DNA of 33,815 nucleotides from a bacterium ADurb.Bin236 (GCA_002069885.1 MWCD01000042.1:1-33815), one strand, 5' to 3'; shown: positions 1-33,815, counted from the first letter of the stretch. Program-made: numbers and translations. The notes: a model not told the origin generated them from the letters alone.

Positions 1-3000
1 CCGCCGCCGTAAGCATCGCAATACGATATGCTTAGCGCTGAGCACGGTTCACCGCTATCCTCTCCGGCTTCGCAATATTCATAAGACCAATAGCAATACG
101 GCGACTCGTTGCAAGCGTAAGGGTCATTCTGATCCATGCACGGATTAGCTCCGCAGTGATCGCCGTACCAGAAGCAGCCTTCCCAATTACAAGTATTGAT
201 GTCGTAGTACTGCGAGCAGACAGCGCCCTGATCTTGGTCGCACATATATCCGTTCCAAGCACACATGGCATCTTCATCGCATGCGACTTGGTCCGACGGC
301 CCGTACTTGAAGCAGCCAGCATCGCCTTGATTGGCGCAGAATTCCTCGCCATAGAACCACTCGCAATCAGGATCGGAATTGCACGTGGCGGGATCAGTTT
401 GCGAGTAATAACCGCATTCATAATATGCCTCAGCGCACACATTCGATGCAGAATACCAGTTGCAGTAGGCGCTATGAACCTCGCATGAAGCGTCGTCCAT
501 AAATGTCGAACAGTACATCTCGCTGTTCATTTCCATGCAATTGCCGGGATCGCCGGGATTCCAGACGCATCCGAAATCCATGTTGCAACTCGTCGGCTCA
601 GTATAACTTCCGCACAACAAATCCCATTGCGTGTTGCATACTCCATAGTATGAATCCCATACACAATATGGCTCGTTATCGCATGCTGTAGATTCGTCCC
701 AGCCGTAACTGGCGCAGCCGGCCGTCCCGAAATTCACGCATATGCTTTCGTTGTAATTCCATTCGCAAGAGCCTACCTGAGCGTCGCAATCGCCATTATT
801 CTCATAAACGCCGCAACCAGCCATTCCTTCAGGCACGCATGTTCCGTTGTTGAAGTTCCATTCACATTCCAATGAAGACGCGATGCAAGCGTTAGGCCCG
901 CCGAATTCTTCGTATGCCGAGCAATCGACGGCTATCGGGCCGCAGTTTCCGTATGGACCGCCGCTCGAGTACCACTCGCAGAAATCAGGATTTTGATTAC
1001 ATGAGTATTCAAATCCATAAGCCTCGCATTGGCTGCCGTGAACAAGCGTCTGACACTGATTTGAGCCATAACCGTCCCAATAACATCCGGTCGTAGCGTT
1101 GCAATCGTTATACTCGAAATAATCCGCGCATGTCCCGGTGTCTTCCTCGCATTGGTAGCCGTTCCAGTGTAAGCCCACGCCGCATTGCGCTACACACAAC
1201 TGATTGCCCGCGTCCCAGTAACAATCAAACGAGCTGCCGCAACTGTATTCATCGCCATTGAAAGCAGCGCAACCCGTTCCGCTTTCCAAACATTGACCAT
1301 AATAGTCGTTCCACTCGCAACCATTGTAATAACAGTCGCTGATGGTGTAGGATTCGCAACCCAAGTCATCGGTGCAGCTATATCCGTTCCAGTAGCAGTT
1401 TTCGTTGTTCTCACAAAAACTTTCAGAATAGTAATCATAACAATTGCCGGTGTCCATGTTGCAGTTATATCCGTCCCAATAACATCCCATAGTTCCGTTG
1501 CAGTCGATATCGTTGTAGATGTTCCAGCAGTCAGCTCCGCCCATATCCATCACACACTGGTAGCCGTCCCACATGCAGCCCATCGTATTCGCGCAATCAA
1601 CATCGTTGTATATCATCGAGCAGTCAGGACCCATGTCTTCTACGCACGCATATCCGTTCCAGTAACAGCCCATCGTGTTCCCGCAATCAACATCGTTGTA
1701 TATCATCGAGCAGTCAGGCCCCATGTCTTCGACACACGCATATCCGTTCCAGTAACAGCCCATCGTATTCCCGCAATCAACATCGTTGTATATCATCGAG
1801 CAGTCAGGCCCCATGTCCTGCACGCAGTACATCCCGTCCCACATGCAACCCATCGTGTTCGCACAATCGATATCGTTGTAAATCATTGAGCAGTCGGGAC
1901 CGCCGGCCACAACGCACTGGTCCACATCCCACGTACAGAGATAGTCTTTTCCGCATTGCGTCTGACTGGTGTAGTTCCAGCATTCACCGGGGATGATTTC
2001 CAAACAAGCCGTTTCGCCAGCGCTCCAATAGCATCCCGGTGCGGCGTCGCAATCAAACTCGCCCGGATAGTTGTAGCAACCGGGTCCGGGATCGAACGCC
2101 TCGCAATATCCATCGCCATAGGTGTTCCACTGACAGTACGTAGAGTGAAGTTCGCATAGGACTTGGTCGCTGCCGAAAAATCCGCAATTGCCTCCGTTGT
2201 CCAACATTTCACATCCGTTCACTCCGTCGTAATAACAGTTGGCGTCGTTGTTGCAATCGATTGAATTCTCATGCAGTGAGCATACATCGCCGAAATCCTG
2301 CACGCATTGGGCATACATTCCATCCCACATGCAACCGAACGTGTTGTCGCAATCCATCGGGTTAAAAATGTTGAAACACTCCGGCGGAGCGATATCTTGG
2401 ACGCATATCTGCTCCACATCATCCCACAAGCACCCCTGTTGCGTGTTGCACGAATTCATGTCCGTATAAGTGAAACATACCTCGGACATTTTGAACACGC
2501 AGGTGGTAGACATCGCATTCCATTCGCATCTTTCGTCGGCGACACAATCCATGTCGTTGAGATGAATATCAGTGCAGTCGCCTTCGAGCGAGAAACAATT
2601 TCCCGCGTAGTTGTTCCATCCGCAACTCATGTCGCCAGAACAAGACGGCATATCTTGATAAGCGGCGCAATCGTCAATCACTTCAAAGCACTCGCCGTAC
2701 ATAGCGTCCCAAGAGCATCCGGGCGTTGTCTGACACATCGACATGTCCAAGATAGCGCCGCAGCCGCCGCCGTCAGCCACGCAGTACATCCCATCCCACA
2801 TGCAGCCCATCGTGTTCACGCAATCGACATCGTTGTAAATCATCGAGCAGTCGGGCCCCATGTCCTGCATGCACATAGCGCCGTTCCAGTAACAACCCAT
2901 CGTCGCGTTGCACGATGATTCGTCCATCATCATAGGACACGTGGAACCGCCGCCATCCGTCACACAGTACATCCCGTCCCACATGCAGCCCATCGTGTTC

Positions 3001-6000
3001 GCGCAATCAATATCGTTGTAAATCATCGAACAGTCAGGCCCCATGTCCTGCACACAGGCCGTCCCGTCCCACATGCACCCCATCATGCCGTTGCATGAGA
3101 ATTCGTCTGTATTATTCCAACATTCGGGATTAACAACGTCTTCAATACAGTATGTGCCGTCCCACAAGCAATCCATTGTCGCGTTGCAAGTAGATTCATT
3201 AAGTATATTCCAGCACTCCGGCCCGCCCATGTCTTCGACGCAGTATGTTCCGTCCCACATGCAACCCATCGTGTTCCCGCAATCAACATCGTTGTAGATC
3301 ATCGAACAGTCGGGCCCCATGTCTTGCATGCACATAGTCCCGTTCCAGTAACAACCCATCGTCGCGTTGCACGATGATTCGTCCATCATCATCGGACACG
3401 TGGAGCCGCCGCCGTCCGTCACACAGTACATACCGTCCCACATACATCCCATGGTGTTCGTACAATCGACATCGTTGTAGATCATCGAACAGTCAGGCCC
3501 CATGTCATCAATACAATATGTGCCGTCCCACATACAGCCCTGCTGCATCTCGCACATGCCCATATCCGTGTATGTCGAACATACTTCTGACATTTTGAAC
3601 ACACATGTGTTCGACATCGAATTCCATTCGCACCTTTCATCGGCGACGCAATCCATGTCGTTGCTATGAATATCAGTGCAGTCGCCTTCGAGCGAGAAAC
3701 AAGTTCCAGCGTAGTTGTTCCATCCGCAACTCATATCTCCATTACAAGACGGCATATCCGAATAAGCGGCGCATTCGTCAATCACATCCTCGCAAACGCC
3801 GAAGTCATAGTCCCAGCTACAACCGGGGGTTTGGTCGCATATTCCAGAATTTACGTATTGTGAACATGAACCGCCCATGTCCATCACACAGTACATCCCG
3901 TCCCACATGCATCCCATCGTGTTCGAGCAGTCAACATCGTTAAGTATTTCGCCGCAAGATATTTCGCCTTGAGCCTCGCCGCAGAAATCCATATTCCATT
4001 GACAGGCGGGATCCATATTGCATTCTTCATACGTATGGGCGCCGCAATAGACCTTTCCGCTGTTTTCCAAACAAACCATCTCGGCGGCATTCCAGTAGCA
4101 ATCTTCCGTATTGGACATGCACGCGCTCATGTCATAGGCGCCGCAAATGCCGCCATCGAAATTGCATCTGGACTTCGAGGTATCCCAGAAACAATTCGCG
4201 TCTGTTTCGCACATCCCGGGATCGCCATAAATTTCGCAAGGATCAAAAACTGAAACACATTCCATCAATCCGAAATCGGGATTCGTGCCCTGCGGGCAAA
4301 CACAGAAGCCCGGCATCATCGGGTCTTCAACCGTTCCGCCAGTGCATTCTGCCGAACAACCGTCAATAAACGGATCCATGAAAGGCGTGGAGCCGCCGCA
4401 CACGCAACTTCCTTCGCTGTACACCATGCCGTCGGGGCAAATGCTCATGCATTCGCCTGCGGCTTGATCCGGATATGTCCCTTCAGGGCACATGCACATT
4501 CCGGGCATTTCAGGATCATCAGCCACAGCTCCGCCTGTGCAGCTTGCCACGCAAGTTTCCAAGAATGGGTCCATGAAAGGCGTGGAGCCGCCGCATACGC
4601 AATTGCCGCCGCTGAAAACCATTCCGTCGGGACAGGAACTTTTACACTGGCCGGTCGCATAGTCCGGATATGTCCCTTGCGGACACATGCACATTCCGGG
4701 CATCGCGGGGTCGTTCGCCGCAGTCCCGCCCGTGCAGCTTGTCAGACAGCCTTGATTGAACGGATCCATATAAGGAGCCGAGGGGCCGCAAACGCAGCCG
4801 TTTGCTCCCGCAATCATTCCGGCAGGACAATTAATAACGCATTGTTTTGTGGTGAAATTCGGCCCGTAACCTTGCGGGCAAACGCACATTCCGGGCGTCT
4901 CAGGATTTGTCACCTGTCCGCCCGAACAATTCGCAGAACAAGCAGCCGTAAACTGGTCCATCAAAGGAGCGTTCGGGCCGCATACGCATTCGCCGTTCTG
5001 CCCCATTATCATTCCAACCGGGCAACTGCTGACGCACTGTCCGGTGTTTATGTCGAGCGCCGTGCCGGGACCGCATACGCATCTCATATTCGCGGGGTCT
5101 CCGATTTTCGGAGCCGGACATGTCGTGTGGCATGTTCCGTAGAACTGATCGAGATACTGCCCTGTGGGGCATGTTACTGCTACAGTGGGACAATAGTTAG
5201 TGGCAGCGGTTCCGACTCTGCAAGGACACTGATCCGAAGTATTCGGAGCGCCATCGAGGTCGCAGTCGGGATTGGTCATAAGGTCGCAACCCACCGCGTC
5301 CGTTCCTTCCGGGCAAAGTCTCTGGAACGTGCCTGATTCAGTGACCACCACGCCTGTTTCATTAACACAGGGATTCGCGTCATTCACATTGAGTATGCCG
5401 TCCGCGTCGCAGTCTCTGCTCGCTATGGCAAAGTCGCACCCCGCGCCCGCCGTGCCCGTCGGGCAGATGGTGGCCGAAGCGTTGGCGACGCATGTTCTGG
5501 TCGTCGCGCTGAGAGATGTGCCGGTGGGGCACACGCATTGCTTCATAACTGGATCAATGACCTGTCCGCCCGAACAAGTGGCGAAGCAGCCATTGGATGA
5601 AACGTCATAATACAATCCGGTCTGGCACACGCATGCGCGAGTCGCCGGGTCGCCTGTCATCCCGGTGGGACACGCCGGCAGACAGTAGCCTTCCGCGCCG
5701 AGGAAGCCTGTGGCGCAGTAACATCTGCCTATCGACGAGTCTGCGACCTGTCCGCCCGTGCACGAGCTTACGCATCCGCCGACCGCCGCGTCAAAATATT
5801 GATTAGAGGCGCATTGAGCAAAGCTCGCGACCAGACACGACTGGGCGGATGAGCTCCACATAGTGCCGGAAGGACATATACAGTTGCCTTCGGGGGTCTT
5901 TATCTGGCCGCCGACGCACACCGCCGCAGATGGAGTCACCGTCTGATAAGTTCTGGTTCCGGGGTTGTCCTCGGCTTTGCGCGGGTCGGTTCCGGCTTGA

Positions 6001-8465
6001 ACTTCCTGCAGGTCGGTATAGTTATCTCCATCAGTATCCTTTTTATATGGGTCTGTGCCTAGGGCCATTTCCTGAGCGTTCAGCAGACCGTCGCCGTCGC
6101 AGTCACCATCGGGCAAGGCTTGAGCGTTACAACTCACGGCGCAAAGCGCGCTGTCGCGCCTGACCGGAGCAGATTCCCATTTGTTTGCGTTGCAGTCAAG
6201 ACCGTTTCTGAGTCCGTCAAGGTCGCAGTCCGCGTACTGGTCGGTGGGATCGCAAACGCACTTTAGGTCTTCGTCGATAAGACCATCGCCGTCGTTGTCG
6301 ATTCCGTCGGGCGATTCCTCGTCCACGCGTCCATCGCGGTCGTCATCGATTCTATTGTCGCACTTCATTCCTATCTGTGCGGCTTGCTCATTTGTCAGGG
6401 TGTCACAGTAAGTTTGGCTTAATCGGCTATCGCATTTGGCTCCAATGGCAGGCGAATCCTCGTCTTTGATCCCGTCGCCGTCGTTATCAAGACCGTCGAC
6501 CGGGTCCTCGTCGATTCTGCCGTCGCAGTCGTTGTCGATTCCATCTCCGACAACCATCGCGGTTCTTGTGCAAACGATTCCGCGAAGAACAATAGCGTTT
6601 TCAGCAGGGACAGATGCGGATATGTCGCCGATTCTGGCTCTCACGATGAGAGGATTGGCCGGGCCGCTGAAAATCGTCATTCTGGCCTGAGCGTAGTAAG
6701 CGTTGGAAGCGCCGGTCTGTCCGCTCGTTCTCGCCGCGGAAGAGCCGTCTTCCCTCGCCGCAGTGGCTCCTGCAATCGGCATCAGCGTTCTGCTTCCAAG
6801 GAAGGCTCCGTTTCCGTCCGTGAACGTCACAGTAAGCGCGCCGGAGAACGGAGTGGAGGATTTTGCTGTCGCTACCGCTTGAACGGAAGTCTGACCATTT
6901 ACCCACACGCCGCTCGGAACCAGCAACACGTCAACGTTCTGAATATTGACGCCCATCGCGGCGGCATTTGTCGTAGCTCCGGAATTGATTACCAATCTGG
7001 AAGTCTGACCGAACTGGTCGTTTGCCACGAACTCTATCGGCTTGGTGCAATCCTGCTGATAAAATCCGTCAAGCGCGAACGAACCGTCCGCGCCGATTGT
7101 CGCCTTGGGATTCCCTTTAATTGAAGTACCATTAATATAAACGTTGGTTCCGGGATCCGTCATGCCTGAAATCGGAATCCACGGACACTGCATAAAACCT
7201 TCTATCGGGTTTGATATTTCCAGTTTCGGAGGAGCGACTGCATCTATGGTCACTTTGGCTTCCGCTTTGCATGTGCCATCCGAATTTGAACAAATGACTG
7301 AAACCGTTGTGTCTCCTGCCGACGCCAATGTGAATTCCGAGGTGAACGCCCCCTCAGATCCGGCAGTGACAGAGGCTCCGCCCAAAACACAGGTAGCTCC
7401 AGCGATTGTCTTTCCTGAAACAGTGACCGTTCCCTTCGTCAGAGGATACGAGCCGCCGTCCTCAGGTTTGGACAACTCCACAAAACATTCTACCTCTTCC
7501 TCTTCCTCGTCAGCGTCTTCTTCATCTGAAGTTGCCACGGCAACCGTGCCGGTGGCTGTTTCGGAACCGGATGCTGCAGGCGGAGCTACACACACGCCGC
7601 CTACGCCACAGTTTTTGCTGCAACACTCGTCGCCGGCTTTGCAGGCCGAACCGTTGGGAATACAGGCGGCTGCAGTCTGGTCTGCCGCTTTCTCCGCGCA
7701 AACGCCATCCGCGCAATTTCCGCTGCAACAGTCTTTGCCCGTTGTGCAAGCTGCTTCGATAACGCGGCATCCACCGCTCTGCATGGCGGATTCTTCGCCT
7801 TCGCACTGTCCGTCGACGCACTTATGTGACATGCAGTCCTCGTCGACTTCGCAAGCGTTCATCTCTTCGTTGGAGATAGGAACCGGGGGAGCCGGAGGCT
7901 GGTTCGGCTGAACAACCACCTGCGTGCCGGGAACCGCCATAACCGACTGTCCCTGAGACATAACCTCAACCGAGCCTGTCCTTGTCGTGACGCTAGTTGT
8001 GTTCTCAGGGGTGTTCTCCATGTCGAACTCGGTTCCGCGAACGCCTGCCACCGCGGTCGGAGTGCTAATCGAGAACTCCGAACTTGGGTTGTGCAGTTTC
8101 TCGGCCTTCGCCTTAACTTTGCCGGTCATCAAATCAAGGTTCGACGTGACCGTTTTTGTCCTCGGATCAATGTCGATATCCTTAATCGTGAAGTTTGTAA
8201 AAGGGTTAATCTTCAATGTGTTTGAAGAACTCCACTTAACCGTGGCGGATGACTTTGCGCCCGTTTTTATTTGTGTCCCGCTTGGCAGGGACATGTTGAC
8301 CGTGCCGGGCTGCCACGAACCTCCGGGCAACATAATCTGCACGTCGCCTGTGACGCTCTGCAACGACGCCGTTACCGGCAGCGCTCTGAGATGCGCCGCG
8401 TACAACGCCACCGCTAGAACAAAAAGAATCATTACTGGAACAAACCTAATCGTCCTTTTACACAT
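1..8465 (-). CDS. Giant secreted cysteine-rich repeat protein with FecR domain (C-terminus outside window)
   Basis: The frame is open from ATG 8465 to the left edge; I checked it codon by codon over 1-1500 and at many later points and found no stop. It gives at least 2,821 residues. In order: a signal peptide or anchor (about 6-28); a FecR domain (about 38-165) ending in the hallmark STPTAVAGVRGTEF; two short CxxDxxC/CC knots (205-300); an acidic linker; an Ig-like segment (330-430); MopE/thrombospondin-3 type DGIDNDGDG repeats (635-830), probably calcium sites; CPxG modules resembling EGF/TNFR-type repeats (850-1405); then Cys/Trp repeats of the type C-x(6-9)-C-x(4-6)-C-x-W-(D/N)-G-x(2)-C to the edge. 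About 12% of residues near the C-terminal side are Cys and there is no CxxCH haem motif. I infer an extracellular or surface role; no function is known to me. The start is preceded by a G-rich stretch (GCGGGGGT). Two CRP-type sites lie upstream. Confidence 0.9.
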   Translation of the reverse strand, partial: MCKRTIRFVPVMILFVLAVALYAAHLRALPVTASLQSVTGDVQIMLPGGSWQPGTVNMSLPSGTQIKTGAKSSATVKWSSSNTLKINPFTNFTIKDIDIDPRTKTVTSNLDLMTGKVKAKAEKLHNPSSEFSISTPTAVAGVRGTEFDMENTPENTTSVTTRTGSVEVMSQGQSVMAVPGTQVVVQPNQPPAPPVPISNEEMNACEVDEDCMSHKCVDGQCEGEESAMQSGGCRVIEAACTTGKDCCSGNCADGVCAEKAADQTAAACIPNGSACKAGDECCSKNCGVGGVCVAPPAASGSETATGTVAVATSDEEDADEEEEEVECFVELSKPEDGGSYPLTKGTVTVSGKTIAGATCVLGGASVTAGSEGAFTSEFTLASAGDTTVSVICSNSDGTCKAEAKVTIDAVAPPKLEISNPIEGFMQCPWIPISGMTDPGTNVYINGTSIKGNPKATIGADGSFALDGFYQQDCTKPIEFVANDQFGQTSRLVINSGATTNAAAMGVNIQNVDVLLVPSGVWVNGQTSVQAVATAKSSTPFSGALTVTFTDGNGAFLGSRTLMPIAGATAAREDGSSAARTSGQTGASNAYYAQARMTIFSGPANPLIVRARIGDISASVPAENAIVLRGIVCTRTAMVVGDGIDNDCDGRIDEDPVDGLDNDGDGIKDEDSPAIGAKCDSRLSQTYCDTLTNEQAAQIGMKCDNRIDDDRDGRVDEESPDGIDNDGDGLIDEDLKCVCDPTDQYADCDLDGLRNGLDCNANKWESAPVRRDSALCAVSCNAQALPDGDCDGDGLLNAQEMALGTDPYKKDTDGDNYTDLQEVQAGTDPRKAEDNPGTRTYQTVTPSAAVCVGGQIKTPEGNCICPSGTMWSSSAQSCLVASFAQCASNQYFDAAVGGCVSSCTGGQVADSSIGRCYCATGFLGAEGYCLPACPTGMTGDPATRACVCQTGLYYDVSSNGCFATCSGGQVIDPVMKQCVCPTGTSLSATTRTCVANASATICPTGTAGAGCDFAIASRDCDADGILNVNDANPCVNETGVVVTESGTFQRLCPEGTDAVGCDLMTNPDCDLDGAPNTSDQCPCRVGTAATNYCPTVAVTCPTGQYLDQFYGTCHTTCPAPKIGDPANMRCVCGPGTALDINTGQCVSSCPVGMIMGQNGECVCGPNAPLMDQFTAACSANCSGGQVTNPETPGMCVCPQGYGPNFTTKQCVINCPAGMIAGANGCVCGPSAPYMDPFNQGCLTSCTGGTAANDPAMPGMCMCPQGTYPDYATGQCKSSCPDGMVFSGGNCVCGGSTPFMDPFLETCVASCTGGAVADDPEMPGMCMCPEGTYPDQAAGECMSICPDGMVYSEGSCVCGGSTPFMDPFIDGCSAECTGGTVEDPMMPGFCVCPQGTNPDFGLMECVSVFDPCEIYGDPGMCETDANCFWDTSKSRCNFDGGICGAYDMSACMSNTEDCYWNAAEMVCLENSGKVYCGAHTYEECNMDPACQWNMDFCGEAQGEISCGEILNDVDCSNTMGCMWDGMYCVMDMGGSCSQYVNSGICDQTPGCSWDYDFGVCEDVIDECAAYSDMPSCNGDMSCGWNNYAGTCFSLEGDCTDIHSNDMDCVADERCEWNSMSNTCVFKMSEVCSTYTDMGMCEMQQGCMWDGTYCIDDMGPDCSMIYNDVDCTNTMGCMWDGMYCVTDGGGSTCPMMMDESSCNATMGCYWNGTMCMQDMGPDCSMIYNDVDCGNTMGCMWDGTYCVEDMGGPECWNILNESTCNATMDCLWDGTYCIEDVVNPECWNNTDEFSCNGMMGCMWDGTACVQDMGPDCSMIYNDIDCANTMGCMWDGMYCVTDGGGSTCPMMMDESSCNATMGCYWNGAMCMQDMGPDCSMIYNDVDCVNTMGCMWDGMYCVADGGGCGAILDMSMCQTTPGCSWDAMYGECFEVIDDCAAYQDMPSCSGDMSCGWNNYAGNCFSLEGDCTDIHLNDMDCVADERCEWNAMSTTCVFKMSEVCFTYTDMNSCNTQQGCLWDDVEQICVQDIAPPECFNIFNPMDCDNTFGCMWDGMYAQCVQDFGDVCSLHENSIDCNNDANCYYDGVNGCEMLDNGGNCGFFGSDQVLCELHSTYCQWNTYGDGYCEAFDPGPGCYNYPGEFDCDAAPGCYWSAGETACLEIIPGECWNYTSQTQCGKDYLCTWDVDQCVVAGGPDCSMIYNDIDCANTMGCMWDGMYCVQDMGPDCSMIYNDVDCGNTMGCYWNGYACVEDMGPDCSMIYNDVDCGNTMGCYWNGYACVEDMGPDCSMIYNDVDCANTMGCMWDGYQCVMDMGGADCWNIYNDIDCNGTMGCYWDGYNCNMDTGNCYDYYSESFCENNENCYWNGYSCTDDLGCESYTISDCYYNGCEWNDYYGQCLESGTGCAAFNGDEYSCGSSFDCYWDAGNQLCVAQCGVGLHWNGYQCEEDTGTCADYFEYNDCNATTGCYWDGYGSNQCQTLVHGSQCEAYGFEYSCNQNPDFCEWYSSGGPYGNCGPIAVDCSAYEEFGGPNACIASSLECEWNFNNGTCVPEGMAGCGVYENNGDCDAQVGSCEWNYNESICVNFGTAGCASYGWDESTACDNEPYCVWDSYYGVCNTQWDLLCGSYTEPTSCNMDFGCVWNPGDPGNCMEMNSEMYCSTFMDDASCEVHSAYCNWYSASNVCAEAYYECGYYSQTDPATCNSDPDCEWFYGEEFCANQGDAGCFKYGPSDQVACDEDAMCAWNGYMCDQDQGAVCSQYYDINTCNWEGCFWYGDHCGANPCMDQNDPYACNESPYCYWSYEYCEAGEDSGEPCSALSISYCDAYGG
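1530..1919 (-). repeat. 90-bp tandem repeats inside the giant gene
   Basis: The block beginning CAATCAACATCG (plus strand) recurs with its preceding base pair at 1591, 1681, 1771 and (as CAATCGATATCG) 1861, exactly 90 bp apart. Each unit encodes 30 residues of the DMGPDCSMIYNDVDC / NTMGCxWxG type. Near identity at DNA level, including third positions, points to recent copying rather than old divergence. Confidence 0.85.
2461..3839 (-). repeat. Nested long duplications inside the giant gene
   Basis: Positions 2461-2735 match 3565-3839 at a constant offset of 1,104 bp (368 codons); for example both contain CAGTCGCCTTCGAGCGAGAA. Between them, 2782-3045 matches 3241-3504 at a constant offset of 459 bp (153 codons). 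Both offsets are multiples of three, so the duplications preserve the reading frame. The array has grown by block duplication at several scales. Confidence 0.8.
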
Positions 8466-8692
8466 TGAACGACCCCCGCTTATTAAGTTTTTCGAAAAAG
8501 TAAATGTAACAGTGATAATTAGTTGTGGTGATGCTATGTAACATAAGACATTGTGCCATATTGTCGTTATACTAACAAAACAATTTTACCATAGTCACTT
8601 CTTTTATGGAAGAGCATTTTTTTCTCATTACTCCATCCAGATTTTGTATTCTATGCTTACTCATTTAATTAAAATCACAAAAAACCTATTAC

Positions 8693-8698
8693 ATTATC
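8693..8698 (-). promoter_or_regulatory. Candidate -10 element for the giant gene (class II CRP geometry)
   Basis: The minus strand reads GATAAT here. If it serves as -10, the start point falls near 8686 and the nearer CRP-type site (centre 8727.5) lies at -41.5, the standard class II position. No good -35 is present, as expected of a class II activated promoter. The spacing is computed from sequence; the function is inferred. Confidence 0.45.
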
Positions 8699-8719
8699 AA
8701 ACTTTTGTTACCGAAAGTA

Positions 8720-8735
8720 TGTGACTATGCTCACC
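8720..8735. promoter_or_regulatory. CRP-type operator, proximal
   Basis: The sequence is TGTGA-N6-TCACC, matching nine of the ten conserved bases of the TGTGA-N6-TCACA consensus. Its centre is 23 bp from that of the distal site, about two helical turns, so both could be bound on the same face. Confidence 0.7.
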
Positions 8736-8742
8736 GATGCCA

Positions 8743-8758
8743 TGTGATAATTGTCACA
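8743..8758. promoter_or_regulatory. CRP-type operator, distal, perfect consensus
   Basis: The sequence is TGTGA-TAATTG-TCACA, a perfect match to both conserved half-sites of the E. coli-type CRP consensus. It lies between the CRP-like gene stop and the giant gene start, about 278 bp upstream of the latter, and would sit near -64.5 relative to the candidate start point. Confidence 0.8.
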
Positions 8759-8786
8759 CCCTCTCCGCATAGCTTGAGAAATCTGT

Positions 8787-9467
8787 CTAATATACTCTGC
8801 TTTTCAGTCCGTCCGCGCTTTTTATAATGAAGGAATTTTTCTTTATATTTATATAACCCATCATCTCCAAAGTTTTTAACGCTCGCGTGAGCGTCTCCCT
8901 AGTGGTTCCAACAAGACTCGCCAATTCGGTTCTTTTGTGTGTCACCTTAATCTCAATACCCTCCGCCGAACTAATCCCATCTTCTCTTGCCATGTCGAGA
9001 AGAATCCGAGCCAACCTTCCGCAAACATCCAGAAAAACCAAGCTCTCCATGCTCTCGTTGGCATTCCTCAAGCGTCTTCCCAGCACTCTTAACACTTTAA
9101 TTGCTATATCAGGATGGCTCGTGAACTGTTTAATGAAGTCTTCTCTTCCGAGCGTCACCACTTCCGTCGGCTCAATGGCTACGACAGTCGCCGATCTCGG
9201 TTCACCGTCTATTAAGGACAGTTCGCCGAAGAATTCCTGAGACTGAAGAATTCCGACTATGAATTCCTTGCCCTCATCGTCTGCCAGAACGACTTTCACC
9301 CTGCCTGACACAATTGAGAAAAACGAATCGCCTTCATCCTGCTTATGAATGATGATTTCATCTTTATCGTATTTTTTATATGTAGAAGCTTTGCTCAGAG
9401 CTTCCAGTTCGTTGCCTGTCAAATCAGAGAAAAGAGGGACTTTCTCAAAAACTTCCTTTGTAGTCAT
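8787..9467 (-). CDS. CRP/FNR-family cyclic-nucleotide-binding transcription regulator
   Basis: This 226-residue protein has the CRP layout: a cyclic-nucleotide-binding beta-barrel (about 8-125), a dimer helix (about 125-150) and a winged helix-turn-helix (about 165-218). The phosphate-binding cassette is present as GELSLIDGEPRSAT (81-94), including the Arg-Ser pair that holds cAMP phosphate in CRP. The recognition helix reads TRETLTRALK, keeping the Arg, Glu and Arg (190, 191, 195) that read TGTGA in E. coli CRP. There are no FNR-type N-terminal cysteines. I chose ATG 9467 because GGAGG lies 10 nt upstream; a longer start at 9506 lacks this. It is divergent from an adenylate cyclase gene and upstream of two CRP-type sites, so I infer a cAMP-responsive activator. 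Confidence 0.93.
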   Translation of the reverse strand: MTTKEVFEKVPLFSDLTGNELEALSKASTYKKYDKDEIIIHKQDEGDSFFSIVSGRVKVVLADDEGKEFIVGILQSQEFFGELSLIDGEPRSATVVAIEPTEVVTLGREDFIKQFTSHPDIAIKVLRVLGRRLRNANESMESLVFLDVCGRLARILLDMAREDGISSAEGIEIKVTHKRTELASLVGTTRETLTRALKTLEMMGYINIKKNSFIIKSADGLKSRVY

Positions 9468-9568
9468 ATCAACAAATCCTCCAGAGACAGCGCAACATTC
9501 GCGCATAACAAACTGTAATTTTCATCATGGAATTGGTATTAAGTAAAATCGAATCACACATTATTTTC

Positions 9569-9574
9569 ATTATA
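9569..9574 (-). promoter_or_regulatory. Candidate -10 (TATAAT) for the CRP-like gene
   Basis: The minus strand reads a perfect TATAAT about 100 nt upstream of the start codon. The -35 region is weak (ATTCCA with a 17-nt spacer), so the assignment is tentative. Confidence 0.4.
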
Positions 9575-9694
9575 CACAGTTTTAGATGAAATGGAATAAG
9601 TGATTTTAGAAAGCTACCGGCAGCCGCGACTTGCGTCAATGAGCGCCATTGAATTGAAATAAACGGAGCTATTAATGAAATATTGCCGCTCTTC

Positions 9695-9703
9695 TGTTAA
9701 AAT
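9695..9703 (+). promoter_or_regulatory. Candidate extended -10 for the cyclase gene
   Basis: The sequence TG-T-TAAAAT fits an extended -10 element 74 nt upstream of the GTG start. No convincing -35 is visible. Confidence 0.35.
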
Positions 9704-9776
9704 TATGTCCACTAATTCTGCGGGCAGAAGTAAACCGCGGCTGTAGGCGTTAATTCTTAGCCTTGCCGAGGAACCG

Positions 9777-12641
9777 GTGTCGCCGCAGATTTACAGAAGC
9801 GGAGAAAGCGCTGTGGCGCGAAGCCTTCTGGATATCGACAGTCTAATAAACGAGTCTACGGAACTCGCCGCCTTGGGTCGGCACAATGACGCCGCTTTAG
9901 GTTTTCGCCAAGCTCTCTCAGGACTTGAGGACAGATTCCGAGGGGCAGCAGGCCAGTTGCCGGTGGATATAATAGAGCGGCGTTTCAGACTTTTGCTGCG
10001 CCTCGCGCGCGCGCATATCGACGGAGACTCGCCTCTCAAAGCCATACCTTGCGCCACCGAAGCTATGGCCATCGCGCGCGGTCCGTTCTCCGACTATCCT
10101 GAATTTTTTCTAAGAGCGGCGTTCGAACTTGGATCAAGCTATCTTGCTTCGGGAGACACTGCTGCTGCGAAGTCAATAATCACCGAATCGGCAAAGGTTT
10201 CAAGATCTACATCGGCCGACTCATCAGCCCTTCCACAGATGTTGTCGGCGTTGGCAGTAGGGAGACTTTTTGCGGCCGAGGGAAAATCCGCTCCCGCAAT
10301 CGCGGCTTTCGAGCATGGAGTTAAATCGTCTCCTGAACCGACGGACGTTGAAACAGCGTTGGTGAAATCCGACCTTTTATTATCGCTCGGCGACGCCGTC
10401 TCCCGCCTGTCTATGGCTGATAAAGCTTTTCAATCATACATAGAAGCGGTTTCAACTCTTAGGAATTCGGGGATTGAAGCGATAAAGAACAACAAATCCC
10501 TTGACGCGGCTGTTCTGTTGGCGTCGGCCAGAAAGATTTTTCAGAAACTTCCCAACACTGCAGAATGTGTCGCCGCTCGGATTGATTCCGATATATCTCT
10601 TGCATCGATATTGGACATGCGCGGCAGGTGGGAAGAGGCGGACAAGCTGTGCCGTGAAGCCGCGGAGCTGCTTCAACGCACCGGAGTGTCCCATCCTCGC
10701 GGAGCAGCCCTAGCGCGCATAGGAATGGGCACTTTCCTGACTCACATGAAAAAATATGAAGATGCCGCGGTTGAACTTTCTCGCGCTGTTGAAATCGCGG
10801 AAAAAAACAACGATATTTTCGCCCTTTGCGTCGCGCAATACAATCTCGGACTTGCCCTGTCAAAGCGTGGATCAGATGAAAAAGGAACAAAACTGTTCGA
10901 GGAAGCGTTGGACATGTTGTCCACTTCCCTGCCCGACGATGCGGACGCAAAGAGATTGATGGCTTTGATAAGGAATCAGTTAGGCTTTATCAGCGCGCGC
11001 GCGCGGCGATTCGACGCCGCCGTCGAACATTTCCAGCAGAGCATCGAGTTGCTGAGGAACAGACCGGCGGACACCGCCATCGGCGAGACGTATCGCTTGT
11101 TGGGCGAAATCTATTCCGAACGCGGCCAGAACATGCAGAGCGAGCGGGCCTTAAAGAAAGCTCTGAAAACTTTCGAGGACGCTGGAGCCGTTTATGAGAC
11201 CGCCCGCACATTCAGAAGCATCGGAGTCAACTTCCTGTCTACAGGCGAATTGGACAAAGCAATTTACTTTCTTGACGAGAGCATCAGCTTGCTCGAAAAG
11301 CTTGGAATAGAAGCAGAGCTTCCCATGGCGTACAGCACGAAAGCTAAAGCCTGCGTGATGATGGAAGAGTACGCGCAAGCGGAGTCTCTTTTCACCAAGG
11401 ACTTCAACATTGCCAAGAAATCGGAGAACAAGCATTCGCTGGCGTTTTCGTACTTTCATCTGGCAAGGATAAGGCGTCTATTGGGAAGGTCTCATACCGC
11501 CGAAGATTTCCTCAAACGCAGCTTGGACCTTTTCAATGAGGTGAACAACAGGGAGATGGCGGCGCTGACCATGCTTGAAATGGCTTTGTGCGCCTCCGCC
11601 CGAAGAGACACTAAAACAGCCACCGACCTCTGCGCCAAAGCGCAATCTGTTTTCGAGGCGTCAAAGAATCAGGAGAATATCGCCTGCGAACTTCTTACGC
11701 GAGGCATAGTGCTGAGAGAAGCAAAACGCCGCCAGATGGCGCGGCGGTGCTATGAAGACTGCATCAGAATCCATGAAAAGCTTAATCCTGCGGCTCTCGA
11801 ACTGGCGGAGGCGCATTTTGAGTTCGCCATGTTCTGGCGAGAGGAGAGCGACAAAAAATCGGCGACCCGCCATATCCTGAACGCTATAGAAATAACTGAA
11901 AAACTCGGTCTCACAAAAAAACTCAGCAAGTATCTGGCCGCCCTGAACGATATTAACCCGGAAGCGGGAGCGGGAATGAGGCTCTCCCGAATCATGGGCA
12001 AGTCCGGCGCGGAACAGATGATAAAAACGAAGGACGAGGACAAACTTACCGTAGAACAGAAAAATCTCACGGTGTTCTTTACCGATATACGAGGTTTCAC
12101 TACAATATCGGAGACCTTGTCGCTTGAGGAGTTGAACTCGTTCCTTAATGATTTCTACACCAGCGTCACCCAAGTAATTATCAGGTTCGGGGGGCTTATC
12201 AACAAGTTCATAGGCGATGAGGTCATGGCGCTGTTCAATATCGACGGCGCTCTGGAGGATCACCCCGCGCGCGCGCTGAAAGCGGCCGTGGAGCTTGTCA
12301 GAACTATGGGCGAAGTCAACATGATTCGCGAGCGGCGCGGCGAGACTCCCATTCATCTGGGAATCGGAGTGAACTGCGGAGATGTTCTAATCGGCACTTT
12401 CGGTTCGTCTCTCAGGCAGGATTACACCGCCATCGGGGACACTGTGAACACTGCCGCGCGACTGCAAGCCAAGGCGGGACCCGGCGAAATTGTTGTGAGC
12501 CAGAAGGTTTACGACGCGGCTTCGGATGTCATCGCCGAAGCGGAGGACATGGGAGAAATACCTTTAAAAGGAAAAGACCGCGCCGCCAGATTATGGAAAA
12601 TCAAGGCGCTTAAAGAAGAGGCGACACGGGAGGGGCAATAA
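9777..12641 (+). CDS. TPR-repeat class III adenylate cyclase
   Basis: This 954-residue protein makes cAMP from ATP, by family inference. Residues about 20-720 form serial tetratricopeptide-like helices; residues about 755-945 form a class III cyclase catalytic domain. The metal aspartates are in FTDIRGFT (D770) and KFIGDE (D814). The adenine-specifying pair is intact: K810 and D882 (in QDYTAIGD). The transition-state Asn and Arg (N891, R895) are also present, so an active adenylate rather than guanylate cyclase is predicted. No membrane segment is apparent; it is likely cytoplasmic, with TPRs sensing a partner protein. The GTG start is preceded by CCGAGGAACC. It is divergent from the CRP-like gene and its stop is 1 nt before efp, suggesting coupled translation. 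Confidence 0.93.
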   Translation: MSPQIYRSGESAVARSLLDIDSLINESTELAALGRHNDAALGFRQALSGLEDRFRGAAGQLPVDIIERRFRLLLRLARAHIDGDSPLKAIPCATEAMAIARGPFSDYPEFFLRAAFELGSSYLASGDTAAAKSIITESAKVSRSTSADSSALPQMLSALAVGRLFAAEGKSAPAIAAFEHGVKSSPEPTDVETALVKSDLLLSLGDAVSRLSMADKAFQSYIEAVSTLRNSGIEAIKNNKSLDAAVLLASARKIFQKLPNTAECVAARIDSDISLASILDMRGRWEEADKLCREAAELLQRTGVSHPRGAALARIGMGTFLTHMKKYEDAAVELSRAVEIAEKNNDIFALCVAQYNLGLALSKRGSDEKGTKLFEEALDMLSTSLPDDADAKRLMALIRNQLGFISARARRFDAAVEHFQQSIELLRNRPADTAIGETYRLLGEIYSERGQNMQSERALKKALKTFEDAGAVYETARTFRSIGVNFLSTGELDKAIYFLDESISLLEKLGIEAELPMAYSTKAKACVMMEEYAQAESLFTKDFNIAKKSENKHSLAFSYFHLARIRRLLGRSHTAEDFLKRSLDLFNEVNNREMAALTMLEMALCASARRDTKTATDLCAKAQSVFEASKNQENIACELLTRGIVLREAKRRQMARRCYEDCIRIHEKLNPAALELAEAHFEFAMFWREESDKKSATRHILNAIEITEKLGLTKKLSKYLAALNDINPEAGAGMRLSRIMGKSGAEQMIKTKDEDKLTVEQKNLTVFFTDIRGFTTISETLSLEELNSFLNDFYTSVTQVIIRFGGLINKFIGDEVMALFNIDGALEDHPARALKAAVELVRTMGEVNMIRERRGETPIHLGIGVNCGDVLIGTFGSSLRQDYTAIGDTVNTAARLQAKAGPGEIVVSQKVYDAASDVIAEAEDMGEIPLKGKDRAARLWKIKALKEEATREGQ

Positions 12642-12642
12642 A

Positions 12643-13206
12643 GTGACGACCACAAACGATTTGTACAACGGCATGTTCTTCGAGTATGACAACAACATCC
12701 TCGAAGTAACCGAGTTCCTGCACGTCAAACCCGGCAAAGGCCCGGCTTTCGTCCGCGCGAAAGTCAGGAACATGCGCACAGGGGCTTTGGTGGAGAGAAC
12801 TTTTCGGGCGGGAGAGAAAATCGAAAAACTCCGCATCGACAAAAAAGACATGGAATATCTTTATCAGGATGGAGAAGGCTACGTGTTCATGGACACGCAG
12901 ACCTATGAACAGGTACACATCCCCGCCGTCCTTCTGGGCGATCAGGTGAAGCTGCTCAAACCGAACTCCACGATGCACGTGCTGTTTTACGGGAGCGAGA
13001 TTCTAGGGGCCGAACTGGATCAGTTCATGGAATACGTCATCGAGTTCGCGGAGCCGGGCGAAAAAGGCAACACCGTGCAGGGAGCTCTTAAAAGAGCAAG
13101 GCTCGAAACGGGAGCGGAAGTCATGGTTCCGCTTTTCATAGAAGCTGGAAGCGTTGTCAAAATCGACACCCGCACTATGCGCTACATAGAGCGAGTGAGC
13201 AAATGA
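12643..13206 (+). CDS. efp: Translation elongation factor P
   Basis: EF-P binds ribosomes stalled at polyproline stretches and helps peptide-bond formation. The 187-residue length is standard. The N-terminal KOW-like domain carries HVKPGKGPAF with the lysine that is modified in many species (K32 here). The C-terminal OB domain carries the family signature GNTVQGALKRARLETG followed by VPLFIEAG and DTRTMRYIERV. It starts with GTG 1 nt after the cyclase stop, within GGAGGGGCAATAAAGTG, so it is probably translated from the same message as the cyclase. That link is unusual and may mean that cAMP synthesis and EF-P are co-expressed. Confidence 0.97.
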   Translation: MTTTNDLYNGMFFEYDNNILEVTEFLHVKPGKGPAFVRAKVRNMRTGALVERTFRAGEKIEKLRIDKKDMEYLYQDGEGYVFMDTQTYEQVHIPAVLLGDQVKLLKPNSTMHVLFYGSEILGAELDQFMEYVIEFAEPGEKGNTVQGALKRARLETGAEVMVPLFIEAGSVVKIDTRTMRYIERVSK

Positions 13207-13241
13207 CCTTCTGCGCGCGGCAAGACGCGGCGGCGTTATTG

Positions 13242-13250
13242 TGCTATGAT
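13242..13250 (+). promoter_or_regulatory. Candidate extended -10 promoter for the asp23-nusB-xse genes
   Basis: The sequence TG-C-TATGAT lies 60 nt before the asp23 start in the only real gap (103 nt) of this gene run. The -35 region is poor, as is common with extended -10 promoters. Confidence 0.4.
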
Positions 13251-13309
13251 ATGGAATACGCTGACCGCTTGTCGCGGTTGCGGATAACTTTAGAAAACAA
13301 GGGGGCGCC

Positions 13310-13690
13310 ATGAGCGATCCGGTCGCGTCTCAGGGAAAAATCGAAATATTCGACGATGTCATACGAGCCATCGCCGGAGTGGCGATGAGCGGAGTCAAAG
13401 GCATCGTAGGTCCGCGCGGGACTTTCATCGACGGCATCAAAGCCGCCACCACCGGCAAACGGGATTTTCATTCCGGAGTCGATGTGAAAAAAACCGCCGA
13501 CGACAAGTTCGAGATAGATTTGTATATCATCATTGAATACGATGTGCGCGTTATGGAAGTCGCGCAGGAGGCCCAGCGCGTGGTCAAGGAAAGAGTCGAG
13601 GCCATAACCGGCAGAAGCGTCGGAGCCGTCAACGTCCATATCGCCGATATCAAGCTCCCCGACTCGATCCTATCCCGCGAGCAGGATTGA
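13310..13690 (+). CDS. Asp23/Gls24 family envelope stress response protein
   Basis: At 126 residues it matches the Asp23/Gls24 family (DUF322). It opens with GKIEIFDDVIRAIAGVAMSGVKGIVG, the usual start of the domain where helix 1 leads to a conserved GV.G segment. It ends with the alternating VxVxIADIKLPD strand. In Firmicutes Asp23 is a membrane-proximal protein tethered by AmaP and involved in envelope homeostasis. The next gene encodes an AmaP-like protein, which supports the call. The ribosome site AAGGGGGC precedes the ATG. The sequence YDVRVMEVAQEAQRVVKERVEAITG is typical of the last helix. Confidence 0.9.
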   Translation: MSDPVASQGKIEIFDDVIRAIAGVAMSGVKGIVGPRGTFIDGIKAATTGKRDFHSGVDVKKTADDKFEIDLYIIIEYDVRVMEVAQEAQRVVKERVEAITGRSVGAVNVHIADIKLPDSILSREQD

Positions 13691-13695
13691 ACTTA

Positions 13696-14241
13696 ATGAA
13701 AGTCATCTTTATTCTCATAGGGCTTTTATTCGATCTTGTCATCCTCGCTATATCGGCATTCATGATATACAGCGCCGTAGACCCCGGCGTATTCGCGATG
13801 GGGACGGAAACTGTTTGGCCTTTTCTGGAGTATCAGCGCGAAAGAATGATTGTCGGCGGAGTCGCCGCTGTTTTCTTCGTGCTTTCTTTCAGAGGGCTTT
13901 TCCTGCTCGCTTTCGGCGGAAGCGAAAAAGTATTCACATTGCGGCGTTCCGAAAATGGCGCGCTTACTGTCTCAGCCGTCACGCTCGAGCGTCTTGTGGA
14001 TAGACTCGCCGGGAATATGCAGCCGCCCGCGAAAATCATCTCGGTTTCATTCGCCCAATCCGGCTCCGCTCTTGCCATCCGCCTCAAAATCAAACTCGAC
14101 ATGGCCGCCTGCAACCTCGGCGATTACACATCCGGCCTCGAATCTTCCGTGCGCGCTTATTTCAAGGATTCGCTGGGCATAGATGTTTCCAGATTTGATG
14201 TTCAAGCGGAAACAGAAAAACCGCGCAATTCTGAACAGTAA
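13696..14241 (+). CDS. AmaP-like alkaline shock membrane anchor protein
   Basis: About 181 residues with two hydrophobic segments near the N-terminus (about 3-22 and 52-73) and a soluble C-terminal domain of the Asp23-like kind (beta strands followed by SSVRAYFKDSLGIDVSRFDV). AmaP proteins anchor Asp23 to the membrane through such a hairpin. The position directly after asp23 and before a DUF2273 gene fits. I chose ATG 13696, just after the asp23 stop; a TTG at 13687 overlaps that stop. The match to AmaP is by layout and context more than by motif. Confidence 0.8.
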   Translation: MKVIFILIGLLFDLVILAISAFMIYSAVDPGVFAMGTETVWPFLEYQRERMIVGGVAAVFFVLSFRGLFLLAFGGSEKVFTLRRSENGALTVSAVTLERLVDRLAGNMQPPAKIISVSFAQSGSALAIRLKIKLDMAACNLGDYTSGLESSVRAYFKDSLGIDVSRFDVQAETEKPRNSEQ

Positions 14242-14254
14242 AGGACTCGTCGAC

Positions 14255-14470
14255 ATGCTTTCGGACGATGAACGGATTTTTCTCATTAAGAACCGCGGCA
14301 GAATTTTTCTGGCCGTCTTTCTTATCGTCGTGGGATTGCTCCTTATGACGATAGGTTTTCTTAAGACGGCTTTTCTGGTTCTTCTCGGCATAATCGGCTG
14401 GTTCTTCGGCCGCGCAATAGACGATAAGGATTTTCTAAAAAAATTCATAAACAATTACTTGGGGAAATAG
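14255..14470 (+). CDS. DUF2273-family small membrane protein
   Basis: A 71-residue protein with two closely spaced hydrophobic segments (about 15-35 and 39-52) and the pattern GxxxxxLGIIGWFFGRAIDD, characteristic of DUF2273 proteins encoded with Asp23. Function is unknown; it probably belongs to the Asp23/AmaP membrane assembly. I chose ATG 14255 because AAGGA lies about 9 nt upstream; an in-frame ATG at 14183 would overlap the amaP-like gene by 59 nt and adds no conserved residues. Confidence 0.82.
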   Translation: MLSDDERIFLIKNRGRIFLAVFLIVVGLLLMTIGFLKTAFLVLLGIIGWFFGRAIDDKDFLKKFINNYLGK

Positions 14471-14476
14471 CGCCTA

Positions 14477-14923
14477 ATGTCTAGAAACAAAGCCCGGCTC
14501 GTCGCCATGCAAGGATTATTCCAATTAGACGACGACCTAGAAGGCATGAAGCTTGTGATAGAATTCAGGGCCGGCGAAGAGGAACTAGCGCCGCGCGACT
14601 CGAAATATCTTGAAGAACTGGTCAACTCTGTCGTCGACAACCAAGCCGCCATCGACGAGCGCATAGGCAAATATTCCATCGGCTGGGACGTCTCCCGTCT
14701 GGGCAAAGTCGAAAGAGCGATTCTCCGGCTCGCCATCGCGGAAATGCTTTACATGACAGACATCCCTGTCAGCGTTTCAATCAACGAGGCGGTTCTGCTG
14801 GCAAAAAAATACGGAGCCGATCAGGCGTCGAAATTCATAAACGGAATACTCGGCAAATTCAGCAGGGAAGAACTGGACGCAGACCCCGCAAACCGGGCTA
14901 AACGAAAGGACCCCCGACAATGA
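14477..14923 (+). CDS. nusB: Transcription antitermination factor NusB
   Basis: NusB pairs with NusE (ribosomal S10) on boxA RNA during rRNA transcription. The 148 residues are all-helical, with an N-terminal RNKARLVAMQGLFQLD and the hallmark C-terminal segment VERAILRLAIAEMLYMTDIPVSVSINEAVLLAKKY followed by GADQASKFINGILGKF, spanning about residues 75-130. It sits 6 nt after the DUF2273 gene and overlaps xseA by 4 nt (ATGA), so it is part of the same operon. The charged tail after residue 133 is variable in the family. Confidence 0.96.
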   Translation: MSRNKARLVAMQGLFQLDDDLEGMKLVIEFRAGEEELAPRDSKYLEELVNSVVDNQAAIDERIGKYSIGWDVSRLGKVERAILRLAIAEMLYMTDIPVSVSINEAVLLAKKYGADQASKFINGILGKFSREELDADPANRAKRKDPRQ

Positions 14924-16173
14924 GCGCGATCCCCGGCTCAGCACAACAGGTCCTTTCCGTCACTCAACTGACATCCATCGTAAGAAAAACAATTGAAGCG
15001 GAACCCTCTCTCGAAGGGGTCAGCGTCAGAGGCGAAATTTCGAATTTCACCCGGCACGCAAACGGCAACCTGTACTTTTCTCTCAAGGACAAAGACGCCC
15101 AAATCCGCGCCGTCATGTTTTCTAGGTCGGCCTTCGGCCTGAATTTCAAACCCGCCGAGGGCGACGAGGTGGTAGCGGCAGGCTCCGTCAGCGTGTATGA
15201 AAAGCGAGGCGAGTATCAACTATATGTCCGCTCGATGACTCCGGCAGGCAGAGGCGCGCTTTTCCTCGAATACCTCAAACTGAAAAAGAAACTTGCGGAC
15301 GAAGGACTGTTCGACCTTTCCCGCAAAAGGACTCTCCCGATGTTTCCCCGGCGCATTGCTGTTGTTACATCACCGACCGGGGCCGCAGTCCGCGACATCA
15401 TCAACGTGATTAAACGCAGATTTCCCGCGCTGGAACTAACAGTGTGTCCGACGCTTGTGCAGGGAGACCAAGCTCCGCCGCATATCCGCACTGCTTTGAA
15501 AAGAGCCGCGGCCCTCCCCGGCGTTGACCTGATTATCGTCGCTCGCGGCGGCGGTTCCTTCGAGGATTTGTGGTGCTTCAACGACGAGCTTCTGGCGCGC
15601 GACGTCGCCGCCTGCCCCATCCCGGTTATCAGCGGCGTCGGACATGAAATCGACGAGACAATCATAGATTTCGTCTCGGACTTGCGCGCTCCCACTCCTT
15701 CCGCCGCTGCGGAAATAGCGGTTCCCGATATTTATGAGCTTCGGCTGAGGTTGCGCGTCGTCGGCGACAATCTTTCACGACGGCTGATAGAAACTGTCAG
15801 ATACACTCGGTCGGCCCTAAAAAATATTGAGTTGACTCTATCCCCGAAAAGATTTTTAGAAAGATTGGACCGAAGGAAACAAACGCTTGACGAGTATGCG
15901 TCTGTTATGAGACGCTCCGTCTCGTATAAGCTGGAAACACTGAAGAAACAAATCGAACATGAGCGGGAAAGACTAGCCTCAATAGACCCGCGTCGAGTAT
16001 TAGCTCGCGGGTATGCGATGGTTTCGGACGCGAAAACCGGGGCCATCGTCAAATCGACGTCTCAAGCCCCGCACGGCGCGCTTCTTCGCGTGTCGGTCTC
16101 CGACGGCGATTTCACCGTGCGCTCGGAAGCCCCAGCGACTCAGAGACAAAAATCTCTTTCGTTCGACGACTGA
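14920..16173 (+). CDS. xseA: Exodeoxyribonuclease VII large subunit
   Basis: The catalytic subunit of exonuclease VII degrades single-stranded DNA to short oligonucleotides, in complex with several XseB chains. Residues about 15-110 form the OB-fold with GEISNFTRHANGNLYFSLKD. The catalytic region follows: RIAVVTSPTGAAVRDI (about 145-160), DLIIVARGGGSFEDLW (about 203-218) and SGVGHEIDETIIDF with RAPTPSAAAE (about 240-265). A coiled-coil region (about 285-360) should bind XseB, and VLARGYAMV lies near the C-terminus. At 417 residues it is of usual length. ATG overlaps the nusB stop. Confidence 0.97.
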   Translation: MSAIPGSAQQVLSVTQLTSIVRKTIEAEPSLEGVSVRGEISNFTRHANGNLYFSLKDKDAQIRAVMFSRSAFGLNFKPAEGDEVVAAGSVSVYEKRGEYQLYVRSMTPAGRGALFLEYLKLKKKLADEGLFDLSRKRTLPMFPRRIAVVTSPTGAAVRDIINVIKRRFPALELTVCPTLVQGDQAPPHIRTALKRAAALPGVDLIIVARGGGSFEDLWCFNDELLARDVAACPIPVISGVGHEIDETIIDFVSDLRAPTPSAAAEIAVPDIYELRLRLRVVGDNLSRRLIETVRYTRSALKNIELTLSPKRFLERLDRRKQTLDEYASVMRRSVSYKLETLKKQIEHERERLASIDPRRVLARGYAMVSDAKTGAIVKSTSQAPHGALLRVSVSDGDFTVRSEAPATQRQKSLSFDD

Positions 16174-16187
16174 TTAAGGAGTCTCAC

Positions 16188-16418
16188 ATGGCAAAAAAAG
16201 AAAAACAAAACTCATTCGAAGAAAACCTCGAAAAACTCCAAGAAATCGTCGACCGCGTCGACAGCGGAGAACTTGGTTTGGAACAGATGATAGCCTCTTA
16301 TGAAGAAGGCCTCTCCCTTATAAAAACATGCAAGTCTATATTGGACGGCGCGGAATTAAAAATAAACAAGCTCGTTGAAGATTCAGAGAAGACCGAACCA
16401 TTCGATGTTCAAGATTAA
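16188..16418 (+). CDS. xseB: Exodeoxyribonuclease VII small subunit
   Basis: A 76-residue helical-hairpin protein that wraps the XseA coiled coil. It shows the family pattern SFEENLEKLQEIVDRVDSGE, then LGLEQMIASYEEGLSLIKTC and an acidic tail. It lies 14 nt after xseA with GGAG before the ATG, and is the last gene of the run. Confidence 0.96.
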   Translation: MAKKEKQNSFEENLEKLQEIVDRVDSGELGLEQMIASYEEGLSLIKTCKSILDGAELKINKLVEDSEKTEPFDVQD

Positions 16419-16720
16419 CCCGGAATATGCAGTTCATTCAATAGTATTAACTACCAGAACATACCCAATTCAAGTCCACCATCCCCAGTCTTTTTACAAA
16501 TAATAAGACAATCATAAGCGTATTCCCTATTGGCGGCGACCCAATGCGAAAAACGGGGACTGGCAGCGCGCCTCACAGCAATGCCTGTACCCGCTTTTCG
16601 CCGCCGTGAGAACACCCAACACATCGTTGCGAAGGTCTCCTTCGCAACGATAATTAACACTTCATTCAGATTTTTCAGATTTTAAGCGAAATACATCCGC
16701 ACTTCACAAAATCGTTTCCG
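16419..16720. other. Intergenic region between convergent genes
   Basis: About 302 bases without a credible gene. A 210-bp minus-strand frame is present, but its peptide includes SRRRKAGTG, a kind of sequence produced by dispersed CCCGCTTTTCGC hairpin elements rather than by genes. It contains the 13-bp perfect inverted repeat listed separately. No U-rich terminator is evident. Confidence 0.5.
16623..16651. repeat. Perfect 13-bp inverted repeat with 3-nt loop
   Basis: ATCGTTGCGAAGG and CCTTCGCAACGAT flank TCT. It lies between the convergent xseB and SCP2 genes. Neither strand has a T-tract after the stem, so it is not a standard intrinsic terminator; a bidirectional transcript-end hairpin or protein-binding palindrome is possible. 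Confidence 0.75.
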
Positions 16721-17182
16721 CTATTTCTTCTCAAGCTTGCCGAGGATGGAAAGGAAAAGCAGTTTGAGCGCGCCCATGTTCGCCATAAGAGGAGCCACAT
16801 TGCCGGAAAACTTTATCTCGCCGCTCATAACGAGCGTTTTAACATCCGTTCCGGCGGTCATAGCCGCCCAGCCGCTCTCTGTGAAAGCCACCGTCGCGGT
16901 CGGCTCGATCCCGCTCTTCATAACCTTCAATTTGCCTTCCTTCATCTCGATGAGAGCGTCCTTGTCTCCGCAGCTCATTTTGACGACGCCGGTCAATGTC
17001 TTCGCCTTTTCCAGATACTTGTCATAATCGTTCAATTCTTCCGCTTTCTTAATCAACTCGAAAGAAAAACCGCCTTCAGGAAGAGCGGACGGCGCGGGAG
17101 CCGCCGCGCCTATGCCCAGCATCTTTTTTATTTTGAAAATCAGCCCTGTGAAAAAAAGTCCTATTTTCATCCATATCGACAT
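16721..17182 (-). CDS. SCP2 sterol-binding domain protein with N-terminal hydrophobic segment
   Basis: A 153-residue protein. A short hydrophobic stretch (about 4-18) with basic flank is followed by a Pro/Ala linker and an SCP2-like domain (about 40-150): GVVKMSCGDKDALIEMKEGKLKV, then the typical WAAMTAGTDVKTLVMSGEIKFSGN and a helical end. SCP2 domains bind lipids or fatty acyl groups in a hydrophobic tunnel. The start at 17182 is chosen because GAGGTG lies just upstream; a 38-residue extension to 17296 is not protein-like. The hydrophobic start suggests membrane association. A second SCP2 protein lies at 21189-21602. Confidence 0.82.
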   Translation of the reverse strand: MSIWMKIGLFFTGLIFKIKKMLGIGAAAPAPSALPEGGFSFELIKKAEELNDYDKYLEKAKTLTGVVKMSCGDKDALIEMKEGKLKVMKSGIEPTATVAFTESGWAAMTAGTDVKTLVMSGEIKFSGNVAPLMANMGALKLLFLSILGKLEKK

Positions 17183-17317
17183 AGCCGTCACCTCGTTGTG
17201 GTTTCGCGCCCTTCGCGCGGACATATTATATCGACGCAACAATGAATTAAACAGTGGCGAGGCGCAACAAAAAACTGAGCGCTCAATCGCAGACAATAAT
17301 ATGCGTTCGGATAGCTA

Positions 17318-17725
17318 TTATATTTTTCTGAATTCCGCTATGCCGTTCGTGAGAACCTGATTTTCGCCTTTGTTCGTGCTGGCGCCGAACTCGGCGGTCG
17401 CAGTGTCGCCGTCTTTGGCGACAACATTTCCGGATACGATGACCGTTTCCAGAGGTTTGACTGGTTTAGAGAACCGGGCTTTCAAACGTTTGAGAGACGC
17501 GGGGTCGCCTCCGGCGTAATCCACGCAGGTTTTCGCGGCGAACGCCAGAGTGCAAAGACCGTGAAGAATGTTTCCGCCCAGCCCCACCATCTTGCCGAAA
17601 TCGGGGTCGATGTGAATCGGGTTAAAATCCAGCGAAGCACCCGCGTAGTAATGCGGTTGGTACTTGCCTACGGGATGCTTGCCTTCGGTTATCGCGTCGC
17701 CCACTTTTATGTCATCGAAATTCAT
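17318..17725 (-). CDS. MaoC-family (hotdog-fold) dehydratase/hydratase
   Basis: A 135-residue single hotdog domain. The hydratase-2 motif is present around residues 28-55: YAGASLDFNPIHIDPDFGK, with the catalytic Asp and His, followed by GGNILHGLCTLAFAAK. The family hydrates enoyl-CoA or dehydrates 3-hydroxyacyl thioesters. GGAGGAGCGAAC precedes the ATG. Its partner lies 16 nt upstream (17742-18188) and lacks these catalytic residues; this split-pair layout is like HadA/HadB of mycobacteria. Confidence 0.9.
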   Translation of the reverse strand: MNFDDIKVGDAITEGKHPVGKYQPHYYAGASLDFNPIHIDPDFGKMVGLGGNILHGLCTLAFAAKTCVDYAGGDPASLKRLKARFSKPVKPLETVIVSGNVVAKDGDTATAEFGASTNKGENQVLTNGIAEFRKI

Positions 17726-17741
17726 GTTCGCTCCTCCGGGG

Positions 17742-18188
17742 TTATCCTCTGATGACGAACGTCCAACGCGCTTTCACGACTGGGCGTCCGTTCTGGTTGG
17801 TGGTCATTGTCTCGGCGGTGACGAAGCTCTTGCCGCTCTTTTCAGAGATATCGGAAATCACGCAATTAGTCGTCATCGTGTCGCCCGCGCGGGCCACCTC
17901 GAAGAACTCGAAATCCTGTTCGCCGTGAACCAGCATCATCAGATTCAAAGCGAGTTCCTTGTCGTAGAGCATTTCTCCCACAGGGCCTCCGGCGTAAAGC
18001 GAGGCAAAAGTGGGAGGCGCGACAATGTCCCCATGCGGGCCTTTTTTCGCCGCTTCCTCGTCCAGATACAGCGGGTTGGTTTCGCCTATCGCTTTCGCGA
18101 ATTCCTTTATCTTCTCTCTGCCCACCTCATACACGAATGGCGCGTACTGCTTGCCTATGAATTTCTTGTCAACCGCCAAATCATCCAC
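17742..18188 (-). CDS. MaoC N-terminal-type dehydratase partner (HadA-like, FAS1 dehydratase family)
   Basis: A 148-residue hotdog protein of the MaoC_dehydrat_N type: VGREKIKEFAKAIGETNPLY near the N-terminus, then DIVAPPTFASLYAG and, later, HGEQDFEFFEVARAGDT. Such subunits bind the acyl chain and pair with a catalytic MaoC subunit, here the next gene. The GTG start at 18188 lies within AAAGGGGTGG; a TTG three codons later (18179) has better ribosome-site spacing, so the first three residues are uncertain. Confidence 0.87.
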   Translation of the reverse strand: MDDLAVDKKFIGKQYAPFVYEVGREKIKEFAKAIGETNPLYLDEEAAKKGPHGDIVAPPTFASLYAGGPVGEMLYDKELALNLMMLVHGEQDFEFFEVARAGDTMTTNCVISDISEKSGKSFVTAETMTTNQNGRPVVKARWTFVIRG

Positions 18189-18249
18189 CCCTTTCGCGCG
18201 TCGCGCGCTACTTTTGAATCGTCAAACTAAAATGCAAAATGGAGACCGG

Positions 18250-18939
18250 TTATTTTCCGCCGCTGATTGTCTCCGCATAATTGATAATGTCTGTGATGTA
18301 CGGTTGAGACGAATTCGGGACACAATTGCAATCCTTGACCACTCGCGGCCCGGTGAGATATCCTGCCAGAGCCATCACCAGTTGATTGTCATTTCCCTGC
18401 CAGATGTCGAGCATCTGCCTGAAATACTTGAAGGAGCCGTCAAGATTCTGGTCGATGTCGAAGGGGTCGGAAACTCCCATATTAGCGGCGGTAGAGTCGA
18501 TAAGCTGTCCGAGTCCCTTTGCGGCGCTCGGCGAAACGGCGTTCGGATTGAAACGGGATTCCCGCGCTATCAGAGCCGCCGCCAGTGCGCTGTCGATATT
18601 ATGTTTGTCCGCGTAGAAAACTATCGAATCGGATATCTTTTTCAGAAGCTCGTCATTGATAGACGGGTCGAGCTTCATGGTTCTGGCGAAGCTGTAAACC
18701 TTGGCGGATCTGGCGGAAGCTTCCGCCGACAGATTGGCGTTTACCGGGTACCGGATTGCGGGTTGCGGTTTCTGCTGTTCATCGGGAATTTGAACCGAGT
18801 CGCCGTCCGTGGAAGGAGCCTGCTGTTCGACCACCGGCGGCCTTGTTTCGACCGGAAACGCTTTTGATGTCTTAGCGTCTTCCTTCTTAAACACGTTGAA
18901 TATTAAAAATACAACCAATACAGCCGCTGCTGTCTTCAT
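18250..18939 (-). CDS. Lytic transglycosylase (SLT domain), membrane-anchored
   Basis: A 229-residue protein with an N-terminal signal or anchor (about 3-17), a Pro/Gln-rich linker (20-65) and an SLT lytic transglycosylase domain (about 95-225). The catalytic Glu is E127 in IARESRFNPNAVS, followed by the family motifs AAKGLGQLIDST (140-150), GYLTGP (193-198, a variant of AYNAGP) and PYITDIINY (213-221). It should cleave peptidoglycan glycan strands in the periplasm, producing anhydromuropeptides. The neighbour is a SPOR-domain protein, which binds denuded peptidoglycan, so the two may act together at the septum. Confidence 0.92.
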   Translation of the reverse strand: MKTAAAVLVVFLIFNVFKKEDAKTSKAFPVETRPPVVEQQAPSTDGDSVQIPDEQQKPQPAIRYPVNANLSAEASARSAKVYSFARTMKLDPSINDELLKKISDSIVFYADKHNIDSALAAALIARESRFNPNAVSPSAAKGLGQLIDSTAANMGVSDPFDIDQNLDGSFKYFRQMLDIWQGNDNQLVMALAGYLTGPRVVKDCNCVPNSSQPYITDIINYAETISGGK

Positions 18940-19063
18940 GCATCATTCCCCTTGTTTCGTTACTGCCCGTCTTCGCGCCGATTGCCGGAGCGAGCGGACT
19001 TTCGTATGAATGGCGGCATCTAAAAAAGAAGACCGCCTGCCGGGTCGGCTATGCCGATCCCGT

Positions 19064-20422
19064 TTAGTAATATGACTTCTCGCTTATCACGGTCGCTTGG
19101 AATCCGAGGGATTTCAGTTCCTCGGCCTTGTTATGCGCTTTGCCCGATGTGGTGTAATGCCCCACCGTGAGCCAGTAAACATTGCGACCGTGACTGACCG
19201 TCTGCTTGATCTCCGGGCTGACGGTCCCGAGATTTATTCTTCTTCCGAGAGCGCGGAGTTCTTCGACATCCGACGACTCCCTGATAAGAACGCTGTAGAA
19301 AGTTTTTGAGGCTGCCAAATCGTCTAGAGCTTTCTTCTGTTCGGTTCCCGCCACTCTCGGAGCGGGGTCGAATAGGCTCTTGCTGCTTCCAGCAGATTGT
19401 CCGCCCGGCCAGTCGAACAAACTCGAATCCGCCGAGGATGCCGACGGGACTCTGGCGATTTGCACTGTGGCGGGCCGGGTTGTTCTCTTTGCGGGAGAAG
19501 ACTGAACCTTCGCCGCGACGGGCTTCACAGCCGGTTTGGCCGGAGCTGGCGAAGAGACAGGCTTAGCCGCCGCCTTCGGAGCGGGCGCGGGAGCCGTAGC
19601 GGCCTGCGCGGCTCTCTTTGCCGGGGCTGCGCTCGGCTGCTGTCTCCGCGCGGGTTTCGGCTGAGTCGTTGCAGCAGGAACAGGTTTCGCATCCAGTGCC
19701 GCAGAAATCCTCGGCTGTCTTGCATTAGAAGTTGAAGCTGACGCAACCTTTGCAGGCTCAGCAGCCGGTTTCGCTGAAGGCTTTTTTGCGACTGCTGGTT
19801 TATGTTCCTGAACGGGAGGCGCGGGCTTTTCAGCCGTCCTCTCAGGCAAATTGGGCAAATCTTCAATTTTAGGTATGGTCGGCTGACGAACCGCGCTCCT
19901 GTCTTGGGCAGCCTGAACGGGAGCGGAAGTCTCAGGAGTTATCTTTTTTGCTTGAGCCGGCGGTTCCACCACAATTCCGCCGCCGCCGCGCCTTGCGGGA
20001 CCGGTCGTTTTAATCGGCTCTGCGGCAGGCTGTTCGGCGTCCATTCTGGCGCCTTCGGACAATATATCTTCGGAAGGTTGCTGAATTCGCCTAGGCGATT
20101 GAGTCTCCGGCCCGCCGACAGCGGGTCTCTGCGCCCTCGCCACAGGCATCGGCGGTGGGGCCGACGAACGCGAGTTCAGGTACATGGACGCTCCGGCGGC
20201 GCCAAGCGCGATTATCAAAACAACGAGCAAAACAACCTTCTTTTTGCCAGCGTCCTGCCCCCCGCCTGAGGGAGCCTTTTGCGCTTTCTGCTTGGGCTGC
20301 TTTTTCTCGCGAGGAGGTTTTTCTTTCTTGACCTTCGCCGTTTTTTCAGGAGCCGCAGCGCCGGGCGCGGGTTTCTTCCCGCCCTTATCCGGTTTGCCGC
20401 CCCCGATATTTATTCGTTTCAT
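19064..20422 (-). CDS. SPOR-domain membrane protein with long Pro/Ala-rich linker
   Basis: A 452-residue protein. The first 60 residues are Lys/Gly/Pro-rich and presumably cytoplasmic; one membrane helix follows (about 63-82); residues 85-370 are low-complexity Pro/Ala/Lys; the last 75 residues form a SPOR domain (YSVLIRESSDVEELRALGRRI, VYWLTVGHYTTSGKAHNKAEEL, GFQATVISEKSYY). SPOR domains bind glycan strands stripped of stem peptides, typically at division sites. A strong extended -10 promoter lies upstream. The repetitive linker makes the length likely to vary between relatives. Confidence 0.88.
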   Translation of the reverse strand: MKRINIGGGKPDKGGKKPAPGAAAPEKTAKVKKEKPPREKKQPKQKAQKAPSGGGQDAGKKKVVLLVVLIIALGAAGASMYLNSRSSAPPPMPVARAQRPAVGGPETQSPRRIQQPSEDILSEGARMDAEQPAAEPIKTTGPARRGGGGIVVEPPAQAKKITPETSAPVQAAQDRSAVRQPTIPKIEDLPNLPERTAEKPAPPVQEHKPAVAKKPSAKPAAEPAKVASASTSNARQPRISAALDAKPVPAATTQPKPARRQQPSAAPAKRAAQAATAPAPAPKAAAKPVSSPAPAKPAVKPVAAKVQSSPAKRTTRPATVQIARVPSASSADSSLFDWPGGQSAGSSKSLFDPAPRVAGTEQKKALDDLAASKTFYSVLIRESSDVEELRALGRRINLGTVSPEIKQTVSHGRNVYWLTVGHYTTSGKAHNKAEELKSLGFQATVISEKSYY

Positions 20423-20499
20423 TCGTTTCTCAACCTCTTCCAGTTCAAAAGGCGCCCGATACGCCCGGAGCCGGTCGCCGCCGGCCCGCTTGGTCGCTT

Positions 20500-20508
20500 A
20501 TTATACCA
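20500..20508 (-). promoter_or_regulatory. Extended -10 promoter for the SPOR gene
   Basis: The minus strand reads TG-G-TATAAT, a perfect extended -10, 78 nt upstream of the SPOR gene start. A TTGATA lies upstream but only 14 nt away, too close for a standard -35. Confidence 0.55.
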
Positions 20509-20584
20509 TATATATGAATTATCAATATATATTTTAAAAAACCCGCGCACCCCATCAAATAACTTCCCAGTCTCCTCAAACATG

Positions 20585-21091
20585 TCAAAACAGCCCTTTT
20601 ATCAGTTTGACCAGCCCCTCTGACGCAAAAACAACAATGGTGAATCTGATAAATTTGCCCGCCATCGAAACGAAAAAATAGTTCCAGAACCGGTATTTTA
20701 TGATTCCGGCGGCAACAGCAAGCGGCGACAACGGCGGCACGCTTGTCACTGAGGACACGAAAATAACCGGCGCGCCGATTCTCTTATATTTCGACATATC
20801 CGTCTTATCTATCTTTTCCTGAACCTTCTTGGAAACCTTCAATGCGCCTCTTCCCATGAAATAAAAGAAGCTGCTCCCGAACGTGCTTCCGATGGCTGTC
20901 GCAAAACCCAGCAGCAGGCCGGATTCCGCCTTATAGTTCGACAGGTTGATGGTCCACCACAGGAACTTGAACGCCGGAACTTGATCGACATTCGCCATAG
21001 CGGACAGAGTCAGCTCGCAATTCGGGAACCAGAAAGCGCTGCCCGTAAACCCGAACAGAGCCATCAGCAAATAAGGCGTTAGAACCTTCAA
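20585..21091 (-). CDS. DedA/VTT-like small membrane protein
   Basis: A 168-residue polytopic protein. Hydrophobic segments lie at about 5-30, 60-80, 105-130 and 140-165. The central part GFATAIGSTFGSSFFYFMGRG resembles the conserved reentrant segment of DedA/VTT proteins (G-xx-G-xxxxYxxGR), and SSVTSVPPLSPLAVAAGIIKYRFWNYFF resembles the following PxxxxxxxxG motif. DedA proteins take part in lipid flipping and envelope homeostasis. The start is TTG 21091, with GAGAGGG at suitable spacing. It is the last gene of the AOR gene run. Confidence 0.75.
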   Translation of the reverse strand: MKVLTPYLLMALFGFTGSAFWFPNCELTLSAMANVDQVPAFKFLWWTINLSNYKAESGLLLGFATAIGSTFGSSFFYFMGRGALKVSKKVQEKIDKTDMSKYKRIGAPVIFVSSVTSVPPLSPLAVAAGIIKYRFWNYFFVSMAGKFIRFTIVVFASEGLVKLIKGLF

Positions 21092-21188
21092 ATAACTGCC
21101 CTCTCAGGATAGATTTCAAACATCAAAAGTAAACCGACCGCCTTGAATAGAGCCATTGAAAGGCGAATTTCACGATGCTGATTTAGAA

Positions 21189-21602
21189 TCAATTCCAGTC
21201 GGTAATCTTGTCGGCCTTGCCGATTTCTTTCAGGTATTCCTCGTACATGGCGTAGGAATTCTTAATAATCGGCAGGAGCTTCATGATGGCCGGGATGGGG
21301 CCTTTGGCGACGATATCGCGTTTGGTGATGGCCACCATCAGGGACACTTTTCCTAGCCAGAACTTGTGGGCGGTGAGCGACTTCATGCTCATGGTCACAG
21401 TCGGCTCGCCCTCGATCTCGCCCTGAATTATCACTTCTTTCGGGCAATCGATTGTGATTACGGCGTCAGGGTCGGTGTACCTGAACTGAATGACCAGCCC
21501 GCTGGCCATGATTTTCGGCCCGATGTCCGGGTGGTCTTTCAGTTTGTTGAAAAACGGCACAAGCGTCGCGTACATGTCTTCCGTGTCTTTGAATACCGGC
21601 AT
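21189..21602 (-). CDS. SCP2 sterol-binding domain protein
   Basis: A 137-residue single-domain protein of the SCP2 type: GLVIQFRYTDPDAVITIDCP, GEIEGEPTVTMSMKSLTAHKFWLGKVSLMVAITKRDIVAKGPIPAIMKLLPIIK, which is the usual strand-helix arrangement with a central hydrophobic pocket. No enzyme motif is present. It lies 23 nt after the Fe-ADH gene with AAAGGA before the ATG, so it may carry a lipid or fatty acyl substrate for the AOR/ADH pair. That role is inferred from position only. Confidence 0.85.
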   Translation of the reverse strand: MPVFKDTEDMYATLVPFFNKLKDHPDIGPKIMASGLVIQFRYTDPDAVITIDCPKEVIIQGEIEGEPTVTMSMKSLTAHKFWLGKVSLMVAITKRDIVAKGPIPAIMKLLPIIKNSYAMYEEYLKEIGKADKITDWN

Positions 21603-21625
21603 ATTTTTTTATCCTTTCAAGTGGA

Positions 21626-22792
21626 TTAAAAAGCTTTTTTGAGCAGTGCCACGACCTCTTCCATGTCTTCCACAGGTCGCGGATTAGTGAAAAGCGAGCC
21701 GTCGCCCATAGTGAGGGCGGCGATGTCCTCGAAGCTGTCTTGAGAGACGCCGACGTCGCTCAACTTGACGGGCAGCCCGGTTTCGGCCACGAGAGCGCGG
21801 ACTTTCTCCACGCCCGCGAGCGCGTCGGCCCGGTCGTCGCCCGTCAGCGCCACGCCCATCGCCTGCGCGGCCAGCGCGAACTTCTCCGCAGCGGCGTCCA
21901 CGTTGAACTCCATGCACCACGGCAGGAGGATGGAGTTTGCCAGCCCGTGAGGCACGCCCGCCACAGCGCCCACCGAATGCGCCACCGCGTGGACTATCCC
22001 CACCAGCGAGTTGGCAAAAGCGAGTCCGGCCATGCAGGACGCAAGCAGCATCTGGCCCCGCGCCTCCACATTTTCCCCATCCTTCACCGCCGCCGGCAGC
22101 CACTTGTTTATCATCCTTATCGCGCCGAGCGCCAACGACTCCGTGACCGGGTTGGCCTCCGTGCTGACCAGCGTCTCAACGGCGTGAGTCAGGGCGTCCA
22201 TCCCCGTAAACGCCGTTATCTTGGGCGGCATGGACAGCGTGACCATCGGGTCGAGTATCGCCGTGTTCGGCCCGAAATAATGGCTCACGTAACTCAGCTT
22301 CATTCCGGCTTCATGGTCTTTGATGACAGCCGCAAAAGTTATCTCGCTGCCTGTTCCCGCCGTCGTGGGAACGATGAGCATCGGGGTGATAGGCCGTTCC
22401 TGAACATAAGCGCCCTGATGGTCAGCCAGCAGGTCTCCGCCCTCTTTCAGGAGCAGCGCCACCATCTTCAGCGTGTCAATGACGCTGCCGCCGCCGATGC
22501 CGACGCAGACGTCCGGCGCGGCCCCCTTCACTTTTTCGTAAATGTTCTGGATGTACTGCGCCCCGGAATCCTGCGGCACATCGTCGATTATTGCGACAAC
22601 TTCCACGCCCGCCGACTTCAGGCTGTTTATCGCGGTGTCCACGTATCCGAGTTTCCGAATGATAGCGTCCGTGACGATAAGGGCTTTGGAGCCGCCGAGC
22701 AGGCGCGCTTCGTCGCCGGCGCTTTCGAGCGTCCCCGGCCCGTATATCACTTTTGTCCTGTCATGAAACTGAAAGTATTCCGAAAGAGCCAT
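21626..22792 (-). CDS. Iron-containing (group III) alcohol dehydrogenase
   Basis: A 388-residue NAD(P)-dependent alcohol/aldehyde oxidoreductase. The N-terminal Rossmann-like domain holds GIGGGSVIDTLK (nucleotide binding) and VPTTAGTGSEIT. The metal site is supplied by GMDALTHAVET (Asp, His) and GIVHAVAHSVGAVAGVPHG (two further His). The start at 22792 follows GGGGAGGGGAC; an upstream TTG (22813) is less likely. The gene is 72 nt after an aldehyde:ferredoxin oxidoreductase gene, so the pair may interconvert acid, aldehyde and alcohol. Confidence 0.95.
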   Translation of the reverse strand: MALSEYFQFHDRTKVIYGPGTLESAGDEARLLGGSKALIVTDAIIRKLGYVDTAINSLKSAGVEVVAIIDDVPQDSGAQYIQNIYEKVKGAAPDVCVGIGGGSVIDTLKMVALLLKEGGDLLADHQGAYVQERPITPMLIVPTTAGTGSEITFAAVIKDHEAGMKLSYVSHYFGPNTAILDPMVTLSMPPKITAFTGMDALTHAVETLVSTEANPVTESLALGAIRMINKWLPAAVKDGENVEARGQMLLASCMAGLAFANSLVGIVHAVAHSVGAVAGVPHGLANSILLPWCMEFNVDAAAEKFALAAQAMGVALTGDDRADALAGVEKVRALVAETGLPVKLSDVGVSQDSFEDIAALTMGDGSLFTNPRPVEDMEEVVALLKKAF

Positions 22793-22864
22793 AATGTCCC
22801 CTCCCCGCCTCAAAGGCGAAATGCCGTTAGTTTGATATTGACGCGCCGCCCGTCCGTTCCGGCG

Positions 22865-24733
22865 TCACACTTTCAGAGCGTCCGCCAACTTGTTAAGTCC
22901 GATTTTTTCGAGCGTGGCGCGGGACGGCCTTCCCTGCTCGTCGATGTCCCTCAACCTGTAGAAATCGGCCAGCATGGCGTCGATGTCGGGAACCATTCCA
23001 GCGGCGGCTCCGTCTTCCACCGGAGTCAGGAATTTCTTCGGCAGATAGTCGTCCGCCCTAGTGGCTCCCAGCAGGTTGTTTATGCCGCGCTTGAGCAGCC
23101 AAATCCTGTCCCCCGCCTCCATAAGCGCGTCCAGAGTGTATCCGAACCCGGTGGCGGTGTTTGCCATGTCCAGATAGTCCTGCTCGTCGAACGGTATTGA
23201 AGGGAAATGGCATGTGCAGAAAGCGTTGAGCAGCGCGCCCAGCTTTTGAGTCTGAATATTCGCGAACGCCTTTCCCTCCGTCTCGTACTGAGGCATCTCG
23301 TCATTGAGGCCGAGTTCCGGGTAGAAAGCGAATCCGTGTTCGGCGAACATCTGGGCGGTGTTGACATGGCAAGCGCCCCTGTTTCCCACAGCGTAGTTCA
23401 GCCCCATTCCCCAGTACGGGCGCGGGTCGTGCATGGGAGCTTCGAGTCCCTTGACCTCGGCCAGAAGGTCGCCGCCCTTGCCCAGCCTGCGCGCGATTTC
23501 CCGGCTGCCCTCCGCCAGCAGGTCTCCGAACCCCTCGCGGCTCGCAATCATCGGCAGAACCGCCTTGACCTGCTCGGCGCCGCCCCACTTGAACTCCAGC
23601 CCGCCGGTGTCTTCGGCGGTGATTATCCCCTGCTCCATCGCGTCCATCACGAACGCTATCGAGCCGCCGCAGGATATCGTGTCAATACCGAGCTTGTTGC
23701 ATATCTCGTTGCATTTGGCGATATGCTCAAGGTCGGGCACAAGCATCATGGAGCCGAACATGCCTACCGTTTCATACTCCGGCCCGGCGCCTTCAAGCAT
23801 TGCGTTCGGCCCCGCGTCAATCTTCACCACCCGTTTGCAGCCCACAGGGCATCCGAAACACGCCGCCGTCTTCGTCAGTATAGTGTCGGCCATCGTCGGG
23901 CCGTTAATCTTCTCCGCGCCCTCGTCCCATGTGCCCTGAGACCAGTTTTTAATCGGCAAGTCGCCCACCATCGAGCCGAGGTCAACCGAGCCGGCCGTCC
24001 CGAAAGCGCTCATCGACTGCACCGCCACGCTTTCCTTTATCTTCTCGGACGTTCTCGCTCTCGTCGCCTTCATCCCTTCAGGGTCGGCAAAGGCCACTTT
24101 CAAATTTCCGGAAGCGGTAATCGCTTTCAGCTTCTTGCCGCCCATCACCGCGCCGAGGCCGCAACGGCCCGCCGCGTTTCCGTCGCCGTTCATAATGTTT
24201 GCGAATTTCACAAGGTTCTCGCCCGCCGGGCCGACGCACATGACAGCAGGCTTCTTTCCGCCTGCCGCAACCGCGCGGGACGCGATTTCAGCTTGAACCG
24301 CATACGTGTCCTTCCCCCACAAGTCAGCCGCGTCCTTTATCTCGCATTTATTCTCCGTTATTTCAATCAAAACAGGCCCGGAAGCCGCTCCGGCGATAAT
24401 CATGCCGTCGAAACCGCACCTTTTCAGCGTCACGCCGAAATTCCCGCCGTTGCTCGACTCGCCGAAAAGCCCTGTCAGCGGCGACCTGCCGACCACCGAA
24501 TAGCGCGTGACCGAGCCGGGGAAAGTCGAGCCGGTCAAAGGCCCCGTCGTGATTATCAGCGGACTATCTGCCGCAAGCGGGTCCAGCGCCGGGTCGAGAC
24601 GCTCGAACAACAGCTTTGCCCCCATCCCCGACCCGCCCACAAACGCTTTATAATCATCGTCGGGAACGGCAATCTCGCGCATTTCTCCGCTCGACAGATT
24701 GATATCAAGTATCTTATTCCAATATCCAGCCAT
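22865..24733 (-). CDS. Aldehyde:ferredoxin oxidoreductase, tungsten/molybdopterin enzyme
   Basis: A 622-residue AOR-family enzyme that converts aldehydes to acids (or the reverse) with ferredoxin, using a tungsten bis-pyranopterin and a [4Fe-4S] cluster. The family start YWNKILDINLSSGE is present, then GPLTG, GRSPLTGLFGESSNGG and GRCGLGAVMGGKKLKA. The cluster cysteines are visible as CFGCPVGC (C292, C295, C299) and a distal Cys in AFCTCHF (C506 or C508). The start at 24733 follows GAGGTGAAAAG. It heads the run AOR, Fe-ADH, SCP2, VTT protein. The exact substrate cannot be read from sequence. Confidence 0.96.
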   Translation of the reverse strand: MAGYWNKILDINLSSGEMREIAVPDDDYKAFVGGSGMGAKLLFERLDPALDPLAADSPLIITTGPLTGSTFPGSVTRYSVVGRSPLTGLFGESSNGGNFGVTLKRCGFDGMIIAGAASGPVLIEITENKCEIKDAADLWGKDTYAVQAEIASRAVAAGGKKPAVMCVGPAGENLVKFANIMNGDGNAAGRCGLGAVMGGKKLKAITASGNLKVAFADPEGMKATRARTSEKIKESVAVQSMSAFGTAGSVDLGSMVGDLPIKNWSQGTWDEGAEKINGPTMADTILTKTAACFGCPVGCKRVVKIDAGPNAMLEGAGPEYETVGMFGSMMLVPDLEHIAKCNEICNKLGIDTISCGGSIAFVMDAMEQGIITAEDTGGLEFKWGGAEQVKAVLPMIASREGFGDLLAEGSREIARRLGKGGDLLAEVKGLEAPMHDPRPYWGMGLNYAVGNRGACHVNTAQMFAEHGFAFYPELGLNDEMPQYETEGKAFANIQTQKLGALLNAFCTCHFPSIPFDEQDYLDMANTATGFGYTLDALMEAGDRIWLLKRGINNLLGATRADDYLPKKFLTPVEDGAAAGMVPDIDAMLADFYRLRDIDEQGRPSRATLEKIGLNKLADALKV

Positions 24734-24867
24734 CTTTTCACCTCGCATACGTTTTGAGCAATTCTACCAGAAAACCCAAAATTCATCATCCATTAATTGA
24801 TAGCCGATAAGCCATACAATCCGAACCCGGCGGATTGGCAGACACGATTAATTAAAGCGAACGACAT

Positions 24868-26178
24868 TTGACAGCAAGAAATGTCATTTCAACGTATATG
24901 ACATTAGGCCAAAAGCATACACAGACATCCTCACAAGCAGCGTTGCCAGCGCCCTTTTTCGAATATATGACTGTATCTTGTTTTTCTATAACTTATCTAG
25001 TTTCCGGCCAGAAGCTCAAAGCCGACACCGATTGGCAATATCAGTACGACAACCGGGGCAACCTCGTCCGCAAACTTTCCAACGCCTCAAACCCCCGCGT
25101 CGAATGGCGCTACCACTGGGACGGCTCGGACCGACTGCGCAAAGCCGTTTTCTCAAACGAAACTACAAACACCACCCTGAAAGTGGTAGAATACTATTAC
25201 GATGTCCTTGGCCGCAGAGCCGCAAAAAGCATAGACGGCAACGCCGACGGCGCGCCCGACGCCGTCACGAAATACGCTTATGACGGAGACGACATATTGT
25301 ACGAATTCGACGGCTCCAACGCGCTGAAAGCCCGGCACACGCACGGCCCCGGCACGGACGACCCTCTGTACACTCAAACCGGAGCCGCGCAATACTTCTA
25401 CTACCACAAAGACGGCATGGGCAGCGTGCGCGAGATCACAAACGGAGCGGGAGAAGTCGCGCGCCGAAACGATTACGACAGCTTCGGCAACATCGTCAGC
25501 GTGAACGGCTGCCCGACCGCCCCCGAATACCCCGCCGCGCCCGGCGCGGCTTGCGACGGGGCCGGGGCCGGGGCCGGAGACGCCTATTTCGCGCCCGCGC
25601 ATGAGTTCTACTTCACATACGCATACACCGGCCGCCAGTGGGACGCGGAAGCCAGCCTCTACCACTACCGCGCCCGCTACTACGACCCCCACATCGGCCG
25701 CTTCATCTCCGAAGACCCCCAATGGTCCCCCAACCTCTACGCCTACGTCTCCAACAACCCTATGAAATACACCGACCCGAGCGGCTCGTTTTTAAAATTT
25801 TTGTTTGGTGGTTTTGCTGGTTGGTGGAAGGATTTTGTCGATATTGCCACTACAACAGAAAGAGGCAATATTATTCACATTCAAACAAGATTTATTGAAT
25901 ATATTTCCGGAGTAATTACATTGTCGGATTTTCGATGTGCTTTTGCTATAGCTTTTTACAGGATACAATATGCTCTCTTCATGCTCGCAGATCCAGCCCG
26001 TAGCGAAAGACAATGGAAACCTGAAATCCTCTATTTGGGACATAGGATTAAAGTCATTTTCACTCCAATCATAGAAGATGTGCCAGATGCTCTTGACTTT
26101 AAAATTGAACCTAAACTCCCTGAATATAAACCTTTTGATATACGGACTCCAAGCAGTTCGTCTTCACCGAGGTCATGA
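24868..26178 (+). CDS. 5'-truncated RHS-core protein with variable tip 1
   Basis: A 436-residue frame, far shorter than full RHS proteins (usually above 1,000). Only two or three YD repeats remain (WQYQYDNRGNLVRKLS, YHWDGSDRLRKAVF, about residues 55-95), followed by the RHS-associated core ending RYYDPHIGRFISEDPQ and YAYVSNNPMKYTDPSG (about 270-305). The last 130 residues form a unique tip, with a hydrophobic start (FLKFLFGGFAGWWKDFVDIA) and no motif I recognise. No signal peptide is evident; the first 45 residues do not look RHS-like, and the start (TTG 24868 or ATG 24898) is uncertain. DNA after the core turns AT-rich, consistent with an imported tip. The stop almost touches the next gene. 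Confidence 0.75.
   Translation: MTARNVISTYMTLGQKHTQTSSQAALPAPFFEYMTVSCFSITYLVSGQKLKADTDWQYQYDNRGNLVRKLSNASNPRVEWRYHWDGSDRLRKAVFSNETTNTTLKVVEYYYDVLGRRAAKSIDGNADGAPDAVTKYAYDGDDILYEFDGSNALKARHTHGPGTDDPLYTQTGAAQYFYYHKDGMGSVREITNGAGEVARRNDYDSFGNIVSVNGCPTAPEYPAAPGAACDGAGAGAGDAYFAPAHEFYFTYAYTGRQWDAEASLYHYRARYYDPHIGRFISEDPQWSPNLYAYVSNNPMKYTDPSGSFLKFLFGGFAGWWKDFVDIATTTERGNIIHIQTRFIEYISGVITLSDFRCAFAIAFYRIQYALFMLADPARSERQWKPEILYLGHRIKVIFTPIIEDVPDALDFKIEPKLPEYKPFDIRTPSSSSSPRS
25247..25784 (+). repeat. RHS core direct repeat, copy A
   Basis: This 538-bp segment recurs at 27578-28115 without gaps. By eye there are three mismatches (25305, 25761, 25767), two of them within the last 25 bp. It encodes the RHS-associated core from GAPDAVTKYAYDG to TDPSG. 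It ends exactly where the tips diverge. Confidence 0.95.
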
Positions 26179-26179
26179 T

Positions 26180-27463
26180 ATGATGAAGCTTTATATCAAG
26201 CTATTGTTTATGGTGACTTTGCTTGTGCCTATGAAAGCATTAACAGCTCATGCTGATGAACATGCCGTATTCTATGATGGTAATTATATGGTGCGCACAT
26301 TGCTTATTAGCAATAATAAACAAAACATGCAATATCGTCTTGATGAACTTTATGAGGAAGCTTTGGTCAAAGCAAAGCAAATTTATGATGCGGCATTCAG
26401 ACGATTTGGCATTGACTTTGTCATAGAAAGCGAAATCATGATAGAGGATATCTGCGGCGCAGATGAAGATTGTGGCAAAAACAAGGAATACAACGTAATT
26501 GATAAACAGCGTTATCTTGACACTGCAAGATTTTATCTTAAATATGTGCGCTGCAGGGCAAACGACGCTAGAGTAAACCCTGATATTGAGTGCAACGACG
26601 TGAACGCGACGGCAAACGATCTATTCGCTTCATTTAATGACAGTATCAACAAGATACATTCAGAATATTATAATAGTGAATATCAGTTGAGTTCAGTTCC
26701 GAACGATATATCATTTATAGAGAATGTATATGCCGCAAAAGATTATACGCTGATACTTACAGACAACATGTTGCTAAGATATGATCTAGCTTCAATTGCA
26801 AACCCGCCAGATAGCTATTGGCAAGGCAAAAGTATTGTCAGCGATGTATTTATGTCAAGCAACGTATTTGGATATACCTCTATCGTATCGTTATATCCAC
26901 TAATAAAAGCATATCAGGCAAATAATGATAATGGTAATATACAGAGTAATAGTAAAGAGTTATTGATAAATGAACTGGCGCATGCAATAGCTAAAACGCT
27001 TGCAAAAACATTAAACAGCATGGACGCAATATACTATATTGAATGCAAAGAACCAATAAAAAAAGACCAAGTAAGAATGAAAGCTTTGTATCAGATAAAC
27101 GGAGAAGCGGCATGCGCGATATTGAGCAGATCCGCTAGATATTCGCACATGAAGTATGAAATGTTATTCAATAATGGTATTTATGAAAACGCTTTAGCAT
27201 TATTATATATAATATTAGAGACGGATTATTACGATTACGGTAATAAAGACGACTTGATTATAGATTTCATAAGGACATATAACGCATTGGGGAGAGAAAC
27301 AGAAGTAAGCTATTATTGTCGTAAACTGAACAAAACAAAATTAAGAATAGAAGAAGGCTTTATGAAATATAAAAGTAAAGAATATAAACAAGCAAAAGAA
27401 ATATGCAAAAATGACTATGATAGAACTTTTTACTTCGATGATCAATGCTGTTCATTCAAGTGA
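26180..27463 (+). CDS. Exported AT-rich protein with zincin-like region lacking the first His
   Basis: A 427-residue protein with a signal peptide (KLYIKLLFMVTLLVPMKALTAHA, about 3-25). It begins 1 nt after the RHS tip 1 stop, with GAGG upstream, so the two are probably co-translated. The middle part resembles the run-up of a zinc peptidase domain: SIVSDVFMSSNVFGYTSIVSL, then LLINELAHAIAKTL (N264-E-L-A-H268), where an active zincin would read HELAH. Codon 264 is AAT; CAT would restore His. The C-terminal third (about 290-425) is helical and TPR-like, ending in two cysteines. It could be an immunity protein, an inactive peptidase-like binding protein or a second effector. The gene is AT-rich compared with the RHS core. 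Confidence 0.7.
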   Translation: MMKLYIKLLFMVTLLVPMKALTAHADEHAVFYDGNYMVRTLLISNNKQNMQYRLDELYEEALVKAKQIYDAAFRRFGIDFVIESEIMIEDICGADEDCGKNKEYNVIDKQRYLDTARFYLKYVRCRANDARVNPDIECNDVNATANDLFASFNDSINKIHSEYYNSEYQLSSVPNDISFIENVYAAKDYTLILTDNMLLRYDLASIANPPDSYWQGKSIVSDVFMSSNVFGYTSIVSLYPLIKAYQANNDNGNIQSNSKELLINELAHAIAKTLAKTLNSMDAIYYIECKEPIKKDQVRMKALYQINGEAACAILSRSARYSHMKYEMLFNNGIYENALALLYIILETDYYDYGNKDDLIIDFIRTYNALGRETEVSYYCRKLNKTKLRIEEGFMKYKSKEYKQAKEICKNDYDRTFYFDDQCCSFK

Positions 27464-27577
27464 ACTTCAGAGGTAGTTGAATGAAAGCGAATAAATAGGG
27501 ACTGTGGGACTTCCTGATTGTAAGATTAGGAGACAAAACAACAGGAGGAGGATAGCCATGACCCAAGGAAGCATATC
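27464..27577 (+). other. Junction upstream of the second RHS cassette: truncated gene start
   Basis: After the previous stop comes unrelated DNA with a very strong ribosome site (AGGAGGAGGA, 27543-27552) and ATG 27558. That frame runs only MTQGSIS before entering the RHS repeat out of frame and stopping (18 codons in all). In the RHS frame a TGA lies immediately upstream. This looks like the 5' end of another gene cut by the recombination that placed the cassette here. Confidence 0.6.
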
Positions 27578-28115
27578 ACGGCGCGCCCGACGCCGTCACG
27601 AAATACGCTTATGACGGAGACGACATATTGTACGAGTTCGACGGCTCCAACGCGCTGAAAGCCCGGCACACGCACGGCCCCGGCACGGACGACCCTCTGT
27701 ACACTCAAACCGGAGCCGCGCAATACTTCTACTACCACAAAGACGGCATGGGCAGCGTGCGCGAGATCACAAACGGAGCGGGAGAAGTCGCGCGCCGAAA
27801 CGATTACGACAGCTTCGGCAACATCGTCAGCGTGAACGGCTGCCCGACCGCCCCCGAATACCCCGCCGCGCCCGGCGCGGCTTGCGACGGGGCCGGGGCC
27901 GGGGCCGGAGACGCCTATTTCGCGCCCGCGCATGAGTTCTACTTCACATACGCATACACCGGCCGCCAGTGGGACGCGGAAGCCAGCCTCTACCACTACC
28001 GCGCCCGCTACTACGACCCCCACATCGGCCGCTTCATCTCCGAAGACCCCCAATGGTCCCCCAACCTCTACGCCTACGTCTCCAACAACCCGATGAATTA
28101 CACCGACCCGAGCGG
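27578..28115 (+). repeat. RHS core direct repeat, copy B
   Basis: This is the second copy of the 538-bp core repeat, 2,331 bp downstream of copy A and in the same orientation. The left boundary is abrupt: identity begins at ACGGCGCGCC, and the preceding bases differ completely. Confidence 0.95.
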
Positions 28116-28710
28116 GGAGATAATACAGCTTGCATTTTGGGTTGGATTTGTTTTAGTTCCGTTGATGGCTATGTATCACGCAAGCGCAGGTTTTTTGAAA
28201 GTTGCCGTACATCTCACACTTACTGGAAAAGGATGGAATTTTGAAGCTATAAAAGGCTTGTTTACTCTTCATGAGTCGGGCTGGCTGGGAAAGATGTTGG
28301 TTTATAACATGTTAAAGGGTACTTATGACCTAAATGTATTTAATTGGTGCGTGAAAAGCCCTAACAGTATTGGCGAATATGATATTATATCAGTTGGAGC
28401 TATTCAAATTATAAGTAAAAACAAGTATATAATACATGTAAATAGCTTATGGTTTGACAGAGACGCATTTCCGACAACTGCACTTGCGGCATTGTTCGGA
28501 CACGAACTACTACATGTTCAGCTAGGAGCGGGCTTAATTAATAGCATGCTATTTGGCACAAACAAGTCTTTAGGGATGGTTCAAGGTGATAAGCTTCTTG
28601 CTGATCATTTGTCATTGAGCCGTGATAGATATATGGGAATTGTGAATTTCATACACAGTGCAAGCATTGAAGCTCCTAGTGGAAAATGCTTATATCCTTG
28701 GAGGCTGTAG
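27628..28710 (+). CDS. Orphan RHS-core cassette with variable tip 2 (HELLH metallopeptidase-like)
   Basis: The RHS-core frame has no proper start: a stop lies just before the repeat and the first candidate is TTG 27628, so this is probably a silent cassette (360 codons). After the shared core (to TDPSG, about residue 163) the 197-residue tip is unrelated to tip 1. It has a hydrophobic segment (IQLAFWVGFVLVPLMAMYHA) and then GHELLHVQLG; HELLH (28501-28515) is a classic HExxH zinc-peptidase motif. A third metal ligand is not certain; Asp or His residues in DKLLADHLSLSRDRY are candidates. RHS tips are commonly toxins, so a proteolytic toxin is a reasonable inference. The tip is AT-rich. An anchored protein gene follows after 38 nt. 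Confidence 0.75.
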   Translation: MYEFDGSNALKARHTHGPGTDDPLYTQTGAAQYFYYHKDGMGSVREITNGAGEVARRNDYDSFGNIVSVNGCPTAPEYPAAPGAACDGAGAGAGDAYFAPAHEFYFTYAYTGRQWDAEASLYHYRARYYDPHIGRFISEDPQWSPNLYAYVSNNPMNYTDPSGEIIQLAFWVGFVLVPLMAMYHASAGFLKVAVHLTLTGKGWNFEAIKGLFTLHESGWLGKMLVYNMLKGTYDLNVFNWCVKSPNSIGEYDIISVGAIQIISKNKYIIHVNSLWFDRDAFPTTALAALFGHELLHVQLGAGLINSMLFGTNKSLGMVQGDKLLADHLSLSRDRYMGIVNFIHSASIEAPSGKCLYPWRL

Positions 28711-28748
28711 TTGAAATTGTATAAAAAATACTTTAAACAAGACGTATC

Positions 28749-29492
28749 ATGAAAAGAGTGAAGACTATATATGGCTTTTTTATTATCGCCCTGATATTTG
28801 TTATCTCTTTCTTTTGTGTCTCACATTATAACAACAGGGATAAAGCCTTTATCGGCAATGAGATGAAAATAGATATGTCGGGAATTGATTTGGTTAAATA
28901 TAACGCTCTCGAACCCTACTTTCATGGCGCAAGCATATACATGTTAAACAGTACAAGTCAACCTCGGGGCCACATATACAGCATATGTGTTGTCGTTTTA
29001 TACAACGACAAACTATATAGAATATTTGATAGAGCATTCTTCAAATATGGGTATTTGCAAATGGAGTTAGACGGAAAAGCGGAACTAATAACATCTTACG
29101 ATGACAATGGCATGCTATCAGAATTAGATGTTGTGAGAGTCTTTGCATATGACAAAGAACTTTTGACCTATATGAATAATAGTTTGTTTAAGAAGTCGGA
29201 ATTCAATAAGTTTCTTTTAGAATACAAAGACAACAATACTTTTACATTAGATACGTCAATGATTCATGAATACATAAAACTGATGTCAGGCAACCGTAAA
29301 ATAAGCTTTATTGACAACAATAATATGGACATTAAAAACAAGTACGTTGGAATGAACGAGGATATAATAATTCAAGCATGTCTAGAAGGAATCGCAAGAC
29401 CGGGGGTTTGGACTTTTATTGTAAGCGAGACGGAAGGATTAATATTCAAGAATTTCTACATTGACGATGACGGCATATTCTGCAAGTTCTAG
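28749..29492 (+). CDS. Membrane-anchored protein of unknown function paired with RHS tip 2
   Basis: A 247-residue protein with one N-terminal hydrophobic segment (about 8-26: YGFFIIALIFVISFFCV), after which it is soluble and presumably outside the cytoplasmic membrane. I recognise no domain. Composition is AT-rich, with many Asn, Lys and Tyr, like tip 2 and unlike the surrounding genome. Its position directly behind a probable toxin tip makes it a candidate immunity protein that would neutralise the tip at the membrane. That is inferred from context only. Confidence 0.65.
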   Translation: MKRVKTIYGFFIIALIFVISFFCVSHYNNRDKAFIGNEMKIDMSGIDLVKYNALEPYFHGASIYMLNSTSQPRGHIYSICVVVLYNDKLYRIFDRAFFKYGYLQMELDGKAELITSYDDNGMLSELDVVRVFAYDKELLTYMNNSLFKKSEFNKFLLEYKDNNTFTLDTSMIHEYIKLMSGNRKISFIDNNNMDIKNKYVGMNEDIIIQACLEGIARPGVWTFIVSETEGLIFKNFYIDDDGIFCKF

Positions 29493-29511
29493 CCATGGAT
29501 GGTTTACAGCT

Positions 29512-29602
29512 GACGCCGTCACGAAATACTCTTATTACGGAGACGACATATTGTACGAGCAAGACAGCTCAAACGCGCTGAAAGCCCTGCACACGCACGG
29601 CC
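29512..29602 (+). repeat. RHS core relic, copy C (decayed)
   Basis: About 91 bp match the left end of the core repeat from GACGCCGTCACGAAATA onward, with some ten substitutions (for example TCTTATTAC for GCTTATGAC). It encodes DAVTKYSYYGDDILYEQDSS and soon meets a stop. It marks a third, decayed cassette position. Confidence 0.85.
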
Positions 29603-29950
29603 ACAAAACGTTTTAGAACCCAGAAATATGTGGAGCGAAGCAGCGAAATACAGTGCTGACGGCACGAACATCGCGACAGAACGATTTGGGGTCAGGCCGA
29701 GATTGTTGACAGTTTTGCTAATTGCTGATGGGCGAATAATGCGTTTAGGGCGGGTTGAAAATGGGTTCCCGCTTTTCGCGGGAATGGCGAAAATAAAAGA
29801 AATGGAATGACGGCAAAAATGACAAAGAATGATGGCGCAAATAAGGTGCTACCTCGGAATGAATGACAATGATGATGGCGGAAACCGGCGTTACGCCCTA
29901 AGCGAAAACAACAATCAATTCCTCGAAACGGCAAAGCGGAGGGTATTCGA
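29603..29950. other. Non-coding stretch right of the RHS island
   Basis: About 350 bases with only short spurious frames. It contains the TTCCCGC/GCGGGAA hairpin listed separately and may carry remnants of the island. No terminator or RNA gene was recognised. Confidence 0.5.
29766..29784. repeat. Small dispersed hairpin element
   Basis: TTCCCGC and GCGGGAA flank TTTTC. Short elements of the form TTCCCGC(TTTTC)GCGGGAA followed by TGGCG are widespread intergenic repeats in many bacteria. A partial relative (CCCGCTTTTCGC) lies in the 16419-16720 gap. Confidence 0.6.
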
Positions 29951-30049
29951 TTATTTTTTCTTTTTTAGGGCGATGATGGTGAAGGTTGCGAGGCCGCCGA
30001 CGAGAATGACTGATATTGAGCAAAGCATCGCCCATGCTGAGACCGGCAT
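29951..30049 (-). CDS. MetS-like small subunit of an NSS transporter
   Basis: A 32-residue frame, MPVSAWAMLCSISVILVGGL followed by ATFTIIALKKKK: one membrane helix with a Lys-rich cytoplasmic tail. This is the form of MetS-family small subunits, which accompany some bacterial sodium:neurotransmitter symporters (MetP/MetS in Corynebacterium). The ATG lies 1 nt after the transporter stop, with GGAGG (from GAGGAGGAA) 6 nt upstream, overlapping the transporter's last codons, so translation is probably coupled. It is easily missed because of its size. Confidence 0.85.
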   Translation of the reverse strand: MPVSAWAMLCSISVILVGGLATFTIIALKKKK

Positions 30050-30050
30050 A

Positions 30051-31532
30051 TTATTCCTCCTCTGTCTGTTTCGCTCTGACGAGCGAGAGCGCCACCGCTA
30101 TTATCAACACTAGGGCCAACAGTCCCCAGCCGCCCGCGAACTGCGCCCATCCCGGATATCCTTCATAGGGCTTTTTCACAAGCTGTATCAGGGTCTGTAT
30201 GAACATGGCTGTGAGCGCGGCCGGGGTTATGATTTTTATGCAGATGTCCCACCACGGGCCGACTTTGAAATCTGATGTGGCGTTGACGTGGTCTCTGAGT
30301 TTTTTTGCGCCGAACACGTATCCGACAATGAGGCATTCGAGCACGCCCACCACCGCAAGTCCGTATTGGGTGAAGTAGTAATCAACTATGTCCAGCCAGT
30401 ACAGCCCCGCCCGCGTGGTATAAATGATGCCTATCGCGAACGCCATGAAAGATATCGCGGCGTTTACGACGATGCGGGCGTTTTTCCATTTGTCCATAGC
30501 TCCTGCCACTCCGGCTTCGACGAGTGAAAACGCGGAGTCTATGCCAAGCGTGAGAAGGAGAAGGAAAAAAAGGACGCCGAACGCCGACGCCCAGAATGGC
30601 AACATGCCGATTATCGCCGGGAACGTCACAAAGGCAAGTCCGGGACCGCTCGACACTACTTCGGTGACGGGTTTGCCTGTGGACACGGCCAGATATCCGA
30701 GCGCGGAGAAAACCGCCAGCCCGGCGATGAAACTTATCAGCGCGTCCGCAAAACTGCTGATGAACGCGTTGTTTACGATGTCGCTGTCTTTCGGCAGAAA
30801 ACTGGCGTAGGCTATCATGACGCCGAACCCGATGCTAAGGGAGAAGAACACCTGACCGTATGCGGCAAGCCAGACTTTCGGATTTGCAAGCGCTGAAAAA
30901 TCAGGCGTTAGAAAGAATTTAAGCCCCTCCACCGCGCCGGGAAGCGTGACGCCACGGACGATGAATATGACTAGCAGCACGATTGGAACGGGCACTGTGA
31001 GCAGGACGACTTTGCCGACGGTTTCAACGCCTTTGTAGATGCAGAAGAAGACGCACAGCCAACAGAGGAAAAGTCCGAATAGCGCTATCGGCACAATTCC
31101 GCCGATTTCTCCTATGCCTCCTGACAGATTCAGGAAATCTTTAAAGAAGAAAGCGTTTGAATCTGCGCCCCACGCTAAATCTATCGAGTAATACAGATAG
31201 CTGAAACACCATCCCATGACCACGCCGTAATATGTCATGACCATGAGACCTATCAGAACGGCGAACCAGCCTATCCACTCGTACTTTTTCCTGATTTCGG
31301 CGAACGCCATAGGGGCGGATTTCCCCATTTTATGTCCGAGGCCGAACTCCAGAATGAGGAGCGGAACGCCTGCGGTGAGCAATGCCACCATGTATGGGAT
31401 GAGGAATGCGCCGCCGCCGTTTGAGTAGCAGACGTAAGGGAACCGCCAGATGTTGCCAAGCCCTACGGCTGAGCCTATCACGGCCATGATAAAAATAAGT
31501 CGGCTGTCCCATAAACCGCGTTTTTCCGTCAT
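30051..31532 (-). CDS. Sodium:neurotransmitter symporter (NSS family, LeuT fold)
   Basis: A 493-residue polytopic sodium-coupled amino acid transporter. TM1 carries the family signature GSAVGLGNIWRFPYVCYSNG with GGAFLIPY (residues about 18-45), which forms part of the Na+ and substrate sites. About 11-12 hydrophobic segments follow, including SIGFGVMIAYASFLPKDSDI (TM6-TM7 region). The start at 31532 follows GGAGG; a longer frame to 31583 adds an unlikely leader. The small MetS-like gene is coupled at its 3' end, which suggests a substrate such as methionine or another neutral amino acid; specificity is not provable here. Confidence 0.96.
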   Translation of the reverse strand: MTEKRGLWDSRLIFIMAVIGSAVGLGNIWRFPYVCYSNGGGAFLIPYMVALLTAGVPLLILEFGLGHKMGKSAPMAFAEIRKKYEWIGWFAVLIGLMVMTYYGVVMGWCFSYLYYSIDLAWGADSNAFFFKDFLNLSGGIGEIGGIVPIALFGLFLCWLCVFFCIYKGVETVGKVVLLTVPVPIVLLVIFIVRGVTLPGAVEGLKFFLTPDFSALANPKVWLAAYGQVFFSLSIGFGVMIAYASFLPKDSDIVNNAFISSFADALISFIAGLAVFSALGYLAVSTGKPVTEVVSSGPGLAFVTFPAIIGMLPFWASAFGVLFFLLLLTLGIDSAFSLVEAGVAGAMDKWKNARIVVNAAISFMAFAIGIIYTTRAGLYWLDIVDYYFTQYGLAVVGVLECLIVGYVFGAKKLRDHVNATSDFKVGPWWDICIKIITPAALTAMFIQTLIQLVKKPYEGYPGWAQFAGGWGLLALVLIIAVALSLVRAKQTEEE

Positions 31533-31767
31533 ACCGCCTCCGAGTGTCGGATGTTCCCGCGCGGGCGGCAAAGCGCGCCGCAATCATCCCCCGCCCGTTT
31601 TTCTTCTCCCTGATGACGGCATTTTACATTGAACGAAAGAAAAATCAAACTGAACTAGAAAAATGCTACCAAAGCGACTTTAGGCATGGAAGTTTGTGGT
31701 AGAAACCTTTGAAAAAGTTGTTCCCCCAAACCCCCTTTTCCAGCTTTTTGGATTTTTCTATACAGAA

Positions 31768-31800
31768 TAAAAAAGCCCGGGGGACGTTCCTCCGGGCTTA
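31768..31800 (-). terminator. Intrinsic terminator of the aspartate kinase gene
   Basis: On the minus strand AAGCCCGGAGGA pairs with TCCCCCGGGCTT around an ACG loop (one G-U type mismatch), followed directly by a T-rich run (TTTTTTATTC). It lies 32 nt after the aspartate kinase stop. Confidence 0.9.
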
Positions 31801-31831
31801 TTTGCGGGGTTTCAGATTGAGGGTGAAAAAC

Positions 31832-33235
31832 TCACGCAAAAAATGTCTTGTACAGGGAGCGGACGGCGTCGCCGACTCTGTTTTCCATGACGCCGAAGAC
31901 GATGCTTATTTCAGAGGCGCCCTGAGAAATCATTTCGATGTTGGCGGACGCGGAGGCGAAGGCTGCTGTGGCCTTGGCGGCAGTGCCGACGCTTTCCTTC
32001 ATCCCCTCTCCCACTATGGCGATCATAGCCAGCCCGGTGTCCGCCTTCACGATGTCCGGAGCGGGGTTCAGTTTCGATTTGATGTCTTCCAGCAACCCGG
32101 CGACCGTCGCTTCGTTGGCTGCCACTATCTCTTGGTTGACGGATTTCGTTTTCGGGTCGTATTCCTTGGGGAGCCTGATGATGACCGATATGCTGTCGAT
32201 GCTGGAAGGAGTGTGCTCGAAAGACAGACCTTTTTTCTCGATGATGTGAAGCAGCTTGCGGCCGTAGCCGATCTCGCGGTTCATCAGGTGCTTTTCAACG
32301 TTGAAGCTGACGAAGTTCGTGTCCGCCGCAATGCCGACCACGCAGTTGTCGTCCTGTTTCCTGTCGTTGACGATTTTAGTGAAAGTGTCCCTGCCGTCGG
32401 AATGTCTGACGAGGATGGGGATGTCCGGGGCGTGTTCGACGAGCGGGCGAATGGCTTCGTCGTGGAAAACGGAGAAGCCGGAATATGTCAGTTCGCGGAG
32501 TTCTCTGAAAGTAAGCTCGGAGATGAGGCGCGGATTGTCGACTATTCCGGGATCAGCCGCGCAGATTCCGGGAACGTCTGAGAAGTTCTCGTAAGCTTCG
32601 GCTTTGACGGCGGCGGCGATGATGGAGCCTGAAAGGTCTGAGCCGCCTCTGCTGAATGTGGCGATGGAGCCTCTGCTGGTTCCGCCGTAGAAGCCGGGGA
32701 CGACGGTGATGCCGTCGAAGCTGGCGAGTTTTGACAGTTTTTTATAGCAACCGTTCGTCTGGCGGGCGTTGCCGTATTCGGTGGTGACGGACATGCCGGC
32801 TTCGCGCGGGTCGATAAATCTTGCTTTGCGGCCTCTGGCGGAGAACGCGGCGGCCATGACGCGCGCGCACCATTCTTCTCCGAACGCTTTCACCGCGTCT
32901 AGGCGCATTTCTTTCTGCGAGGCGTCCATCGCCAGACGGCCCATAAGGTCGGCTTCCGCCCCGGAGACGCATTGCGTTCCGGCGCCGACGCCTTCGGCTA
33001 TCTCAGCCAGCCGCGCGCAGATGTCATCGACGAAGCCCTTGGCCTCTGATGAGCCGGGAACCGCTTTGGCGGCCTTTATTAAGAGGTCGGTCACCTTGGT
33101 GTCGCCCTTGAATCTTGCGCCGGGGGCGGATACCACGATAATCTTCCGCCTGTCGTCGCTTTCGATGGTGTTCATCACCATGTTGAAGTTCGCCGCGTTA
33201 GCCAGCGAGCTGCCGCCGAATTTCGCCACTATCAT
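31832..33235 (-). CDS. lysC: Aspartate kinase (monofunctional, two ACT domains)
   Basis: It phosphorylates aspartate, the first step toward lysine, threonine and methionine. The 467-residue protein starts IVAKFGGSSLANAANF (ATP and Asp binding, residues 2-17). The kinase core continues with VPGFYGGTSRGSIATFSRGGSDLSGS (about 190-215) and SDVPGICAADPGIV, then SGFSVFHDEAIRPL. Residues about 310-465 form two ACT regulatory domains (SFNVEKHLMNREIGYGRKLL; IVGEGMKESVGTAAKATAAF). The region FSDVPGI replaces the usual (W)TDVDGI, a mild variation. I chose ATG 33235, 10 nt after GGAG; GTG 33244 is too close to it. Confidence 0.95.
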   Translation of the reverse strand: MIVAKFGGSSLANAANFNMVMNTIESDDRRKIIVVSAPGARFKGDTKVTDLLIKAAKAVPGSSEAKGFVDDICARLAEIAEGVGAGTQCVSGAEADLMGRLAMDASQKEMRLDAVKAFGEEWCARVMAAAFSARGRKARFIDPREAGMSVTTEYGNARQTNGCYKKLSKLASFDGITVVPGFYGGTSRGSIATFSRGGSDLSGSIIAAAVKAEAYENFSDVPGICAADPGIVDNPRLISELTFRELRELTYSGFSVFHDEAIRPLVEHAPDIPILVRHSDGRDTFTKIVNDRKQDDNCVVGIAADTNFVSFNVEKHLMNREIGYGRKLLHIIEKKGLSFEHTPSSIDSISVIIRLPKEYDPKTKSVNQEIVAANEATVAGLLEDIKSKLNPAPDIVKADTGLAMIAIVGEGMKESVGTAAKATAAFASASANIEMISQGASEISIVFGVMENRVGDAVRSLYKTFFA

Positions 33236-33387
33236 TTCCGCCACGCTCCTACATTTAAACTTTCGATATTATGCATGATGGGAGGACTTTTTTAAATAGC
33301 GGGGCGGCGCAAAAGGCGCGCGGGCCTAAGGGCCATGCTTCGATAATCGCGCGCGCTTCGAGCGGATTCTCAATCTGAATATTTTAT

Positions 33388-33417
33388 TTGCTTCTATAAC
33401 GCGCGTTTTGATATAAT
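33388..33417 (+). promoter_or_regulatory. Sigma-70-like promoter for the thiolase gene
   Basis: TTGCTT (33388-33393) and a perfect TATAAT (33412-33417) are separated by 18 nt, 71 nt upstream of the ATG. Confidence 0.6.
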
Positions 33418-33488
33418 GGCTTTCGTTCCTCCGGCGAACGGAATGAACGAAGACTCTTTCGACGCAAAAAAATGAAAGGAGCGCATAG

Positions 33489-33815
33489 ATGATTAAATTC
33501 AGTAAGCAGCAGTTGAAGATTCCGAAGATGATGCGGCCGGTTTATCTGGTGACGGGCGGTATGTCCGAATTCCGGCGCGCGTTTCCGGAGAAAAGGACAG
33601 AGGAATTGTGCGTGGAAGCGCTGACAATGGCGGCGGAGATGATAAACATGACGCCCGCCGAGTTGAAGAGCTATATCCACACATGCTATTACGGGCATTT
33701 CGCGGATCACTTCGGGGATCAGTTGCTCGGCGAAGCTGTTATTCACGACAGGCTCGGACTTGATCCGCTCGGCAACGTAGCAGTCAAGACAGGCGGAGCC
33801 ACAGGCGGCTCGGTG
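33489..33815 (+). CDS. Thiolase / SCP-x-type acetyl-CoA acetyltransferase (partial, 3' end outside window)
   Basis: The first 109 residues are visible. After MRPVYLVTGGMSEFRRAFPE (15-34) the pattern LCVEALTMAAEMINMTPAELKSYIH, then YYGHFADHFGDQLLGEAVIHDRLGL and VKTGGATGGSV, fits the N-terminal part of thiolase-like proteins of the SCP-x/archaeal acetyl-CoA acetyltransferase branch. The catalytic Cys should lie near the SGG/TGG segment but in this branch the residue varies; I see TGGATGGSV without a Cys, so the condensing activity is uncertain. AAAGGAG precedes the ATG. With the SCP2 and MaoC genes in the window it suggests acyl-CoA metabolism. Confidence 0.82.
   Translation, partial: MIKFSKQQLKIPKMMRPVYLVTGGMSEFRRAFPEKRTEELCVEALTMAAEMINMTPAELKSYIHTCYYGHFADHFGDQLLGEAVIHDRLGLDPLGNVAVKTGGATGGSV

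Follow-up and report, generated by a model that had tools for sequence, protein, structure and literature searches.

Tandem CRP-type operators with predicted class II geometry upstream of a giant cysteine-rich protein gene in an uncultivated bacterial lineage

The locus described here lies in the 3.87 Mb draft genome of bacterium ADurb.Bin236 (G000), on a contig (C42) that constitutes the window, that is, the whole stretch of 33,815 nt that was analysed. A giant gene, interrupted by the contig end (positions 3-8465, minus strand), is separated by a 321-bp gap from the gene of a 239-residue CRP-family regulator (8787-9506, minus strand), and a gene combining TPR and class III adenylate/guanylate cyclase domains (9777-12641, plus strand) runs divergently from the latter. 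The elongation factor P gene (efp, 12643-13206, plus strand), given as context only, follows directly 3' of the cyclase. No Rfam elements or tRNA genes were found in the whole 33,815-nt window. Elsewhere in it, a perfect 300-nt direct repeat occupies positions 25247-25546 and 27578-27877, 2,331 bp apart; a gene at 24868-26178, with a borderline RHS repeat match, holds the first copy, which suggests that displaced tips follow an Rhs-type gene.

The giant gene encodes a FecR domain, TSP3-type and cysteine-rich stretches, and an array of four-cysteine CxW repeats of about 31 aa. Some 45 copies are present in the incomplete gene of the window and about 71 in a genome of the same genus (G001), where the gene is complete (3,683 aa). 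The array, at 3-4240 on the minus strand, is unusual for a bacterial protein. The repeats give sub-threshold Pfam matches to the Plexin repeat (PSI) and to the Paramecium surface antigen domain, and a model of them shows a helix and a hairpin per repeat at low confidence (pLDDT 64.6); no known structure matched it significantly, a PSI-containing receptor being the best of the weak hits. An N-terminal hydrophobic segment, together with the repeats, suggests a surface protein, and no anchor was identified in it. A paralog in the same genome (L101:1885-7368, contig C24), 75% identical at the N-terminus, carries a different repeat array, of CDDTNALTFDECSNPGLLSAACVNT type, and then a few CxW repeats. 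It lacks a good operator; a weaker site of the TGTGAC-N4-ATATCAA type and a TTGACA lie upstream, conserved in four congeners.

The regulator belongs to the CRP/FNR superfamily by its cNMP_binding (PF00027, 87 bits, cut-off 27.5) and HTH_Crp_2 (PF13545, 56 bits, cut-off 27) domains, and it is the only HTH_Crp_2 protein above the cut-off in its genome. It is 35% identical to E. coli CRP over 208 aligned residues and scores 136 bits against the NCBIfam equivalog PRK11753, below the cut-off of 266. In the alignment, R180, E181, R185 and K188 are kept, which bears out the RETxxR motif earlier read in the recognition helix; this motif, combined with TGTGA-N6-TCACA operators, is the recognition signature of CRP proper. 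Among the activating regions, as defined in PMC6603298 together with the AR3 and K52 mutants, AR2 is largely lost (H19T, K101D), K52 is replaced by Ala, and the AR3 surface is acidic at D53, D54, E55 and E58. The acidic surface and the K52A replacement are compatible with a class II activation driven by contact through AR3.

Two predicted CRP operators lie in the gap between the regulator and giant genes, with their centers 23 bp apart: a distal one, TGTGATAATTGTCACA (8743-8758, unstranded), whose palindromic half-sites are perfect, and a promoter-proximal one, TGTGACTATGCTCACC (8720-8735, unstranded), with one mismatch. At the rates observed in this genome, a perfect site in the gap accompanied within 50 bp by a second one of no more than one mismatch has an expected frequency of about 1e-6. 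A predicted -10 hexamer, GATAAT (8693-8698, minus strand), without a good -35, would define a class II promoter of the giant gene, the proximal operator being centered at about -41.5 provided that transcription starts near 8686, 12 nt downstream of the hexamer's first base. The position and spacing of the two sites, as well as the hexamer and the geometry deduced from it, are as the sequence-only reading had described them. Hexamers of this kind occur by chance at about 2-5% of positions in the compared gaps, and the match to the GATAAT position in relatives, with this 2-5% chance per genome, is by itself weak evidence. Within the window, neither the regulator gene nor the cyclase gene was found to be preceded by an operator of at most two mismatches.

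Seven genomes of the order, including that of the window, were found for comparison (G000-G006). In G001, whose CRP is 96% identical, all 20 half-site bases of the two operators (distal, TGTGATAGTTGTCACA; proximal, TGTGACTGCGCTCACC) are identical to those of the window, versus 83% identity over the rest of the gap, and the N6 stretches of both operators differ; the giant gene and the neighboring cyclase are also kept. G006 belongs to another family of the same order, and its CRP is 60% identical. Here, the CRP gene is followed by a weak distal counterpart, CGTGACGCCAATCACG, and a proximal operator, TGTGACTTTAATCACA, 24 bp apart, then by TAAAAT and by the start of a FecR protein, at which point the contig ends. 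Over 98 residues this protein shares 55% identity with the giant, so that the CRP gene, the tandem sites, and a FecR giant persist although the other DNA is unalignable. The -10-like hexamer (AATAAT in G001, TAAAAT in G006) lies 21 nt after TCACA, with the same spacing as GATAAT, and the distance from the proximal center to the ATG of the giant is 262.5 bp in the window, 262.5 bp in G001, and 265.5 bp in G006. The expectation that the same operator would precede related giant genes is thus borne out in both genomes, and the loss of the sites from close relatives keeping the genes, which would have spoken against the sequence-only reading, is not seen in the congener. A third genome with the giant (G002) falls outside this comparison, since only 246 bp of its contig precede the ATG, slightly too few to reach the sites. 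As for more distant homologues, a FecR-domain protein of G004 lacks such sites and also the CxW repeats, and in G005 a FecR-domain protein sharing 31% identity with the N-terminus of the giant is preceded, at a distance of 307 bp, by a perfect site.

The conserved sites and distances in G001 and G006 provide the strongest evidence that the operator would work on the giant gene. Palindromes can mimic operators, and these come after the stop codon of the CRP gene, so that they might be chance occurrences or a piece of the CRP terminator hairpin; nevertheless, a scan found no terminator-like signal at the tandem sites, the half-sites are kept while the N6 changes, the enrichment described below is specific for the spacing, and the conservation in G006 largely refutes this explanation, which we regard as extremely improbable. 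We consider the predicted tandem operator to be real and conserved. A different question is whether the regulator represses the giant gene, or works on a promoter elsewhere in the 321-bp gap, given that the start of transcription is known by prediction only, the -10 match is short, and a leader of about 220 nt would result. The exact 21-nt distance between site and hexamer and the 262-265 bp between site and ATG, maintained in three genomes, argue against it, as does the fact that no competing promoter reached the threshold of the promoter scan on the minus strand, and this alternative seems unlikely. The operator at about -41.5 over a poor -35, with a predicted start, fits class II geometry in the three genomes, and the comparison lends good support to the prediction that a CRP-type regulator activates the giant gene in class II fashion.

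The same operator occurs throughout the genome. Perfect TGTGA-N6-TCACA sites number seven, versus none for a reversed-pattern control, and sites with at most one mismatch 77, versus 30; as the half-site itself is altered in the reversed control, the spacing test, in which the N6 share among TGTGA-N(1-12)-TCACA pairs is compared with the expected 1/12, is the stronger one. This share is 7/25 in the genome of the window, 17/44 in G006, and 18/52 in G005, the last two being significant alone (3e-8 and about 1e-7, respectively), with a modest excess within the genus (5/27 in G001 and 4/19 in G002, p of about 0.07 each). Pooled over six genomes it amounts to 57/193 (binomial, about 1e-17), a figure that overstates independence since the genomes are related. 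No CRP ortholog was found in the 95% complete G005 despite the N6 enrichment, which is most simply explained by a gap in the draft.

By simple ORF rules rather than a gene caller, six of the seven perfect sites and 24 of the 51 inspected sites fall between genes. From a sampling of about 50 site contexts, which makes the regulon list partial, the genes near intergenic sites include those for acetyl-CoA synthetase (acs), thiolase, an AMP-binding enzyme of the acyl-CoA-synthetase type, 3-hydroxyacyl-CoA dehydrogenase, H+-PPase, RnfC, and an MFS transporter. In six of the seven genomes (G000-G004 and G006), a perfect site precedes the dehydrogenase gene by 184-207 bp, its N6 varying between genera. 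From these contexts, acs and the genes for 3-hydroxyacyl-CoA dehydrogenase, thiolase, H+-PPase, and RnfC are probable CRP targets. Promoter-like hexamers are found at various distances from the other regulon sites, and no single -10 offset common to all of them stood out. Because sites precede metabolic genes genome-wide, the regulator is, as far as its predicted sites indicate, a global one with a carbon and energy regulon, and not private to the giant gene.

The cyclase probably starts at a GTG at 9813, the start common to the window and G001, since the reading frame of G001 has an in-frame stop in the region corresponding to 9777-9812. Its catalytic domain (PF00211, 91 bits) shows Lys (NKFIGDE) and Thr (DYTAIGDTVN) as the substrate pair, the second residue being located seven residues before the catalytic Asn, with D157/A164 of Ma1120 as a guide (PMC4215837). 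The Lys/Asp pair previously assigned to this protein has to be corrected accordingly, Lys being present and the second residue being Thr, in a class IIIb-like arrangement. P. aeruginosa CyaB also has Thr at this position, and Lys with either Asp or Thr specifies adenine, which predicts an adenylyl cyclase, possibly a contributor to the cAMP pool. Class III cyclases number nine in the genome, and six of them, on contigs C2, C8, and C23, form three pairs about 3 kb apart.

It could be thought that the adjoining cyclase supplies the cAMP with which CRP switches on the giant gene, in a compact, dedicated circuit. The two genes are indeed divergent neighbors in G000 and G001, with a well-conserved intergenic sequence, but this pairing was seen inside the genus only. 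The cyclase orthologs of G004, G005, and G006 (51, 48, and 44% identical) do not adjoin a CRP gene: in G006 the two are on different contigs, in G004 and G005 the cyclase is kept with no CRP ortholog detected, and nusB and xseA, which lie downstream in the window, are found close to the cyclase gene of G004 and of G006 as well. Together with the nine cyclases and the genome-wide operator, this makes such a circuit quite improbable, and a dedicated cyclase-CRP unit is rejected on synteny and on the number of cyclases. Of the sequence-only reading, what finds support is the reading of TGTGA-N6-TCACA sites by a CRP-type protein, with a class II promoter for the giant gene; the compact circuit does not, for these reasons and for the lack of an operator before either the CRP or the cyclase gene.

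The identity of the ligand is less clear-cut. According to the list of cAMP contacts of CRP (PMC11253593), the phosphoribose contacts E72, L73, R82, S83, V86, and R123 are kept in the regulator (L73 and V86 as read off the printed alignment), whereas all three adenine contacts differ from E. coli (S62G, T127A, and S128N). Two of these changes, T127A and S128N, also occur in the 60% identical ortholog of G006 and hence are old. The regulator might then bind its operators without cAMP, or with another ligand such as cGMP or a different small molecule, and would not be a cAMP switch. There are precedents in the family: Deinococcus radiodurans DdrI, also with Ala at the T127 position, binds DNA without cAMP (PMC11253593), and Clr responds to both cAMP and cGMP (PMC10127613). 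However, DdrI has lost the equivalents of S83 and R123, both kept here, and its pocket is filled by Tyr and Arg (PMC11253593); GlxR, with Asn at the S128 position, binds cAMP (PMC4254451); and nine class III cyclases are encoded in the genome. We find a cAMP-independent regulator possible but rather unlikely, and cAMP is the likely ligand. In a broader and more doubtful version, a lineage-wide CRP with a remodelled adenine pocket, either constitutively active or answering to a ligand other than cAMP, would have kept the ancestral operator and would couple to energy status the production of giant PSI-like cysteine-repeat surface proteins, two of which, differing in their repeat arrays, are encoded in this genome.

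All together, the best explanation, which we hold to be probable, is that a global CRP activates the giant gene from a class II promoter along with an energy regulon. The single CRP of the lineage, carrying a cyclic nucleotide (cAMP being the likeliest), would bind as a dimer to each of the adjacent operators. The proximal dimer, about 41.5 bp before the start and in place of a -35, would recruit RNA polymerase to GATAAT, and the adjacent distal dimer would provide stronger occupancy or an extra contact. The giant FecR/cysteine-rich protein would thus be co-produced with a regulon for carbon and energy of the starvation type (acs, fatty-acid oxidation, H+-PPase, and Rnf). In this picture, sequence comparison shows the operators and their conservation, the geometry of the promoter, the N6-specific enrichment of sites over the genome, and the residues of the recognition helix, whereas the binding, an activating and not a repressing effect, cAMP as the ligand, and the contact through AR3 are inferred. 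This switch is ordinary in kind and useful in place: its CRP operator, for which a class II geometry can be predicted and probable targets named, is a clear and testable case from an uncultivated lineage whose order is represented here by only seven genomes; a giant cysteine-repeat protein of surface type would come under carbon and energy control through it; and the choice of ligand, given the changes in the adenine pocket, becomes an easily tested question.

A search of the literature for such a circuit in candidate phyla found nothing relevant. Among the best full-length relatives of the regulator with solved structures, at about 114 bits, are M. tuberculosis CRP (3d0s/3i54) and Corynebacterium GlxR (3r6s), which share with it the Asn at the S128 position; M. 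tuberculosis CRP, unlike the regulator with its Ala, keeps Thr at the T127 position. E. coli CRP differs in its adenine contacts, in an AR2 that is largely lost here, and in having Lys rather than Ala at position 52. The likeness to the E. coli system, with class II CRP promoters such as galP1, extends from the TGTGA-N6-TCACA operator, the R180/E181/R185 residues, and the predicted -41.5 position to the probable targets of the regulator, which include acs and fatty-acid genes.
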